DNA of 64,000 nucleotides from Pseudomonas sp. CHM02 (GTDB lineage Bacteria; Pseudomonadota; Gammaproteobacteria; Pseudomonadales; Pseudomonadaceae). The notes beneath the pieces are model-generated. The model was not told the origin of the DNA. It searched no databases and saw only the letters and a program-made list of their open reading frames with translations. Position 1 is the first letter of the stretch; each line of letters starts with the position of its first letter. The stretch is from positions 1 to 64,000 of the forward strand of contig NZ_JFCA01000016.1 in assembly GCF_000612585.1 (NCBI RefSeq), read 5' to 3'. Below are positions 1 through 64,000 of this stretch, in pieces. A program made the position numbers and the translations under genes.

Positions 1-12
1 GGGCTTTTTTAC
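1..12 (-). terminator. Partial terminator downstream of hpd
   Basis: The first bases (gggctttttt) are one arm and the T/A tract of a hairpin just past the hpd stop codon. The other arm lies outside the window, so this is only a probable fragment of a terminator. Confidence 0.3.
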
Positions 13-14
13 GC

Positions 15-1091
15 TTAGTCGGCGGTCAATACACCGCGACGCACCTGGTCACGCTCGATGGATTCGAACAGGGCCTTGAAGTTGCCCTCGCCAAACCCAT
101 CATCGCCCTTGCGCTGGATGAATTCGAAGAACACCGGGCCCATCAGGGTCTCGGAGAAGATCTGCAGCAGCAGGCGCTTGTCGCCTTCGACGGAAGAACC
201 ATCCAGCAGGATGCCGCGCGCTTGCAGTTGATCCACCGGCTCGCCGTGGTTCGGCAGGCGGCCTTCGAGCATTTCGTAGTAGGTGTCCGGCGGCGCGGTC
301 ATGAAGCGCATGCCGATCTTCTTCAGCGCGTCCCAGGTCTTGACCAGGTCGTCGGTGAGGAACGCCACGTGCTGGATGCCTTCACCGTTGAACTGCATCA
401 GGAACTCTTCGATCTGCCCGGCGCCTTTGGACGACTCTTCGTTGAGCGGGATGCGAATCATGCCGTCCGGGGCGCTCATGGCCTTGGAGGTCAGCCCGGT
501 GTACTCACCCTTGATGTCGAAGTAACGGGCTTCACGGAAGTTGAACAGCTTCTCGTAGAAGTTGGCCCAGTAGACCATGCGGCCGCGATAGACGTTGTGG
601 GTCAGGTGGTCGATGACCTTCAGGCCTGCGCCTTGCGGATGGCGCTCCACGCCTTCGAGGTAGACGAAGTCGATATCGTAGATCGAGCTGCCTTCGCCGA
701 AACGGTCGATCAGGTAGAGCGGCGCACCGCCGATACCCTTGATCGCCGGCAGGTTCAGCTCCATCGGGCCGGTTTCGATGTGGATCGGCTGCGCACCCAA
801 CTCCAGGGCACGGTGGTAGGCTTTTTGCGAATCCTTGACGCGAAACGCCATGCCACACACCGACGGGCCGTGTTCGGCCGCAAAGTAGGAGGCGATGCTG
901 TTGGGTTCGTTGTTGAGGATCAGGTTGATCTCGCCCTGGCGGTACAGGTGCACGTTCTTGGAACGGTGGGTCGCGACCTTGGTGAAGCCCATGATCTCGA
1001 AGATCGGCTCCAGGGTGCCCGGCGTCGGCGACGCGAATTCGATAAATTCAAAGCCCATCAGGCCCATTGGGTTTTCGTATAGATCTGCCAT
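15..1091 (-). CDS. hpd: 4-hydroxyphenylpyruvate dioxygenase
   Basis: This cytosolic Fe(II) enzyme converts 4-hydroxyphenylpyruvate to homogentisate, the second step of tyrosine degradation. The 358-residue product starts [10 protein letters not shown], as I remember the P. fluorescens enzyme, and is full length. The iron ligands are visible as His162 (VIDHLTHN), His241 (IQHVAF) and Glu323 (FFEFIQR). An ATG six codons upstream (MMRRQI) is also open, but the MADLY start matches the family. It is a single-gene unit at the window edge, divergent from the EAL-domain gene. Homogentisate 1,2-dioxygenase is not in the window. Confidence 0.97.
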
Positions 1092-1480
1092 GATTTGGCG
1101 CCTCATCATTCTTGTGTGTGAAGGTTTCAGTTGCCAGCAAGGATGAGGAGCACGGGCGGCGCACAGGAGAGGCCTCGCACGCTGCGGGCGAGGAAGTCAC
1201 CAAAGATGAGGGGGGAGCCGAGTAGCTTCATGGTTACATCAGTCTCTGACGGCTTAGGCTTGCGTGAGCGCAAGTCCATATTCTTGTATGCGTAAATCGA
1301 TTCTACACAGCGTAACCGTGTTTGTCCGTACTCTTATCAAATCCCCTTGCCTTGGCCCGCGCAAGGGGTTTATTGCGCGGGAAGATGCCCGGCATCGTTC
1401 AGTGTGTGGAGCGCGAGCTTATTTGCGCCGAGCCAACTATCATCGACGGAATCTGACCTCTGCAACAGGCCGTTTCCTTC
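1092..1480. promoter_or_regulatory. Divergent intergenic region hpd / EAL gene with two overlapping stem-loops
   Basis: This 389-base gap holds the upstream regions of hpd (leftward) and the EAL gene (rightward); I see no gene in it. Two perfect inverted repeats share bases: CCCCTTGC 1343-1350 with GCAAGGGG 1361-1368, and CCCGCGCAA 1356-1364 with TTGCGCGGG 1373-1381. Bases 1361-1364 belong to both, so the two hairpins cannot form together. The EAL gene has no strong Shine-Dalgarno before its ATG at 1481. Confidence 0.45.
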
Positions 1481-3022
1481 ATGCCCCTGACCGTCAACGG
1501 CCCGCGAAAACGCGCCACTCGCTACGTGATCACCGTTCTCAGTGGGTTGCTGCCGATTGCGCTCGGCGTCGTCATCCTGCATTGGCAGGCCGAACGCACC
1601 CTGCAACTGAGCACCGCCCAGACCGCGCAGGAAGCGGTGCGCCAGTTCGACCTGATGCTCGACAACACCGCCCTCGCCGCCCAGGCCTTGCTGCCGTTGG
1701 CGGGGCAGCCCTGTGATAACGGTGCACAACTGGCCTTGCGCGAACAAGTCACACGCCGGCCGTTCGTGCGTGCAACGACCTTGTCCTGGCAAAAAAACAT
1801 CTATTGCAGCTCACTGTTTGGTGACAACTACGAATCGCCGGTCAACCCGGACGACTATGTCGACGGCAAGTTATGGTTGATGAATGGCAACCCGGTGACA
1901 CCGGATACCGCGCTGTTGGTCTACCGACTGGTTGACGGCGACAAGGCTGCTTTTGCGTCGATTGATGGCTTCCACCTGACCAACGCCCTGCGCCTGATCA
2001 GCCGCTACGCACACTTGGTGCTGCAAGTCGGTCCAAATTGGCTGGGCGCTGATGGCAAGGTGCATGACACCGCCGTGCCGGTGTTTGCGGTGGCCCATCA
2101 TCAGTTAGTGTCCGAGCGCTATCACTACAGCGTCGACGTCGGCATGCCGGCCGGCGAAGTGTGGCGCTACATGCAGGCCCGCTACCCGGCTTTGTTCAGC
2201 CTGGTGGTGTTCTTTGGGGTGCTCGCGGGCGTGTTGGCCCATTGGCTGCAGAAACGCTCTTCGGCCCCGACCCACGAGCTGCAGCGCGCATTGGGGGCCA
2301 ATGAATTCATTCCGTATTTCCAGCCCGTTGTACGCGGCGATACCCGTGAGTGGGCAGGTTGTGAAGTACTGATGCGCTGGCGACACCCTAAAGAAGGCTT
2401 GGTGCGCCCGGATTTGTTTATCCCCCTGGCCGAGCATTCGGGCCTGATCGTGCCGATGACCCGCGCCCTGCTGCGCCAGACCGCTGCGCAATTGGCACCC
2501 CATGCAGCGCGCTTCAGCCCTGGGTTTCATATCGGCGTGAACATCACGGCGCGCCACTGCCAGGATTTGGCGCTGGTGGATGACTGCCGTGAGTTTCTCG
2601 CCGCCTTTTCCGTGGGCCAGGTGACCCTGGTGCTGGAGTTGACCGAACGTGAGTTGATCGAACCCACCGACATCACCCGCCAACTGTTCGACGCCTTGCA
2701 CCAACTGGGGGTGATGATCGCCATTGATGACTTTGGCACCGGCCATTCCAGCCTGGGCTACTTGCGCAACTTCAACGTGGACTACTTGAAGATCGACCAG
2801 AGTTTTGTCGCCATGATTGGTGCCGATGCACTATCACGGCATATTCTGGACAGCATCATAGAACTGTCCGGCAAGCTCGACTTGGGCATCGTTGCAGAAG
2901 GTGTGGAAACCGCGGAACAGTGCGACTACCTGGCGGCTCAAGGCGTGGATTTCCTGCAGGGCTACCTGTTTGGAAAACCTTTACCCTGCGATGAATTTAT
3001 TAAATCCCTGGGCAGCCATTGA
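1481..3022 (+). CDS. CSS-motif EAL-domain c-di-GMP phosphodiesterase
   Basis: An inner-membrane protein of 513 residues predicted to hydrolyse cyclic di-GMP. Transmembrane segments at about 17-35 and 236-255 flank a periplasmic domain that carries the Cys-Ser-Ser motif (109-111) and a second cysteine at 78, as in redox-sensing CSS-type phosphodiesterases. The cytoplasmic EAL domain keeps the usual catalytic and metal residues: the signature reads EVL (295-297), with Asn354, Glu386, the DDFG pair Asp416-Asp417, Lys437, Glu473 and Gln493. EVL for EAL is common in this subfamily, so activity is expected. There is no GGDEF domain. It stands alone between hpd and the H-NS-like gene. Confidence 0.9.
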   Translation: MPLTVNGPRKRATRYVITVLSGLLPIALGVVILHWQAERTLQLSTAQTAQEAVRQFDLMLDNTALAAQALLPLAGQPCDNGAQLALREQVTRRPFVRATTLSWQKNIYCSSLFGDNYESPVNPDDYVDGKLWLMNGNPVTPDTALLVYRLVDGDKAAFASIDGFHLTNALRLISRYAHLVLQVGPNWLGADGKVHDTAVPVFAVAHHQLVSERYHYSVDVGMPAGEVWRYMQARYPALFSLVVFFGVLAGVLAHWLQKRSSAPTHELQRALGANEFIPYFQPVVRGDTREWAGCEVLMRWRHPKEGLVRPDLFIPLAEHSGLIVPMTRALLRQTAAQLAPHAARFSPGFHIGVNITARHCQDLALVDDCREFLAAFSVGQVTLVLELTERELIEPTDITRQLFDALHQLGVMIAIDDFGTGHSSLGYLRNFNVDYLKIDQSFVAMIGADALSRHILDSIIELSGKLDLGIVAEGVETAEQCDYLAAQGVDFLQGYLFGKPLPCDEFIKSLGSH

Positions 3023-3220
3023 ATAGCCATGCACTACCTGGGCTGAAATAATGTTGTTCAAACAAAAGACATGATTTACTCGTGGCAAATTAACTACTAC
3101 AATTTTTCCTGCCTGTGCAGAACTCGCGGGACGGCTTCTTTCTTGAGTCGCCTTAAAGCGCTTGGCTTATAGCTTTGTCTGCAGTTGATATCAGCCAAAT
3201 ACACTATTGGAGTACAGATT

Positions 3221-3586
3221 TTGTCCAGACTCGCCGAATTTCGCGCAGCAGAAAAAGCCCTTCAAGAGCAGCTTGCCCAGCTGGAATCCCTGAAGAACGA
3301 CGCCGGCCTGAAGAAAGAAATCGAATTCGAAGAAAAGCTTCAAGCCCTGATGAAGACCTATGGCAAAGGCCTGCGCGACATTATTTCCATCCTTGATCCG
3401 AACCTGGGCAAGTCCAGCGCTACTGCCGCTACCGCACCAAAACAGCGCCGCGCTCGTGTGGTCAAGGTTTACCAGAACCCGCACACCGGTGAGTTGATTG
3501 AAACCAAAGGCGGCAACCACCGCGGCCTCAAGGCCTGGAAAGAACAGTACGGCGCCGCCACTGTAGATTCGTGGCTTCGCGGCTGA
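3221..3586 (+). CDS. mvaU: MvaT/MvaU-family H-NS-like xenogeneic silencer
   Basis: A nucleoid-associated protein that binds AT-rich DNA and silences acquired genes. The 121-residue product begins (M)SRLAEFRAAEKAL, matching MvaU (called MvaV in P. fluorescens) more closely than MvaT. It has an N-terminal coiled-coil oligomerisation region (about 1-55), a linker, and a C-terminal domain with the GGNHRGLKAWK DNA-binding loop. The start is TTG at 3221: GGAG lies 8 bases upstream at 3209-3212, and an ATG at 3185 in the same frame would add 12 residues foreign to the family and lacks a Shine-Dalgarno. A strong terminator follows. Confidence 0.93.
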   Translation: MSRLAEFRAAEKALQEQLAQLESLKNDAGLKKEIEFEEKLQALMKTYGKGLRDIISILDPNLGKSSATAATAPKQRRARVVKVYQNPHTGELIETKGGNHRGLKAWKEQYGAATVDSWLRG

Positions 3587-3604
3587 TCGGCTGCACTAAT
3601 AAAG

Positions 3605-3630
3605 AGCCCCGCTTATGCGGGGCTTTTTTT
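3605..3630 (+). terminator. Intrinsic terminator of the mvaU-like gene
   Basis: An eight-base-pair stem AGCCCCGC / GCGGGGCT with a TTAT loop is followed by a run of T, 18 bases past the stop codon. Confidence 0.9.
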
Positions 3631-3697
3631 ATTCAACTGTTCGAAACCGAACTTAAATAACGTTTCATAATGTTCAAAATCGACAGAAATTAAACAC

Positions 3698-4234
3698 TTA
3701 AAGTTTCAGGCTATCGCGCACCGAACTGACTTCATCCTTGCTGGCGTCGTACGCATCCGCCTGCCCAGCGTATGAAAAAACATAGGCCTTATCGGTATCA
3801 ACCGCCCCCACCAATGTTTGCGAAAGCACGTGACGCCCGTTTTCGGTAATCACACACGTAGTTTCCAGCGCATCAAGGCGGCTCAATGTTGTAGGGTGCA
3901 TCTTGCTGCACACACTTTGATAACCTCCTTGGGCGAAGTCTTTCTGAATGGACTTGCGCATCTCCAGCAATACCCCCTGGAGATTAACCTTATGGCCCGC
4001 TTCAATGGGTGTTCCGGTCAACTCGATGACCATCAAGGTCGCACCATTTTCATCATTCTTGATGGCCCGTTGCCGAGACACCGGCTGTGGCGCGACTGGC
4101 GCCTCATCGTCGGGCACGACTTCTTCGACCTGCCAGCCGCTGGGCCAATGAATTTCAGGGTCGGCCGCCATCACCAGGGGGCTGGCCAACAGCAAGCACA
4201 CAGCACTCAACAGCGGTTTACGAAGTTCGATCAT
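3698..4234 (-). CDS. Secreted hypothetical protein, possibly DUF4946
   Basis: The 178-residue product has a clear signal peptide (MIELRKPLLSAVCLLLASPLVMA, cleavage before ADPEIHW), so it is exported to the periplasm. The start at 4234 is chosen because the open frame upstream lacks any export signal and Met 4234 begins a classical one. Two cysteines (SVCSKM and TTCVIT) could form a disulfide. The sequence resembles small Pseudomonas exported proteins grouped as DUF4946; I recall this rather than having tested it. No function can be assigned. Confidence 0.75.
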   Translation of the reverse strand: MIELRKPLLSAVCLLLASPLVMAADPEIHWPSGWQVEEVVPDDEAPVAPQPVSRQRAIKNDENGATLMVIELTGTPIEAGHKVNLQGVLLEMRKSIQKDFAQGGYQSVCSKMHPTTLSRLDALETTCVITENGRHVLSQTLVGAVDTDKAYVFSYAGQADAYDASKDEVSSVRDSLKL

Positions 4235-4430
4235 TACGAAAAACACCCAAGGTCCAAGGAACAAAGTTTGAGCCCCGGCAGCTATGGGCCGCAAGGCCTG
4301 CGTGGGCTTTTTCATTTGGCGCACAGGGCGAGCCTTGCGTATCATGGTCCGGCTGCACGGATGCCAGCCGCAAGCCAAGGAACCGCTCACATTTTAGAGC
4401 TGCGTTTGCCCCATTTTTTCTGGAGGGCCC

Positions 4431-4952
4431 ATGAGCCTGCACGAACTGAACACTTTCCCGGGCGTCACCGCCCAACCTGACACCGCCACCGCCAACTTCG
4501 TGTTCAACCACACCATGCTGCGGGTCAAGGACATCACCAAGTCGCTGGACTTCTACACCCGCGTCCTGGGCTTTTCCCTGGTTGAAAAACGTGACTTCCC
4601 GGAAGCCGAATTCAGCCTGTACTTCCTGGCCCTGGTGGACAAATCCCAGATCCCGGCTGACGCCGCCGAACGTACCCAGTGGATGAAGTCGATCCCAGGC
4701 ATCCTGGAACTGACCCACAACCACGGCACCGAAAACGACGCCGACTTCGCCTACCACAATGGCAATACCGACCCGCGCGGCTTTGGCCATATCTGCATCT
4801 CGGTACCGGATATCGTCGCTGCATGTGAGCGTTTCGAGGCCCTGGGCTGCGACTTCCAAAAGCGCCTGACCGACGGCCGCATGAAGAGCCTGGCCTTCAT
4901 CAAGGACCCGGATGCGTACTGGGTCGAGATTATCCAGCCAGCGCCGCTGTAA
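4431..4952 (+). CDS. gloA: Lactoylglutathione lyase (glyoxalase I), long form
   Basis: Converts the methylglyoxal-glutathione hemithioacetal to S-lactoylglutathione. At 173 residues with an extended N-terminus and the segments [23 protein letters not shown] and [10 protein letters not shown], it is the long, eukaryote-like class (GloA3 type, typically zinc-dependent) rather than the short nickel class. A His replaces the first Gln ligand of the human enzyme (NHTMLRVKD), while the Glu of LELTHN, the His of GFGHI and the Glu of WVEII are present. GGAGGG precedes the ATG. A terminator follows at once. Confidence 0.95.
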
Positions 4953-4954
4953 AC

Positions 4955-4987
4955 AAAAAACCCCATGATCGCTCATGGGGTTTTTCA
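4955..4987. terminator. Bidirectional terminator between gloA and ahpF
   Basis: The stem CCCCATGA 4961-4968 / TCATGGGG 4973-4980 is flanked by A-rich and T-rich tracts, so it can stop both the rightward gloA and the leftward ahpF transcripts. Confidence 0.85.
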
Positions 4988-5002
4988 TTTCCGGGCTCGG
5001 TA

Positions 5003-6568
5003 TTACGCCGGGGCGGAGGTGCGGATCAGGTGATCGAAAGCGCTCAGGGAAGCCTTGGCGCCCTCGCCCACCGCAATCACGATCTGCTTGTACGGCACCG
5101 TCGTGACGTCACCGGCGGCGAACACACCCGGCAGTGAAGTCTCGCCACGCGCATCGACGATGATCTCGCCGCGCGGTGTCAGCTCTACGGTGCCTTTGAG
5201 CCAATCGGTGTTGGGCAGCAAACCGATCTGCACAAAGATGCCTTCCAGGTCGATGGTCTTGAACTCGCCGCTGTCGCGATCCTTGTATGCCAGGCCGGTG
5301 ACTTTCTGGCCATCGCCTTTCACTTCACTGGTCAGCGCGCTGGTGATCACGTCAACGTTCGGCAGGCTGTAGAGCTTGCGCTGCAACACGGCATCGGCGC
5401 GCAGTTTGCTGTCGAACTCGAGCAAAGTGACATGGCTGACGATACCCGCCAGGTCGATGGCCGCTTCCACGCCGGAGTTACCGCCGCCGATCACCGCGAC
5501 ACGCTTGCCTTTGAACAACGGGCCATCGCAGTGTGGGCAGAAGCAGACGCCTTTGGCCTTGTATTCCTGCTCACCGGGCACACCCATTTCTCTCCAGCGT
5601 GCGCCGGTGGCCAGGATCACGGTCTTGGACTTGAGAGTCGCACCGCTTTCGAAGCGAATCTCGTGCAGGTCACCGGCATTTTTCGCCGGGATCAGGCTGC
5701 TGGCACGCTGCAGGTTCATGATGTCCACGTCGTACTGGCGTACGTGGGTTTCCAGGGCGCTGGCCAGTTTCGGGCCTTCGGTTTCCTGTACCGAGATGAA
5801 GTTCTCGATGGACATGGTGTCCAGCACCTGCCCACCAAAACGCTCGGCAGCGACGCCGGTACGGATGCCTTTACGTGCCGCGTAGATCGCCGCCGAAGAA
5901 CCGGCGGGGCCACCACCGACGACGAGGACATCAAAAGCGTCTTTGGCGCTGATTTTCTCGGCGGCTTTTTCAATGCCGCTGGTGTCGAGCTTGGCGAGGA
6001 TTTCTTCCAAACCCATACGGCCCTGGCCGAAGTTCACACCGTTCAAGTAAACGCTGGGCACCGCCATGATCTGGCGCTCATCGACTTCAGCCTGGAACAG
6101 CGCGCCATCGATGGCGACGTGGCGGATGTTCGGGTTGAGCACGGCCATCAGGTTCAATGCCTGGACCACGTCCGGGCAGTTCTGGCACGACAACGAGAAG
6201 TAGGTCTCGAAGCTGAACTCGCCTTTGAGGGCGCGGATCTGCTCGATCACTTCGACACTGGCCTTCGACGGGTGGCCACCGACTTGCAGCAGGGCCAGCA
6301 CCAGCGAAGTGAATTCATGGCCCATGGGGATGCCGGCAAAACGCAGGCTGATATCGGCACCCGGGCGGTTGATGGAGAACGAAGGCTTGCGCGCATCATC
6401 GCCATCGGTTTTCAGGGTAATCAGCGTAGTGAGGCTGACAACGTCCTGCAAAAGAGCAAGCATTTCCTGGGATTTCGCACCGTCGTCGAGGGAGGCGACG
6501 ATCTCGATCGGCTGGGTGACCCGTTCCAGGTATGACTTCAACTGAGCTTTAAGATTGGCGTCCAACAT
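5003..6568 (-). CDS. ahpF: Alkyl hydroperoxide reductase subunit F
   Basis: Flavoprotein disulfide reductase that passes electrons from NADH to AhpC. The 521-residue product has two tandem thioredoxin-fold domains with a CQNC centre at 128-131, then a thioredoxin-reductase-like part with the FAD motif [10 protein letters not shown] (218 on), the redox CPHC at 344-347 and the NAD motif [10 protein letters not shown]. It is full length with all redox cysteines intact. It lies downstream of ahpC on the same strand, separated by a terminator, so it may need read-through or its own promoter. Confidence 0.97.
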
Positions 6569-6607
6569 ACGGGCGATTTCCTATTAATTCGGTTTATTGC
6601 AGACAAA

Positions 6608-6642
6608 AAAACGCCCGAGCGAATCTCGCCCGGGCGTTTTTG
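6608..6642 (-). terminator. Terminator between ahpC and ahpF
   Basis: ACGCCCG 6611-6617 pairs with CGGGCGT 6631-6637, with a further GCGA/TCGC pairing inside, flanked by A and T tracts. It lies between the end of ahpC and the start of ahpF and probably lowers ahpF expression relative to ahpC. Confidence 0.75.
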
Positions 6643-6696
6643 GGGGCGGATGCAGCTTACTTAAGTGCGGATTCCCGCCCTTGAGACTTCACAGAC

Positions 6697-7260
6697 TTAG
6701 ATCTTGCCGACCAGGTCCAGGGACGGAGCCAGGGTGGCTTCGCCTTCTTTCCACTTGGCTGGGCAGACTTCGCCTGGGTGGGCAGCGACGTATTGAGCGG
6801 CCTTGATTTTGCGCAGCAGCTCGGAAGCGTCACGGCCAACACCACCGTCATTCAGTTCAACGATCTTGATCTGACCTTCTGGGTTGATCACGAAAGTACC
6901 GCGGTCTGCCAGGCCAGCTTCTTCGATCAGTACGTCGAAGTTGCGGGAGATGGTCAGGGTTGGGTCGCCGATCATGGTGTACTGGATCTTGCCGATGGCT
7001 GGCGAAGTGTTGTGCCAGGCAGCGTGGGCAAAGTGAGTGTCGGTGGAAACGCTGTAGATTTCGACGCCCAGTTTCTGGAATTCGGCGTAGTTGTCAGCCA
7101 GGTCTTCCAGCTCGGTTGGGCAAACGAAGGTGAAGTCGGCTGGGTAGAAGAACACAACGGACCACTTGCCTTTCAGGTCAGCGTCGGACACATCTACGAA
7201 GTTGCCGTTTTTGTAGGCGGTAGCTTTGAACGGTTTTACTTGGCTGTTGATGATAGGCAT
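6697..7260 (-). CDS. ahpC: Alkyl hydroperoxide reductase subunit C (2-Cys peroxiredoxin)
   Basis: Peroxiredoxin that reduces hydrogen peroxide, organic hydroperoxides and peroxynitrite. The 187-residue product starts [11 protein letters not shown]. The peroxidatic cysteine is Cys47 in FTFVCPTE and the resolving cysteine Cys166 in GEVCPAKW. The start at 7260 matches the family; the frame is open 21 codons further upstream but that stretch is not family-like. An OxyR-type site and a -10 lie upstream, and ahpF follows. Confidence 0.97.
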
Positions 7261-7312
7261 CGTTGACTCTCCGTCAGGTTTTGTAGAAGGGGTGAAGAAG
7301 TTGATGAAGTGA

Positions 7313-7378
7313 ATCCTACCCACTCTCTCGGCCGATGGCTCATTGGCAAACCTGATGCTGACGATTGGTTTTCCCTAT
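7313..7378 (-). promoter_or_regulatory. OxyR-type binding site and promoter of ahpC
   Basis: Four tetramers with exact seven-base spacing are visible on the plus strand: ATTG 7342-7345, TGAT 7353-7356, ATTG 7364-7367 and CTAT 7375-7378, fitting the OxyR pattern ATAG-N7-CTAT-N7-ATAG-N7-CTAT. Read on the minus strand, a -10-like TAGGAT lies at 7318-7313, so the box abuts the -35 position as expected for activation. The oxyR gene is elsewhere. Confidence 0.7.
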
Positions 7379-7405
7379 CAGGTGACTGTATTAATAGAAG
7401 AAATC

Positions 7406-8338
7406 TCAAAGCAGCGGCTGGGTCGCCAAGGTCATGCCAAGAAAGGGCGTCGCTTCAACATAGCGCATGGCGGATTTCATGTCGCTCCAGCCGACGTAAC
7501 TCATCAACGACTTGAGATCCCAGCCGCTGCGATGAGCCCAGGTGGCAAAACCGCGACGCAGTGAGTGGCTGGTGTATTGCTCGGCAGGGATGCCGGCGCG
7601 CTCCAGCGCCTGGCGCAGCAACGGGATCACGCTGTTGGGGTGCAAGCCCTCCTCCCCCAGGTTGCCCCAGCGATCGATGCCTCGGAACACCGGGCCCCGC
7701 ACCAATGCCGAGGCGCTGAGCCACTCGCTGTAGGCCTGTACCGGGCACAGGCGTAACAGCGCCGGGGTGTGGTAGGTCTTGCCGAGGTTGTCGCGGTCGC
7801 TTTTGCTGCGCGGCAGGTACAGGCTGATGCCCGCACCGGGCGTAGCCTGCACATGCTCGATGTCGAGACGGCACAGCTCATCGCTACGGAAGCCACGCCA
7901 GAAGCCCAGCAGGATCAGTGCGGTGTCACGCTTGGCGCGCAGCAACCGCGGCGGGTCCTGTGCCTGCGCCGCCTCTTTCGCCTCAACGTCAAGAGACGCC
8001 ACCACCTGCTCCAGATGCTTGAGCTGCAAGGGTTCGGCCTGTTTCTCCTGCGCCGGGTGCACGGCACGGATGCCCTTGAGCACCTTGCGCACCACCGGCG
8101 CCTTGGTCGGGTCGGGAAAACCCTGGCTCGTGTGCCACTGCGCCAACGCAGAGAGCCGCAGCTTCAAGGTGTTGACAGCCAGCACTCCGGCATGAGCGAC
8201 CAGGTACCGCGCCACGCTGTCGCTGGTCGCCGGCAGGAAACCTCCCCAACTCACTTCGAAATGCTCGATGGCCGCGCGATAGCTACGCCGCGTGTTATCG
8301 CGGGTAGCGGCGTTGAGGTAACGATCCAGATCGCTCAT
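7406..8338 (-). CDS. Tyrosine recombinase, TnpS-like (cointegrate-resolution type)
   Basis: The 310-residue site-specific recombinase has an N-terminal SAM-like core-binding domain (about 1-90) and a C-terminal catalytic domain. Catalytic residues are Arg151 (GFRSDEL), Lys179 (RSKSD), His258 and Arg261 (HSLRRGF), Trp284 in the usual second-His position, and nucleophile Tyr293 (MRYVEA). It is divergent from a KfrA-like coiled-coil gene. That arrangement matches TnpS/TnpT, which resolve cointegrates of Tn4651-type transposons, and TnpT-like proteins are annotated so in Pseudomonas chromosomes. No transposase or terminal repeats are seen, so it may be domesticated. A plain phage or XerD-like integrase is the alternative. 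Confidence 0.85.
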   Translation of the reverse strand: MSDLDRYLNAATRDNTRRSYRAAIEHFEVSWGGFLPATSDSVARYLVAHAGVLAVNTLKLRLSALAQWHTSQGFPDPTKAPVVRKVLKGIRAVHPAQEKQAEPLQLKHLEQVVASLDVEAKEAAQAQDPPRLLRAKRDTALILLGFWRGFRSDELCRLDIEHVQATPGAGISLYLPRSKSDRDNLGKTYHTPALLRLCPVQAYSEWLSASALVRGPVFRGIDRWGNLGEEGLHPNSVIPLLRQALERAGIPAEQYTSHSLRRGFATWAHRSGWDLKSLMSYVGWSDMKSAMRYVEATPFLGMTLATQPLL

Positions 8339-8508
8339 GGGAGGCCTATTCGTACTGCTGGCGGGTACTTTCGCGGATTAAATGCGCATGACACGGGATA
8401 ATACGCCAATATCCCATCTGTTAAACTATGAATTTAAACAGATTTTTATTCTTGTTACAGTACGTATATACATACCACGTACCACACTACGAAATCGACG
8501 GAGACCCC
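8339..8508. promoter_or_regulatory. Divergent intergenic region with palindromes, candidate recombination/TnpT site
   Basis: Three inverted repeats sit in 90 bases: GGGATA 8395-8400 with TATCCC 8410-8415; ATCTGTT 8416-8422 with AACAGAT 8437-8443, 28 bases overall, the size of a tyrosine-recombinase core; and GTACG 8460-8464 with CGTAC 8478-8482. The segment is clearly AT-richer than its surroundings. In TnpS/TnpT modules the recombination site lies between the divergent genes, so this is the place to look for it; the promoters must also be here. Confidence 0.5.
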
Positions 8509-9516
8509 ATGGCTCGCGGCGGCATCAATAAAGCAGTAGTTCAAACGGCACGCCTGGCGATCCTCGCCCGTGGCGAAAACCCCAGCATCGACGCTGTACG
8601 CATCGAAATGGGCAACACCGGTTCGAAAACCACGATTCATCGCTATTTGAAAGAGCTGGACGACAGCGAAACCCGCGTCACCATCACTGAGGCGCCGATC
8701 GACGACGAACTTGGCGAACTGGTCGCACGCCTGGCCCAGCGCCTGAAAGACAAGGCCCAGGAGCCAATCGACCTGGCCCTGGCACAGTTCGAACAGCAAA
8801 AAGCCGCCCTGCTCGCCCAGATAGAAGCGCTCGAAGACGCTCATGGGCAGCTCAAGCAACAGCTTGATATCCAGGCCGCAGCCCTGGCAGAAGAAAGCGC
8901 TGCCCTGCACACCGCCAGCACCAGCCTGCAGACCGAACAAACCCGTAACGCCGGGCTGAGCCAGGCGTGCAGCGATTACGAGTTACGGATCAACGACAAG
9001 GACGAACAGATTCGTTCGCTGGAAGAAAAGCACCTGCATGCCCGAGACGCCCTGGAGCATTACCGCAATGCAATCAAGGAGCAGCGCGAGCAGGAACAGC
9101 GCCGCCACGAAGGCCAGTTGCAGCAGGTCCAGGCCGAATTGCGCCAGGCACAGCAAAGCGCCATGGTGCGTCAGGATGAGATCACCCAACTGCATCGCGA
9201 CAACGAGCGCCTGTTGATCGAACATCGGGTGACCGCGAAGGAGTTGGCCGCCTTGCAGGAACAGTCCCGCAAGGATCAAGCCCAGCAACTCAAGCTGAGC
9301 GAACAGGTCGGCCTGATAGACAGCGAGCGCACCTTGCTTCAGGAACGCCTACGGGTGGCCGTGCTGGAGAGCCAGTCACGCCAGGAAGCGCTGACCGAAC
9401 ACCAGCGCAACAACAAGAGCCTGGAACTGGAGTTGATCAAGGCCCAGGCCAGTATCGAGGCATTGCGCCTGGCGGCCGCCGTTGCAACGGCGCCAGAGGC
9501 AACCCCCAAAGCCTGA
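8509..9516 (+). CDS. KfrA-like DNA-binding coiled-coil protein (TnpT-like)
   Basis: The 335-residue protein has an N-terminal KfrA-type helix-turn-helix domain (about 5-55, with PSIDAVRIEMGNTGSKTTIH), followed by some 240 residues of Gln/Glu/Leu/Ala-rich heptads forming a long coiled coil. It probably binds DNA near its own gene and may stimulate the adjacent recombinase, as TnpT does for TnpS. GGAGA at 8500-8504 supports ATG 8509; an ATG at 8428 is in frame but gives an unlike extension. It is convergent with gor. A free-standing KfrA-type regulator is the alternative. Confidence 0.8.
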   Translation: MARGGINKAVVQTARLAILARGENPSIDAVRIEMGNTGSKTTIHRYLKELDDSETRVTITEAPIDDELGELVARLAQRLKDKAQEPIDLALAQFEQQKAALLAQIEALEDAHGQLKQQLDIQAAALAEESAALHTASTSLQTEQTRNAGLSQACSDYELRINDKDEQIRSLEEKHLHARDALEHYRNAIKEQREQEQRRHEGQLQQVQAELRQAQQSAMVRQDEITQLHRDNERLLIEHRVTAKELAALQEQSRKDQAQQLKLSEQVGLIDSERTLLQERLRVAVLESQSRQEALTEHQRNNKSLELELIKAQASIEALRLAAAVATAPEATPKA

Positions 9517-9517
9517 T

Positions 9518-10876
9518 TCAGCCCGCTACGGGCGTGCGCATGGTGACGAACTCTTCCGCCGCCGTGGGATGCACGCCGATGGTTTCATCGAAATGCTGCT
9601 TGGTCGCGCCCGCCTTGAGCGCGATCGCCAGGCCCTGCACGATTTCACCCGCATCCGGACCGACCATGTGGCAACCCAACACTTTGTCGGTGTCGGCGTC
9701 GACCACCAGTTTCATCAGGGTCTTTTCCTGGCACTCGGTCAGGGTCAGTTTCATCGGCCGGAAGCGGCTTTCAAAAATCTGCACCTTGTGACCCTTCTCT
9801 TTTGCTTCCTCTTCGCTCAGGCCCACGGTGCCGATGTTCGGCAGGCTGAACACCGCCGTCGGGATCATCGCGTAATCCACCGGGCGATACTGTTCAGGCT
9901 TGAACAGGCGGCGCGCCACCGCCATGCCTTCGGCCAGGGCAACCGGCGTCAGTTGCACGCGGCCGATCACGTCGCCGATGGCCAGGATCGATGATTCAGC
10001 GGTCTGGTACAGGTCATCGACCTCAACGAAGCCACGCTTGTCGAGCTTGACGCCCGTGTTCTCCAACCCCAGGTTATCCAGCATCGGACGACGCCCGGTG
10101 GCGTAGAACACGCAGTCGGCTTCCAGCACGCGGCCGTCTTTCAGCGTCGCCTTGAGGCTGCCGTCGGCCTGCTTGTCGATGCGCTCGATGTCGGCATTGA
10201 ATTGCAGGTCCAGGCCGCGCTTGGTCAGCTCTTCCTTCAGGTGCGTGCGCACCGAACCGTCGAAGCCGCGCAGGAACAAATCGCCGCGATACAGCAGGGT
10301 TGTCTGCGCACCCAGGCCGTGGAAGATCCCGGCGAACTCGACGGCAATATAACCACCCCCGACGACCAACACGCGCTTGGGCAGCTCCTTGAGGAAGAAC
10401 GCTTCATTGGAGCCAATCGCGTGTTCACGCCCTGGAATCTCCGGAATCTGCGGCCAGCCACCGGTAGCAATCAGAATGTGCTTGGCGGTGAAGCGCTCGC
10501 CATTGATCTCGACCTGATGCGGATCAACCACGCGCGCATGCCCCTCATGCAGGGTCACGCCGCTGTTGACCAGCAGGTTGCGGTAGATGCCGTTGAGGCG
10601 ATTGATCTCGCGGTCCTTGTTGGCGATCAAGGTCGCCCAGTCAAAATTCGCCTCGCCCAGCGACCAGCCAAAACCGCTGGCTTGCTCAAAGTCTTCGGCA
10701 AAATGTGCTCCGTACACCAGCAGCTTTTTCGGCACGCAGCCGACGTTGACGCAGGTGCCGCCCAGGTAGCGGCTTTCCGCCACGGCCACCTTGGCACCAA
10801 AGCCCGCCGCAAAGCGCGCCGCGCGAACACCGCCGGAACCGGCGCCAATTACATACAGGTCAAAATCGTAGGCCAT
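9518..10876 (-). CDS. gor: Glutathione-disulfide reductase
   Basis: NADPH-dependent flavoenzyme that regenerates reduced glutathione. The 452-residue product shows the FAD motif GAGSGG at 11-16, the redox pair Cys42/Cys47 in [13 protein letters not shown], the NADPH motif [10 protein letters not shown], and the C-terminal HPTAAEEF holding the active-site His of the partner subunit. It is full length and convergent with the KfrA-like gene. A terminator-bearing gap separates it from galU upstream. Confidence 0.96.
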
Positions 10877-10929
10877 TTCACTCTCCTCGGCAGGACATCA
10901 GCATACCGACTTACATGGGGCTGAAAAAC

Positions 10930-10958
10930 GAAAAAGCCACCCGAAGGTGGCTTTTTTA
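10930..10958. terminator. Terminator downstream of galU
   Basis: AAAAAGCCACC, loop CGAA, GGTGGCTTTTTT forms a symmetric hairpin with A and T tracts. It stops the leftward galU transcript before gor. Confidence 0.85.
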
Positions 10959-10981
10959 GAGCGGACTGCTTACACCGTGAA

Positions 10982-11821
10982 TCAGTAAGCCTTGCCAGTC
11001 TTGTAGAAGTGTTCGTAGCAGAAGTTGGTCGCTTCGATGTAGCCTTCGGCACCGCCGCAGTCGAAACGCTGGCCCTTGAACTTGTAGGCGATCACGCAAC
11101 CGTCTTTGGCTTGCTTGAGCAGGGCGTCGGTGATCTGGATCTCGCCACCCTTGCCTGGCTCGGTTTCTTCGATCAACTTGAAGATATCCGGGGTCAGGAT
11201 GTAGCGCCCGATGATCGCCAGGTTGGAAGGTGCGTCTTCCGGTGCCGGCTTTTCAACCATGTCACGTACGCGGATCAGGCCATCGCCAATGTCGTCGCCG
11301 GCGATAACGCCGTACTTGTTGGTTTCGGTCGGGTTCACTTCCATCACCGCAACGATGGTGCAGCGGTATTTCTGGTAGAGCTTGACCATCTGGGTCAGCA
11401 CACCGTCGCCTTCCAGGTTCACGCACAAGTCATCCGCCAGGACCACGGCGAACGGTTCGTCACCGATCAGTGGGCGGCCGGTCAGGATCGCGTGGCCGAG
11501 GCCTTTCATCTGGGTCTGACGGGTGTAGGAGAACGAGCACTCGTCGAGCAGTTTGCGGATACCGACCAGGTATTTTTCCTTGTCGGTGCCCTTGATCTGG
11601 TTTTCCAGCTCGTAGCTGATATCGAAGTGGTCTTCCAGCGCGCGCTTACCGCGACCGGTGACGATGGAGATCTCGTTCAGACCGGCATCCAGTGCCTCTT
11701 CGACGCCGTACTGAATCAGTGGCTTGTTCACCACCGGCAGCATCTCTTTGGGCATGGCCTTGGTCGCTGGCAAGAAGCGAGTGCCGTAACCGGCTGCTGG
11801 GAACAAGCATTTCTTGATCAT
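10982..11821 (-). CDS. galU: UTP-glucose-1-phosphate uridylyltransferase
   Basis: Makes UDP-glucose for lipopolysaccharide and exopolysaccharide synthesis. The 279-residue product starts MIKKCLFPAAGYGTRFLPATKAMPKEMLPV, containing the nucleotidyltransferase G-x-G-T-R loop and the downstream Lys, and has the VEKP and FDCGGAEGY motifs typical of bacterial GalU. It is full length and single-gene. Confidence 0.96.
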   Translation of the reverse strand: MIKKCLFPAAGYGTRFLPATKAMPKEMLPVVNKPLIQYGVEEALDAGLNEISIVTGRGKRALEDHFDISYELENQIKGTDKEKYLVGIRKLLDECSFSYTRQTQMKGLGHAILTGRPLIGDEPFAVVLADDLCVNLEGDGVLTQMVKLYQKYRCTIVAVMEVNPTETNKYGVIAGDDIGDGLIRVRDMVEKPAPEDAPSNLAIIGRYILTPDIFKLIEETEPGKGGEIQITDALLKQAKDGCVIAYKFKGQRFDCGGAEGYIEATNFCYEHFYKTGKAY

Positions 11822-12131
11822 ATGGGTCCTTACAAAGGGCTGTGCGTACGGAATTCGGCGCAGTCTAATCAGGCCGCAGTCACCTTACAATGGGTCCTGC
11901 TGGCGTTGCGATGTCATCATAGAGAAAAAATGTCGGCGTAAGTTCCGCTCAAATTGCACAGCGGGTTTTCACCGGCACGGCAAAAAATGCCCGCACCTCG
12001 GATTCTCAAAGGGCTGCAACCTTTTTAGCACGCTTTCGGACCCAGAACACTGACCTAGAATAACTTGCGCGGCCTCGCGACATTTGGCGCTATCATTAGG
12101 CCCTTGAACCAGACCACGAGATACTTGATAG
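11822..12131. promoter_or_regulatory. Intergenic region upstream of galU and of the small gene at 12132
   Basis: These 310 bases between divergent genes contain no supportable gene. A TATCAT hexamer lies near 12092-12097, about 35 bases before the small gene, but the nearest -35-like hexamer is badly spaced, so no promoter is called. Confidence 0.3.
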
Positions 12132-12317
12132 ATGTCAGAACCAAAAGGCGTGAACGGCTACCTGATCACCAAGCGAGCGGACGGTTGGCACTTGATCAAC
12201 TTTCACGGCGACAGCGTTGCTGGCGCATTCGCGAGCGAAAGCCAGGCAATCGCCGTAGCAGAGGTGTTTGTGGATGAAGCGGGCCATGCCTCGAGCAAAC
12301 GCCCCAAGACCAAGTAA
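12132..12317 (+). CDS. Small conserved-looking hypothetical protein
   Basis: The 61-residue product starts MSEPKGVNGYLITKRADGWHLI and ends in a Lys-rich tail, with no membrane segment or signal. A clean terminator follows the stop codon, which supports a real transcription unit. I do not recognise a family with a known function. Confidence 0.7.
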   Translation: MSEPKGVNGYLITKRADGWHLINFHGDSVAGAFASESQAIAVAEVFVDEAGHASSKRPKTK

Positions 12318-12338
12318 GCATCAATGCCCTGCGCAAAT

Positions 12339-12363
12339 AGCCCCGGTGACCGGGGCTTTTTTG
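12339..12363 (+). terminator. Terminator after the 61-residue gene
   Basis: GCCCCGGT / ACCGGGGC hairpin followed by a run of seven T. Confidence 0.85.
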
Positions 12364-12459
12364 TGTTTGCCTGTACGTAGATGGCAGTTCGCTATAATCT
12401 CGCCGAAACGCCCCACGACAGTGTCAGCGCCCCTCCAACACCCTCGATGATGAACACAC

Positions 12460-12741
12460 ATGAACAAGATTCTGGCACTGATTGCGGTACTGGCGCTCGC
12501 CGGGTGCACCACCACTTCTGACGTCTACCTGAAAAACGGCGAACAAGGCCTGACCATCGACTGCTCCGGCGAAGCCAATTCCTGGGCCAGTTGCTATGAA
12601 AAGGCCGACGCTTCTTGTGCGGGCACCGGCTACCGTATCGTCGGCACCGAAGGCACGCCTTCACTCAAGGAAAGTGAAAAGACACTGGGCCAGGACGTGG
12701 GCAACTACAAAAACCGCAGTGTGGTGGTGGTTTGTAAGTAG
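12460..12741 (+). CDS. Small lipoprotein, hypothetical
   Basis: The 93-residue product has a type II signal peptide with lipobox LALAGC (MNKILALIAVLALAGCTTTS), so it should be lipid-anchored. The mature part carries five cysteines after the lipidated one (DCSG, SCYE, SCAG, VVCK among them), suggesting disulfides. Function unknown. Confidence 0.8.
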   Translation: MNKILALIAVLALAGCTTTSDVYLKNGEQGLTIDCSGEANSWASCYEKADASCAGTGYRIVGTEGTPSLKESEKTLGQDVGNYKNRSVVVVCK

Positions 12742-12750
12742 GCGTTACGT

Positions 12751-12981
12751 TTACAGCTGAATATCGGCGAACTTGATACCCAGGCCTCGAATGGTCTCCA
12801 CCAGGTCGTCAAGACGCGGGAACGACTCGACTTCATCCTGATCGTCCACCAGGAAAAAACTGCGGCCGCCGCTTTTCTTGAAGAAGACGATCCACTCGCC
12901 CAGGTCGGCCGGGTTCTGGATGATGTGAGTGGCCGTTATCTGGCCTTCGGCCTGGCGGGCCCTGACGTGTTCACGCTTCAT
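12751..12981 (-). CDS. Hypothetical protein, 76 residues
   Basis: Starts MKREHVRARQAEGQI and contains an alternating, beta-rich stretch (GEWIVFFKKSGGRSFFLVDD) and a C-terminal amphipathic part. The start at 12981 is preferred over the open frame to 13041, whose first 20 residues look non-coding. It is convergent with the lipoprotein gene, nine bases apart. No family recognised. Confidence 0.65.
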   Translation of the reverse strand: MKREHVRARQAEGQITATHIIQNPADLGEWIVFFKKSGGRSFFLVDDQDEVESFPRLDDLVETIRGLGIKFADIQL

Positions 12982-13126
12982 GAAATTTCCCGAAGAAGAC
13001 AAATGCCGCACGAACAGAAGGTTTGCGCGGCATGTTTGCATTGATGGGGCGAGAGTTTAACGGATGCCCTGCCCCGTCGGCACGTCTTCTGCGGGTTGGA
13101 TCGCACAGCCGCTGCCTGCTGGCCAA

Positions 13127-13168
13127 CAAAAAAAGCCCGGCCCCACGTGGGTCGGGCCAGGCTTTTAT
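13127..13168 (-). terminator. Terminator downstream of the lipoprotein gene at 13202
   Basis: A G/C-rich interrupted stem around CCCACGTGGG is flanked by AAAAAAAGCC and GGCTTTT, suited to stop leftward transcription. Confidence 0.75.
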
Positions 13169-13201
13169 CGGAATCGAAGTCGCTGGGTTGAACGGGCCTT
13201 A

Positions 13202-13555
13202 TCAGCCGGAAATGCACTCTTCGCCTGCCTTCTTCACGTCACCCGGACGGATCGGCACATTTGACATGCTCTCGTAGAGCTTGATGCTGCTGCCACTGGA
13301 ACGCTCATCAATTTCGAAAATCGCCGAAGGGTCGGCGGAAAATTTCTGCGGCACGATTACCTGCACACCACCGTCCTTATGTGGCTCGATCTGCGGCGGC
13401 CGGCGGGTCGCCGACAGTTTCTGCACCACACACGCGGCATATTCCTGTGGTTTCTTCCCGGAAATGACCGCCAAGGTCGGCGGGGTCTGCTTGATATCTG
13501 CAACCGAAGCACATCCACCAATCGCCAGGGCCAGAACCAACACACTCCACTTCAT
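13202..13555 (-). CDS. Lipoprotein, hypothetical
   Basis: The 117-residue product has a signal peptide with lipobox AIGGC (MKWSVLVLALAIGGCASVAD). Two further cysteines occur (AACVVQ and EECISG). It is a single gene with its own terminator. No functional family recognised. Confidence 0.8.
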   Translation of the reverse strand: MKWSVLVLALAIGGCASVADIKQTPPTLAVISGKKPQEYAACVVQKLSATRRPPQIEPHKDGGVQVIVPQKFSADPSAIFEIDERSSGSSIKLYESMSNVPIRPGDVKKAGEECISG

Positions 13556-13767
13556 ACAAAACCTCCGATAAAGACCCTACGACAGCGGGGATGGTATTTT
13601 TCTCCCGCCCACGTAGGATTTATCCCTGATAACTCGGTAAATAACTGTTTTAAATTGTCGACGTCGTTGAATACGGGCCGATAATAAACGCGCTGGGGCT
13701 GATAAACTCCATCTTAACCTACGTATCGTTCTGATTTTTCAGAAAAAGCCCTTCTGGAGACACCCTC

Positions 13768-14070
13768 ATGAAATTCATCCACCAGCGCGAGCACCTCAAC
13801 GAGGGAGACATTGTTGTCATCGAATGCTCGCAGACTTGTAATATTCGCCTGATGAGCGACGCGAATTTTCGTAGCTTCAAGAACGGCGGTCGCCACACCT
13901 ACCACGGCGGCGCATTCGACAAGTTCCCTGCCAAAATCACCGCACCGAGCACCGGTTTCTGGAACATCACCTTGGACGTCGTCACGCGCCGTGCAATCAG
14001 CGTGACCCGCAAACCCGCGTTGTCCCACAAGATCCGCATTGTGCGGCGTACCAGCTCCAAATTGAGCTGA
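13768..14070 (+). CDS. DUF1883 domain protein
   Basis: The 100-residue product begins MKFIHQREHLNEGDIVVIECSQTCNIRLM and is of the DUF1883 type, a small all-beta domain of unknown function. GGAGA lies 7 bases before the ATG. It is followed by a 55-residue gene and alkB on the same strand with short gaps, so the three may be co-transcribed. Confidence 0.85.
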   Translation: MKFIHQREHLNEGDIVVIECSQTCNIRLMSDANFRSFKNGGRHTYHGGAFDKFPAKITAPSTGFWNITLDVVTRRAISVTRKPALSHKIRIVRRTSSKLS

Positions 14071-14095
14071 ACCGAATACCCCACAGGAAATCACC

Positions 14096-14263
14096 GTGAC
14101 CGCTACCACCAAATACGTGATCAAGTACAAGCTCAACGGCGAACGTCGCTTCGAGTTCGCTCAACTGCACACCAACAGCGCGGAAGAAGCCAAGCAAGCC
14201 CTGGCGAAGATTCACGATGCCAGTGACGAAATCACCGACATCAATGTGAGCAAGGCGCTGTAA
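14096..14263 (+). CDS. Small hypothetical protein (55 residues, GTG start)
   Basis: Starts with GTG at 14096 after AGGAAA, giving (M)TATTKYVIKYKLNGERRF and ending at TAA 14261-14263. The charged alternating pattern and tight packing, 25 bases after DUF1883 and 4 before alkB, suggest a real gene. Function unknown. Confidence 0.7.
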   Translation: MTATTKYVIKYKLNGERRFEFAQLHTNSAEEAKQALAKIHDASDEITDINVSKAL

Positions 14264-14267
14264 GCCG

Positions 14268-14933
14268 ATGCCTGGCCCCACCGCTGACCTGTTCGCCGAT
14301 GACGCCTTGCAGCAACCTGCGGGGCGCGAGCAAATCGGCGAACAGTCCTACGTATTAAGGGGTTACGCCCTGCCCTGGATTGAGCGCCTTCTGCCGGAAC
14401 TACGGCAGGTGCTGGCCCAATCACCGTTTCGGCAAATGGTCACGCCCGGCGGCTTTACCATGTCAGCCGCATTAAGCAGCTGCGGCGACCTGGGCTGGAC
14501 CACCGACACCTCCGGCTACCGCTACGCGCCACTCGACCCACGCACCCAGCGGCCCTGGCCGCCGATGCCGGACGCCTTGCGGCAGTTGGCCGTCGTGGCG
14601 GCGGCAGAAGCCGGCTTTGTCGACTTTGCTCCTGACGCCTGCCTGATCAACCGTTATGTGCCAGGCGCCAAAATGTCGCTGCACCAGGACAAAAACGAGC
14701 GCCGCTACAGCGAACCGGTGGTCTCGGTGTCGCTCGGGTTGCCAGCGATTTTCCTGTTTGGCGGCCATGAGCGCAGTGACAAGCCCCAGAAAGTCTCACT
14801 GTTCCATGGTGACGTGCTGGTCTGGGGCGGCGTGGATCGCCTGCGCTTTCACGGCGTGATGCCGATCAAGGAAGGCGTGCACCCGGTCATGGGCCCGCAG
14901 CGCATCAACCTGACTTTTCGCACCGCCGGTTGA
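14268..14933 (+). CDS. alkB: Alpha-ketoglutarate-dependent DNA repair dioxygenase AlkB
   Basis: Removes methyl groups from 1-methyladenine and 3-methylcytosine by oxidative demethylation. In the 221-residue product the iron ligands are His139, Asp141 (SLHQDKNE) and His195 (RFHGV), and the oxoglutarate-binding arginines are Arg212 and Arg218 (RINLTFR), equivalent to E. coli His131, Asp133, His187, Arg204 and Arg210. It lies directly upstream of ada on the same strand, a natural alkylation-response pair. Confidence 0.95.
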   Translation: MPGPTADLFADDALQQPAGREQIGEQSYVLRGYALPWIERLLPELRQVLAQSPFRQMVTPGGFTMSAALSSCGDLGWTTDTSGYRYAPLDPRTQRPWPPMPDALRQLAVVAAAEAGFVDFAPDACLINRYVPGAKMSLHQDKNERRYSEPVVSVSLGLPAIFLFGGHERSDKPQKVSLFHGDVLVWGGVDRLRFHGVMPIKEGVHPVMGPQRINLTFRTAG

Positions 14934-15008
14934 TTTGACCGCAAGTTTCAGAGTGCCAGGCGCTCGCGGCACGACTAATCTGGCCAGGATCCGTCAAGAG
15001 TGCCGACC

Positions 15009-16061
15009 ATGAGTACCGAACATGACCCCCGCTGGGCCGCCATTCTGGCCCGAGATCCCCAGGCTGATGCGCTGTTCGTCTACGGCGTGAAAACCACCGG
15101 GGTGTACTGCCGCCCCAGCAGCGCTTCGCGGCTGCCACGCCCGGAAAATATCGAATTCTTCGACACGCCGGCACAAGCCGAAGCCGCAGGTTATCGCGCC
15201 AGCCAGCGCGCAGCCGGGGATCAAACGCAGCTCGCGGCGCACCATGCACAATTGGTGGCCGACGCCTGTCGCCATATCGAACAGGCTGAAACCGCGCCCA
15301 GCCTGAACGCGCTGGCCCTGCAAGCCAACCTGAGTCCCTTCCACTTTCATCGTGTATTCAAGGCCGTCACCGGCCTGACCCCCAAGGGCTACGCCAGCGC
15401 CCACCGTTCGCGCAAGGTGCGCAATAGCCTCAAGGGTGCGCACTCGGTGACAGATGCGCTGTATGACGCCGGTTTCAATTCCAGCAGCCGCTTTTATGCG
15501 TCGGCCAATCAGTTGCTCGGCATGACGCCCAGTGACTACAAGGCCGGTGGCACCCACAACGCGATCCTGTTCGCCGTCGGGCAGTGCTCGCTGGGCGCGA
15601 TTCTGGTGGCGCAAAGTGCCCGTGGCGTGTGCGCAATTCTGCTGGGGGATGACCCGGACCAATTGGTGCACGACCTGCAGGACCAATTTCCCAAGGCCGA
15701 GCTGGTGGGCGCCGATCCGCGCTTCGAACAGTTGGTCGCACAGGTCGTGGGGTTTATCGAAGCGCCGGCGCTGGGCCTGGACTTGCCGCTGGATCTGCGC
15801 GGTACGGCCTTTCAGGAACGGGTGTGGCAAGCCTTGCGCGATATCCCGCCGGGCAGCACGGCAAGTTACGCGCAGATCGCCGAGCGCATCGGCGCCCCGA
15901 AGTCCTTCCGGGCGGTGGCACAAGCGTGTGGCGCTAACAGCCTGGCGGTGGCAATCCCTTGCCACCGCGTGGTGCGCAGTAATGGCGACCTGTCCGGCTA
16001 TCGCTGGGGCGTGGAGCGCAAACAGCAGTTGCTGGCGCGGGAGCAGGCGTTCAAGCCTTAG
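15009..16061 (+). CDS. ada: Ada-type methyltransferase/AraC regulator with degenerate zinc site
   Basis: The 350-residue product has an N-terminal Ada domain (about 1-75), an AraC helix-turn-helix (about 80-170, HFHRVFKAVTG) and a C-terminal O6-methylguanine methyltransferase domain with the acceptor Cys318 in PCHRVV. Compared with E. coli Ada, the phosphotriester acceptor Cys34 (equivalent of 38) is kept, but the other three zinc ligands are Ser38, Ser65 and Ala68 in place of Cys42, Cys69 and Cys72. Guanine repair should work; zinc-dependent methyl sensing probably does not. It overlaps the stop codon of the convergent gene. ATG 15009 is chosen; GTG 15000 is possible. Confidence 0.92.
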   Translation: MSTEHDPRWAAILARDPQADALFVYGVKTTGVYCRPSSASRLPRPENIEFFDTPAQAEAAGYRASQRAAGDQTQLAAHHAQLVADACRHIEQAETAPSLNALALQANLSPFHFHRVFKAVTGLTPKGYASAHRSRKVRNSLKGAHSVTDALYDAGFNSSSRFYASANQLLGMTPSDYKAGGTHNAILFAVGQCSLGAILVAQSARGVCAILLGDDPDQLVHDLQDQFPKAELVGADPRFEQLVAQVVGFIEAPALGLDLPLDLRGTAFQERVWQALRDIPPGSTASYAQIAERIGAPKSFRAVAQACGANSLAVAIPCHRVVRSNGDLSGYRWGVERKQQLLAREQAFKP

Positions 16062-16555
16062 CGAACACCGATATAGATGAATGCCAGATCGCCGGCCTGA
16101 TAAACCTCGAAGTCGGTGACGTAGGCACGGGCTGGGGCGCCAGGCTGCTGGAAACAAGTCCAGATCTGCTGCCAGGTCTTGATGATCGCGTCCGGCATCT
16201 GGCCACGGGCCTCAAATACCAGGTAGCGCCCGGCCTCTATCACCAAGCTCTCAAAACCGGCAGCCGGCTCAGCGGTTGCGACACCCGCCGTCACATCAAA
16301 CGCGCCATTCGCATCCGACTCATAGCGGCTGTACACGCCATAGACGGGCGAGTTCGGTCGTTTCTCCGGAATCTTTTCGCACAGCCCCTCACTGAAAAAA
16401 CGCTGCCACAACAGGCCGATCTTCGCACTGGACGGTGTCATCTCGTCCGCGTTGCGGGTGCGGATGCTTAAGCCCGAGACCCGGATTGCCTCAACGTATT
16501 GCTCCTGGATTTCCTGCAAAGCCATCTCCTTCAAAGCCATCTCCTTCAAAGCCAT
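16058..16555 (-). CDS. GyrI-like / AraC effector-binding domain protein
   Basis: The 165-residue protein matches free-standing effector-binding (GyrI-like) domains: RVSGLSIRTRN near the N-terminus, a central beta-rich region with RYESDANGAFDVTAGV, and the C-terminal YQAGDLAFIYIGVR. These bind small hydrophobic ligands or antagonise gyrase inhibitors. The N-terminus is odd: MALKE-MALKE-MALQE, from three tandem 15-base repeats that each carry a Shine-Dalgarno and an ATG. It is 5 bases downstream of the CGNR gene and so probably an operon with it. The true start could be any of the repeat starts. Confidence 0.85.
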   Translation of the reverse strand: MALKEMALKEMALQEIQEQYVEAIRVSGLSIRTRNADEMTPSSAKIGLLWQRFFSEGLCEKIPEKRPNSPVYGVYSRYESDANGAFDVTAGVATAEPAAGFESLVIEAGRYLVFEARGQMPDAIIKTWQQIWTCFQQPGAPARAYVTDFEVYQAGDLAFIYIGVR

Positions 16556-16560
16556 CTCCT
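16514..16560 (-). repeat. Three tandem 15-base repeats carrying RBS and start codon
   Basis: On the minus strand the unit AGGAGATGGCTTTGA occurs three times in a row at the beginning of the GyrI-like gene; the third diverges at its last base. Each unit holds AGGAG, an ATG, and a TTG placed six bases after AGGAG. Because 15 is a multiple of three, copy-number change keeps the frame and only changes the number of starts. Confidence 0.85.
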
Positions 16561-17154
16561 TTAAAGCTTCAATTTGCGTTTACGAAATTCGGCGACCTTA
16601 TGCCGATTGCCACACAGCGCCATGCTGCACCAGCGACGCTTGTGGGCCTTGGTGCGATCATAAAACCACAAGATGCATTCCGGATGTTCGCAGCGGCGGA
16701 TCAGATTGAAATCCCCTTCCACCAACAATCTGGCTGCCGCCTCGGCAATTGGCGCCAGGAACTGCTCCGCCGTTTGTTGCTTGCGTTGGCGCTCGAGCCG
16801 TGGTGCCTCGCAGGCTGGCCAGACCAACTGCGCATGGCTCACCGCCTTGCGTAAAAAGGCGTTAAGCGCTGCTGGGTTGCCGGGCTGCTGGGCTTTGCGC
16901 ACGGCCACCAGCTCACGAATCACTTCGCGCAGTTCTCGCGCAGCGCGGAGTAAAGCACCGGGTGCAAATTCAGGCAGGTTGTCCTGCTCAACCCACCGCA
17001 GTCGCACCAGCCAGGCGGCTACGTCGGCATCGCCCTGCCAGAAATCCCACGGCACACCGTCGATATTCGCCAGGGTATTGAGCATGTCCAGCACCGGATC
17101 GTCGGCCAGGACATAGGGTTCCGAGGGGGCGGCAGTCGGTGCGGAAAGGGTCAT
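16561..17154 (-). CDS. CGNR zinc-finger (ABATE-type) putative regulator
   Basis: The 197-residue protein has an N-terminal ABATE-like helical domain and a C-terminal CGNR zinc finger: RRCEHPEC, then WCSMALCGNRHKVAEFRKRK, four cysteines plus a basic tail. CGNR proteins are thought to be DNA-binding stress or metabolite regulators. Divergent from the alpha/beta hydrolase at 17329, with operator-like repeats between, so it may control that gene as well as itself. The start at 17154 begins MTLSAPTA; the frame stays open to 17217 without family-like sequence. Confidence 0.85.
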   Translation of the reverse strand: MTLSAPTAAPSEPYVLADDPVLDMLNTLANIDGVPWDFWQGDADVAAWLVRLRWVEQDNLPEFAPGALLRAARELREVIRELVAVRKAQQPGNPAALNAFLRKAVSHAQLVWPACEAPRLERQRKQQTAEQFLAPIAEAAARLLVEGDFNLIRRCEHPECILWFYDRTKAHKRRWCSMALCGNRHKVAEFRKRKLKL

Positions 17155-17328
17155 GGTCAATCCTCTTGAGAACGCTGGCATCGTAACCGCTATTTCATTT
17201 GATGGGTAGTTACACACGACAAAATACTAACCTGAATAATTCATTTGACAGGTTACTGTTTTACGCGCAGCTTTTGAAAACGGTAACCCTTAATTTAATC
17301 CAATCTAGTTACATGAGGTGCATTTTTC
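17155..17328. promoter_or_regulatory. Divergent promoter region with operator-like repeats
   Basis: A perfect inverted repeat TAACCTG 17228-17234 / CAGGTTA 17249-17255 is centred between the genes. TTCATTTGA occurs twice in direct orientation (from 17194 and from 17240), each followed by a GGT..TAC-like element, and GTAACC recurs further on. This AT-rich region is a plausible operator for the CGNR protein. Confidence 0.5.
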
Positions 17329-18207
17329 ATGACCACTCCAGCCCCTGTCGTTCACTACCGTCACGTCGATGTCGATGGCGTTCGCCTGTTCTACCGCGAG
17401 GCTGGCGAGCCGTCCGCGCCAGTCATGTTGCTGCTGCACGGCTTCCCCAGTTCGTCGCACATGTATCGCGACTTGATCCCCCTGCTCGCCACGCGTTTCC
17501 GGGTGATTGCCCCGGATTTGCCCGGCTTCGGCTTTACCGAAGTGCCGGCCGAGCGCGATTACCACTACAGCTTCGATAACCTGGCGATCACGGTTGGACA
17601 TTTTGTCGATGCGCTGGCGTTGAACCGCTACGCCTTGTACGTCTTCGATTACGGCGCGCCGGTCGGCCTGCGTCTGGCGGTAGCTCACCCGGAACGTGTG
17701 AGCGCCTTGGTGTCGCAAAACGGCAACGCGTACCTGGAAGGCCTGGGCGATGCGTGGGCGCCGATCCGTGCCTATTGGGCCGAGCCGAGCCAGGCCAATC
17801 GCGAGGTGATCCGCAACGCCGTGATCAGCCTGGAGGGCACGCGCTACCAGTACTTGCACGGGGTAAACCAGCCGGAACGGGTGGCGCCGGAATCCTACAT
17901 GCTCGATGTCCTGCTGATGCAGCGCCCCGGCAATGACGAGATCCAGTTGGACCTGTTCCTCGACTACCGCAACAACCTGACGCTGTACCCGGCGTTCCAG
18001 GCGTTCTTCAAGGCCAGACAAGTGCCGACACTGGTGATCTGGGGCCAGAACGATCCGTTCTTTATTCCACTTGGGGCCCATGCCTATAAAACCGATAACC
18101 CCAACGCTGTGGTGGAACTGCTGGACACCGGCCACTTCGCCCTCGAAACCCACGCGACCCATATCGCCGAGCGGATTCACGCGGTACTGGGCAACGCCAT
18201 CAACTGA
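17329..18207 (+). CDS. Alpha/beta hydrolase (epoxide hydrolase / haloalkane dehalogenase-like)
   Basis: The 292-residue cytosolic hydrolase shows the oxyanion-hole motif HGFPSSS (about 38-44), an Asp at the nucleophile elbow (VFDYGAPVG, about 106-114), which points to the Asp-nucleophile branch (epoxide hydrolases, dehalogenases) rather than Ser esterases, and the catalytic His in DTGHFALE. Asp in WGQNDPFF fits the acid. Substrate unknown. It is divergently transcribed from the CGNR regulator. Confidence 0.88.
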   Translation: MTTPAPVVHYRHVDVDGVRLFYREAGEPSAPVMLLLHGFPSSSHMYRDLIPLLATRFRVIAPDLPGFGFTEVPAERDYHYSFDNLAITVGHFVDALALNRYALYVFDYGAPVGLRLAVAHPERVSALVSQNGNAYLEGLGDAWAPIRAYWAEPSQANREVIRNAVISLEGTRYQYLHGVNQPERVAPESYMLDVLLMQRPGNDEIQLDLFLDYRNNLTLYPAFQAFFKARQVPTLVIWGQNDPFFIPLGAHAYKTDNPNAVVELLDTGHFALETHATHIAERIHAVLGNAIN

Positions 18208-18316
18208 TGGCACACCACGAAACCGCGCGTTCGTCCAGTGAATAAAACAGACTGGCCGGGTGCCTGGGGCCCTGTTAAAACAGCGAAAAGCCTCATCAAC
18301 GCTGGAGAAGCACCCC

Positions 18317-19375
18317 ATGAGCACCTGGCCAGACACCCGCCTTATCGACCTGCTGGGCATTGATGTGCCGATCATCCAGGCCCCCATGGCCGTCGGCACC
18401 ACCCCCGCCATGGTCATCGCCGCCAACCAGGCGGGCGCGCTGGGGTCATTGCCGGCTGCAGCGCTGAGCATCGAGCAACTGCGCGACGCGCTGACCACCA
18501 TTCGCCAGGCCAGCCCACGCCCCATCAACGTGAATTTCTTCTGCCACCAACCGCCCGCACCGGATGCTGCGCGCGATCGACGCTGGAAGGCGTTGCTGCA
18601 ACCCTACTACCGCGAATTGGGGGCCGACTATGACGCGCCAACCCCGGTGTCCAACCGTGAACCGTTCAACGAAGCGGCGTGCCAGGTGGTGGAAGAATTC
18701 CGCCCCGAAGTCGTCAGCTTTCACTTTGGCCTGCCGGAAAAAACCCTGCTGGACCGGGTAAAAGCCACGGGCGCGAAAGTGCTGTCTTCGGCCACCACCG
18801 TGGAAGAAGCCCTCTGGCTGGAACAGCACGGCTGCGACGCAATCATCGCGATGGGCAGTGAAGCGGGCGGGCATCGTGGGTTGTTTCTCAGCGATGACCT
18901 CAACACCCAGATCGGGTTGTTCGCCCTGTTGCCACAAGTCGTCGACGCCGTCAGCGTGCCGGTGATTGCCGCCGGTGGTATCGGCGATGCGCGCGGGATC
19001 GTTGCGGCATTCGCCCTCGGTGCATCGGCAGTGCAGATCGGTACGGCGTACCTGTTTACCCCCGAAGCCAACGTCAGTGCGTCCCATCATTATGCGTTGC
19101 GCCATGCCCAGGCCAGCGAGACCGCGCTGACCAACCTGTTCACCGGTCGCCCGGCGCGGGGCATCGTCAACCGAGTGATGCGTGAGTTGGGTGCGATCAA
19201 CCTGGCTGCGCCCGCCTTCCCAACCGCCGGCGGCGCGCTGATCCCGCTCAAGGCCAAGGATGAAGCGGGCTTCAGCAACCTGTGGTCCGGCCAGGCACTG
19301 CGCCTGGGCAAAGACATCAGCACGTATGAGCTGACACGAGAGCTGGCGGAGCAGGCGCTGGCCAAGTTCAAATAG
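18317..19375 (+). CDS. Nitronate monooxygenase (2-nitropropane dioxygenase family)
   Basis: An FMN-dependent enzyme that oxidises alkyl nitronates such as propionate 3-nitronate. The 352-residue TIM barrel shows PIIQAPMAVG at the N-terminus, the GSEAGGHRG segment and AAGGIGDARG phosphate-binding motif, then GTAYLFTPE. ATG 18317 follows GGAG; the frame is open to 18260 but not family-like there. It follows the hydrolase by about 110 bases on the same strand. Some relatives act on other substrates, so the substrate is inferred. Confidence 0.88.
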   Translation: MSTWPDTRLIDLLGIDVPIIQAPMAVGTTPAMVIAANQAGALGSLPAAALSIEQLRDALTTIRQASPRPINVNFFCHQPPAPDAARDRRWKALLQPYYRELGADYDAPTPVSNREPFNEAACQVVEEFRPEVVSFHFGLPEKTLLDRVKATGAKVLSSATTVEEALWLEQHGCDAIIAMGSEAGGHRGLFLSDDLNTQIGLFALLPQVVDAVSVPVIAAGGIGDARGIVAAFALGASAVQIGTAYLFTPEANVSASHHYALRHAQASETALTNLFTGRPARGIVNRVMRELGAINLAAPAFPTAGGALIPLKAKDEAGFSNLWSGQALRLGKDISTYELTRELAEQALAKFK

Positions 19376-19420
19376 AACCCTCGCCCAAGGCAACTTTGCA
19401 CTGTACCGGCAATGGCCAAC

Positions 19421-19444
19421 CGCTATATATTCCCATACATAGCG
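19421..19444 (+). promoter_or_regulatory. ModE-type operator upstream of modA
   Basis: A 24-base palindromic element with half-sites CGCTATAT and TACATAGCG fits the TATAT-N7-TAYAT pattern for ModE, the molybdate-responsive repressor. It lies 51 bases upstream of the modA ATG, an expected operator position. The modE gene is not in the window. Confidence 0.75.
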
Positions 19445-19464
19445 GTTAAGCCTTCTACCTATAA

Positions 19465-20253
<789 letters not shown>

Positions 20254-20934
20254 ATGCCGTTATCGAGTGCCGATTTTTCCGCTATTTGGTTGACCATCAA
20301 ACTGGCTTCACTGACCACCGTGATCCTGCTGGTCATCGGCACTCCGATTGCCCTGTGGCTGTCGCGCACCCGTTCCTGGTGGCGCGGCCCCATCGGTGCT
20401 GTCGTCGCCTTGCCGTTGGTGTTGCCACCGACGGTGATCGGCTTCTACCTGCTGTTGACCATGGGCCCCAATGGCTACTTCGGCCAGTTCACCCAGTGGC
20501 TGGGCTTGGGCACCCTCACCTTCAGCTTCGCCGGGCTGGTGATTGGCTCGGTGATCTATTCCATGCCGTTTGTGGTGCAGCCGTTGCAAAACGCCTTCTC
20601 CGCCATCGGCACACGCCCGCTGGAAGTGGCCGCGACCTTGCGCGCCAACCCGTGGGACACCTTTTTCACCGTGATCCTGCCCCTTGCGCGGCCAGGGTTC
20701 ATCACGGCCTCCATCCTGGGGTTCGCGCACACCGTCGGTGAGTTCGGCGTGGTGCTGATGATCGGCGGCAATATCCCGGACAAGACCCGGGTGGTGTCCG
20801 TACAGATCTACGACCATGTGGAAGCCATGGAATATGCCCAGGCTCATTGGCTGGCCGGCTCCATGGTGGTGTTCGCGTTCCTGGTGTTGCTGGCGCTCTA
20901 CTCCAGCCGTAAAACCAAGATGGGCTGGAGCTGA
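20254..20934 (+). CDS. modB: Molybdate ABC transporter, permease
   Basis: Inner-membrane channel of the molybdate importer, 226 residues with five or so membrane segments and the EAA loop ([25 protein letters not shown]) that docks ModC. The family-typical [14 protein letters not shown] motif follows. Its ATG touches the modA stop and its stop overlaps the modC ATG by one base, so the three genes are translationally coupled. Confidence 0.96.
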
Positions 20935-22019
20935 TGTCGATGATTGATGTACGCCTGCACCTTACGTATTCGGGCTTTGCCCTCGACGTGGACCTGCACC
21001 TGCCTGGGCGCGGCGTGACCGCGTTGTATGGGCATTCCGGGTCCGGCAAGACCACCTGCCTGCGCTGTATCGCCGGGCTTGAGCGGGCCGAAGACGGTTT
21101 CATCCAGATCAACGATGAAGTCTGGCAAGACAGCCGCACTGGGTTGTTTGCGCCCCCGCATAAACGTGCGCTGGGGTATGTGTTTCAAGAGGCCAGCCTG
21201 TTCCCGCATCTGTCGGTGCGGGCCAACCTGGAGTTCGGCCTCAAGCGCATACCCCGCCAACAGCGGCGTGTGGACATGGCCCAGGCCACGCAGTTGCTGG
21301 GTATCGGTCACCTGCTCGACCGCAACCCCCAGCACCTCTCCGGCGGTGAGCGCCAGCGCATCGGCATCGCCCGCGCCTTGCTCACCAGCCCCAGCCTGCT
21401 GTTGATGGACGAGCCCCTGGCCGCTCTCGACAGCAAGCGCAAAAGCGAGATCCTGCCGTACCTCGAACGCCTGCACGATGAGCTGGATATCCCGGTGCTG
21501 TACGTCAGCCATGCCCAGGATGAAGTGGCACGCCTGGCCGATCACATCGTGTTGCTCAGCGACGGCAAGGCCCTGGCCAGCGGCCCCATCGGCGAAACCC
21601 TGGCGCGGCTTGACCTGCCCATGGCCCTGGGCGACGACGCGGGTGTGGTCATCAACGGCACGGTCGGCGCCTACGACGAACACTACCAGTTGCTCACTCT
21701 GCAATTGCCGGCCAGCAGCCTGAACATGCGCGTGGCCCATGCACCGCTGGCCGTCGGCAAAGCCCTGCGCATCAAGGTGCAGGCGCGTGATGTCAGCCTG
21801 AGCCTGCAGGCCGAGGAACACAGCAGCATCCTCAACCGCCTCCCAGTGACGGTCACCCAGGAGATCTCGGCGGACAACAGCGCGCATGTGCTGGTACGCC
21901 TGGACGCCGCAGGCACGCCGTTGCTCGCACGTATCACGCGCTTCTCCCGCGACCAACTGCACTTGCACCCCGGCCAGACGCTGTGGGCGCAGATCAAGGC
22001 GGTCGCCGTACTGGCGTGA
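20934..22019 (+). CDS. modC: Molybdate ABC transporter, ATP-binding protein
   Basis: ATPase that drives molybdate uptake. The 361-residue product has Walker [10 protein letters not shown], signature [15 protein letters not shown], Walker [13 protein letters not shown] and the switch His in VSHAQDE, then a C-terminal TOBE/Mop domain (about 290-355) that senses cytoplasmic molybdate. Last gene of the operon. A hairpin GACCGC 22035-22040 / GCGGTC 22049-22054 follows, without a T run. Confidence 0.96.
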
Positions 22020-22097
22020 ACAACCTTTTGGCACGACCGCATACGGCTGCGGTCAATCAGACATACCGGCCTGATTTGTTGCCAAGGAACCCGCCCC

Positions 22098-23135
22098 ATG
22101 TCCGACTCTGCGCTGCCCCGCGACCTGCATTACGTTGACGATACCCAGCCCGGCATCCGCCGCAAGACGGTGCGCGGCAAGTTCCAATACTTCGACCCCA
22201 AGGGCGTGCGCATCACCGACGCCGACGAGATCAAGCGCCTGAACGCCCTGGCGGTCCCGCCGGCCTACACCGACGTGTGGATCTGCGCCGACTCGCGCGG
22301 TCACCTGCAAGCCACCGGCCGCGACGCGCGTGGGCGCAAGCAGTACCGCTATCACCCGCGCTGGCGCGAGGTGCGTGACAGCGACAAGTACTCTCGGCTG
22401 CAGGCGTTCGGCAACGCCCTGCCGAAACTGCGCAGACAGCTGGAAGCGCAAATCGCCGAACCCGGCTTTACCCGCGAAAAAGTCTTGGCCACGGTGGTGA
22501 TGCTGCTGGACGCAACGCTGATTCGTGTCGGCAATACCCAGTATGCGAGGGACAACAAATCCTACGGGCTGACCACCCTGCGCACCCGCCATGTGGATGT
22601 AAAAGGCAGCGAGATCCAGTTCCAGTTTCGCGGCAAGAGCGGCGTCGAGCATCAGGTCAGCGTCAAGGACCGGCGCCTGGCCACGGTGGTCAAACGCTGC
22701 CTGGAGTTGCCGGGGCAGAACCTGTTCCAGTACCTGGACGAAGACGGCGAGCGGCACACCGTCAGCTCGAACGATGTGAATGAGTACCTGCACAGCCTGA
22801 CCGGTGCGGACTTCACCGCCAAGGACTACCGCACCTGGGCCGGCACCGCCATGGCGCTGGCGGTGTTGCGGGAATTGGAGTGGCAGCCGGAGTCCGATGC
22901 AAAAAGACACGTCGTGGCAATGGTCAAGGCCGTCGCCAAACAATTGGGCAACACCCCGGCGGTGTGCCGCAAGTGCTACATCCACCCCGCCGTGCTGGAG
23001 CATTTCAGCCTGGGTGAACTCTCCAGACTGCCCAAACCAAGGATACGCAAAGGGCTCAAGGCCGAAGAAGTGGCCTTGGCGATGTTCCTTGAACAACTGG
23101 CCGCGGACTTGCCGGAAAAAGCCAAGGCGGGTTAG
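22098..23135 (+). CDS. DNA topoisomerase IB (poxvirus-like)
   Basis: Relaxes supercoils through a 3'-phosphotyrosyl intermediate. The 345-residue product has the bacterial TopIB layout: N-terminal beta domain with VPPAYTDVWIC and GRDARGRKQYRYHPRW, then a catalytic domain with Arg (LIRVGN), Lys (FRGKSG), Arg (DYRTWAGT) and nucleophile Tyr294 (RKCYIHP). Stands alone after the mod operon. Confidence 0.93.
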   Translation: MSDSALPRDLHYVDDTQPGIRRKTVRGKFQYFDPKGVRITDADEIKRLNALAVPPAYTDVWICADSRGHLQATGRDARGRKQYRYHPRWREVRDSDKYSRLQAFGNALPKLRRQLEAQIAEPGFTREKVLATVVMLLDATLIRVGNTQYARDNKSYGLTTLRTRHVDVKGSEIQFQFRGKSGVEHQVSVKDRRLATVVKRCLELPGQNLFQYLDEDGERHTVSSNDVNEYLHSLTGADFTAKDYRTWAGTAMALAVLRELEWQPESDAKRHVVAMVKAVAKQLGNTPAVCRKCYIHPAVLEHFSLGELSRLPKPRIRKGLKAEEVALAMFLEQLAADLPEKAKAG

Positions 23136-23339
23136 GCGCTGCCTCCTTTCTGACTCGCAAGACGAACGCCACGCGAACAGCTAAGCCTTCCAAATGAATC
23201 TGCAACGAGCCGCCTCGCGCTTGTTGGCCTGGAAGGGTCTTGCCTGTCTTGCGGGTTGGAGCGTGCCTGAGGTCATTGCATGCGCGCTGAAAGCGTCCTA
23301 CGGTAGTGGCCGGATAATCTCACCGAGGAACCCGGCCCT

Positions 23340-24044
23340 ATGCTGCCTTCACCCCGCAAGCCTTACGTCAATGCTGCACTTGCCCATCAACAGCGCTGGC
23401 GTGGCCGAGTCGGGCTGATGCTGGTCGCCAGCCTGTCGGTACTGGCAGGCATGACAGATGCCATCGGCTTCATGGCAAGCGGCGACTTTGTTTCGTTCAT
23501 GAGCGGCAACACCACACGCCTGGCAGTGGCAATCAGCGCGGGCGATCCTGGCCTGACCGGGCGCCTGCTGTTGTTGGTGGCGACATTTATCGTCGGCAAC
23601 GCCGTGGGCGTGGTGATCAGCCGCATGAGCCGTCGCCATGCCTTGCCTTTGCTGTTGTGTATTGCTGCGCTGCTATGCGCGGCGGCGTTGCTGCCGTTCG
23701 CCGATACGTTGCCGGCGCTGCTGGCGGCGATCATCGCGATGGGCATGCTTAATGCGGCAGTGGAAGAGGTGAACGGACTGCCGGTGGGGCTGACGTATGT
23801 GACCGGGGCGCTTTCTCGGTTTGGCCGCGGGCTGGGTCGTTGGCTGCTCGGCGAGCGCCGCAGTGGCTGGCGCGTACAGTTGATCCCGTGGGCCGGGATG
23901 TTCGTGGGTGCCGTGATAGGGGCGCTGCTGGAGCAGCAGATGGGCTTGAAGGCGCTGCTGGTCAGCGGTGTGTTGGCGGGGTTGTTGGGGCTGCTCTCGT
24001 TGAAAATCCCCCGGCGCTGGCACCTGGGGTACATGCCGCGCTGA
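23340..24044 (+). CDS. DUF1275 (YoaK-family) membrane protein
   Basis: The 234-residue integral membrane protein has about six hydrophobic segments. The conserved N-terminal pattern AGMTDAIGFM-x6-FVSFMSGNTTRLA is diagnostic of DUF1275, whose function is unknown. GAGGAA lies 9 bases before the ATG. No partner gene is evident. Confidence 0.88.
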   Translation: MLPSPRKPYVNAALAHQQRWRGRVGLMLVASLSVLAGMTDAIGFMASGDFVSFMSGNTTRLAVAISAGDPGLTGRLLLLVATFIVGNAVGVVISRMSRRHALPLLLCIAALLCAAALLPFADTLPALLAAIIAMGMLNAAVEEVNGLPVGLTYVTGALSRFGRGLGRWLLGERRSGWRVQLIPWAGMFVGAVIGALLEQQMGLKALLVSGVLAGLLGLLSLKIPRRWHLGYMPR

Positions 24045-24056
24045 AGAATGGGGGAT

Positions 24057-24119
24057 GCTCGCCCGACGTTTAGGCCTCGACGTCCGTGTGCTGGTAAAGA
24101 GCCATCATGTCGGGCGAGC
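24057..24119. repeat. Eleven-base inverted repeat between DUF1275 gene and a lipoprotein gene
   Basis: GCTCGCCCGAC 24057-24067 pairs perfectly with GTCGGGCGAGC 24109-24119 around a 41-base loop that itself holds GACGT-type repeats. No T run follows, so it is not a classical terminator. It lies between convergent genes. Confidence 0.6.
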
Positions 24120-24188
24120 GGGTGAATCATAAGCTAATGCCTCGCGGCTGTCGTGCCAGGCATTTCCTAAAACCACTAAGGCAAGGGA

Positions 24189-24542
24189 TTACAGGCAGGT
24201 CGCGAGTGCGGCCAATCGCCGCTTGGCCGGCATATTGTCTTCTGCGGCGTAGTACTTGATGGTGGAACCGGTGCCCGCGCTCAGCACGTCGACAAAGTAA
24301 TCTCCCGCAGTGGTGTAAACGGTAAAACCGCCCGCCCCGGTTGGCTCCTTGAAGCCGCCAGCGTCAACGCCGAACACACTTTCATCCTGCCAGCCGAACT
24401 GCACGCACTCGGCAACGACCAGGGTGGCCTTGTCCGAAGCCAGGGTTTTGTAAGGTGTGCCCGCACGCGCCTCTTTCATCTTCGAACCCGCGCAACCGGC
24501 CAGGGCCGCCAGTACCAGTGCGCCAATTACCACCTTGTGCAT
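24189..24542 (-). CDS. Lipoprotein, hypothetical
   Basis: The 117-residue product starts at 24542 with MHKVVIGALVLAALAGCAGSKM, a lipoprotein signal with lipobox LAGC. The mature part has a Cys in VECVQFGWQDESVFGVDAGGF-like sequence and a C-terminal Cys (ATCL), which may pair. The open frame extends 33 codons upstream without a signal, so the internal start is used. Function unknown. Confidence 0.8.
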   Translation of the reverse strand: MHKVVIGALVLAALAGCAGSKMKEARAGTPYKTLASDKATLVVAECVQFGWQDESVFGVDAGGFKEPTGAGGFTVYTTAGDYFVDVLSAGTGSTIKYYAAEDNMPAKRRLAALATCL

Positions 24543-24714
24543 GCCATTGCTCCGTTGGAAAAAAACGCGACTGTACCACTGCCGCGCTGCCGACTGACGG
24601 CTGCATGAACTTTGTTTCACTGTGAAGGGCGCAGGTGCCACCTATAGTGGCGACGCTCATTTTTAGAAGTCTCCCTTCTGCCCGCCCTCCCGCGGGCTTT
24701 TTTCGCCTGGCTTT

Positions 24715-25026
24715 TCAAAGCAGCCAGCGGAACAGATAGAACAACGCCATGCTCAGCAGCACGGTCATCAACACGTTGCGCGTCCAGAACATCAACGCCA
24801 CCGCGCTGATGCCCGCCAGCAGGTACGGGTTGGCCGGGCTCAGGTTGAGTTGGTGGTCGGCCAGGAAAATGATCGGCCCACAGATCGCCGTGAGCATCCC
24901 CGGCACGGCAAACCCCAGGAACTCCCGCGCGCCACGGTTGAGGCGTACCGGCAGTCGCGGTTCGATAAACAGGTAACGGTTGAAAAATACCACCAGGCCC
25001 ATGGCCACAATCATGACGTAGATCAT
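24715..25026 (-). CDS. azlD: AzlD-family branched-chain amino acid export subunit
   Basis: Small 103-residue membrane protein with about four hydrophobic helices (MIYVMIVAMGLVVFFNRYLF at the start). AzlD is the small subunit of the AzlC/AzlD (LIV-E) exporter for branched-chain amino acids or analogues. The start at 25026 overlaps the azlC stop by four bases (ATGA), showing translational coupling. Confidence 0.9.
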   Translation of the reverse strand: MIYVMIVAMGLVVFFNRYLFIEPRLPVRLNRGAREFLGFAVPGMLTAICGPIIFLADHQLNLSPANPYLLAGISAVALMFWTRNVLMTVLLSMALFYLFRWLL

Positions 25027-25718
25027 CGTTGCCCCACTCCCAATCGCTTGCACGCATACCCCGCGCTCATGCCCAGCACGCCGGACACCACCACCGCCGA
25101 TTCCCAGTGCAGGAAACTCAGCCATACCGAAAACAGCAACGACACGGCTACGCAGACCACCGTCGGGAGGTCACGCACCACCGGCGTGATCAACGCGATA
25201 AACGTGGCGGCGATGGAAAACTCCAGGCCCAGTTGATCGAGGCCGGGAATGCTCTTGCCGAGCACGATGCCGGCCAGGGTGAACAGGTTCCAGGCGATAT
25301 AAAACGTCAGCCCGACGCCCAGCGCATACCAGCGATTGAAGGTCTCGCGGTCGTAGTGGCTGACCAGTGCGAAGAATTCGTCGGTGAGCAGAAAGCCCAG
25401 GCTCATGCGCCAACGGGTCTTGAGCGGTGACAGAATCGGGCGCAAGTGCATGCCATAGAGCAAATGCTGGGAAGTCAGCAGCAACGTGGTCAGTACGATG
25501 GAAATCAGGCTGGCGCCGCTCTTGACCATGCCGATGGCAACCAGTTGCGCGGCACCGGCAAACACGATGGCGGACAAGCCCTGGGCTTCCAGCGGGCTGA
25601 ATTGTGCATCAATGGCCATGGAACCGGCCAGCAGCCCCCATGGCGCACAGGCCAGGGACAGGGGAATGACGGCGATGGCGCCGCGAGCGAAGGCGTAATG
25701 AGGTAAGGCGGTAGGCAT
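25023..25718 (-). CDS. azlC: AzlC-family branched-chain amino acid export subunit
   Basis: Large subunit of the LIV-E exporter, 231 residues, with the family segments GAIAVIPLSLACAPWGLLAGS, SAIVFAGAAQL and LRPILSPLKTRWRMSLGFLLTDEFFA. It has about seven membrane helices. First gene of the azlCD pair. Substrate is inferred from the family. Confidence 0.92.
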   Translation of the reverse strand: MPTALPHYAFARGAIAVIPLSLACAPWGLLAGSMAIDAQFSPLEAQGLSAIVFAGAAQLVAIGMVKSGASLISIVLTTLLLTSQHLLYGMHLRPILSPLKTRWRMSLGFLLTDEFFALVSHYDRETFNRWYALGVGLTFYIAWNLFTLAGIVLGKSIPGLDQLGLEFSIAATFIALITPVVRDLPTVVCVAVSLLFSVWLSFLHWESAVVVSGVLGMSAGYACKRLGVGQR

Positions 25719-25789
25719 GGAAACGGCTCATCGACAGACAGTCGACAAGCATGCCAGCGCAACAAGGGGCTTGTCTTGAACGATCTTGC

Positions 25790-26005
25790 TCAGGCGAGCC
25801 GGACCGACACCTGCTCCACCGAATCACGCGCTTCGCGCAGTTCGTGGGCATCCTGATTGAGCCGGTGGATGGTATTGAGCAGGCGCTGGCGCAGCACTTC
25901 ATCACCGAGTTTTTCGACGGCGCGCATCAGGTCGAACGCCGCGGTTTCGTTATTTTCCGCGACGGAATCCAGGGTCTTGCGCAGGTTGCGAGTGGCACGG
26001 GTCAC
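25790..26005 (-). CDS. Small helical hypothetical protein
   Basis: The 71-residue, highly charged, helix-rich product has a GTG start at 26005 preceded by GGAAG at a good distance. No signal or membrane segment. It lies just upstream of azlC on the same strand. No known family. Confidence 0.65.
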   Translation of the reverse strand: MTRATRNLRKTLDSVAENNETAAFDLMRAVEKLGDEVLRQRLLNTIHRLNQDAHELREARDSVEQVSVRLA

Positions 26006-26255
26006 GCGGGGTCTTCCTTCATCAGCAATGGGCAGGCATTTTAGGACATTCGTGTTTCATTTTAATTTCAATCACTTGTGGCGGATTCAAAGGCGTTTGA
26101 TCCATATCAATTGAAACCGGGTTTGACCGTTACTTCAGCGACGACGCCATCGAATTCACCTGCAGGCGAACTTTGCGATCGCGAACTGATCCATGCTTTG
26201 CCCCACCGACCACGGCGCGCCAGCAACACTTGCTGGGCCATCGGAGCGTTAACCC

Positions 26256-27539
26256 ATGCTTGTCGCAATTGCCATTTTCATCTTCACCATCGTATTGGTC
26301 ATCTGGCAGCCCAAGGGTCTGGGGGTGGGCTGGAGCGCCACGATGGGCGCGATCCTGGCCCTGGCCTTCGGCGTGATCAGCCTGGGTGACATTCCGGTGG
26401 TGTGGCACATCATCTGGAATGCCACCGGGACCTTTGTCGCGCTGATCATCATCAGCCTGTTGCTGGACGAGGCCGGTTTCTTTGCCTGGGCCGCCCTGCA
26501 TGTGGCGCGCTGGGGGCGCGGACGCGGCCGGCGATTGTTTGCCTATATGGTGCTGCTCGGCGCCCTGGTCTCGGCGCTGTTCGCCAACGACGGCGCGGCG
26601 CTGATCCTGACGCCGATCGTGATGTCGATGCTGCTGGCGCTGCGCTTTTCTCCGGCAGCGACCCTGGCGTTCGTGATGGGAGCAGGCTTTATCGCTGACA
26701 CGGCGAGCCTGCCGCTGGTGGTGTCGAACCTGGTCAATATCGTTTCGGCGGACTACTTCAAGATCGGCTTCAACGAATACGCCGCCGTGATGGTGCCGGT
26801 GAATGTCGTCAGCGTCGCGGCCACACTGGCGGTGCTGCTGTGGTTCTTCCGTCGCGATATCCCGCAGACCTACGACCCTGCCGACCTCGAAGATCCCGCC
26901 AGCGCCGTCCACGACCGTGCCACCTTCCGCGCCGGCTGGTGGGTGCTGGGCATCCTGTTGGTAGGTTGCTTTGCCCTGGAGCCGTTGGGCATTCCGATCA
27001 GCGCGATTTCCGCCGTGTGCGCCGTGCTCCTGCTGGTGATCGCCGCCAAGGGCCACAAAATTTCCACGCGCAAAGTGCTGAAGGAAGCACCGTGGCAAAT
27101 CGTGATCTTTTCCCTCGGCATGTACCTGGTGGTCTACGGCTTGCGTAACGCCGGCCTCACCACCTACCTGGCCACCTGGCTCGATACCTTCGCCACTTAT
27201 GGCGTGTGGGGCGCGGCCATGGGCACCGGTGTGCTGACGGCATTGTTGTCCTCGGCGATGAACAACCTGCCGACGGTGTTGATCGGCGCGCTGTCGATCG
27301 AGTCCAGCCATGCCGTCGGCGTGGTCAAGGACGCGATGATCTACGCCAACGTGATCGGCAGCGACCTGGGCCCGAAAATCACCCCCATCGGCAGCCTGGC
27401 CACCTTGCTGTGGCTGCACATCCTGGCACGCAAGGGCATCATCATCACCTGGGGTTACTACTTCAAGGTCGGCATCGTGCTGACCCTGCCGGTGCTGTTG
27501 ATCACCCTCGCCGCCCTCGCCTTGCGCCTGAGCCTTTAG
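26256..27539 (+). CDS. ArsB-type arsenite efflux permease
   Basis: The 427-residue inner-membrane protein has about 11-12 helices and ArsB/ion-transporter motifs: [62 protein letters not shown] and [12 protein letters not shown]. It would export arsenite or antimonite by proton exchange. No arsR, arsC or arsH lies nearby, so its induction is not of the usual ars-operon kind, or the substrate differs. GGAG lies 9 bases before the ATG. Confidence 0.85.
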
Positions 27540-27696
27540 CGGAGAATATTGCGGGCAATCAGTAAGTCTGTAGCGTGGTATTGATCTATCTGGCAGTTCT
27601 GGCGGCACAGGGCAAATGAAGTTATATACCCGTCAACTTGCGAGTGCCTCTTGTCTGAATGAACTCTGAACATCGGGCACTTTAATTAATCATGCG

Positions 27697-27725
27697 TTGA
27701 CATTTTGTAACCGCCTGAGTAGATT
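27697..27725 (+). promoter_or_regulatory. Sigma-70 promoter of the mgtA leader
   Basis: A perfect -35 TTGACA 27697-27702 and a -10 TAGATT 27720-27725 are separated by exactly 17 bases. It would start a transcript with a leader of about 720 bases before mgtA. GCCCC 27726-27730 and GGGGC 27742-27746 plus a T run form a weak terminator-like structure immediately downstream, perhaps ending transcription from the preceding gene. Confidence 0.6.
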
Positions 27726-27937
27726 GCCCCTGCCCGCCACTGGGGCCTTTTTTAAACCTCACAAAAGAAGCCAATGGACACAGTATCTAGTCGCTGTCCG
27801 AGCACCGCATCTGCGGGCATCGGGCGCCAAATCCAGAATATGACAGGACTTGCCTCCCCGGTCCGGTAAGCTGCGCTGGAGCTCGATGCTCCACCGTAAC
27901 TGCCTCGCCGGTCGCCCGTCCGGTCCCGAGGTGTGTT

Positions 27938-28231
27938 ATGACCTTGCTAACCCTTGCTTTGCCCGATGTACGCACCCTTGCCGCCGCCCTGCGCGCCAAG
28001 CTGTGCCGCGAGCCTGTTGGCTTTTCGCCAACTCGTTCAGCCTTTGCTGCACCCTCCCCCCAAGTGCGCCCGGCCCCTCCGCTGGCGCACTGGCGTGTCT
28101 GCCCTGCCACCGGCCAATTGGTCCAGCAGTGGGACCACGCCGACCCTCAAGACCCACAAAGACCGCAGGTTTCCAGACCGGCCCAGACCGGCCTGCTGCT
28201 CGGTCTTTACCTGAGCGCTCGCGCCGCCTGA
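27938..28231 (+). CDS. Small leader ORF upstream of mgtA (97 residues)
   Basis: GAGGTG precedes the ATG at good spacing. The product is Pro/Ala-rich and includes HWRVCPATGQLVQQW, a CP-x-TG-x-L core I associate with a class of small proteobacterial peptides of unknown role. It may be a real small protein or a translated leader. Confidence is limited by composition and lack of comparison. Confidence 0.45.
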   Translation: MTLLTLALPDVRTLAAALRAKLCREPVGFSPTRSAFAAPSPQVRPAPPLAHWRVCPATGQLVQQWDHADPQDPQRPQVSRPAQTGLLLGLYLSARAA

Positions 28232-28277
28232 ACCGGCTGGAAACAGCAACTTCCCAATTAAGACCCTGGAGTTCTTT

Positions 28278-28316
28278 ATGAACACTTCCAGTTGTAAACC
28301 GCTGCGCGCGTTTTAA
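28278..28316 (+). CDS. Candidate 12-residue leader peptide upstream of mgtA
   Basis: GGAG lies six bases before ATG 28278, and the frame reads MNTSSCKPLRAF then TAA. The good ribosome site and location in the mgtA leader suggest a regulatory peptide like enterobacterial MgtL, which is also short, basic and proline-containing. Confidence 0.45.
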   Translation: MNTSSCKPLRAF

Positions 28317-28454
28317 CTAACGCACCCGTAGAAGTTATGTAAGTACCTTATTTAAACCGATCGCGAAGTTAGCGACTCGGCATGCTTTCGCTCGCCTGCA
28401 GTCAGGTAAGTACCGGGTATGTTTTGTCGAAAATTGGCGACAGGAGTACACACA

Positions 28455-31169
28455 ATGAGCGCCGTAAAAAACCCGCCGCTGCACAAGAAAAATGGCACCG
28501 ATGCCGACACCAAACTGTCGATGCGTGCCGCCCGCGAAGCCCACAACGGCCTGTCGGCCACCCTGGCGAACGTACGTGCCACCCAGGATGGCCTGACCGA
28601 GCTGGACGCCTCTGCCCGTCTGCAACGGGAAGGCTACAACGAAGTCGCCCATGACAAGCCGCCTCACGCCATCGTCCAGTTCCTGCAGGCACTGAACAAC
28701 CCGTTCATCTATGTGCTGCTGACCCTGGGCGGGATCAGCTTCTTCACCGACTGCTGGCTACCAATGCAGGAAGGCGAAGACGCAGACCCGACCAAAGTCA
28801 TCATCATCATGACCATGGTGCTGCTCAGCAGCCTGCTGCGCTTCTGGCAGGAACACCGTTCGGCCAAATCTGCCGAAGCCCTGAAAGCCATGGTACGCAC
28901 CACGGCCACCGTGTTGCGCCGTGAGCAGGTAGGTTCGCAACCCACCCTGCGCGAAGTGCCGATGCGCGAGCTGGTGGCCGGCGATATCGTGCAGCTGTCG
29001 GCCGGCGACATGATCCCGGCGGACATCCGCTTGATCGAATCCCGCGACCTGTTCATCAGCCAGGCGGTGCTGACCGGCGAAGCCTTGCCGGTGGAGAAGT
29101 ACGACACCCTCGGCGATGTCACACAGAAATCCGCCGGGCCGGTGGCTGCCGACCAGGGCAACCTGCTGGACCTGCCCAACATCTGCTTCATGGGCACCAA
29201 CGTGGTCAGCGGCCGCGCCAAAGCCGTGGTGGTCGCCACCGGGCCGCGCACTTACTTTGGCTCCCTGGCCAAGGCGATTGTCGGCTCTCGGGTGCAAACC
29301 GCCTTCGACCGTGGGGTGAACAGCGTCAGCTGGTTGTTGATCCGCTTCATGCTGGTGATGGTGCCGATCGTGTTCTTCCTCAACGGTTTCTCCAAGGGCG
29401 ACTGGGGCGATGCGTTCCTCTTCGCGCTGGCGGTTGCGGTGGGCCTCACCCCGGAAATGCTGCCGATGATCGTCAGCGCCAACCTGGCCAAGGGCGCGAA
29501 CGCCATGGCCAAGCGCAAAGTGGTGGTCAAGCGCCTCAATGCGATCCAGAACTTCGGTTCGATGGACGTGCTGTGCACCGACAAGACCGGCACCCTGACC
29601 CAGGACAAGATCATCCTCGAGCATCACGTCAACGCCTTTGGCCAGCGTGATGACGCAGTGCTGTCCCTGGCCTGGCTCAACAGCTATCACCAGAGCGGCA
29701 TGAAGAACCTGATGGACCGGGCCGTGGTGCAGTTCTCGGAGCAGAACCCTAAGTTCCAGGTGCCATTTGCCTACAGCAAGGTCGATGAGCTGCCGTTCGA
29801 CTTTGTCCGCCGTCGCCTGTCGATCGTGGTCAAGGATGCCGCTGACGACCAATTGCTGGTGTGCAAAGGCGCCGTGGAGGAGATGCTGAGCATTTCCACG
29901 CACATGCTGGAAGCCGGTAAAGCCGTGCCGCTGGATGAGCGCCGCCGCGAGGAATTGCTGGCGCTGGCCAACGACTACAACGAAGACGGTTTCCGTGTGC
30001 TGGTGGTGGCCACCCGTCACATCCCTAAATCGCTGGCACGCCAGCAGTACACCACCGCCGATGAGCGCAACCTGGTAATCCAGGGCTTCCTGACCTTCCT
30101 TGATCCACCGAAGGAAACCGCAGGCCCTGCCATTGCTGCACTGCAACAGATCGGCGTGGCGATCAAGGTGCTGACCGGCGACAACGCCGTGGTCACCAGC
30201 AAGATCTGCCGCCAGGTCGGCCTGGAGCCGGGCGAGCCGCTGCTGGGTGCCGAAATCGAAGCGATGGACGACGCCACCCTGCTGCGCCGTGTGGAAGAAC
30301 GCACCGTGTTCGCCAAACTGACACCGCTGCAGAAATCCCGGGTGCTCAAGGCGCTGCAAGCCAATGGGCACACCGTGGGCTTCCTCGGTGACGGCATCAA
30401 CGATGCGCCGGCGCTGCGCGATGCCGACGTGGGTATCTCGGTGGACAGCGGTACTGACATTGCCAAGGAATCGGCCGACATCATCCTGCTGGAAAAGAGC
30501 CTGATGGTGCTGGAAGAAGGTGTGCTCAAGGGCCGTGAAACCTTCGGCAATATCATGAAGTACCTGAACATGACCGCCAGTTCCAACTTCGGCAACGTGT
30601 TCTCGGTGCTGGTGGCGAGTGCGTTCATTCCGTTCCTGCCGATGCTGTCGATCCACCTGCTGCTGCAGAACCTGATGTACGACATCTCCCAGCTGGCCCT
30701 GCCGTGGGACAAGATGGACAAGGAATACCTGGCCAAGCCACGCAAGTGGGATGCCAAAAACATCGGCCGCTTCATGATCTGGATCGGGCCGACCTCATCG
30801 ATCTTCGACATCACCACCTTTGCGCTGATGTGGTACGTGTTCGCCGCCAACAGTGTGGAAATGCAGACCCTGTTCCAGTCCGGTTGGTTTATCGAGGGCC
30901 TGCTCTCGCAAACCCTGGTGGTGCACATGCTGCGTACCCGCAAGATCCCGTTCTTCCAGAGCACCGCCGCCTGGCCGGTGTTGATGATGACCTGCGTGGT
31001 GATCGTGCTGGGGATCTACGTACCGTTCTCGCCGCTGGGCACCCTGGTGGGCCTGCAACCGCTGCCGATGGCGTACTTCCCATGGTTGGTGGGCACCCTG
31101 CTCAGCTACTGCTGCGTGGCCCAATTGATGAAGACGATCTACATCCGCCGCTTCAAGCAGTGGTACTGA
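28455..31169 (+). CDS. mgtA: Magnesium-importing P-type ATPase
   Basis: Imports Mg2+ across the inner membrane (P3B class). The 904-residue product has the actuator motif TGEALPVEK, phosphorylated Asp376 in CTDKTGTLT, the hinge GDGINDAPALRDADVGISV, and about ten membrane helices ending with a C-terminal YIRRFKQWY. AGGAG precedes ATG 28455. It follows a long leader and is single-gene; no mgtC lies nearby. Confidence 0.95.
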   Translation: MSAVKNPPLHKKNGTDADTKLSMRAAREAHNGLSATLANVRATQDGLTELDASARLQREGYNEVAHDKPPHAIVQFLQALNNPFIYVLLTLGGISFFTDCWLPMQEGEDADPTKVIIIMTMVLLSSLLRFWQEHRSAKSAEALKAMVRTTATVLRREQVGSQPTLREVPMRELVAGDIVQLSAGDMIPADIRLIESRDLFISQAVLTGEALPVEKYDTLGDVTQKSAGPVAADQGNLLDLPNICFMGTNVVSGRAKAVVVATGPRTYFGSLAKAIVGSRVQTAFDRGVNSVSWLLIRFMLVMVPIVFFLNGFSKGDWGDAFLFALAVAVGLTPEMLPMIVSANLAKGANAMAKRKVVVKRLNAIQNFGSMDVLCTDKTGTLTQDKIILEHHVNAFGQRDDAVLSLAWLNSYHQSGMKNLMDRAVVQFSEQNPKFQVPFAYSKVDELPFDFVRRRLSIVVKDAADDQLLVCKGAVEEMLSISTHMLEAGKAVPLDERRREELLALANDYNEDGFRVLVVATRHIPKSLARQQYTTADERNLVIQGFLTFLDPPKETAGPAIAALQQIGVAIKVLTGDNAVVTSKICRQVGLEPGEPLLGAEIEAMDDATLLRRVEERTVFAKLTPLQKSRVLKALQANGHTVGFLGDGINDAPALRDADVGISVDSGTDIAKESADIILLEKSLMVLEEGVLKGRETFGNIMKYLNMTASSNFGNVFSVLVASAFIPFLPMLSIHLLLQNLMYDISQLALPWDKMDKEYLAKPRKWDAKNIGRFMIWIGPTSSIFDITTFALMWYVFAANSVEMQTLFQSGWFIEGLLSQTLVVHMLRTRKIPFFQSTAAWPVLMMTCVVIVLGIYVPFSPLGTLVGLQPLPMAYFPWLVGTLLSYCCVAQLMKTIYIRRFKQWY

Positions 31170-31187
31170 GTTTCACACTGCCCCTCC

Positions 31188-31272
31188 TTGTAGGAGCCGG
31201 CTTGCCGGCGATGGCGTCCCGTTAAACAACGGTGACCCCAAGGGCCTCATCGCCGGCAAGCCGGCTCCTACG
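31188..31272. repeat. REP inverted pair (REPIN)
   Basis: TAGGAGCCGGCTTGCCGGCG (from 31191) is matched in inverse by CGCCGGCAAGCCGGCTCCTA (ending 31270), with a non-repeat spacer of about 35 bases. This is the abundant Pseudomonas REP type, mobilised in trans by RAYT transposases. It lies between mgtA and the DUF2493 gene. Confidence 0.9.
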
Positions 31273-31305
31273 CAAAGGCAGCGTTTGCCATGTAAGGAAA
31301 TTTTT

Positions 31306-31653
31306 ATGCGCGTCTTGATCTGTGCAGGTCGTCATTACGCCGACACCCACATGTCCCGCCAAGTGCTGGACGCTTACCATCGCCTGCGCCCGGTGCGGGT
31401 ACTCATTCACGGCGGCAACCAATTCCTCGGCAGCGACGTCGAGGACTGGGCGCGGGAACTGGGCATCGACGTGGTGCGCTACCCGCCCAACTGGCAACGC
31501 CACGGCAAACAGGCGGAACGCCAGCGCAACCATTTCATGCTCACCGACAGCCGCCCCGATGTGGTCATCGCCCTGCCCGGTGGGGACGACACCTGCGAGC
31601 TGGTCTGCCAGGCCAAGGCCAGCGGCATTTCGGTGCTGACCGTAGAAAGCTGA
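31306..31653 (+). CDS. DUF2493 (YspA-like SLOG) protein
   Basis: The 115-residue Rossmann-like protein has MRVLICAGRHYAD, the loop LIHGGNQFLGSDVEDWARE and the C-terminal PDVVIALPGGDDT. These match DUF2493/YspA, a nucleotide-binding SLOG-superfamily domain found on phages and chromosomes. Function unknown; ligand likely a nucleotide derivative. Good site AAGGAA before ATG 31306. Confidence 0.85.
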   Translation: MRVLICAGRHYADTHMSRQVLDAYHRLRPVRVLIHGGNQFLGSDVEDWARELGIDVVRYPPNWQRHGKQAERQRNHFMLTDSRPDVVIALPGGDDTCELVCQAKASGISVLTVES

Positions 31654-31671
31654 ATTCACGCGAGGTGCATC

Positions 31672-32493
31672 ATGCACAAAAAACACACCCCTGGCCGCCA
31701 GGACGGGTTCGCCAAATACCGTGCGCGTCACTACCGGGGCGCACGCCACACTTTACTGTTGCTACCGCCGGCCAGACGCCGTGCGTTGCAGCGCAACCTG
31801 ATCTTTATCGGGTTGACCCTGGGCATTCTGTTGGTGATTGCCTTGCTGTCGAAGGCCAATGCAGCCGGTGGCGCGTATGGGGTCGACGATGGCGCGATCA
31901 ATGCGCCAGGCGAATGCAATGTCGACGCCTGGTACACCGCCAATCGGCACGATGGCAGTACCCACAATGAAACGCTGTCGCCGGCGTGCACGTTCGCCGC
32001 GATGCCCTTGGTGCAATGGGGCGTGGCCCTGTCACGTGCCACTGACCCGGAGCAAGGTGAAACTCAGGTCAGCCCGCAGCTCAAGGCGCAGGTGTGGTCG
32101 CGGCAAGACTTGGGCCTGGAAATGGCCGTGGCTGCCGGCGCGCACATTGCGCTGGATCGCCGGCACGGTTTTGATGGCGCAGACTTCAACATTCCGTTGA
32201 CGTGGCAGCCGCTGGAGCCACTGCGGCTGAACCTGAATGCCGGCTGGTCCCATGCCTATAACGACGGCGATCAACAGCATCGCCTGACCTGGGGCAGCGG
32301 CGTGGAATACCAGGTAGCGCCTGTGTTGACGCTGATCGCCGAGCGTTACGGCCAGGATGGCGGCGATCAGGCCTGGCAGGCCGGGCCCAGGTTTCATCTG
32401 GGCGAGTTTGTCGACGTCGACCTGATCGTCGGGCGCAGCCTGATCGGCGAGCGGACGCAATGGCTGACCACGGGTGCCACCTTACGTTTCTAG
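31672..32493 (+). CDS. Membrane-anchored hypothetical protein with beta-rich domain
   Basis: The 273-residue product has a basic N-terminus (about 1-40), one transmembrane helix (about 43-62, NLIFIGLTLGILLVIALL), then an extracytoplasmic part with two cysteines (GECNVD, PACTFA) and repeated amphipathic strands ending in ...LTTGATLRF, a terminal Phe typical of outer-membrane barrels. It is 18 bases after the DUF2493 gene, perhaps an operon. No family recognised. Confidence 0.7.
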   Translation: MHKKHTPGRQDGFAKYRARHYRGARHTLLLLPPARRRALQRNLIFIGLTLGILLVIALLSKANAAGGAYGVDDGAINAPGECNVDAWYTANRHDGSTHNETLSPACTFAAMPLVQWGVALSRATDPEQGETQVSPQLKAQVWSRQDLGLEMAVAAGAHIALDRRHGFDGADFNIPLTWQPLEPLRLNLNAGWSHAYNDGDQQHRLTWGSGVEYQVAPVLTLIAERYGQDGGDQAWQAGPRFHLGEFVDVDLIVGRSLIGERTQWLTTGATLRF

Positions 32494-33179
32494 CCCTTGG
32501 CCTGCTGTTCCAGGTGCAGCTGCAATTGCGGGTCGATCTGCAGTTGCCCCGCCAGGTCATCGAGATAATTGCGTTCGGCGTCCTGCTGATCATCCACCAA
32601 CATCACACTGGCCAGGTACACCTCCGCCGCCACCGCCGGGTCGCTGGCGAACTCGGCGAAATCCGCGGCATCCAGGGGCTTGGCGACTTCGGCGTCGAGC
32701 CACTGCTGCAGTTGCGGGTCGTCGGTATGCCGGCCCAGTTCGCTGGAAATCAGCTGTTGTTCTTTTTCATCGATGCGCCCGTCAGCCTTGGCGGCCGCGA
32801 TCAAGGCGCGCAATACGGCGTGGCTGTGGGCCTCGGCTTCAGGGCCGTCAAGCTGGTCCACCGTCTGGAAGGCTTGCTGCGGCGCATGGGCTTGCTGGCG
32901 CTGCCAGGCCTGATACGCCTGAAACGCCGCCATGCCCAGGGATGCCAGCGCGGCGTAGTTCATCCCGCCGGAGCGCCCCCGTGCCGCAGGCGTGCCCGTT
33001 GCCCCTCCCAGCAGGCCGCCAAGGCCGCCCAACAGACCTCCCAAACCGCCGCCGGCCGAAGCATTGCCGGTGCTGCTGCCTTTCAATAAACCGCCGAGCA
33101 GCCCGCCCAGACCGCCTGAGGGAGCACTGCCCCCTTGCCCGGTGCGCAAGAGTTGCTCCAGTAAGTCGCTGGTGTTCAT
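32490..33179 (-). CDS. DUF533 / TerB-like (YebE-type) protein
   Basis: The 229-residue product starts MNTSDLLEQLLRTGQGG, followed by a Gly/Leu-rich repeat segment (GGLGGLLGGLL, about 15-70), a hydrophobic stretch (MNYAALASLGMAAFQAYQAW) and a C-terminal TerB-like helical domain with AAAKADGRIDEKEQQLI. This is the DUF533 pattern; relatives are inner-membrane proteins of unknown role. Its stop overlaps the convergent upstream gene. Confidence 0.85.
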   Translation of the reverse strand: MNTSDLLEQLLRTGQGGSAPSGGLGGLLGGLLKGSSTGNASAGGGLGGLLGGLGGLLGGATGTPAARGRSGGMNYAALASLGMAAFQAYQAWQRQQAHAPQQAFQTVDQLDGPEAEAHSHAVLRALIAAAKADGRIDEKEQQLISSELGRHTDDPQLQQWLDAEVAKPLDAADFAEFASDPAVAAEVYLASVMLVDDQQDAERNYLDDLAGQLQIDPQLQLHLEQQAKG

Positions 33180-33303
33180 GGTGTCACCCTCCCAGGGCGC
33201 AATATTGGCGTCCAACAACCATAGCCCGCCCGTGCCGGAACACCATGACCGCCGGGCGGGCACGGCCTATCATGGCGTCATCGTGCCTTCGAGGGAACAC
33301 CCA

Positions 33304-33831
33304 GTGAACCGGATTGAGCACATCGTATTGATGGCGAGCTACAACCAGTGGATGAACCGCAAGCTCTACGACGTGGCCAGCACCTTGTCGGATGCCGAGT
33401 TGCGCATGGACCGCCAGGCGTTTTTCGGCTCGATCCTCGGGACGCTGAACCATTTGGCCTTGGGCGACACGGTCTGGCTCAAGCGTTTTGCCCAGCACCC
33501 CGCAGGCTACGCAGCGCTGGCGCCATTGCACACGATCGCAACACCTGTCGATCTCCAGCAACTGGCCTTTGCCGATCTGCATGAGCTGGCGGTCCGTCGC
33601 GCCTGGCTGGACCAGCTCATCATCGACTGGGTCAGCACCGTGCAGGAGTCCGACCTCGATCATCGCCTGCACTACCACAACATGCGGGGTGTAGCCGCCG
33701 ATAAAGACTTCTTCAGCCTGCTGGTGCATTTCTTCAATCACCAGACCCACCACCGGGGCCAGGCAACGACGTTGCTGGCCCAGGCGGGGTTGGATGTGGG
33801 GACTACAGATTTACTGGCGCTGATCGACTGA
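33304..33831 (+). CDS. DinB-family protein
   Basis: The 175-residue four-helix protein (GTG start at 33304) has the DinB-superfamily metal site: His in TLNHLALGD and two His in FFNHQTHHRGQATTLL. Members are thiol-dependent transferases or damage-induced proteins; the substrate cannot be told. Upstream frame is open but lacks homologous sequence. Weak Shine-Dalgarno. Confidence 0.85.
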   Translation: MNRIEHIVLMASYNQWMNRKLYDVASTLSDAELRMDRQAFFGSILGTLNHLALGDTVWLKRFAQHPAGYAALAPLHTIATPVDLQQLAFADLHELAVRRAWLDQLIIDWVSTVQESDLDHRLHYHNMRGVAADKDFFSLLVHFFNHQTHHRGQATTLLAQAGLDVGTTDLLALID

Positions 33832-34051
33832 ATGTGGCTGGGTGTCGACACTCATCATCGCTTCCTTTTTATTGATGGGTTGCGTGGCAGGTCAACGTCC
33901 AGGCCAGGGGTTGAACAGGCCCGCAAACCAAACCGAACGCTGTCACGCCGATGGGGTCGAAATCCCAGGTGCCGGGATTTCTATCGCCCCGCCCTCCCCG
34001 CGTGCATTGTGGGTCTACCAATGCGCGTACCCCCAAGAAGGAGACGCTTAC

Positions 34052-34333
34052 ATGGTCATTCACTTCAAAGTCGCAGGGCACTTGGCCTGTGGCCACCACG
34101 GTACCAACCTCCCATCCAGCACTGAGCTGAACCGAGTCAAATGCCGTACCTGCCGCAACACCGAAGCCTACAAGGAAGCGCGCCGCACCCAGCGCAACGC
34201 CGCCCGCCGCGCCAACCGCAAAGCCAGGACCCACTCGGTCATCGACTGGCGCAGCGCCTGGACGCAACGCCTGACCGACCTGCCCGGCTTGCAGCGTTTG
34301 CCACGCGGTTTCAGTGGCCAGCCCTTCGTCTGA
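34052..34333 (+). CDS. Small basic Cys-containing hypothetical protein
   Basis: The 93-residue product starts MVIHFKVAGHLACGHHG after AAGGAG and has CGHHG plus CRTC, a possible zinc ribbon, followed by an Arg-rich stretch (RRTQRNAARRANRKAR) suggesting nucleic-acid binding. The frame is open to ATG 33842, where MSTLIIASFLLMGC looks like a weak lipobox; a longer product is possible but the ribosome site favours 34052. Confidence 0.6.
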   Translation: MVIHFKVAGHLACGHHGTNLPSSTELNRVKCRTCRNTEAYKEARRTQRNAARRANRKARTHSVIDWRSAWTQRLTDLPGLQRLPRGFSGQPFV

Positions 34334-34343
34334 GCCACAGATG

Positions 34344-34377
34344 CAAAAAAGCCCCGGACGAACCGGGGCTTGTTTTT
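34344..34377. terminator. Bidirectional terminator
   Basis: AAAAAAGCCCCGG, loop, CCGGGGCTTGTTTTT lies between convergent small genes. Confidence 0.85.
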
Positions 34378-34385
34378 ACGTTCAC

Positions 34386-34577
34386 TCAATCATCATTGGA
34401 AACCGGCCTGTTCCGCACGCGGTAGCACGGCAGCGTCGCGGCGTAGGCCAATGCCTGCTCGCGGGAGTTGAACGACGCCAACCGGTCCTGGGGCGTGCAC
34501 ACGCGCCACGGTCCGAAGTTGACCTGCACCACGTCGTATCCATTGATGTGCAGCTTGTTCAGCATTGGAGCGCTCAT
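34386..34577 (-). CDS. Small hypothetical protein
   Basis: The 63-residue product starts MSAPMLNKLHINGYDVVQVNFGPWRV after GAGG. Compact alpha/beta pattern, no signal. No family known. A GTG two codons upstream is less well placed. Confidence 0.6.
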   Translation of the reverse strand: MSAPMLNKLHINGYDVVQVNFGPWRVCTPQDRLASFNSREQALAYAATLPCYRVRNRPVSNDD

Positions 34578-34670
34578 AGTCACCTCGCTTTCCTGAGATG
34601 TTGCCAGCGTTGAAACCCTACCTTACACCCGCATCCAGGGTGATGACCGACCGCGTGTCGCGGCGCCAGG

Positions 34671-34838
34671 TTACTTGACCTTGCTGCTCAAGGAATCGAG
34701 GCTGCGCTTGAACTCATCGAATGCGCGATCCTGCGCGTCCAGCTTTCTGTTCAGATCTTGCAGCCCGCCATCACTGCCTTTCTGCGCCGCTTGCAGCTTG
34801 TTCCCGTGCTGTGGGAATACACTGGCCAACCCCCTCAA
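34671..34838 (-). CDS. Possible small coiled-coil protein (55 residues)
   Basis: A frame ending at 34671 reads FPQHGNKLQAAQKGSDGG then a charged helix (DLNRKLDAQDRAFDEFKRSLDSLSSKVK), which looks like true coding sequence. The upstream limit is a stop at 34851-34853 and the best start is TTG 34838, with no Shine-Dalgarno. It may be a remnant of a longer gene. Confidence 0.4.
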   Translation of the reverse strand: MRGLASVFPQHGNKLQAAQKGSDGGLQDLNRKLDAQDRAFDEFKRSLDSLSSKVK

Positions 34839-34963
34839 CGCAGGTGTAGATCACTGATCTGCCACGCTTTTTCAGGCGCGCCCTTGTGCAATAAACCGAC
34901 CTTCCGACCTTGCGCCGAAGCGCCTGGGTCTATATATTCCCAACCCTGCTACACCGCGCTACC

Positions 34964-35050
34964 GCCCGAATGGCGAAACTGGTAGACGCATGGGACTTAA
35001 AATCCCCCGCTCGTAAGGGCGTCCCGGTTCGATTCCGGGTTCGGGCACCA
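34964..35050 (+). tRNA. tRNA-Leu (anticodon UAA)
   Basis: The acceptor stem GCCCGAA 34964-34970 pairs with TTCGGGC 35040-35046, followed by ACCA. The anticodon loop in GGGACTTAAAATCCC gives TAA, the long variable arm is typical of class II leucine tRNAs, and GGTTCGATTCC is the T-loop. Phage genes start just downstream, so the 3' end probably contains the prophage attachment core. Confidence 0.95.
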
Positions 35051-35060
35051 AGGATATCAA
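35030..35060. other. Probable prophage left boundary (attachment site in tRNA 3' end)
   Basis: Tyrosine integrases often use the 3' end of a tRNA, and the phage gene block begins immediately after this tRNA-Leu. The direct-repeat partner would be past the window, so the core cannot be delimited. Confidence 0.45.
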
Positions 35061-35214
35061 GGGCTTGCATGATAAACTTCGTGCAGGCCCTTATCTTTTA
35101 CGCTTCGCAATTTCCAAGCTTGCTCCGCAATTTCCATCTCCGGCGTCCTGCCGACGAACATAAACCACTCCAAAGACCAACTGCTAAGCTGTTCACTCCA
35201 CCAGAGGAACGCCG

Positions 35215-35424
35215 ATGCCCAACTCAGACCTGATTCCCTCGCTGCTCTCCAAGATCTACGAAAACCAACTGGCCCTCGAAGCATCGATCATGGAGCTTTC
35301 GAACTGGGTCGAGCAGCGCGGCTCCGCTGACGTGGCAGAAAATATCCGGGGCGCTCTGCACACCATCGACGAGAACGAAGAGTTCATCAAGCTGACCCTC
35401 GCTGTGCTCATGGCGCCTGACTGA
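35215..35424 (+). CDS. Small hypothetical prophage-end protein
   Basis: The 69-residue acidic, helical product starts MPNSDLIPSLLSKIYENQLALEASIMEL after GAGGAAC. It is the first gene after the tRNA and is on the opposite strand to the structural genes. No known family. Confidence 0.65.
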   Translation: MPNSDLIPSLLSKIYENQLALEASIMELSNWVEQRGSADVAENIRGALHTIDENEEFIKLTLAVLMAPD

Positions 35425-35601
35425 TCATCGGGTAAACCTGCAACGGGCTGAACAAGTGGGCATACGACAGTTGGGTGGCTTTAGGCGGGCTCGGGACAGA
35501 CGTTGCGAGCGCTGACGATGTGGAAATTTATTTCCCGTCCAGGCTAAAGCAAGGTCGCCAGCGGACGATAGCATTACAACGTCTATAATCAAGGTTCTGC
35601 C

Positions 35602-36075
35602 ATGCTAACAATCATGCCGTCCCCTCAAGCCCCCTCCCAGCCCTCCGTCCTGCCATCATCCTCAAAACCCGCCCCAGAAAGCGCTACTAAAGTATCCTCG
35701 GAGGAAAAACCAGTTGTTACGGAAGGGGTGAAAGTGACGATTTCCGGAGCAGGGCTACAAAAAGCCTCTGGATCCAAAAATGAAAATAGCGACATTGAGA
35801 ATAGCGGCCTGCCAGACAGCATTCAGCAAACACTCAAGATGATCCGAGAGATAAAAAAGCAAATCGCTGAAAAGATGGCTGAACTGCAGGCGATAATGGC
35901 GGATTCCAGCCTATCGCCTGAGGATGCACGGATAAAGGCTAGCAATTTGCAAAGCCAATTGAGCTCGCTTAGTGGAGCGCTGAGTGTTGCTAACACGGCG
36001 CTATCAGAAGGCATGAAAAACCTGAAGCTAGGTCCAGATCAAGCTATAACGGCAACGACACTTGCAATGAAGTAG
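35602..36075 (+). CDS. Coiled-coil hypothetical protein, prophage cargo
   Basis: The 157-residue product has a Ser/Pro-rich N-terminus (1-45), a VKVTISGAGLQK segment, and a helical C-terminal half with heptads (IREIKKQIAEKMAELQAIMADSSLSPEDARIKASNLQSQL in two parts). Similar coiled-coil proteins with SDIE-x2-GLPD motifs are common in Pseudomonas and uncharacterised. AT-richer than its neighbours, on the strand opposite to the phage late genes, it looks like a lysogenic-conversion gene. MPSPQ (35614) is an alternative start; no clear ribosome site. Confidence 0.6.
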   Translation: MLTIMPSPQAPSQPSVLPSSSKPAPESATKVSSEEKPVVTEGVKVTISGAGLQKASGSKNENSDIENSGLPDSIQQTLKMIREIKKQIAEKMAELQAIMADSSLSPEDARIKASNLQSQLSSLSGALSVANTALSEGMKNLKLGPDQAITATTLAMK

Positions 36076-36091
36076 AGATTTTTATTTGACA

Positions 36092-36607
36092 TCAGCGCGC
36101 TATAGCCCCGACGTACGCCTGGCACGCCCGCAGCGCGATTACGGCGTTATCCCCTTCGTTGGTGATGGCGATAATTCGTTGAGCATGCGCTGGGTCAAGT
36201 TGGGCTCGACGGGTTGCATGAACCACGCCGCCGGCTCCGGGGGCGGAAGGCACGTTGCAGCCACTGGCTGGATCCTCGGCGAGGAGGACTGACAGGCGCA
36301 CATCAGCAGTAGCAAGACGGTCACGCAGGAGAGCCTGATTGCGCTGGGCATCGGATAATTCCTTGGTGTGTTGTTGGTCCTGGGCGGCGAGCTTCTGCTC
36401 TGTGGCCAGGCGCTTGTCCTGCTCGGTGCGGGCCTGGGCGGCAGCGGCATTGCTGATTGCCGCCAAATCATCCTTGTGCAGGGCGTCCTGCTCAGCGAGC
36501 TGCTTGCCCATGCGCCAGTCCTGAACCTGCCAGGTCACGCCTGCGGCGCCCGCCATCAGCACCAGGATCAGTACTACCAGGCCGGCCAGCTTCTGCACCG
36601 GCGTCAT
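36092..36607 (-). CDS. Rz-like i-spanin (phage lysis)
   Basis: The 171-residue protein has one N-terminal membrane anchor (about 6-26, LAGLVVLILVLMAGAAGVTW) and a long periplasmic helical region rich in Ala/Gln/Glu, as Rz inner-membrane spanins have. With Rz1 it fuses inner and outer membranes in the last step of lysis. Its ATG overlaps the endolysin stop by four bases. A complete Rz1 is nested inside in another frame. Confidence 0.88.
   Translation of the reverse strand: MTPVQKLAGLVVLILVLMAGAAGVTWQVQDWRMGKQLAEQDALHKDDLAAISNAAAAQARTEQDKRLATEQKLAAQDQQHTKELSDAQRNQALLRDRLATADVRLSVLLAEDPASGCNVPSAPGAGGVVHATRRAQLDPAHAQRIIAITNEGDNAVIALRACQAYVGAIAR
36139..36351 (-). CDS. Rz1-like o-spanin, nested inside Rz
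   Basis: The 70-residue lipoprotein (MPSAIRLSCVTVLLLLMCACQSSS) has a lipobox ending at the CAC pair and a short Pro-rich mature part (CLPPPEPAAW), the hallmarks of outer-membrane Rz1. It lies wholly within the Rz gene in another frame, the classic lambda arrangement. Confidence 0.85.
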   Translation of the reverse strand: MPSAIRLSCVTVLLLLMCACQSSSPRIQPVAATCLPPPEPAAWFMQPVEPNLTQRMLNELSPSPTKGITP

Positions 36608-37137
36608 GCCAGCACCTTTTTTGCTCGCTCCCACAATTGCAGCCGATCTTCCAGGCCGTTCAGTTCACCGTTAATGCGGCGGGTGATCTTCGGGAAATCA
36701 CCCTGATCCGCCAATGTGTTCAGGCCTTTCGTAGACCAGAACCAGGCCGCCGACATCGCTGCGTGCTGGGGCAGTTCAAGCAACTCCGGCTTGTCGATCA
36801 GGTCCAATCCCAGCGCTTCCCCGCACGCCGCATAGTTCGCGCGCCCGGTGATCTGGATCAGGCCGCGTCCGCGATACTTGGAGCCGTCGCCCTTAACTGT
36901 GTTACCAAGGTCGGCGCGCCCTTCGTAACCGGCCTGCTGTGCCGTCGGCCCCCAGATCTCGCGAAGCCAGCGTAACTGGCCTGACTCATGTCCGATCTGG
37001 GCAATGAATGCAGCAGCGCGCGCAGTACCCACGATGCCGTAGCGATTCATTGCGGTATTTAGAGCAGGAACAAAAACGCCGGCTTGGCGACCGGCGTTCG
37101 GGAGGATCTGCAGCAGCTGCTGCTCGGTGATCGGCAT
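36604..37137 (-). CDS. Phage endolysin, glycoside hydrolase family 19
   Basis: Muralytic enzyme of 177 residues that cleaves peptidoglycan glycan strands. GH19 motifs are present: AAAFIAQIGHESGQLRWLREIW with the catalytic Glu, YRGRGLIQITGRANY and the C-terminal RRINGELNGLEDR. No signal peptide, so a holin (not in this window) would be needed. The start follows the terminator-RBS element at 37144. Confidence 0.93.
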   Translation of the reverse strand: MPITEQQLLQILPNAGRQAGVFVPALNTAMNRYGIVGTARAAAFIAQIGHESGQLRWLREIWGPTAQQAGYEGRADLGNTVKGDGSKYRGRGLIQITGRANYAACGEALGLDLIDKPELLELPQHAAMSAAWFWSTKGLNTLADQGDFPKITRRINGELNGLEDRLQLWERAKKVLA

Positions 37138-37176
37138 GACTTTCTCCAGGCAATAAAAAGCCCGCTCATGGCGGGC
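37138..37176 (-). promoter_or_regulatory. Terminator-RBS element, copy 1 (before endolysin)
   Basis: On the minus strand, GCCCGCCATGAGCGGGC and TTTTTATTGCC are followed by TGGAG and the endolysin ATG. The hairpin with its T run forms an intrinsic terminator whose tail is the ribosome binding site of the next gene. Same pattern as at 43311, 49021 and 58041. Confidence 0.7.
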
Positions 37177-37194
37177 GCGGTGTTCGGGTAGCGA

Positions 37195-37536
37195 TCAGCT
37201 TGGCGCCACTGGGCGCTTGCTGCTGTCGGGGAAGTCGTGGTTATCGCTGGTCCACCCAAGCAGGCCCAGCCAGTAACTTTTCCATTCCTCGGCGGAGCCC
37301 GGAATGTTTTTTGCGCCGTAATCAATGGCGGTAACATTCTGCTGAGCAATAGGCATCTGCTGGTCACGCCACTTGCTTTCCTCTTGCGCGGCTTTGGATG
37401 CGCTTGGTCCCCAACCAGAAGAAAGCCAAATTTGGTCGGCGTATTCCGGCGGCACGGCAACTTCAATCGAGCTTTCTGGCGGGTCTTGATCCCATCCGCC
37501 TAGAAATCTACCGCTGACATCAACGTAATATTTCAT
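37195..37536 (-). CDS. Phage tail fibre assembly-like protein
   Basis: The 113-residue product follows the tail fibre gene by a four-base overlap and has a C-terminal SKAAQEESKWRDQQ...EWKSYWLGLLGW region as in small tail-fibre assembly chaperones (Caudo_TAP type). Assignment is by position and pattern; homology is not tested. Confidence 0.6.
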   Translation of the reverse strand: MKYYVDVSGRFLGGWDQDPPESSIEVAVPPEYADQIWLSSGWGPSASKAAQEESKWRDQQMPIAQQNVTAIDYGAKNIPGSAEEWKSYWLGLLGWTSDNHDFPDSSKRPVAPS

Positions 37537-38741
37537 GCCGCCGCCCTGATTATCAATTGAGTATTTGTTGGTGTGCCCTGGTCCCCGGAGTTTTGGTTGA
37601 CCATCCTAACCATTGTAGATCCGCACCTTACCGTTATAGAGGTTGCCGTTTTCCCATCGACTTGAGCGCCGAGATAGCTGCCACTGATAACTACGATAGC
37701 GTTGAATCGAGTCCCGACTGGTGTAGCGTTGAATGCTACCGTAGCAATTACCTCAATCTCGACATACTTAGGGATAGCACCAAGGCCATGCGTAAACGTC
37801 AGTTGCCCACCGACGGTCCATGCTGTTTGTGGGCTCTCGAAAAACTTAGTAAACGGCGCACTTAAAAGACTTTGCTTGGAGTCTAGTGCCGTCTGTAAGT
37901 CAGCCTGGGCGGAAAGCGAGCCGGTAATTGCGCCCCAGCTAGCACCTGATGAAAGCGGCACCCATGTGCCTGCCCCGCTCAACACCTTCAATCGATCAGC
38001 CACCGAGGGAGCTGGTACTAAGCCTTTCGTGCCCGCAACGCTAGCCGTCGCGCCGACCACAGGTTCGAGACCCTGCCGTACGCGGTCGAACCCATCGGCG
38101 GTTAGGGCGCGAAGTGAAGTAATGTCGTTGTTGTCGCCGCTCGCTGCCTTGCCTTCAGTAACCTCTTCAGCGTGCGCAGCCGAGTCTGCCGCTGCTGCTG
38201 CCGAGGCGGCCGCCGCTTGCTCGGATTGGATAATGGAATCCCTGGCTGTTTCTGATCGGTCGGCTGCCGCGCCAGACGCCTGTGCCGAGCCCTGGCTTTG
38301 CTGAGCGGCCAACTGCGCAGCGTCCTTGTTGTCGGTGGAGGCCTCAGCCGCAGCGCTTGCGATACCGGCCTGCTCAGTGGCATCAGCCTTCGACTGCCCG
38401 GCTGACTGTGCCGCCTCGGTCGCAGCCGCCACCTGCTCCTGCATGTCGGCCACACCACTGGCGATCACCTGTGTGGCAGCCCGCAAGGCATCAGCCGAAT
38501 CTTTGACGTAGCCCTGCATTGGCGCCAGCGAGTAACCGCCAGCGGCCTCGGCCACGCCTTGGTAGTTAGGCGCGATGGATAGCGCTGTGTCGCTGGCAAT
38601 GTTGGTGACTTCGTACCACTCACCATCAGGTCCGCGGAATGCATCACCGACGCGAGCGTTCGCGATGAAGGACGTTCCAGTTCCGAGCACGGCATTGCTG
38701 CCAGGTGTCACAGCAACTGTGCCTGTTTTGTACCAGGTCAT
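37533..38741 (-). CDS. Phage tail fibre protein
   Basis: The 402-residue protein has an N-terminal attachment part (MTWYKTGTVAVTPGSNAVLGTGTSF), a long Ala/Gln/Ser-rich coiled-coil shaft (about 75-210), then a beta-rich C-terminal receptor-binding region ending QLIIRAAA. The layout is typical of lambda-like side fibres. It overlaps the downstream chaperone by four bases. Confidence 0.82.
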   Translation of the reverse strand: MTWYKTGTVAVTPGSNAVLGTGTSFIANARVGDAFRGPDGEWYEVTNIASDTALSIAPNYQGVAEAAGGYSLAPMQGYVKDSADALRAATQVIASGVADMQEQVAAATEAAQSAGQSKADATEQAGIASAAAEASTDNKDAAQLAAQQSQGSAQASGAAADRSETARDSIIQSEQAAAASAAAAADSAAHAEEVTEGKAASGDNNDITSLRALTADGFDRVRQGLEPVVGATASVAGTKGLVPAPSVADRLKVLSGAGTWVPLSSGASWGAITGSLSAQADLQTALDSKQSLLSAPFTKFFESPQTAWTVGGQLTFTHGLGAIPKYVEIEVIATVAFNATPVGTRFNAIVVISGSYLGAQVDGKTATSITVRCGSTMVRMVNQNSGDQGTPTNTQLIIRAAA

Positions 38742-38750
38742 GTAATACCC

Positions 38751-39410
38751 CTAGGAAATTGGTTTGGCCCAGACAACTGGCGTATATAAAGTTGTTTGTA
38801 TATCGACACCGATCACTTGCATAACCAATCGGTTATTTCCATAGTCCCATACGGCGTACATATTTCCTTGTCTGGACGTTCCGCCCGCTACGTCCATAGC
38901 TATGTTATTAAGCAACATATAATCACCAGTATTCAACGGACTGAACGCCGTCCAGCTAAGCCTGTAAACACCAACACTCGTTTGCTCAGCGCCCAGATAA
39001 CTCCAACTCGCGATAGTTCTTGTAAACTGAGCAGCGGGGGTTCCACTATCAAACAGTAGTTTTGATGTGGCATCCCAAATGCGAAACCCATACTTAGCTG
39101 TTGGTTGAGATTTGAATGCCGCGACAAACCAAGTGCCGGAGATCCCAACACCGGAAATTCCACGAAACGAGAAGCCCGTCCAGTTGCCGGCAGATCCATT
39201 GATTAAGCAGAAGCACAGAGTGTTTGACTGATTAAGCCTGACAAATACTAGCGGTGGTTCTGCGGTGGTAATCGTCACTGAAAAAGGAACAAATACACCT
39301 GAACCGTTTCCACTCCACGAGCCGCCATCCAACTTAACCAGCCTTGCAAACTCTGAATCAAGCACAACAACATCATTATTATTTGAAAACTTAACCCCAA
39401 AAGACATCAC
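38751..39410 (-). CDS. Phage tail-tip/fibre-associated protein, paralogue A
   Basis: The 219-residue, beta-rich product starts MMSFGVKFSNNNDVVVLDSEFARLVKL. Its N-terminus resembles that of the next gene upstream (SYGIRVWGATGALELDENSFTVRV). It lies between J and the side fibre in an AT-rich stretch, with ATGA overlap to its neighbour. Probably a receptor-binding or tip accessory protein. Confidence 0.65.
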   Translation of the reverse strand: MMSFGVKFSNNNDVVVLDSEFARLVKLDGGSWSGNGSGVFVPFSVTITTAEPPLVFVRLNQSNTLCFCLINGSAGNWTGFSFRGISGVGISGTWFVAAFKSQPTAKYGFRIWDATSKLLFDSGTPAAQFTRTIASWSYLGAEQTSVGVYRLSWTAFSPLNTGDYMLLNNIAMDVAGGTSRQGNMYAVWDYGNNRLVMQVIGVDIQTTLYTPVVWAKPIS

Positions 39411-39742
39411 CTATACCTCATTACCATTAGACGTTGAGGTGCAGTTCCAACCGGCCCGGTATTTGTTCCTGGATATCCGTAATACAGCGTAACTCCGCCA
39501 TTGCCCACAATTGGAGTGTACTGAATGGATGCAATGTTTTGAGCGGTAGTGTCATATGCAGCTATGGGTATGCAAACAGCTGAGTGAGTCGCTGGTGAAA
39601 CTCCAGCTATTGGTATAAATACGCTCCTGCCGGCTACCCCAGGCCACTGAACAATGGCTGAGTAAATTACCCTCACGGTAAATGAGTTCTCGTCTAGTTC
39701 AAGGGCGCCGGTCGCGCCCCATACCCTTATGCCGTAACTCAT
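39407..39742 (-). CDS. Phage tail-tip/fibre-associated protein, paralogue B
   Basis: The 111-residue product starts MSYGIRVWGATGALELDENSFTVRV and is a shorter relative, by N-terminal pattern, of the adjacent 219-residue protein. Both ends overlap neighbours by four bases (ATGA), so it is coupled to J and the next gene. Function unknown, presumably tail tip. Confidence 0.65.
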   Translation of the reverse strand: MSYGIRVWGATGALELDENSFTVRVIYSAIVQWPGVAGRSVFIPIAGVSPATHSAVCIPIAAYDTTAQNIASIQYTPIVGNGGVTLYYGYPGTNTGPVGTAPQRLMVMRYR

Positions 39743-42700
39743 GCCTCAAGATCCCCCCACTGGAAGCGCTTGCCGTCGTTCTCGTCGTAAACCTTGCCAC
39801 CGCGATTGTTGATGGTCTGACGGCCACCCACGCCAACGGTGCTGTTTAACTCGAACTCTCCGGTTACGAAATTGATCATCAGTCCCGTTTTGCCAGGAAC
39901 GTAATTTGCCGACTGGATGCTTTGAGTCAGTTTTGCCACGCCAATAGAAGCGTCCTGAATGAACGCGGAGCGCATGAAGACCTGCCCGTTTTGCACCGTG
40001 AACGGCGACGAGAGAACACCGTTGATGTCGTTCACCACAGCGAAGGTGTCAGCGCTCACCAGGAATTGGCTTTGCAGCACACCGTCGACGTTCTCGATGC
40101 CCAATCCCACGGATGCAGCTACGTACTGCCCGTTTTGGTTGAGCCTCATTTTCACCGACCACATGGTGGACAACTTGCCGTCAGTGTCAGCCTGGGCTCG
40201 ACTTACTGTCTGGATGTCCGCTGAGTTGTCGTCGATCTTGACGCCGATCTGCTGGATGGCCTGGGCCGTCGCCTCTCTGTCGGTGACCACGACGCTTTCG
40301 AGCTCACTTACTGAGCCGCTGACCTCGCCCACCTCGGCGGTGAGTTCAGTCTGGCGCTGCACCATGGCCGCGTTCTGGGAGGCGCGCGTCTTCACTTCCT
40401 GCGCGAAACTCGCCGAGGCGTTGTAGCCCTGGAGTGCATCAGCAAGATCGCCTTCACCGGTGTCGTCTCTGTAGGCCGATTGCAAGGCCTGGAGGCTTGA
40501 CGCCTGGGCCGTGACCACACCGTCCAACTCGGTGATGCTGGTGGTGTTGATCTCGACCTGGCGCGCCAGCCCGTTCGCGGTGACCAGCACCTGGCCCACG
40601 TCCACCCAGTACGCGGCGTTCGGCGGCGAGGTATCCACCGGTACCAATTGCGTAGCCTGGTAGATCCGCTTTCCAACAACCACCAGGTCGCCTTCGAGGT
40701 AGACCGACTCAGGGTCGTAGGCCGACAGCCCATCGAGCGCATCGATCTGCGCCTGCAAGCCTGGGATCTTGTCGATTTCGTCGACGATGTCCTGGCCAAG
40801 CTCCGTGCGCCCAACCTGTCCAGCAATCAAGTCCAGCACTGGATCCGCATTAGAGCTGGCCATGCCCATGACACCGTTGCCGACAGGGTAGAAAGGACCG
40901 ATGTTGCCGGTGCGATCCACCAGGCGTGCCCAGAAGAAGAACTGCGCACCTGCCTGTAGGGCCTGCATGCTGTAATCCGCCTGGGGGTAGGCCAGGTCTG
41001 CCAGTTTCGATGCCGCCGACAGGTCATTGGCCTGGCCATACCAGAGCTCGGTGCGCTGGGTATCCTCGGCGCCAGCGGGGAAACCCCAGCGGATGCCGAT
41101 GCCGAACAGTTCGCTGGTGGTGGACAGGAACGCCACCGCCGGCGGCAGGCCAACCTTCCCTTCCAGGTTGGTCAGGTTGGAATTCTTCCAGATCGAGGAG
41201 ATCTCGAAGGCGCTCACCGAGCGAACCCGGGCCAGATAGGCACCCGAGTAAATACCGGTGACGTCCACGCTCGTCGCCCATGTGCGCTGCAGCTTTATCC
41301 AGTTGCCGCTGTCCTTGCGCCACTCCACGTCATACGCGACCGCGCCTGCCACGGCGGGCCACGAGATGTTCATGGTGCTGATCGCCAAGCCTTGATCGAT
41401 AGCAACGTCAGACGTAACTGAGACGCTCTCCGGCGGCGGTACGACCGTAATGGGGATGACGCTGATCGGGCGCTCTTCCAGGCGAGCGCCAGTATCGATG
41501 CTGGGAAATTTGCTCGGTTCATACTGCAAAGCACTGATGTCGTAGTCGCCCTCTTGGGTTCTCGCGACCCTCATCACTCTGTAGAGGGGTATGGCGAGAT
41601 CATCCGCATCGATAGCCCACTGAAGCTGTACCGCAGGCGATTCGCTGTAAGCAACCGTCACGGTTACGTTGCGGCCGCTCACGCTTTCGACGGTACGGCC
41701 TTCCGCCCGGCCGCCAGGTAGATTGATCACCAGCCGGTCGCCCGCTTTGGCCAGGGTATCGCGGTCCAAGGTAATGACCTTCCCCGCCGCTGCTGCAATG
41801 CGCCCGCCGATCTCACGGCCCGCCAGCAGCGAGTCGGCGACGGGGATGATAAAGCCTGGCAGCGGGATACGGCCTTCCATGCCGGTTCTGAAGCTGATGG
41901 TACGGTCCTGGTTGTTGCTCAGCACCAGCCATTTAGCGCGGCGCTGGGCTTCAGATGCCCGAGTACAGCCGATAGCACTGATCTCGGTTGGCTTGTCGCC
42001 CAGACGGCGCTGGAGCGGCAGATCGGCATAGACGGTGACGTCGGTGTCGTAATTGTTCAGTGGGTTGTCGTAGCTGACCAGGCAGCGAGTAAACCGTGTC
42101 TTCGCCGATGCGCTGCCATAGGATATCTTGCCGTCGATGACGTTCGACCGGGTGAAAACGTAGTCCATGTCCTGCGCCCGAGGCATATCAGCCTGCATGA
42201 CCAGTTGGCCCTGCGCCCAATACGTCATGCCTCGGTAGATGCCGGCGATGTCGCGCAACAGGGACCAGGCATCAGCCTTGCCCTGAAGATTCATGTCGCA
42301 CAGGAAGCGCGGCTCAACTCCTCCAGCCCCGTCAGACACTTGCTGGTCGCAGTACTGTGCGATGCGGTAGAGCTCCCACTTGTCCACCATCCATGGCTTG
42401 ATGCGCCGGCCAAGGCCGAAGCGATCCTGGGTGCAGATGCCGAAGGTTACCCAGGCTGGGTTGTTGGTCCAAGCCTCCTTCATAGTGCCGTCCCAAGCAC
42501 CTGTGTACGTCCTGGACACCGGATCGTAGTTGCTGGGCACCTGCCAGCGACGGGCCTTGCACTTCACCGTTACCGCCGGAATATTGGTGAACTGCTCAGC
42601 GTCGAATTCAATGAACAAGAGTGCTGTATTCGGGTAGCGCAGCTTGGCGTCGATCACCTCCGTGATGCCGGCGATCAGCATCGTATCCGCAACCTTGTTG

Positions 42701-43305
42701 CTGTTCTGGTTTGGTGTCAGGCGGCGTACGCGTATTTGCCATCCCGTGGTGGCGGGAGGCAGATCAACACGACGGGAGCGCTCGTAGCGCGTCGTGGTCT
42801 TGCCGTCTACGGCGTCCGGGAAAACTTGCTGATAAGCGCCGCCGTCCGTGGCCAGGTCGATTGCGTACTCGATACGGTATCCACCGACATTGCCCTCATC
42901 GTCCGAGCGTTGCAGCGCAGGCCATGCAAAGCGCACACGAACCGCTGACAGCTGAAGATTTGTGATCGAGCGCACCCAGGGCGTATCGCTGCGCAACTCA
43001 ATGTTTAGAGAGGTCTCGCTCTCCACGGCCGGAATGCCAGGGATATAAGTTTGATCAACCGAGCCCGGGCGCCAGTCCCACTTCACGTTGGTAAAGTTGT
43101 AGTTGCCGCTGACATCGCGAATGGGCGTGTTGTCCAGGTAGATGTCGTAATCGGTGGGTGTGCCGTCAAATTCACCTTCCCCGACAGCGATGAGCAGCTT
43201 CGCTAGGTTTGTCGAGCGCAGGCTATCACTGGCTTCGACTGGCGACTTCGGCTTACTGCTGCCCCCCTTCTCGCCGCGTATTTCGATCTGTGCTGCTGCG
43301 CCCAT
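39739..43305 (-). CDS. Phage tail tip host-specificity protein J
   Basis: The 1188-residue protein is the central tail fibre that contacts the host receptor in lambda-like siphoviruses. It starts MGAAAQIEIRGEKGGSSKPKSPVEASDSLRSTN, has the typical J N-terminal and central domains (IKPWMVDKWELYRIAQYCD), fibronectin-type repeats around 640-830, and a coiled-coil to C-terminal DUF1983-like region (VSRAQADTDGKLSTMWSVKM). Preceded by a terminator-RBS element. Confidence 0.92.
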   Translation of the reverse strand: MGAAAQIEIRGEKGGSSKPKSPVEASDSLRSTNLAKLLIAVGEGEFDGTPTDYDIYLDNTPIRDVSGNYNFTNVKWDWRPGSVDQTYIPGIPAVESETSLNIELRSDTPWVRSITNLQLSAVRVRFAWPALQRSDDEGNVGGYRIEYAIDLATDGGAYQQVFPDAVDGKTTTRYERSRRVDLPPATTGWQIRVRRLTPNQNSNKVADTMLIAGITEVIDAKLRYPNTALLFIEFDAEQFTNIPAVTVKCKARRWQVPSNYDPVSRTYTGAWDGTMKEAWTNNPAWVTFGICTQDRFGLGRRIKPWMVDKWELYRIAQYCDQQVSDGAGGVEPRFLCDMNLQGKADAWSLLRDIAGIYRGMTYWAQGQLVMQADMPRAQDMDYVFTRSNVIDGKISYGSASAKTRFTRCLVSYDNPLNNYDTDVTVYADLPLQRRLGDKPTEISAIGCTRASEAQRRAKWLVLSNNQDRTISFRTGMEGRIPLPGFIIPVADSLLAGREIGGRIAAAAGKVITLDRDTLAKAGDRLVINLPGGRAEGRTVESVSGRNVTVTVAYSESPAVQLQWAIDADDLAIPLYRVMRVARTQEGDYDISALQYEPSKFPSIDTGARLEERPISVIPITVVPPPESVSVTSDVAIDQGLAISTMNISWPAVAGAVAYDVEWRKDSGNWIKLQRTWATSVDVTGIYSGAYLARVRSVSAFEISSIWKNSNLTNLEGKVGLPPAVAFLSTTSELFGIGIRWGFPAGAEDTQRTELWYGQANDLSAASKLADLAYPQADYSMQALQAGAQFFFWARLVDRTGNIGPFYPVGNGVMGMASSNADPVLDLIAGQVGRTELGQDIVDEIDKIPGLQAQIDALDGLSAYDPESVYLEGDLVVVGKRIYQATQLVPVDTSPPNAAYWVDVGQVLVTANGLARQVEINTTSITELDGVVTAQASSLQALQSAYRDDTGEGDLADALQGYNASASFAQEVKTRASQNAAMVQRQTELTAEVGEVSGSVSELESVVVTDREATAQAIQQIGVKIDDNSADIQTVSRAQADTDGKLSTMWSVKMRLNQNGQYVAASVGLGIENVDGVLQSQFLVSADTFAVVNDINGVLSSPFTVQNGQVFMRSAFIQDASIGVAKLTQSIQSANYVPGKTGLMINFVTGEFELNSTVGVGGRQTINNRGGKVYDENDGKRFQWGDLEA

Positions 43306-43346
43306 ACTTTCCTCCAGGCAATAAAAAGCCGCCTCGAGGGCGGCTC
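43306..43346 (-). promoter_or_regulatory. Terminator-RBS element, copy 2 (before J)
   Basis: On the minus strand the hairpin GCCGCCCTCGAGGCGGC is followed by TTTTTATTGCCTGGAGG and the J ATG at 43305. Same architecture as the copies at 37138, 49019 and 58041. Confidence 0.7.
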
Positions 43347-43362
43347 ATTTGCTGCGTTACGT

Positions 43363-43944
43363 CTATGTCTTGTCTTCGGCGTAAATGGAAGCCGAAATAA
43401 TCGCCCCGCCCCAGCGACGCTCGCCGATACAAATAGGAACGGGGTTGCCGCTGGCCGTGGTGTTCTTGGCAGAGCCGAACGCGTAGCTGGGCATGTTTTC
43501 CGGGGACGCGCTCTGCTTAAGTCCAGAAGCCTGAGGACTCAGCATCTGGATTACGCCGCCCGCGACCAGCGCGATACCTGTACTGAGGGTCGATCCGCCA
43601 GTGAAGTAGGACGCCGCAATCAGTACAACCCCGATGATTGTCTGGAGCAGGCCCGCACGTTTGGCACCCTCCACCACCGGTACAATCCTGATCTCCTTGG
43701 CGCCGCCCATGCCGAATTCATCCGCCCCAACGTTTTTGCGATTGCGGAAAATTGCGAAGCGCAGGCCCAGACGGTCAAGGCGGCGAATCTCTGCCTCGAA
43801 TCCTTCAATGGTGGCCTTCAGCGCACGGAAGACTTCCCAGGTGTCGCCGGACGCAACCTGCCGCCGGTGCAGCCGGCCGAACTTCTGAGCCAGCGAGCCG
43901 GACAGCTTGATGGTGGTCATCGGTGAATAAACGATGGCGCTCAT
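43363..43944 (-). CDS. Phage tail assembly protein I
   Basis: The 193-residue product contains the lambda I-type pattern: MTTIKLSGSLAQKFGRLHRRQVASGDTWEVFRAL, then a hydrophobic pair of segments (LLQTIIGVVLIAASYF, GIALVAGGVIQML). Its ATG overlaps the K gene by four bases. Confidence 0.85.
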   Translation of the reverse strand: MSAIVYSPMTTIKLSGSLAQKFGRLHRRQVASGDTWEVFRALKATIEGFEAEIRRLDRLGLRFAIFRNRKNVGADEFGMGGAKEIRIVPVVEGAKRAGLLQTIIGVVLIAASYFTGGSTLSTGIALVAGGVIQMLSPQASGLKQSASPENMPSYAFGSAKNTTASGNPVPICIGERRWGGAIISASIYAEDKT

Positions 43945-44696
43945 CGGGCCTCCTTGTGTCGAAGAATTAAGCGGGTGCGCTGCAGCCACGGCCCGCCGTA
44001 GACGATGACCTCAGAAGGCCGTGAATAGAGGTGGTGCAGGACGAAAGGCCCAGGGCCGAACACGCCAGACTTTTCGCCGGGCAGCGCCGGGTCAGTCCCC
44101 AGGTAGATTCCAGCATGGTTAGGGTGAACTGTGCGGCCCACCTCCATCACGATCATGTCGCCTCGCTGTGGGCTGTCGACTTGCTCGAAACCGGCGGCGG
44201 CGTAATTCGCCTCGTAAAGGCTGGTGCTGTCTGCACTCTCCCACCAGCCATCAGCGCGCTGGAAGGTCTCAAACTCAAGGCCCCACTCACGCTGATACCA
44301 ATCAGCGCAGACCTGCCAGCAATCCCAGGCGCCGTGTACGAACGGGCGCTTGAGTAGCGGCGTGCTGCCGGTCGGGGTGATCGTTCGCAGGTCGCCCTCG
44401 GGCCAGGACAGAATGTGCCAGGGCATCGCCGTGGCCTCGCACATCGCAAGGTCGCGCGATGACGCGCGGCTGGTGGCGTCCGGGTGCGAGTGCACAATCC
44501 CGATCACCTGGCCCAGGTCTTCCGCCGCGGCGTAGTCCTCCGGATCAATCCTGAACTCTTCGTTTGGCTCAGTGGCTGTGTTCCGGCAAGGGAAGTACTT
44601 CTGCGCCCGCCCCACGGCCAGGATCAGCCCGCAGCACTCTTTCGGGTACTCGGCTGCCGCATGCGCCTGGATGGCCGCAATGATGTGTTTGCGCAT
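43941..44696 (-). CDS. Phage tail assembly protein K (JAMM plus NlpC/P60)
   Basis: The 251-residue protein has an N-terminal JAB/JAMM metalloprotease-like domain with HSHPDATSRASSRD (His-x-His plus Asp) and a C-terminal NlpC/P60 peptidase domain with Cys in AWDCWQVCADWY and His in HPNHAGIYLG. In lambda K is a tail-tip peptidase required for assembly or DNA entry. Adjacent to L and I in the standard order. Confidence 0.9.
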   Translation of the reverse strand: MRKHIIAAIQAHAAAEYPKECCGLILAVGRAQKYFPCRNTATEPNEEFRIDPEDYAAAEDLGQVIGIVHSHPDATSRASSRDLAMCEATAMPWHILSWPEGDLRTITPTGSTPLLKRPFVHGAWDCWQVCADWYQREWGLEFETFQRADGWWESADSTSLYEANYAAAGFEQVDSPQRGDMIVMEVGRTVHPNHAGIYLGTDPALPGEKSGVFGPGPFVLHHLYSRPSEVIVYGGPWLQRTRLILRHKEAR

Positions 44697-44698
44697 GT

Positions 44699-45448
44699 TT
44701 AGCTCCGGGAAATAAGTGACACAGCTGGAAATCCACCGAATGAGGCGGGGTTTCCTATGCCGAATCGTGGGTCACAACCTTTGCCAAGCGTACCGTCGCA
44801 CTCGTCTAGTTCCGGGTCATCCGTGACAACTCCGTCCTTTGTGACGTAGGGGCCGGTGTAGCCACAGTTGGGGCCTCTGTACCCCCCCGTGAGGCACCAG
44901 TGGCATAGCGTGGTCATCTGCCGCCCGATCGTTTCGCCGCCGACATCGCCCGGGCTGGCCAAGTCCCAGCTGACCGTCTCGCCGTCCTCATTGGTCTTCT
45001 GGTCGACGTACCAGACCTCAATCGATTCCTGGGTAGGGTCGGCCGTAGGGTTGCCGCCTTCGAAGTTCAGCGCGTCGAGGAATTCGGCCAAGGTGTTGCG
45101 GATGGTCAGCTTGAACTCGAGCAGGTCCTCAAAGGCCAGGCAAAGCGCGGTGATGCGCCCGTTCACGTTGCCAACCGACAACTTGGGGCGCACCGCCGTA
45201 CCGTCGCCATTCGCCTCGCTGCCCTCGTACTGCATGGGCCAGGCGCCGTACTCTTCACCCTTCCACCAGATCGACTTGGCCGGCAGTTGGTCAGCATTGC
45301 CGCCGGCGGCGATCAGTTCAGCAGGCGTATGCGGGATTGCATGACCATGAAAGCGCAGCACATCGGCGCCGTAATCGCTGCCGTCCAGCTCGAACAGAAT
45401 GACTTCGTTGCCAGGCTCAAGAGTCTGGATAGCGTTGATCAGCGACAT
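44699..45448 (-). CDS. Phage minor tail protein L
   Basis: The 249-residue protein starts MSLINAIQTLEPGNEVILFELD. Its C-terminal half has a cysteine cluster (CHWCLTGGYRGPNCGY, ELDECDGTLGKGCD) like the iron-sulfur site of lambda L. The start at 45448 is chosen over an open frame 11 codons longer. Order M-L-K-I-J is conserved. Confidence 0.9.
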   Translation of the reverse strand: MSLINAIQTLEPGNEVILFELDGSDYGADVLRFHGHAIPHTPAELIAAGGNADQLPAKSIWWKGEEYGAWPMQYEGSEANGDGTAVRPKLSVGNVNGRITALCLAFEDLLEFKLTIRNTLAEFLDALNFEGGNPTADPTQESIEVWYVDQKTNEDGETVSWDLASPGDVGGETIGRQMTTLCHWCLTGGYRGPNCGYTGPYVTKDGVVTDDPELDECDGTLGKGCDPRFGIGNPASFGGFPAVSLISRS

Positions 45449-45458
45449 GGATTGACCT

Positions 45459-45797
45459 TTACGGGTGGAAGGCGCGCTCAAACGTCGCCGTCACTTTGAA
45501 TACGCCCCCACCCATGGGGGTCGGGGTTGGGTTTTTGCAGGTGAACAGGCCAAGCTGGCCCAGCGGCGTGGTCCACAAGAAGGCCTTGGCGCCCTTGTGA
45601 CGGTCGAAGAACGCCATAATTTCCAGCGCTCTTGCCTGCCCGCCCGTGTGGGTGATCGGGTAGGAATCGACTTTGTTGTTGATCCCATCCCCGACCTCTT
45701 GCTTGTAGCCGTCCCCGAACTGCGAGGTGCGCACCCGATAGGTAATATCGGGTGCCTCTCCGTGCTGGGTGGCCCAAGTGAACGTTTCAATCGCCAT
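45459..45797 (-). CDS. Phage minor tail protein M
   Basis: The 112-residue protein starts MAIETFTWATQHGEAPDITYRVRTSQFGDGYKQEV, the DUF2460/lambda M-type pattern, and lies between the tape measure and L as in lambda. It links the tube to the tip complex. Confidence 0.88.
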   Translation of the reverse strand: MAIETFTWATQHGEAPDITYRVRTSQFGDGYKQEVGDGINNKVDSYPITHTGGQARALEIMAFFDRHKGAKAFLWTTPLGQLGLFTCKNPTPTPMGGGVFKVTATFERAFHP

Positions 45798-45799
45798 GG

Positions 45800-48700
45800 T
45801 TATCTCCCGTTGATCACGCGCCACGTTGCGCCCCCACTGGGGCTCAACGTTCTGCGCTCATTTGCTGCGATCTCAGCCCGGATCAAGGTGAGGAACTGCG
45901 GGGCCAACTTTTGACCCAGCGCAGTATCTGCGGTCGCATCGGCTTCGCCATTACGATTGATGTTGATGGTGATCTCCGTCTTCGACTCGGTGTTTCCACC
46001 CCCACCCAATACCCCACCGCCGCTTAGCGCGCGCACACCAAGTTCACCACCAGCCGTCCTGGTCAGCGGCATGATTGCCTCTGGCCCAGCCTCGGCGAAG
46101 ATGCCCGCGCCCTTTGCGAAGGCGAACATCTGCGGCTTGTCGTGCACCTGGTTGCTGAAGCTGGAAAGGCTTGGCGAGTCGTACACGCCGCCCTTGGCGT
46201 TCGCAGTAATGGCACTGCCAATGCTGGAGCCGAAGCTGGTGCCTCCCCCGCCCCATGCAGCCGCTATGCTCGAAAAAATACTGGATGCTGCCTGCCGAGT
46301 AGCGATGCGCGCCATGTCCGCCAGGATCGACTTGGTGAAGTCCGAGAACGAAAGTTTTCCGGTGATGGCAAAATTCGCGACTGCGTCTTCCATGCTGGAA
46401 AAGGCATTGGTAAACAGGCTCTTGGTCTGTCCCGCCACATCGTTTGCAGATTGCAGATAGTTCTGGAAAGCCGACGATGCTCCACTACGCCAGTCACCCT
46501 GGGCCTCCGACATCTTGTCGTAGTTATCGACCACGGTGTCGCGGTACTTCCTTTCCGCATCCTCAAGGCTGGCCAGGTCGCGCATGTAGTCTTCCTGGCT
46601 GTACTTGTCAGGCGCGGTCTTGCGACGATCCAGAAGCTTGGCGCGCTCGTCGTTGAACTTGTCCGTGGTTGCGTCGAGGCTCGCTTGCAGTGCTGCTTGC
46701 CGGTCTCCCAGGCCCAGACCGTTTGCTGCGCGGGAGCCAGCAGCTTCCAGTGCGGCACGCTGACGTTCCAGCTGATTGACGTACGCCTTTGAGGCGGCCT
46801 TCAGCTGCTCCACGCGACCCTTCTCGTTTGTGGCGATAACCGTCAGTTGGCTGTCTGCATCCTTCTGAGCCTTGACCATCCCCTGCCGTGCATCGGCAAT
46901 TTTCTGGTCAAGCTGAATGCTCTGAGCCGCCGTTGTGCCTTTCTTGGCCTTGGCAGCCTCCAAAGCGTCGATCTCGGCCTGGTAAGCCGCAGTGACATCA
47001 TCCTTTTCCTGGCTGATCAGGGCCGACCGTTGCTTGGCATAGTCCGACAGCGATACCACACCAGCCTTCTGCTCAGCCTCCAGCTCCTTCTGGGCATTCC
47101 GGTATTCATTGACGATGTCGGACAGGTTGTTTTTGGCGTTGTTGAAGCTGGACAGATCGACTTGAGAGCTGGCGGCCTTGGGGTCTTTGTACTTGTCGCT
47201 GACCGACTTAAGCGACACCGCGTACTCACGATTAATGCGATCCGCATCGACATTACTACCGGCAAGAGCCTTGGCCCTTTTACGATCCAACTCTTCAATT
47301 TCGAGCTTTTTCTTCTGCTCTTTATCAAGCCCGGCCAGATAACTTGTATGTAAGCCTTGGGCGGCCTCAATCGCATCGTCTTCGGTCTTTCTGCTGTCGC
47401 CTATGTACTTGTTCTTGGCTTTCTCTCCCTCAATTTGAAGCTGGAGAAAATTAATGCGCGCCTGAATGGCTGCTCTTTCTTTAGGGCTTACCTCCTGAGA
47501 GTTAATCCGAACGCCACCAACATCAAAAGCGTCAGATCCGGTTAGCTTTGATTGCAGTTCTTTTACCTGGTCTTCAAGCGTTTTCTCGCGACCGACATCT
47601 CCAAGGCCATCCAGCGCACCACTTGCAGCGCTTTTTATGCCTCTCCAGGCTTTTTCCCAGAGACTCAAATTCTGTATGACTTGGGCCGAACGAGATTGGA
47701 CAGTCTCGGCATATGTATCGGTCAGCAGCTTTGTTGCGCCGATCTCGTTGCCTTGCTCTTTCAGAGCCACAATCTGCGAATAAACTGCCGCAGTCAAAAA
47801 ATGATATTGATCGTTTAGGGATTTCGCTGCCGATACAGGATCTTCCGCGATTTTGACGAACTCCGCGACCGTCGCGTCAACGGATTTTCCTGTCGCCTTC
47901 TCCATTGAGAGAGCAGCTTCGGCGATCTCTACAAAGCTTTCTCTGGCCAATTTTCCGCTGGCTGCCAAGGATGCGAGAACATCAGCAGCGGCTCCCGTGG
48001 TGCCCACTGTCGCGCTCACCTGCCTGGACATTACACTTAGTTGGCCAGAGCTCGTGCCTGCAAAATTCCCAGTTTGGATAATCGCATTATTGAAGGCCTC
48101 TGTTTCCTTGATCCCGCTGTAATACGCATAAGCAAGTGCTCCAACAGCCGCTGCGGCAATGCCTACAGGCGCAGCCAAAGCCAGCATGCTAGATGCTGAT
48201 GCCCCCGCTCCAGCGCCAAGTTGCGCAATAGCTCTAGCGCCACTTCCCCAGTCGCCGGCTTGGATGGCGTTCGTCAGCTGCATGACGTTTTCTTGAGCCT
48301 GGCGGGTGCCGAGCTTGAGTTTGTCAAAAGCTCCCGCGGCGTCCGTCAGCCCTGCACGATCCTTCCCAATCTTGGCCAGCGCATCGTTGTAACGATCGGC
48401 GTCAATTTGACCAGACTTGTGCAGATCGTTGAGGGCTTTCTCCTGAGCTTCAAGCTTCGCCAGCTTGGCAGTCACCGGGTCAATCCCATTGACAGTTCGT
48501 TTCAGCGCCTCAATCTGGCGGTTTTCGGCATCGATCAGCTTCTGCTTCTGCGCCAACTCCTTAGCTTCGGCCTTTTCGATTTTGTCGTAGGCCTTGCCCA
48601 ACTGGTCCTGGTACTTGGCCTGTTCCTCGATAGTGACCAATCCGCCCTTGCGTGCGCGCTCAAGCAAGCCTTCTGCCTGAATCAGCGACTCCATGCTAGT

Positions 48701-49018
48701 AATGTTGCTGGTCATGGCTCGATCAAGCTGGCCAATCACGTTGATTTCAGAGACAGCGCTATCGGCTGCTTTGCGACTCGCACCGGATCTGCGATCTATC
48801 GCGGCAGTCGACTTATCGACGCCCTGGGCTATCTCATTTTCTGCCTGAGTGATCTTCTTGCCCGTGTTGGCCAAGCCCTCACCAGTCTTGCCCAGGTCAT
48901 CAATCGCCTTTTGGGCGCCCTCTGCCGAGTCCACCAATTTATTCAGGTCGTCTGCAGCCTTTGCCGCTTGCGATGACTCAACGGCAATGCCCAAGGAGGC
49001 GAAGTTAGTGCTCATCAT
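45800..49018 (-). CDS. Phage tail tape measure protein
   Basis: The 1072-residue protein sets tail length. It has an N-terminal coiled-coil region (about 20-240), a hydrophobic stretch around 265-305 (SSMLALAAPVGIAAAAVGALAYAYY), a long central helical region and a C-terminal FTKSILADMARIATRQAASSIFSSIAAA segment typical of lambda H-like tape measures. Preceded by a terminator-RBS element. Either of the first two ATG codons could be the start. Confidence 0.93.
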   Translation of the reverse strand: MMSTNFASLGIAVESSQAAKAADDLNKLVDSAEGAQKAIDDLGKTGEGLANTGKKITQAENEIAQGVDKSTAAIDRRSGASRKAADSAVSEINVIGQLDRAMTSNITSMESLIQAEGLLERARKGGLVTIEEQAKYQDQLGKAYDKIEKAEAKELAQKQKLIDAENRQIEALKRTVNGIDPVTAKLAKLEAQEKALNDLHKSGQIDADRYNDALAKIGKDRAGLTDAAGAFDKLKLGTRQAQENVMQLTNAIQAGDWGSGARAIAQLGAGAGASASSMLALAAPVGIAAAAVGALAYAYYSGIKETEAFNNAIIQTGNFAGTSSGQLSVMSRQVSATVGTTGAAADVLASLAASGKLARESFVEIAEAALSMEKATGKSVDATVAEFVKIAEDPVSAAKSLNDQYHFLTAAVYSQIVALKEQGNEIGATKLLTDTYAETVQSRSAQVIQNLSLWEKAWRGIKSAASGALDGLGDVGREKTLEDQVKELQSKLTGSDAFDVGGVRINSQEVSPKERAAIQARINFLQLQIEGEKAKNKYIGDSRKTEDDAIEAAQGLHTSYLAGLDKEQKKKLEIEELDRKRAKALAGSNVDADRINREYAVSLKSVSDKYKDPKAASSQVDLSSFNNAKNNLSDIVNEYRNAQKELEAEQKAGVVSLSDYAKQRSALISQEKDDVTAAYQAEIDALEAAKAKKGTTAAQSIQLDQKIADARQGMVKAQKDADSQLTVIATNEKGRVEQLKAASKAYVNQLERQRAALEAAGSRAANGLGLGDRQAALQASLDATTDKFNDERAKLLDRRKTAPDKYSQEDYMRDLASLEDAERKYRDTVVDNYDKMSEAQGDWRSGASSAFQNYLQSANDVAGQTKSLFTNAFSSMEDAVANFAITGKLSFSDFTKSILADMARIATRQAASSIFSSIAAAWGGGGTSFGSSIGSAITANAKGGVYDSPSLSSFSNQVHDKPQMFAFAKGAGIFAEAGPEAIMPLTRTAGGELGVRALSGGGVLGGGGNTESKTEITININRNGEADATADTALGQKLAPQFLTLIRAEIAANERRTLSPSGGATWRVINGR

Positions 49019-49055
49019 TTTCTCCGGGCAATAAAAAACCCGCTCAATGGCGGGC
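49019..49055 (-). promoter_or_regulatory. Terminator-RBS element, copy 3 (before tape measure)
   Basis: On the minus strand a GCCCGCCATTGAGCGGG hairpin is followed by TTTTTTATTGCCCGGAG and the tape-measure ATG. It separates the accessory island from the tape-measure gene. Confidence 0.7.
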
Positions 49056-49078
49056 TTGTTTGAACATTGGTTTGGTGG

Positions 49079-49423
49079 CTATTTCTTCAAGCTGGCGTTC
49101 TTCTCAGCAAGTTGGCAGGTGGTTTTAATATCTGCCTGGCTCTCGGCGGTGAATTTCGCAACTGGGTACAGGCCAATACCCTCAACCACGTACATTGCGT
49201 ACCCGCCATATCCGCCGGCGCGGTTCTTTGCGTTCACCTCCCCGCAGACCACGGCCTCATTACCCACTCGATACACTTGCTCATTTCTGAACTGCGCAGA
49301 GCCCGCATCAAATAGATTCCGCTTAACCTCTTCTCTTGCCTGCTGCACGTCGCCATTGCCGCACCCGCCAAGCAGTGCCGAAACAACAACCACGGGCCAG
49401 AGCATCGCGTATTTATTCCTCAT
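49079..49423 (-). CDS. Prophage lipoprotein, hypothetical
   Basis: The product, about 114 residues, starts MRNKYAMLWPVVVVSALLGGCGNGD with a lipobox LLGGC, so it is an outer-membrane-type lipoprotein. It overlaps the end of the 285-residue gene upstream, implying coupling. A phage-encoded lipoprotein expressed from a lysogen could act in surface exclusion, but nothing specific shows it. ATG 49429 is an alternative start. Confidence 0.65.
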   Translation of the reverse strand: MRNKYAMLWPVVVVSALLGGCGNGDVQQAREEVKRNLFDAGSAQFRNEQVYRVGNEAVVCGEVNAKNRAGGYGGYAMYVVEGIGLYPVAKFTAESQADIKTTCQLAEKNASLKK

Positions 49424-50270
49424 CCTCATCCTCGCATTCCGTTTCCATAATTCTAACCAGGCCTCGAAAGCCGCCGACCTTCTCAATGAAGTCATCAAAG
49501 AAGTGACCGTCCGATCCGCACATAACCCTCATCCCCTCAAGGAGTCCAAGCTTTTCCCGGTAGCTGCATATCGTCGAGCCAATGGTCTTGGCCATGAGCA
49601 AAAAACGCAGGTAGTCGCCACCACTCACGTGAATGGAACCGATATCTGAGGACATTTGCTGCCAGCCCTTGAATTCGATCTGGCTCTTGGTGATCGGGTG
49701 CCAACCTCCCTGCCAGTCCTCTTCGATGAAGATGGGCAGCATTCCCGGGGGAATACACTCGATGCGCCCATGCTGCCGGAGGATATGAAGCCGGTTATTT
49801 CTCCAAGGCATGGCAACAAAGCGGTAGCCGACTATATTGCCCGATGGGGCAAGCATGTTGCGATATGGAAGACGGTAATACCGCTCGACAAAGGGGTTAA
49901 ACGTCTCGACCAATTGAATGCGCTTACCGTCTGCGCCAATTTTCCCTGTGTCTGACACGTTGAGAACAATTTCCTCTGGCCCTGCCCACGGCCCACGCTC
50001 CAGGGTTTCGGGCGCAAATAGCGACCTCAGATACTTTTCATCAGCACCAGCAAAGCGCATGGGGAACCGAAGGTAAAGCATCGCACCGCCTTTGGTGACG
50101 TTTTCAAGGGCACGAGCTCCATGCTTTTCGATGGCCGATTCGATTTGCCGCTTGTCATCAGCCGTCAAGCGATAGCACTCTCGGTCAGTTGGATTTACTG
50201 TCTCGTGAGGCTCAAGCAAATAAGGTTGGACCAGCTTTAATATGTTCACATCGCGAGCATCCCTGTTCAA
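49413..50270 (-). CDS. Prophage accessory protein of unknown function (285 residues)
   Basis: Starts MNRDARDVNILKLVQPYLLEPHETVNPTDR and ends in an acidic tail ETECEDEDEE. There is no membrane segment or known motif that I can see; it has many aromatic and Gly residues in the centre (PWRNNRLHILRQHGRIECIPPGMLPIFIEEDW). It lies in an accessory island between the tail chaperones and tape measure, coupled to the lipoprotein gene. Confidence 0.65.
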   Translation of the reverse strand: MNRDARDVNILKLVQPYLLEPHETVNPTDRECYRLTADDKRQIESAIEKHGARALENVTKGGAMLYLRFPMRFAGADEKYLRSLFAPETLERGPWAGPEEIVLNVSDTGKIGADGKRIQLVETFNPFVERYYRLPYRNMLAPSGNIVGYRFVAMPWRNNRLHILRQHGRIECIPPGMLPIFIEEDWQGGWHPITKSQIEFKGWQQMSSDIGSIHVSGGDYLRFLLMAKTIGSTICSYREKLGLLEGMRVMCGSDGHFFDDFIEKVGGFRGLVRIMETECEDEDEE

Positions 50271-50547
50271 AGACGGGAGACTCTACCACTGACGGATTGA
50301 CTGTTGAAACGCCAACACGAAAGCCCCGCATGGGCGGGGTTCTTCGGGATTGTGGGGGGCTAGGCGGTGTCGTTGGGAATTGCCAGATGCAAAAAGCCCA
50401 GCGCGTGGGCTGGGCCTGATCTGCACTCCGACTCCAACGCCTCATTGGCGGATCGGTTAGTCGAAATTGGAATCCAGGCTTGTACAATGTCAAAAAATAA
50501 AAGGGCGCGCAACAAAAAGCCCAGCGCAGGGCTGGGCTAGCAAACGT
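50271..50547 (-). terminator. Terminator cluster in the accessory island
   Basis: No gene is seen in this stretch. Three hairpins face leftward: GCCCAGCCCTGCGCTGGGC with T run (50514-50537), GCCCAGCCCACGCGCTGGGC with T run (50391-50416), and CCCCGCCCATGCGGGG with TTT (about 50319-50340). The first two are near copies. They follow the VOC gene and insulate it from the 285-residue gene, as around moron cassettes. Confidence 0.65.
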
Positions 50548-50904
50548 TTATGACTCCGCACTCCAGACCGCCAACTCATATCCATCCAGGTCAATGAAAT
50601 GAAATCTTTTGCCCCCAGGGAACGAAAAAATCTCCCGGTTTATTGTCGCTCCTGCTGCGCAGAGACGACGCTGAGTTTCCTCAAGATCATCACCATAAAG
50701 AATTACTAGCGGACCGCCAGGTCGAACGGGCTCTCCAGTTGTGAATCCTCCGGTGAGCCTGCCATCGCTGAATTCGGTATAGCCGGGCCCGTAGTCTACG
50801 AATGTCCAACCAAATGCCGAGCCATAGAAAGCTTTACTGCGGGAAATGTCGCTAACGTTGAACTCGACATTGTCGATTTGATGATCGTTTCCTCTAACAC
50901 TCAT
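50548..50904 (-). CDS. VOC-family (glyoxalase-like) protein, prophage cargo
   Basis: The 118-residue single-domain protein has the VOC fold pattern: IDNVEFNVSDISRSKAFYGSAFGWTF, GGFTTGE, GATINREIFSFPGGKRFHFIDLDGYELAVWS. Members are lyases, dioxygenases or resistance binders, so substrate is unknown. AGGAGG lies just before the ATG. It is a non-structural gene within the tail cluster. Confidence 0.82.
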   Translation of the reverse strand: MSVRGNDHQIDNVEFNVSDISRSKAFYGSAFGWTFVDYGPGYTEFSDGRLTGGFTTGEPVRPGGPLVILYGDDLEETQRRLCAAGATINREIFSFPGGKRFHFIDLDGYELAVWSAES

Positions 50905-51121
50905 GATTCACCTCCTTGCTGTACAAAAGCCTCATCATGACTCGATCCTGGCCAGGCATCCAGCGTGTATGGAATGCCAGTAGCCGCTTCCACACTCTCC
51001 GTAGTAGCGTTACGACGTCATCAAGCGCCAAGGATCGGTCATGCCAGTCATCTGCCTTTTCAATAATCTTCCGAAGGATCCCGACAACTTGGGGTCTGTC
51101 CTCGGCTGGGGGGTTATTCAA
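50894..51121 (-). CDS. Possible small protein upstream of the VOC gene
   Basis: A 75-residue charged frame (MNNPPAEDRPQVVGILRKIIEKADDWHD...) whose end overlaps the VOC start by 11 bases. It also overlaps the rightward gene at 51041 by 81 bases, so one of the two may not be real. Low confidence. Confidence 0.3.
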   Translation of the reverse strand: MNNPPAEDRPQVVGILRKIIEKADDWHDRSLALDDVVTLLRRVWKRLLAFHTRWMPGQDRVMMRLLYSKEVNHEC

Positions 51122-51331
51122 AAATCACCCTGGAGATTCATCGGTATCTATGCATCTGAGGATGCAGCACGGGCTGAGGCCACCGCTAGAGGTCCTCGCA
51201 ATATCGTCGAGTATGGATCTCACTGCATCGGCACCAACGAATTCGTCGGCGGCCTTACACCACCGAAATCGCATGACGATTCGCTTTTTCGAAATGGACT
51301 ACCCCAGGACCAGACGCAACCTCAGCGGTAA
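51041..51331 (+). CDS. Small hypothetical protein, opposite strand in tail cluster
   Basis: The 96-residue product starts MPVICLFNNLPKDPDNLGSVLGWGVIQKSPWRFIGIYASEDAARAEATARGP and looks like a compact folded protein with good codon use, after AAGGA. It is on the strand opposite to the tail genes, typical of an independently expressed cargo gene. No family recognised. Confidence 0.55.
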   Translation: MPVICLFNNLPKDPDNLGSVLGWGVIQKSPWRFIGIYASEDAARAEATARGPRNIVEYGSHCIGTNEFVGGLTPPKSHDDSLFRNGLPQDQTQPQR

Positions 51332-51518
51332 GCCCAGGTTTGCCTGTGTAACTACGACTGTAACCACCTTTGCTCTGGCACTTGCCGGAGAATTTCATGC
51401 GATCGATCTCGGCACCGCCGTCCAGGATGGCGACTTCGGCTTCAGCCCCGCAGATATGTCCGTCGATAACGGTGAAAAGGTCGTGAATGGTTAGCAAGTA
51501 ACGCTGGCTTGGCTGCAT
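51255..51518 (-). CDS. Small hypothetical protein, accessory island
   Basis: The 87-residue product starts MQPSQRYLLTIHDLFTVIDGHICGAE, after AAGGGG at good spacing. It overlaps the 3' end of the rightward gene at 51041 by 77 bases (convergent). Two cysteines, no signal. Unknown function. Confidence 0.5.
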   Translation of the reverse strand: MQPSQRYLLTIHDLFTVIDGHICGAEAEVAILDGGAEIDRMKFSGKCQSKGGYSRSYTGKPGLTAEVASGPGVVHFEKANRHAISVV

Positions 51519-51566
51519 CCAGCCCCCCTTCTGCCGGGCGGGCAGTGAGAAATGAATTTAAGGATT

Positions 51567-51620
51567 CCCCAGTCCTTCGCCTGCAAGCCCAAGGACTGGG
51601 GTTGCGCCAATTTCGGCGCG
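51567..51620 (+). terminator. Strong hairpin pair before the gene at 51640
   Basis: CCCCAGTCCTT 51567-51577 pairs perfectly with AAGGACTGGGG 51591-51601, followed by GCGCC 51604-51608 / GGCGC 51615-51619 and GTTTA. They could be terminators for the genes on either side or a 5' structure of the rightward gene. Confidence 0.5.
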
Positions 51621-51639
51621 TTTATGACCTGGAGGTCAA

Positions 51640-51909
51640 ATGTCAAAAGACGGAATGCTCGATCCACTTGAGGGACTTAGCTCGCCAATCGGTCTAGGCA
51701 CACTTGCCGTTACGATTGCACTGACTAGGGCCGTTCAACAACTGGCTGGCAAAGATAGCGATGTTGTTGTGCGTGCACTTACAGCAGCGCTCGACTCGGA
51801 GATTTTCCAAAATGCCGACCCCGAAGTTCGAAAGAACTTTGAGGCACCGATCCATCAAGCGTTGAAGACTGCCACACGGGTAAAGGCGCTCATGAATCCA
51901 TCCAGTTAA
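51640..51909 (+). CDS. Small hypothetical protein, opposite strand cargo
   Basis: The 89-residue helix-rich product starts MSKDGMLDPLEGLSSPIGLGTLAVTIALTRAVQQL after GGAGG. One mildly hydrophobic segment. Rightward against the tail genes, in the accessory island. Unknown function. Confidence 0.6.
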   Translation: MSKDGMLDPLEGLSSPIGLGTLAVTIALTRAVQQLAGKDSDVVVRALTAALDSEIFQNADPEVRKNFEAPIHQALKTATRVKALMNPSS

Positions 51910-52145
51910 AGGTGATTTAACGCTTTTTCGAGTGCTGCCGTGCTCTCTGGTGTGGCACCTATCCCAAGGGCAAGCTCGATACGGCGAAGCCGGCGCTCCA
52001 GTAGGTCGGCTTTCTCCTGCGCCTTTTCAGCTAAATCAGGCGACAAAGAAACTCCGACAGCCGAGACAAACATTTGGCCTTTCAGAATCTCCGCTTCGCT
52101 AATGAAAACTCGCCCTTCTTCATCGAATGCAAACGGCTGAGTCAT
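51906..52145 (-). CDS. Small phage protein downstream of the tail chaperone
   Basis: The 79-residue product starts MTQPFAFDEEGRVFISEAEILKG and has a C-terminal helix (DLAEKAQEKADLLERRLRRIELALGI). It resembles short C-terminal modules of tail-tip proteins in its FISEAEI motif, but its function is unknown. It has a reasonable start after a purine-rich stretch. Confidence 0.6.
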   Translation of the reverse strand: MTQPFAFDEEGRVFISEAEILKGQMFVSAVGVSLSPDLAEKAQEKADLLERRLRRIELALGIGATPESTAALEKALNHL

Positions 52146-52205
52146 ATCCTGCTCCTGCGGCCATGCCGCGTCATGTTGGTTATTTTGCGTCTTTATGCCT
52201 GAGGA

Positions 52206-52912
52206 TCAGGCGCCCCTCGCACTCTCCCGCTGCTCCGCCATCACCTGCAGGGCTTCAGCCTCCATCCGCCGGAAGTCGCTGAAAATGGTTTGTCGCTGGC
52301 TGATCGGTACGCCACTCATCCGAATCACACCGGGGAGAACGCTGTAGTCCATGCCTGTTGCGCCGCACGCGCCTGTGCGCCACTGGGTGCTCATGGCCTC
52401 GAAGACTTTGAAGGCCTCCCAGTTGTCCGGCCAGATTCCGACGTCCTTGTCGGGGATGTCCTGACGCGATAAGCCGAAAGCCATCAGATCTGCATCTGAC
52501 GGCCCCGGCTCATACAGCGCGCGGGAGGCGCTTAGGAGTTTCCCAGGCGGGCTTCGCTGAAGGCTTCGGCGTAAGCATTCAACACTGCCTTCGGCGCCGA
52601 GTTGATCGAATTAACGAGGATGCGCACGTTTTCAGGCGTGAATTCCTCTTCGATATCCCATCCCACCACCACATCCAGCAACTGGTCTGCTTGCAGGGCG
52701 ATCTGAGCAGCCGTGAAGTCCTTCAGGTCCATATCCCCAACCTGCTTGCCCAGCTCGTCGTGCCGCTCGTTCCAGTTGGTGTAAAGCTCGGCCAGCGCGG
52801 TTCGGTCCAGGTACTTGAACTCGAACTCCACCTTTTCGGCGTTGTAGCCTGCGCGCTGGATCATCACCGGCGCCTTGAAGGTCGGCTTCTGGATCAACTT
52901 GAACTTGGCCAT
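52206..52912 (-). CDS. Tail assembly chaperone fusion GT, made by -1 frameshift
   Basis: If the ribosome slips at 52538-52544 (GGGAAAC), reading continues in the -1 frame through 110 more residues (DLMAFGLSRQDIPDKD, DNWEAFKVFEAMSTQWRTG), a DUF1799-like T domain, to give a protein of about 235 residues. The T frame has an ATG at 52484 but no Shine-Dalgarno, and its frame is open back to the slip site. Homologous to lambda G-T. Confidence 0.78.
52532..52912 (-). CDS. Phage tail assembly chaperone G
   Basis: The 126-residue product (MAKFKLIQKPTFKAPVMIQRAGYNAEKVEFEFKYLDRTALAELY) is the unshifted tail assembly chaperone, lying between tail tube and tape measure as in lambda. It guides the tape measure during tail tube assembly. 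Its last codons contain the slippery site. Confidence 0.85.
   Translation of the reverse strand: MAKFKLIQKPTFKAPVMIQRAGYNAEKVEFEFKYLDRTALAELYTNWNERHDELGKQVGDMDLKDFTAAQIALQADQLLDVVVGWDIEEEFTPENVRILVNSINSAPKAVLNAYAEAFSEARLGNS
52538..52544 (-). other. Programmed -1 frameshift heptamer GGGAAAC
   Basis: The heptamer is in the right phase (G GGA AAC in frame, then TCC TAA) and lies two codons before the G stop. It fits X-XXY-YYZ and is nearly the GGGAAAG of lambda G/GT. Confidence 0.8.
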
Positions 52913-52915
52913 GGA

Positions 52916-53572
52916 TTACACCGTGGCCGCGTAGCGAGTTGGACGACCGGTCAGGGCGATGCTGATAACACGGGTCATCAGGTTGTTACGGGACATGGTC
53001 GGCGTCGAAGTGATCGATACGTAGCCGTTGTAGATGATGCTGCTGCCGCCAGGAAGGTTGAGTCGGAGCAGGCGTGCTTGCTTGTCGTCGTCAGCGGCCT
53101 CACAGACTTCCACATAGGGCTTGGAAGGATCATCGGCGACGGTGATGGTCAGCGTGATCGGATTCTTAGTCGTTGGCATCTGGCGATCATCGTCGTCAGC
53201 CAAGAAACCAAAGGTCAGAAACTGCTGATCGCCGCCGCTGGAATTCAGCTCGGTGATTTGCGAAATCTCAGTGAAACCGGTCACCTCCCGCACCGAGCCA
53301 ATGCCTGAGCCGGCCGGATACTGCTGGACGTTGAGGGTATTCACGTTTTCCAACGCGAAAGTGCCGCTGGCGATCTCGCCGACACGAACGCCCCGCCCTT
53401 CAAGTCGGGTCCAGCCGGAGTTGACGGCAATAACATCACCCTCGGCCAGGCCATGCGCTGCCGCGGTAGCGACGGCTGGATTGGCGTTAGTCAAAGCGGT
53501 GAATGGGATCGCGGGACCATAGGTGGCTGCAATCTCGAAGGTGGCGCCGTTGGGCATTTGGATGCCGGCCAT
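52916..53572 (-). CDS. Major tail tube protein
   Basis: The 218-residue protein starts MAGIQMPNGATFEIAATYGPAIPFTALTNANPAVATAAAHGL and ends with STPTMSRNNLMTRVISIALTGRPTRYAATV, with a tail-tube fold pattern. Position between the tail terminator and the chaperone G is the canonical lambda V/HK97 major tail place. Confidence 0.85.
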   Translation of the reverse strand: MAGIQMPNGATFEIAATYGPAIPFTALTNANPAVATAAAHGLAEGDVIAVNSGWTRLEGRGVRVGEIASGTFALENVNTLNVQQYPAGSGIGSVREVTGFTEISQITELNSSGGDQQFLTFGFLADDDDRQMPTTKNPITLTITVADDPSKPYVEVCEAADDDKQARLLRLNLPGGSSIIYNGYVSITSTPTMSRNNLMTRVISIALTGRPTRYAATV

Positions 53573-53595
53573 GGGTGTTTCCTCTTTTCAGAAAT

Positions 53596-53622
53596 GACAA
53601 AACCCGCACTGAGGCGGGTTTC
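53596..53622 (-). terminator. Terminator before the tail tube gene
   Basis: AACCCGC 53601-53607 / GCGGGTT 53614-53620 with an A tract on the plus strand, between the tail terminator gene and the tail tube gene. Confidence 0.6.
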
Positions 53623-53644
53623 GGGGTTTGCCCAACGGGCGTAT

Positions 53645-54064
53645 TCAGGTGGCGATGTCAGCTCGATACTCGAACGACACCGGCACGGTATATGTGGGTG
53701 GATCAGGAATGCCCGGTCCAGGATCTACTGGCGACATCGTAACTACGGTGAGGCCGGCCTTTGTATCTCGCGCATACAGCGGGAATAGCGCGGTCAGTTC
53801 AGCCACAAGCGGGTTCGTCTTGGTCTTGCCGGTATTGGCCGGGGCCACAATGCTGACTTGGTAGACGCCGATGAATGCTCGGTGGTCGCCAGCGAGCGTG
53901 CTGCTCGCGGTATCGCCCGGGAGCAAGAACGCCCGAAGATAGGTCTCGCCGTCTGCCGGATCGTACTGGACGTTCTCGAACACAACCTTAATCAGCTCCG
54001 CCCGGGCCTTGCTCCAGGCAATCAGCTTGGCCTCGTAGATCGAGGCGATTAGGTTATGGCTCAT
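53645..54064 (-). CDS. Tail terminator (DUF4128-like)
   Basis: The 139-residue product starts MSHNLIASIYEAKLIAWSKARAELIKVVFENVQYDP and has the small alpha/beta pattern of lambda U-like tail terminators, with DPPTYTVPVSFEYRADI at the end. The position before the tail tube supports the assignment. Confidence 0.75.
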   Translation of the reverse strand: MSHNLIASIYEAKLIAWSKARAELIKVVFENVQYDPADGETYLRAFLLPGDTASSTLAGDHRAFIGVYQVSIVAPANTGKTKTNPLVAELTALFPLYARDTKAGLTVVTMSPVDPGPGIPDPPTYTVPVSFEYRADIAT

Positions 54065-54717
54065 ACCTGGTTGTTCCTGATGGCTTCGTCGACGATCTGT
54101 TGGAAGCGGGCCAGCGTGATCCGGACCATTCCGCCCGGCGCCTGTGTGCTGTGTCCATATTCTAGTGCGATACCGTAGGGCAGGTTATTCACGATGTAGG
54201 CAGTTTGACCCGCTGTCAGGGATTGAACTTGTGCTTTGAGCACGGCGATGCTGACGGTACCGCTGACATCGATCTGATCAAGCACTCCCTCGGCCGGCGT
54301 ATCAATCGAAAACTGCCAGTTCCCGCGAAACCGCCCGCCTACATAATCCTTGCCCGCTACCAAACCGTTCACGTTGAAATTCTGGTCGCGCTCTGTCTTT
54401 GTCAGGGGCTTTGCGTACTTCACACCGCGCCGCAGCTTGCCGGCCTTGGTGAAGTTCGATTCGTTGAGGTTGATGATCGTGTTGCGCACTGCGACCTTGA
54501 AGTCGTAGTCATCGGCGGCTCGCTTGTTCGCCTGGCGGTGAATGACGTTCGCTGCCCAGATCTCGGGTTTGCCCACCGGTGACATGCGAATAACGCTGCT
54601 GCCGATTTCGATGACGATCTCTCGAATGGTCGCGTCGATTCCGGCCTTCGCTCTCTCAGCAAAGTCACGAATGTTCTTGGCAAAGCTGCCGTTCATGCTC
54701 GCGTACTTGTTCGTCAT
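54061..54717 (-). CDS. Head-tail joining protein (HK97 gp10-like / lambda Z-like)
   Basis: The 218-residue protein starts MTNKYASMNGSFAKNIRDFAERAKAGIDATIREIVIEIGSSVI and has the RMSPVGKPEIWAANVIHRQ and YGIALEYGHSTQAPGGMVRITLARF motifs of HK97 gp10-type neck proteins. It overlaps both neighbours by four bases. Confidence 0.85.
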   Translation of the reverse strand: MTNKYASMNGSFAKNIRDFAERAKAGIDATIREIVIEIGSSVIRMSPVGKPEIWAANVIHRQANKRAADDYDFKVAVRNTIINLNESNFTKAGKLRRGVKYAKPLTKTERDQNFNVNGLVAGKDYVGGRFRGNWQFSIDTPAEGVLDQIDVSGTVSIAVLKAQVQSLTAGQTAYIVNNLPYGIALEYGHSTQAPGGMVRITLARFQQIVDEAIRNNQV

Positions 54718-55085
54718 GACCGCACCTGCAGCTCATACAAGATGGGCGTCCCGGCTGGGTTGACCTCTTTCAGCGGAGGAACAATTGACCAGGTGCGGCC
54801 CTGGGCCACCACCTTGTCGAGTAGACCCGGTACCCAGGCCAATCCTTGTGCGGCAATCTTGAGCTTCTTGTCACCCTGCTTGATGAGGCTGTTGTTTTGA
54901 AATTCTTGGCCGGTGAAGTCGAGCAGGATGCCCTGGGCGATTTGCTCGACAGTTGCGCCAGGCGCTTCCCCGCCCGTCTCCGGGTCGTACTCGCCCGGCT
55001 CAGTCTTGCTGATGGTCACGGGCTGGCCGAACTCTGTGATCATATCCAGAGCCGTCACGGCCATTTCGTCGTAGAAGGTGGCCAT
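54714..55085 (-). CDS. Head-tail connector protein
   Basis: The 123-residue product starts MATFYDEMAVTALDMITEFGQPVTISKTEPGEYDP, preceded by GGAG six bases away. Position and size are those of a head closure/connector protein. The role is inferred from position. Confidence 0.7.
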   Translation of the reverse strand: MATFYDEMAVTALDMITEFGQPVTISKTEPGEYDPETGGEAPGATVEQIAQGILLDFTGQEFQNNSLIKQGDKKLKIAAQGLAWVPGLLDKVVAQGRTWSIVPPLKEVNPAGTPILYELQVRS

Positions 55086-55102
55086 GGTGGTCTCCATTGC
55101 AG

Positions 55103-55606
55103 CTATGCGCGAATCGCGAACAACCCGCGCTTTTGTAGGTAGTCGGCAAATTGAGTAGCGCTCGGTCGATCGGGCGCCGCCGGCAAAAGCCGATTGCTGG
55201 TGTTGGAGATCGTCGCGTATTCGCGGGTTACCGCACCTTCGACACGCTCCAGCGTCACAGCGCCCTTACGCTTGTCGATTGGGTCGATGTCGTCCTGATG
55301 GATCTCGGCGGCCAGGGCTATCTGGCCGTACTGGATCCGCGCCGGCAGGTAGTTATCTGGCTTGATCTGGCAGTCCAGCTCAACACCCCGACGCGGCCAG
55401 GCCAGCGCCTGCTCGCTGCTCATCTTGCGGCCTTTCCAGGTTTTGCCATCCATCGCCAAGGCGGCCCGGCGCAACAACGCTTCCTGCTCGGGAACGCCCG
55501 CGGGGATGACCGTGCCGAACTTCACGGCATACATGGCCAGGTCCTCGGCGCTCGCGTAGCTTTCGGCGTCCGGCTTACCGGTACCGTCCTCGATGATGAG
55601 TGTCAT
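55103..55606 (-). CDS. Head completion protein (DnaT-like ssDNA-binding family)
   Basis: The 167-residue product shows MTLIIEDGTGKPDAESYASAEDLAMYAVKFG and MDGKTWKGRKMSSEQALAWPRRGV, the pattern databases call putative DnaT-like, which in phages is a head-tail adaptor. Located between capsid and connector genes. Confidence 0.78.
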   Translation of the reverse strand: MTLIIEDGTGKPDAESYASAEDLAMYAVKFGTVIPAGVPEQEALLRRAALAMDGKTWKGRKMSSEQALAWPRRGVELDCQIKPDNYLPARIQYGQIALAAEIHQDDIDPIDKRKGAVTLERVEGAVTREYATISNTSNRLLPAAPDRPSATQFADYLQKRGLFAIRA

Positions 55607-55665
55607 GCGTCAACTCGCTGGAATGGTTTGAAGATTGGCCACCGAGTCACCGGCAGCCAGCATTA

Positions 55666-56256
55666 TCACGCCTTGGGCAGATCAGCGACGAGCTTTTCCA
55701 AGGATTCTTTCGAGGCGTTGGCCCGGTACTGCACCTTGGCTTCGTCCAGCGTTGCTTTCAGCGCCGAGATTTCACCGGCTTCATCAGCCGGCGGCGCGAT
55801 TGCAGCTTTCTTGAGCGCTTCGACCTCTCCCCGCAGCGTGTCGACCGTCAGCACCAGCCCATCACGCTCGGCGGTCAGTTCGCCAACCGAGTTATGGATG
55901 GTTCCCAACACTTCAAACAAGCGCAACGCCAACTCGCCAGCTTCTGGACGGTGGATTTCGCCAGCCTCCAGGCCGTCGATCAGCAGAACCATTGCGCCGC
56001 TCTCGGCCTGCAGATCGGCCAGCAGCTTAGATAGTTCGCTATCTGCAACCGCCTGCGTGCCGACAATAGCAGGCGCCGGCAACGCGACCACCTCAACGTC
56101 GACACCGGCATTTTCGTATGCCGTGACGATTTCAGGATAATCGCCTACCACGGTTACTGCCGTAGCATCACGCTCTACGCTGCGGAACAGCCCGGGGACG
56201 CGGTAACGCTTGCCGGGCTCAAAGCCGTCAAGCTGGTTCGTGTATACAAGTTCCAT
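55666..56256 (-). CDS. Phage head protein with HeH/LEM-like C-terminus
   Basis: The 196-residue product starts MELVYTNQLDGFEPGKRYRVPGLF, contains a long Glu/Ala-rich coiled-coil middle, and ends in LKATLDEAKVQYRANASKESLEKLVADLPKA, like the HeH/LEM motif. It follows the major capsid. Possible capsid decoration or assembly factor. Confidence 0.65.
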   Translation of the reverse strand: MELVYTNQLDGFEPGKRYRVPGLFRSVERDATAVTVVGDYPEIVTAYENAGVDVEVVALPAPAIVGTQAVADSELSKLLADLQAESGAMVLLIDGLEAGEIHRPEAGELALRLFEVLGTIHNSVGELTAERDGLVLTVDTLRGEVEALKKAAIAPPADEAGEISALKATLDEAKVQYRANASKESLEKLVADLPKA

Positions 56257-56302
56257 CGGAATCTCCGTAGCGGCCATCGCTGGCCGCTTGCTGGGGTGGT
56301 AA

Positions 56303-57265
56303 TCAGCCGCCGACTGGTGGCGTGGTGGTGAGGTTAATCATCACGCCTGCGGTGACCTTATTGCTGTCCGAGTGCTTAACCCAGTTCGCAGCAGAGCCGA
56401 CGGCCGCCAGGGTTGGATTGGTGCCACCAGTAGTTTCCTTCCAGCTGTAACCCAGCACGTCGATGTTGACGGTGCCCTCGGCGCGGTAGCCGATTGCCAG
56501 GTTTTCCTCGTCGTTCACGTCGTACGAACGGAAGCCAGGGGCCTGGGACTCGGTGATGACCACGGCGTTCGGCAGCAGGCCGAAGATCGCGTCCACTGGT
56601 GCCTTGTCGGTCACCAGAACCGGCTTGCCAAGGGTGCCAGGCAGGCCGCCGTAGATCACGACGCCAGCTTCTTCGTAGACTTTGTTCGCAATCGCCTCAT
56701 CAACGATGTCGAAGTAGGCCGACGAGTGCATGACCCACAGCGCGATGCGGCCGAACTTGTCGCCGAATTTGCGCATACCACGGGTCAGGGTCTTTTTGCC
56801 GTCGGTTTCAATGTTGGCGGAAACCACCATGGAGGCGTTCGAGCCGATGGCAGCTTTGAGCGCTCCGGTGGCGTACTCGATGAAGCCTTCGATGGTGGCA
56901 TCAGCCACGTCGGCACCGATGATCTGGGAAAACTCTTCCACCGCACGGCCGCGACGTTTGAACGCCTCTTCGGTGGTTTGGTATGGGCCGTACTTCCACG
57001 GCGCCTTGACGCCTACGGCCTCGCCAGCGCCGATTTTCTTGGCGGTTACCTTGCCATCGGAGTTGACGTCACGGTGTTCCAGGCCCCCGCCGAGCTTGTA
57101 GAAAGCGCGCTTGCGGAAGTCACCCTGGATCAGTTCGTTGTCGAGGACGATTGCGCCGTTGGACGAGGCGTTGAACACGTCCAAGTTGTCCTGAATACGC
57201 TCCAGGTATGCGGTTTGCGCCTCATCGTTGTAGATGATCAGGTCGCTGTTTACAGTCGTTGGCAT
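56303..57265 (-). CDS. Major capsid protein
   Basis: The 320-residue protein starts MPTTVNSDLIIYNDEAQTAYLERIQDNLDVFNASSNGAIVLDNE and has a RGMRKFGDKFGRIALWVMHSSAYFDIV segment seen in coat proteins of this family. It follows the scaffold gene directly, as expected, and has no N-terminal protease part. Confidence 0.88.
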   Translation of the reverse strand: MPTTVNSDLIIYNDEAQTAYLERIQDNLDVFNASSNGAIVLDNELIQGDFRKRAFYKLGGGLEHRDVNSDGKVTAKKIGAGEAVGVKAPWKYGPYQTTEEAFKRRGRAVEEFSQIIGADVADATIEGFIEYATGALKAAIGSNASMVVSANIETDGKKTLTRGMRKFGDKFGRIALWVMHSSAYFDIVDEAIANKVYEEAGVVIYGGLPGTLGKPVLVTDKAPVDAIFGLLPNAVVITESQAPGFRSYDVNDEENLAIGYRAEGTVNIDVLGYSWKETTGGTNPTLAAVGSAANWVKHSDSNKVTAGVMINLTTTPPVGG

Positions 57266-57277
57266 GGGTCTTTCCCC

Positions 57278-58006
57278 TTACTTGGGCAATGCGAGGTATG
57301 CGGTTTGGCCGTGCTTGCGCTGGAAATCGCGCTTCTGCTCGGAGGTCATTTCGGAGCGCTTCGATGCAGCCTGGCCGCCACCCCCGCCCGGGGCTTGTGT
57401 CCCTGAAGCCCTAGGCCACAGGTGAGGTGCGCTTTCGCGCAAGGATTCCGCCCATTCGAGCGGGGTCAGAGGAGTCTTGCCGTCTTTGCCGAGGATGGTC
57501 TGGCCATTCTCGTCAACAGCGACCGCTTCGCCCTCTTCGTTCAGCGAGAACACGCCTTTGGCGCGCAGGATGATGTCGTCGGTTGCTTCGGGGAGTGCAC
57601 CAGCCTTCAAGGCCGCGCCGCGCACCGAGTCGCCCAGGACTTTGCCCTGGAACTTGGCGGCGAAGGCTTCGGCCTTCTCGGCGCGGCCGGTGACGGCCTT
57701 CAGTTGCTTGTCGTAGTCACCGCGCAGGCGCTCAGTACGACGATTGAACACTTCGTCAACCTTGCCCTCGGTCAGCAGCTTGGTTTCTTCGTCCTGACCG
57801 GCGCGGCTAAGCAAGCCTTTCACGGCGTCGATGTCGATGCCTTCGAACTGGGTTTCGAACTGGGTAAGCTTGGTGGTGGTGTCCTTCAGCTTTCCCAGCA
57901 GCTCGGAGTTTTTGGCTTTCAGGCCGGAAACAGATGCGTCAACGGCAGTCGCGATAGCATCCTTGATTGCCGGGTTTTCCAGGTCGATTGCGTTTTCTTC
58001 TGCCAC
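57278..58006 (-). CDS. Capsid scaffolding protein
   Basis: The 242-residue protein has an N-terminal coiled coil (about 20-130, KAKNSELLGKLKDTTTKLTQFETQFEG), a Gly-rich linker (GTQAPGGGGGQAA) and a basic C-terminus (SEQKRDFQRKHG). Those are features of scaffolding proteins, and it sits between minor head protein and coat. Confidence 0.8.
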   Translation of the reverse strand: MAEENAIDLENPAIKDAIATAVDASVSGLKAKNSELLGKLKDTTTKLTQFETQFEGIDIDAVKGLLSRAGQDEETKLLTEGKVDEVFNRRTERLRGDYDKQLKAVTGRAEKAEAFAAKFQGKVLGDSVRGAALKAGALPEATDDIILRAKGVFSLNEEGEAVAVDENGQTILGKDGKTPLTPLEWAESLRESAPHLWPRASGTQAPGGGGGQAASKRSEMTSEQKRDFQRKHGQTAYLALPK

Positions 58007-58040
58007 GGTGATGCACCCCTTAGGTATGTTCTGCCCGCTT

Positions 58041-58073
58041 TGCAGGCAATAAAAAACCGGCGCATGGCCGGCT
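58041..58073 (-). promoter_or_regulatory. Terminator-RBS-like element, copy 4 (before scaffold)
   Basis: On the minus strand GCCGGCCATGCGCCGG with TTTTTTATTGCCTGCA. The hairpin and T tract match copies 1-3, but the GGAG is lost (TGCA), and the scaffold gene uses AAGGGG further on. Confidence 0.6.
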
Positions 58074-58089
58074 GATTGAATGTGTTCGG

Positions 58090-59175
58090 TTAAATTCCGG
58101 CGCGCTCGAAGGCCAAAGGCTCCAAGCCCTTCATCTGCACCAGAGTCAGCGGCGCGAAGTTGCGATCAAGTTGCAGTTCGGTGAAGCGCTCAACTGTCAG
58201 GCCACCCTCGCGAAACAGTTTTGCCCGCATCGGCCCGATTGCCTCGTCCTGAAACGCTGCTGGCTGATCTTTGAGCCAGTTGTAGTAGTCGAGACTGGCA
58301 CTGACCTGCCCTGCTCCGCCTGCGCCTACTGCCGCACGTGTCGCCCCCTTGGCGAACATATCGCTGAGCTTGGTCAGCAAGACAAACGTGGTGCGGCAAT
58401 TCGGATGAAACGGCGGTCGCGGCCCTGACGTTACGGGAAACCGCCGACCATCCAGTGAGCGGCATTGCTGGCTGGTCTTGCTGTCCAACGTCGCAACGAT
58501 TTGGATCTCGGACACGATGTCGGTGTTGGCCTTTGCCACCTCCATGCGCGCCTGAGACGACACATGCTGAATCGCGGTGTGCACGATGGTGCTGGCATTG
58601 CGGTTGGTGGTCGCTAGGACGCCGTCTTTGTATCCGGCCGCCTTGGTGCCGCGAATGTTGCGGATGATTTGGAAGTTCGTCTGCCCTTCGAAGAAGCCCT
58701 GCCGGATGGTGCCGGTGACTCGCTCACGCTCAGCACTGGTCCAGCCCTTGATGAAGGCCTTGAGTAGCTTCCCGCCACCAGTGCCGCGCACGCTGAGTGG
58801 GTTCGTCAGCACCGCTGTGCGGATTGCCGCAGCAGTGGGTGCCACGACATCGAGCGAAACGCCCACCGGTGCAGACTTGGCCAGGCTGGTCGCCTCGAAC
58901 TCAGCCTCGTAGTTCGCGATATCCACCAGGTCGAGGTTCAGTTGCGCGCTGTAGCGGTCAAAGATGCCCAGCAACAGGCTGTCCACTTCCTTCAGCAACG
59001 CTTCCAGACGCTTAACGTTGTACTCAGTCAGGTCCGACTGGGTGAGCCGGTCACGGATCGAGCGGTCAATCTCCTTGAGGAAGGGGGCGAACTTGCCCAC
59101 CTCCCCTGCCTTCAGCTTTTCGAGGAAGACAGCGTGCCGGATCGTGGCATCAAGTATCGCTTGGTTCGCCGCCAT
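58090..59175 (-). CDS. Phage minor head protein (Mu F / SPP1 gp7-like)
   Basis: The 361-residue protein has the C-terminal family motif SQQCRSLDGRRFPVTSGPRPPFHPNCRTTFVLL, with Cys/His in positions typical of minor head proteins. The N-terminal two-thirds is helical. Its start overlaps the portal end by 26 bases. Confidence 0.9.
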   Translation of the reverse strand: MAANQAILDATIRHAVFLEKLKAGEVGKFAPFLKEIDRSIRDRLTQSDLTEYNVKRLEALLKEVDSLLLGIFDRYSAQLNLDLVDIANYEAEFEATSLAKSAPVGVSLDVVAPTAAAIRTAVLTNPLSVRGTGGGKLLKAFIKGWTSAERERVTGTIRQGFFEGQTNFQIIRNIRGTKAAGYKDGVLATTNRNASTIVHTAIQHVSSQARMEVAKANTDIVSEIQIVATLDSKTSQQCRSLDGRRFPVTSGPRPPFHPNCRTTFVLLTKLSDMFAKGATRAAVGAGGAGQVSASLDYYNWLKDQPAAFQDEAIGPMRAKLFREGGLTVERFTELQLDRNFAPLTLVQMKGLEPLAFERAGI

Positions 59176-60568
59176 CTACTTTGCCCTCATCTTCTAGGCC
59201 CAGGCCGTCGCCCTGCTCTTCCAGCTCGCCGTCGATCTGCTGGTCAGTGCGCTCCGGCGCGATCAGCCCCAGTTTGCGCAGGTATGCCCGCAGATCGGCC
59301 TTGGCGAAGCCGCCGTTCTGCCACAAGCCAACCAGGGCCGTGATCATTTGCGGATCAGCTGTCAGCTCAACGAACTCTTGGTTGACCTGGTAGGCAACCT
59401 TCTTGTCAGCGATGCCCATGTAGGCGCAGCACCACATGATGGCTCGCGTGTAGGCTTCGCTGACGTTTGCCACGCAGCCGGCAAGGACCGACGTCGATGC
59501 TGATTGATCCCCGCGCGACTCGGTGGCGGTCTTGGTGGCGAGTGATGCCACCACCATCCGGGCGCCCAGTTCGATCATCATCTGGTTCTTGTCGGCCATT
59601 GCCTCCTTAACCAGCGTGTTCGGTAGTGGCTGCGCGTAACCGAACTGGCCGCCAGCTGGCAGCATCATCGGGGCCCTGGAGCCGACATAAATGCCGTTTT
59701 TCTCCATCCAGTCGCGCCAAGACTCATCGAGTCCGCTAATCCACGGCTGGGCCTGCCCGCACCAGAACACACTGTCCTCATAGTCAGCGCTGTTGCGGTA
59801 ATGGCCCAGGTTGATCATGGCAATGTCGTACAGCGGCGACTCGTCGATGCTTGGATCGTTGTTCTGCGCACCGACGAAGGTGAACGGAATTTCCTTCAGT
59901 CGCCCGCCGGCACCTACAGGCTGGAACTCTTCGACAATCGTCAACGGACCGCCACTTTCAGGACCTGACCGACGCCAGACACGGCAAACAAAGCCGTCAT
60001 CCTCCAGGGCAAGCTCCCGGTATTGCTCAACCGTCTTGAAGCCGAAGCCGTCAGGGATCTCCGGCGACTCCTTCAGCACCACCAGGGTCAGAACGCTATG
60101 ACCATTTACCATGCCGGTGCGCCAGTTGATGATGTCCTCGGCGCAGTAGGTGAGGATCACAGCGTGCCCACCGATACCGTTGTCTTGGTGGTAGTCGACG
60201 TACAGGCCATGCCGGCCAGCCTCCAACACCTTTTCCAGCGTGCCTTGGGAGTGCTGGTAAATGCTCACCCCGGAACCGTTGGCGTTGTCTTGCAGGTATT
60301 CCAGCTTTTTGGGCACTGTCAGCGTCGGGTCTTTATGGAAGGCCAGGCCCAGCAGCCCGTTACGGGTGTGCCCGGTGGCGTTCTTGAACACTGCCCGCTC
60401 GCGGTAGGCCCGGTTCCGGTCTTCGTTCTCCGGCGACTTGTCGTGTGCGTTGATGTACGGCAGCCGATCGACTACACGGTGCTGACCCGCGCAGACGTCG
60501 CGGACGGTAGCCCAGCGGTCCAGCACTGCCGTGTATTCCGCCCGCTTGAAGGAGACGTCGTTGCTCAT
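59150..60568 (-). CDS. Portal protein (DUF4055 type)
   Basis: The 472-residue protein starts MSNDVSFKRAEYTAVLDRWATVRDVCAGQHRVVDR. DUF4055 portal features include YINAHDKSPENEDRNRAYRERAVFKNATGHTRNGLLGLAFHKDP. Its ATG overlaps the terminase stop by four bases (ATGA). It forms the DNA channel ring of the capsid vertex. Confidence 0.9.
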   Translation of the reverse strand: MSNDVSFKRAEYTAVLDRWATVRDVCAGQHRVVDRLPYINAHDKSPENEDRNRAYRERAVFKNATGHTRNGLLGLAFHKDPTLTVPKKLEYLQDNANGSGVSIYQHSQGTLEKVLEAGRHGLYVDYHQDNGIGGHAVILTYCAEDIINWRTGMVNGHSVLTLVVLKESPEIPDGFGFKTVEQYRELALEDDGFVCRVWRRSGPESGGPLTIVEEFQPVGAGGRLKEIPFTFVGAQNNDPSIDESPLYDIAMINLGHYRNSADYEDSVFWCGQAQPWISGLDESWRDWMEKNGIYVGSRAPMMLPAGGQFGYAQPLPNTLVKEAMADKNQMMIELGARMVVASLATKTATESRGDQSASTSVLAGCVANVSEAYTRAIMWCCAYMGIADKKVAYQVNQEFVELTADPQMITALVGLWQNGGFAKADLRAYLRKLGLIAPERTDQQIDGELEEQGDGLGLEDEGKVDGGEPSDT

Positions 60569-61866
60569 CGGGCGTATCCCATTTTGATAGCGGTGACCGG
60601 TTTGATGATCGGGTACTCGCGGTGGATGAAGTAGCCGCCGGCGTCGTTCGCGTGATCGATTCCGGCGCTTTTGTCTGGCTCCCCGTTCGCGCCCCACACC
60701 TGCTGCTCCAGGCCGTCGGCGTAGGTTGGGCAGGTGAACGGATTGACAAGGTAGCGGCGCTCGCCCTGCGCATTGCAGAAGACGGCGTTCATTGCGTTGA
60801 TTCGGTCCTTCACCGGCGGGTTTGCCGCTGGAGCGATGACCGCGAAACCGGCCTGTTTCAGCATGGCCAGGTCGGTAATGCTGGCGTTCACGGACTTGCG
60901 TGAATCACCCGAGGCATCCGGGTAGATCCTGATCTCGCACGTCTTCTTGAAGTCGTTGCCGTCGTGCTGCCAGTAGCGTTCCTTGATGCGGCGGATCATG
61001 TCGGGCGTGTCGTAGCCATCGATCAGCTCATCTACGGCCCTGGGCAACCCCTGGTCGCGCTTAACGTGAGTAATCGCCGCCATCTTGCCGACGTTGAAGT
61101 CCATCCCGATGAACAGGGGCTCACCAGGCTGCACGGTGTCGAAGCACTCGTTGAGCTTGCGGTCGTAGGCCGTGTAGATCGTGCCGGAAGTCAGGTTGAC
61201 GAACTGGCCCTTGAGGTATGCCATGATCAGTTGTGGCGGATACGACTCCATCAGGGAGGCGATGTAGTCATCCGGCAGGTTCAGCTCGTTGTCGAACGTG
61301 CTGGCCTGCACCAGGCCATACATCTCCTTGAGCGACGGCTTGTCGCGCAGCTGCTTCACGAACTGCAGGAAGACGAACTTGAAGCCTTCCGGCGTCGTGG
61401 TGACATCCACCCCGTTCTTCAGCCCAGGCAGGTTGTAGCGCATCCGGGCAATGATCTTGCGCCAGGCCTGCTGTGCTTTGACAGCAGTCAGCACGTCCAG
61501 CTCATCCACCAGGGCATGGCCGATCTTGAAACCCACGATGGTCTGCGGCTTCTCCATCGACCGGCAAATCACAGTGCCGCGATACTGCCGTCCGCTGTAG
61601 ATGTGAACTTCGTGGTTCGCCTGGTTGATCTTGGTCTTCAGCCCCCAGTCGTAGGCCACCTCATCCATGGTCGGGTAGAAGATGTCCCGGATCTGCGGGT
61701 AAGTCGGTGCGAAGTATCCAGCGTTAACGCCAGGCCACTCCATGAAGTGCTTGCTCAGCGCCGAGCACCCGACCCAGGTCTTGCCTGATCCGAACCCGGC
61801 AACAAACGCACGGAATTTGTGGGGCAGCGTGAGGAACTGAGCCTGCGGAACATTAAGGCTCGGCAT
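60565..61866 (-). CDS. Terminase large subunit
   Basis: The 433-residue packaging motor has the ATPase Walker A GFGSGKT (24-30), Walker B-like ALVDELD and the C-terminal nuclease motif FIGMDFNVGKMAA. Overlaps TerS by 14 bases and precedes the portal. It translocates and cuts phage DNA. Confidence 0.94.
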   Translation of the reverse strand: MPSLNVPQAQFLTLPHKFRAFVAGFGSGKTWVGCSALSKHFMEWPGVNAGYFAPTYPQIRDIFYPTMDEVAYDWGLKTKINQANHEVHIYSGRQYRGTVICRSMEKPQTIVGFKIGHALVDELDVLTAVKAQQAWRKIIARMRYNLPGLKNGVDVTTTPEGFKFVFLQFVKQLRDKPSLKEMYGLVQASTFDNELNLPDDYIASLMESYPPQLIMAYLKGQFVNLTSGTIYTAYDRKLNECFDTVQPGEPLFIGMDFNVGKMAAITHVKRDQGLPRAVDELIDGYDTPDMIRRIKERYWQHDGNDFKKTCEIRIYPDASGDSRKSVNASITDLAMLKQAGFAVIAPAANPPVKDRINAMNAVFCNAQGERRYLVNPFTCPTYADGLEQQVWGANGEPDKSAGIDHANDAGGYFIHREYPIIKPVTAIKMGYAR

Positions 61867-62314
61867 TCGGCTTCCTCGCGTCCACCACGTCGACCTGGAT
61901 GCGGGTCGGGATTACCGGTTCGTCGCCAGCCTCTTCTTTCTTGGAGCGATTGACGAACATATCGCCGGTTTCTTTCGCGGCCTGCTCGAGGATCTGCATG
62001 GCCAGGCCGATGTTCTTCATCGATTCGGCCTTCTCCACGAAGCGGTTCATGGCGCGGAGGCGAAATGCACGGTTGGCGATCGGGATATCGACAGTCTCTT
62101 CCCTGAAGCGCTTGCGGCACTCTTCAAAAAACGTTTTCCACTTCTGCCCTAGGTCACGACCGGAATACTTGGTTGGGTCGTATCGCTCACACAGTTGGCG
62201 GGACAACTCGATGCCGTATTGCTCCTTGACGGCCTGACAAACCTGACTGGGGGTGTCGAAGCAGGCCAGGGCTTGGACAATAAAGGCCTTCACCTCATCT
62301 TTCAGGGCTGCCAT
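61853..62314 (-). CDS. Terminase small subunit (DUF2280 type)
   Basis: The 153-residue product starts MAALKDEVKAFIVQALACFDTPSQVCQAVKEQYG, the DUF2280 pattern, with a helix-turn-helix N-terminus and helical oligomerisation region. It recognises the packaging site and recruits TerL. A TTG six codons upstream is also possible. Confidence 0.88.
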   Translation of the reverse strand: MAALKDEVKAFIVQALACFDTPSQVCQAVKEQYGIELSRQLCERYDPTKYSGRDLGQKWKTFFEECRKRFREETVDIPIANRAFRLRAMNRFVEKAESMKNIGLAMQILEQAAKETGDMFVNRSKKEEAGDEPVIPTRIQVDVVDARKPNAEP

Positions 62315-62345
62315 AGATTCGTTTTCCGTCAAGGGCTGTCAAGGA

Positions 62346-62975
62346 TTAAGCCAGCTTGAGCAGACAGGTTCCGCAGGCCCTCGCAATGTTCAATTTCCCC
62401 ACCTCAGCAGGACTGTTTGCAGCATCCACCAACGCTTGAACGTCAGGGCTCGCGCCGTAGCGGCGGACGACACCGACGAACTCTTCTACGTCGTGGCCGC
62501 GCATCTCCAGCTTGGGTGCGCCGTCCTTGGTGAAGACTGGTTGGCCGTACTTATCCAGGGCATGAGCGATGTGATAAAGCTCATGCTCAACAAGGGCGCA
62601 AAAGTCGGTGTCGCTGCACTCGGCGCAGTAGTCGGCAGCCAAGGTGATGATGAAGGCCGGCACGTCGCCGAACCAATCGCGCATCTGTTGCTCCATCCGT
62701 GCCTTCTGCCAACCGCCGGCGCGGAACGCTACCTGTTCGGCCTGGCCCAGGACTGTCCGGCCCTGCCTCTCGAAGCTGGACGACGCCCACATGACCCGGA
62801 TGTCTGCATCCAGAAGGTGGGCATGGTCTTCGTTGTGAATGCTGCCGGTGTCGGCAAGGATCTCGGCTTGGAGCCATTCCCATACTTCAGGGGCTGGAGT
62901 AAGGCGAATGCCGAAGTCGGATAGATCGGACAGCTCAAGCAGTGTCGATGGAGGGTATGGACGAGCTATTGTCAT
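62346..62975 (-). CDS. Putative phage metallopeptidase
   Basis: The 209-residue protein contains the zinc-peptidase motif HELYH in CALVEHELYHIAHALDKYG, preceded by paired cysteines (YCAECSDTDFC). Phage metallopeptidase-type proteins of this kind often occur just upstream of terminase genes; their role is unknown. The start at 62975 (MTIARPYPP) is used. Confidence 0.8.
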   Translation of the reverse strand: MTIARPYPPSTLLELSDLSDFGIRLTPAPEVWEWLQAEILADTGSIHNEDHAHLLDADIRVMWASSSFERQGRTVLGQAEQVAFRAGGWQKARMEQQMRDWFGDVPAFIITLAADYCAECSDTDFCALVEHELYHIAHALDKYGQPVFTKDGAPKLEMRGHDVEEFVGVVRRYGASPDVQALVDAANSPAEVGKLNIARACGTCLLKLA

Positions 62976-63060
62976 ATCACCCTCTTGAAAGCTGCGCGTA
63001 ACTTGATGAGGCGACCATTTACCAGTATTGATGCTGCTCCAACACTCAAGGAGCAAGACG

Positions 63061-63312
63061 ATGAAGTTTAAGGTAAAGGCCTACTACAACCAGTCAAAAC
63101 ATCGGGCGCTAGCCATTCCAGATGAGAAAACGCTGAACGATCTATCGGATGAGCAAAAGCTCTGGATAGGCCCGCAAGTGGAGGAGCAGCTCAGAGAGCT
63201 CGATACATCCGAAAAACTCATCGGCTTCGACCCCCAAACTGTTTGGGATGACTTCCAGTCTAAGGGCTTCTCTACCTACGAGATCACCGCCACGGTGAAA
63301 GTGATCAAATAG
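63061..63312 (+). CDS. Small hypothetical prophage protein
   Basis: The 83-residue product starts MKFKVKAYYNQSKHRALAIPDEK after AAGGAG. It is on the plus strand, opposite to the head genes and divergent from the metallopeptidase. Compact alpha/beta pattern, unknown family. Confidence 0.65.
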   Translation: MKFKVKAYYNQSKHRALAIPDEKTLNDLSDEQKLWIGPQVEEQLRELDTSEKLIGFDPQTVWDDFQSKGFSTYEITATVKVIK

Positions 63313-63351
63313 TCTTAACCTAAAAGCGTGCCGCTCTCACCTGCGGCACAC

Positions 63352-63606
63352 CTACCCCTCCCCACCCTTCAGCAGCACATCGATCAGCTTCTGCTCCCCC
63401 AGGCGCATCGCACCCAAGCACTGTAGGTCGTCGCACTTTGGGCCAAGGCCAAATACCGTGACCTCTCCCTTCGCGCCGATCAGCGTCAAGGCGCCTACGG
63501 TGCACTCGGGATGCTCACCGGCATCAAGGTTGTCGGCGATCTTGCGCAGAGTCTTGGCAGCATCGCGCCAGCCCTCCCGCTTGAACTCCAGAACCTTGAT
63601 GGTCAT
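63352..63606 (-). CDS. Small hypothetical prophage protein
   Basis: The 84-residue product starts MTIKVLEFKREGWRDAAKTLRKIADNLDAGEHPECTV, a common small prophage type of unknown function. Overlaps the previous gene by four bases. Confidence 0.7.
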   Translation of the reverse strand: MTIKVLEFKREGWRDAAKTLRKIADNLDAGEHPECTVGALTLIGAKGEVTVFGLGPKCDDLQCLGAMRLGEQKLIDVLLKGGEG

Positions 63607-63794
63607 GCGGTCACCATCTGGTGTGTCTGAGCGTGTGCATGACCGTGGAGCAATCCGACGATCAGGCCTTGGGGAATTCCGGCAGTCTTCGCAGTGTCTA
63701 CCGCCTTGGCGATGGCGCCATCCAGATCGTTCACGGCCCTGCTGATGTCAGGGCTCATCGGTAGCGCGTGGCGCAGGCGGGTGACTTTGTTCAT
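63603..63794 (-). CDS. Small hypothetical prophage protein
   Basis: The 63-residue product starts MNKVTRLRHALPMSPDISRAVNDLDGAI and has a His-rich C-terminal part (HGHAHAQTHQ), possibly metal-binding. ATGA coupling to the next gene. Unknown function. Confidence 0.6.
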   Translation of the reverse strand: MNKVTRLRHALPMSPDISRAVNDLDGAIAKAVDTAKTAGIPQGLIVGLLHGHAHAQTHQMVTA

Positions 63795-63843
63795 CTGCAG
63801 AACCTCGCGCCACGATTTGACGCATTCGAAAACGTGGCGCGGA

Positions 63844-64000
63844 TTACTGGGCTGTCCGGTTTAGAGCTTCGTCCACCTTGTCGACTGCCTGGGCTGCAGA
63901 CGTTGCTGCCTTGGTGGCCTTCTCTGCTGCGGTGCCAGTCTGGCGAGTAAGCTCTTCCAAGCGCTTGTCACGCTCAGTCATCGCGGTGTCGTATGCCTCG
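63844..64000 (-). CDS. Partial coiled-coil prophage protein (C-terminal end only)
   Basis: The open frame from the window edge to TAA 63844-63846 reads TERDKRLEELTRQTGTAAEKATKAA and DEALNRTAQ, a helical, charged coil. The N-terminal part is outside. It may be a holin-associated or regulatory protein, but this cannot be decided. Confidence 0.6.
   Translation of the reverse strand, partial: EAYDTAMTERDKRLEELTRQTGTAAEKATKAATSAAQAVDKVDEALNRTAQ

Follow-up and report, generated by a model that had tools for sequence, protein, structure and literature searches.

What does a site-specific recombinase do in a bacterial chromosome when no transposon surrounds it? This question is raised by a divergent pair of genes, here called rec and kfrA, in Pseudomonas sp. 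CHM02. We analyzed the pair within a window of 64,000 nucleotides (NCBI RefSeq assembly GCF_000612585.1, contig NZ_JFCA01000016.1, positions 1 to 64,000 of the forward strand). An earlier note on this DNA had described a tyrosine recombinase with all catalytic residues, divergent from a KfrA-domain protein in the layout of tnpS and tnpT of Tn4651-type transposons, directly flanked by ahpC and gor and accompanied by neither a transposase nor terminal repeats. It proposed a domesticated system whose substrates might be the chromosome, plasmids or visiting elements. The features on which the analysis draws are the following.

6697-7323, minus strand: ahpC, conserved neighbour downstream of rec (context, outside the system)
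7406-8338, minus strand: rec, predicted TnpS-like tyrosine recombinase of 310 aa (ORF list, Pfam, pWW0 comparison)
8395-8415, minus strand: candidate rst core site GGGATATTGGCGTATTATCCC, 21 bp, 56 bp upstream of rec (alignment with relatives)
8459-8504, minus strand: TnpT accessory-like site, GTATGTATATACGTAC plus CTCCGTCGATTTCGTA (resembles the DNA between tnpS and tnpT in pWW0)
8509-9516, plus strand: kfrA, predicted TnpT-like KfrA_N coiled-coil protein of 335 aa (Pfam, pWW0 comparison)
9518-10876, minus strand: gor, conserved gene flanking kfrA (context; served as positional control)

A TnpS/TnpT-like pair and the site between its genes

We compared the window with the best 80 of 188 relatives found (genome_contigs). 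The rec product contains a Phage_integrase domain (Pfam, 50.7 bits against a cut-off of 27.1) and the residues R151, K179, H258, R261, W284 and Y293, which we take to be its catalytic residues and which are invariant across 80 sequences (the window and 79 loci). For kfrA, the ATG at 8509 (MARGGINKA...), a start shared with TnpT, is the most likely start, with a further ATG upstream at 8428; the product scores 80.9 bits for the KfrA_N domain against a Pfam cut-off of 26.1. Two genes of pWW0, labeled site-specific integrase and DNA-binding protein in their record, are presumably tnpS and tnpT of Tn4651. The rec product is 66% identical to the first (311 aa aligned) and the kfrA product 54% identical to the second (254 aa aligned), and the divergent order is the same in pWW0, which confirms the layout described in the earlier note. 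The two genes lie on opposite strands in 79 of the 80 loci, more often than chance would give.

We rejected the possibility that rec is a XerC/D paralogue, as the XerC and XerD models give it 29-30 bits, far under their cut-offs of 330-335; the pair is related to TnpS/TnpT. Among proteins of solved structure, Cre recombinases (E about 4e-6) come closest to rec in sequence. The earlier note had named a closer relationship to phage integrases as grounds for abandoning its reading. Only 19 phage records match rec, two of them close (57-61%; both unannotated, one a 33-kb 'Bacteriophage sp.' record and the other a fragment of 1.5 kb) and the others, Cre included, at 23-29%. Given these few and mostly distant matches and the host-gene neighborhood, we also rejected a phage integrase. 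We found no prophage or island around the pair, which is flanked by host genes on both sides in 73 of the 80 loci. A search of the window for a Tn3 transposase gave no match at E<=1e-3 (three queries, two of them partial), and no convincing terminal repeats surround the pair, the longest inverted repeat being 34 nt at 71%. The tnpA gene and terminal inverted repeats of a Tn3-family transposon were thus not found in the window, and, with synteny conserved, a recent transposon remnant was rejected as well.

In the relevant passages of PMC7157771, TnpS and TnpT form the two-part cointegrate resolvase of Tn4651-type elements, with the recombination site rst between the divergent genes, and passages of PMC4619425 describe the sites that make up rst. 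Our intergenic alignments (one of the window and 80 loci, and one that sets the window beside pWW0 and another 32 loci from several classes) reveal, going from kfrA to rec, first an accessory-like site and then the core. The motif of the former, CTCC..CGATTTCGTA followed by GTATGTA..TACATAC, is common to the window group and pWW0 and is present in 66 of 80 loci at up to 3 mismatches. Judged by sequence only, the region between the divergent genes therefore contains an rst, with its accessory-like site and a core inverted repeat. The core occurs in 79 of 80 loci at up to 2 mismatches, and 56 of these copies are identical. Across the 80 aligned rows (the window and 79 loci, L071 excluded), conservation is at least 97% in all but one of the 17 outer core columns (16 columns) and 88% in that one, the four center columns are 76-79% conserved with two main alleles, TGGC and ACTG, and the flanking DNA averages 77% and 63%. 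Fixed arms around a free center are the pattern expected of a tyrosine recombinase core with its overlap region. Folding of the core plus accessory stretch was no better than that of shuffled sequences, so that hairpins provide no evidence here.

The window's own genome has one core at up to 1 mismatch, the copy at 8395-8415. A second core-like site in another genome (G286, C90:8608, among the matches listed) looks like chance; it lies in apparent coding sequence, as judged by eye, and the surrounding 18 kb contain no TnpS or TnpT. One group of related mobile copies has a core of 23 bp, TTGGATAAT-N5-ATTATCCAA, the size given for Tn4651-type rst in passages of PMC4619425. The chromosomal core, with its TGGC or ACTG center and GGGATA arms, is unlike that of pWW0 and other mobile copies. 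In five divergent copies (L140, L141, L145, L148 and L152), 2.7-4.6 kb of cargo separates an rst-like stretch from rec. After reading the junctions we rejected integration at the core as the explanation, because a core-like repeat and accessory-like site still lie beside kfrA, with the cargo between these and rec. A further locus (L181) has a 3.8 kb gap between rec and kfrA and no recognized rst beside its kfrA. On these sequence data, the rec/kfrA pair is very probably an active TnpS/rst/TnpT module.

Chromosomal inheritance and position near dif

The gene order galU-gor-kfrA-rec-ahpC-ahpF is complete in 73 of the 80 loci. The same comparison provides the conserved locus and co-occurrence for which the earlier note had called, as a kfrA match accompanies rec in 79 of the 80; in the exception (L071) only 399 bp of contig remain upstream of rec, a stretch with repeats and without a core. 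Both genes appear to be under purifying selection (median dN/dS: rec = 0.074; kfrA = 0.094; ahpC = 0.035; gor = 0.040; L070 excluded because it failed the open-frame filter). In that excluded locus, the one of 80 with a frameshift, rec is disrupted (6001-6928), and in another genome (G108, L161 7048-7979) it is split into two pieces; the kfrA match is full length in both. At E<=1e-60, rec matches occur in 223 of 298 genomes of the genus (75 of 298 have no match) and in 83 of 248 genomes of the family, in 9 of 19 genera including its own. One genome of another genus (G361) has a rec 74% identical to that of the window together with kfrA, likewise beside gor-galU. The module thus reads as vertically inherited chromosomal equipment of Pseudomonas.

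In a tree of 79 rows, 18 syntenic copies form one group (support 82/98) apart from plasmid and transposon copies, a separate chromosomal lineage. The proposal of the earlier note is supported by these comparisons; for domestication the direction is unproved, as the tree does not give the order in which chromosome and transposon acquired the module. According to a table in PMC3056050, tnpS and tnpT are present in four P. putida genomes, of which three lack the tnpA of Tn4652, and the passages of that paper on these genes name no terminus role for them. Two loci among the relatives (L128 and L130) have TnpS/TnpT pairs with common neighbors of about 170-620 aa that resemble, with names assigned by eye only, a Tn7/Tn5053-type and defense-gene island.

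We measured distances to dif in 80 of the 84 near-complete genomes with rec (G011, G074, G129 and G144 were left out), using a query sequence that we take to be dif. A site was placed in 79 of the 80; the remaining genome (G176) has no dif match and is outside the distances, and a plasmid copy in G052 comes without dif. Syntenic copies (at least 77% identity) share a contig with dif in 56 of 57 cases. In each of the 56 the distance is within 50-420 kb and transcription runs towards dif, from one side in 39 and from the other in 17. The single core in the own genome and the distances of these 56 orthologues agree with the Xer/dif pattern, in which each chromosome has a single conserved site in its terminus region. 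The farthest orthologues, at 420 kb, are beyond the zone where dif works in E. coli.

Since the syntenic copies share one history, the independent positional evidence comes from the divergent copies (57-69% identity). All 28 of these, in 27 genomes, are 7-246 kb from dif (median 53 kb), so that 84 of 84 TnpS/TnpT copies of at least 57% identity measured in near-complete genomes are near the terminus. We read the flanks of 17 of the 28; none has ahpC, ahpF, galU or an orthologous gor in the DNA read, and some share neighbors with one another. As a control, the best gor match in the 23 genomes with divergent copies only was at a median of 533 kb from dif, and the TnpS copy was the closer of the two in all 23 (paired P = 2e-7, not corrected for kinship). 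Copies of 53-56% identity were within 500 kb of dif in 0 of 4 cases (0.6-1.6 Mb), and Tn3-linked copies of 44-45% were within 159 kb in 3 of 3 chromosomal cases.

Among four genomes of other genera, in which dif was sought within about 100 kb, it was found near a copy in three: about 0.2 kb separates dif from the end of tnpS, at its stop codon, in one (G320, L197, C1:2898761-2899882), a copy is at 81 kb in another (G349), and the third (G444) has two copies, one 93 kb away and the other, whose TnpS is 95% identical to that of Tn4651, at 7 kb. The fourth (G361) had no dif within about 100 kb of rec. The window genome itself has XerC, XerD and a dif site, the last on a different contig from the rec/kfrA pair, and a second TnpS/TnpT pair (L184 5870-8084; C23, about 104.9-107.1 kb) lies 14 kb from this dif, with a recombinase 59% identical to that of the window. 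About 5 kb from the same dif is a gene for a 304-aa XerC-like tyrosine recombinase (L183 6133-7047), which scores 115 bits against XerC, under the cut-off.

The pair may have no chromosomal role at all: copies would be retained near dif because a site free to recombine would, anywhere else, produce chromosome dimers, or would have arrived by insertion in the terminus, and the window copy would be a long-lived passenger. We consider this unlikely, but several observations fit it. Nearly unchanged relatives of Tn4651 are also close to dif, at 7 kb in G444 and at 59 kb in G288, where TnpT is 99% identical to that of Tn4651. We also located 15 chromosomal Tn3 transposase hits on contigs with dif (an adjoining fragment in G005, 4135927, was excluded): 4 of them have a 44-45% TnpS within about 21 kb and lie 2-180 kb from dif, and of the other 11, 9 are at 1.2-3.1 Mb and 2 partial ones at 25 and 63 kb. 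All 7 full-length transposases without such a TnpS nearby are in the 1.2-3.1 Mb range. Tn917, an element of the Tn3 family, is likewise said to target the terminus. Against a mere passenger stand the purifying selection on both genes and the strong conservation of the core within the group. A match to PF01526 (Tn3 transposase) at E<=1e-20 was present in 12 of 80 near-complete TnpS-bearing genomes and absent from 68, so retention of the pairs near dif does not depend on a resident Tn3 transposase. In G288, four TnpS-like genes (one partial; among the matches listed) lie within 180 kb around dif (C30:389093-567378).

Alternatively, the pair could work in trans on plasmids and transposons with a compatible rst, whose cointegrates or multimers it would resolve, and the chromosomal core would serve only as the control region of the pair. 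Plasmids often carry TnpS-like genes (326 records at E<=1e-40), and cointegrate resolution is the described function of TnpS with TnpT in Tn4651-type elements (passages of PMC7157771). Such a role leaves the terminus position unexplained, however, and both the difference between the chromosomal core and those of pWW0 and other mobile copies and the lack of a second site in the own genome at up to 1 mismatch speak against it; we regard it as quite improbable.

A phage inserted at the core

We searched the 2.9 million contigs of IMG/VR for the exact core and found it in one, IMGVR_UViG_3300005980_000003, a metagenomic contig of 54,156 bases with chromosome at both ends and phage between. One end carries the first codons of rec (MSDLDRYL) and the other those of kfrA (MARGGINKAVVQTARLAI), so that in this contig a phage is inserted exactly at the core between the two genes. 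The rec-side junction consists of phage ATTGGGTAG, TGGCGTATTATCCC and chromosomal GTGTCAG, and the kfrA-side junction of chromosomal ATGGGATAT, TGGCGTATTATCCC and phage GCATGAGG. A free relative of 53,513 bases, from a different sample, has the uninterrupted attP ATTGGGTAG-TGGCGTATTATCCC-GCATGAGG; the attB of the phage is the same 21-mer as the core of the window. The two hybrid junctions and attP together place the crossover in the common TGGCGTATTATCCCG, with the host TGGC center. The chromosome extends 80 and 147 bases beyond the core on this contig, and given its pair of reciprocal hybrid junctions an assembly error is unlikely, though possible. The core with an ACTGG center matched no viral contig. 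The earlier suggestion that the system may act on visiting elements gains a concrete case from this insertion. In the openly accessible literature, we found no report of a phage in an rst core or of a confinement of TnpS/TnpT to the terminus.

The phage is Chaseviridae-like, with a DNA polymerase 47% identical to that of Pantoea phage vB_PagM_SSEM1, in which none of the 90 of 97 features inspected is named integrase. In tblastn searches, neither phage, taken in all its pieces, had a hit at E<=0.1 to any of 10 recombinases or to 3 additional ORFs. A domain scan of the integrated phage recognized no integration family in the 44 distinct ORFs that it covered (39 with PHROGs, 5 with Pfam alone), with small ORFs and a few others outside the scan. 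One of its genes encodes a 1302-aa protein, a tape measure protein by position, with a YqaJ-like domain in the middle (L254 13183-17091). That the site is mainly a landing pad, entered by means of an unrecognized enzyme of the phage or XerCD, would account for an insertion exactly at the core and for the inner ATAA...TTAT feature that the core arms share by eye with dif, yet we hold it to be very unlikely, as these searches revealed no recombinase in the phages, the phage sits in the TnpS core and not in dif, and a landing pad alone explains the conservation of neither TnpT nor the accessory-like site. We infer instead that TnpS, rather than a phage or Xer enzyme, would catalyze the insertion.

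A possible terminus system and its relatives

Our preferred reading, to which we give an even chance, is that rec, kfrA and the core form an active, Xer-independent terminus recombination system that probably acts on sister chromosomes and can be used by visiting phages. By analogy with Tn4651, the KfrA-like TnpT would bind the accessory site next to its own gene, and TnpS would bind both arms of the 21-bp core and exchange strands in its short center, so that the two proteins would recombine two copies of the core. The partner of a single-copy site could only be its sister, another copy of the chromosome, or a visitor with a compatible center. Sister copies of DNA near dif are the last to separate. 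With a single core in the terminus domain, the natural partners would be the pair of sisters that replication produces, or both copies within a chromosome dimer. The module would then resolve dimers or sister links beside XerCD/dif, and a phage bearing a mimic of the core would insert at the chromosomal site. Sister-chromosome resolution as the host role is a possibility that we place slightly below an even chance. As XerC, XerD and dif are also present, this role would be auxiliary, and the module is not needed in the textbook sense. Other results also count against the preferred reading: 75 of 298 genus genomes lack a match, rec is broken in G108 and L070, orthologues can be as far as 420 kb from dif, G361 has no dif within about 100 kb, the four copies of 53-56% identity are far from dif, two partial Tn3 transposase hits without a TnpS nearby are close to it, and the phage insertion is known from a single metagenomic contig.

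A bolder form of this reading is tentative and, in our view, somewhat doubtful: TnpS, TnpT and a dif-like site would be a second terminus system, mobile copies would be tolerated only near dif, and the phage would mimic the site and become a prophage. The tolerance near dif alone would then stem from the same sister-recombination chemistry, and a phage group annotated without integrases would exemplify a new kind of host-recombinase hijack.

If the preferred reading is true, bacteria that already have XerCD/dif would possess a second route for handling sister chromosomes, in the form of a transposon resolution module that became, or always was, a chromosomal terminus system. It would provide a test of whether mobile-element recombinases derive from, or feed, chromosome maintenance, and the terminus bias of copies of at least 57% identity, 84 of 84, is a sharp and testable pattern. 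The phage would be a case of host-recombinase hijacking outside Xer/dif, and it would follow that phages classed as lytic for want of an integrase can sometimes integrate.

Of the known systems, TnpS/TnpT/rst of Tn4651 and Tn4652 is like the module in both proteins, in their divergent order and in the placement of the accessory site on the TnpT side and the core on the TnpS side. It differs in that no transposase or convincing terminal repeats were found with the window module, which has a conserved locus (galU-gor-[kfrA rec]-ahpC-ahpF), a core sequence of its own and a separate branch in the tree. The KfrA proteins of IncP-1 and IncU plasmids, likened here by domain and by partial description, share the KfrA_N domain and coiled coil, whereas kfrA has a clear relative in TnpT and lies beside a recombinase gene.

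Elements known as IMEX use the host XerCD (passages of PMC5357621). As with them, a phage in which no integrase was recognized occupies a host recombination site that it mimics, and both hybrid junctions and attP were found; the differences are that the site is the TnpS core and not dif, and that the element is a Chaseviridae-like phage on a 54 kb contig. In XerS/difSL and XerH/difH, the recombinase gene and site form one module (passages of PMC5357621), and the Legionella XerL system was found through a mobile element that mimics a terminus site (passages of PMC9765430). The window module resembles the former in having a single tyrosine recombinase gene linked to a site in the terminus region, and the latter in that the same logic applies to the phage in the core. 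Unlike these single-recombinase dif systems, it combines a TnpS-like enzyme with a KfrA-like partner and coexists with XerC, XerD and dif.
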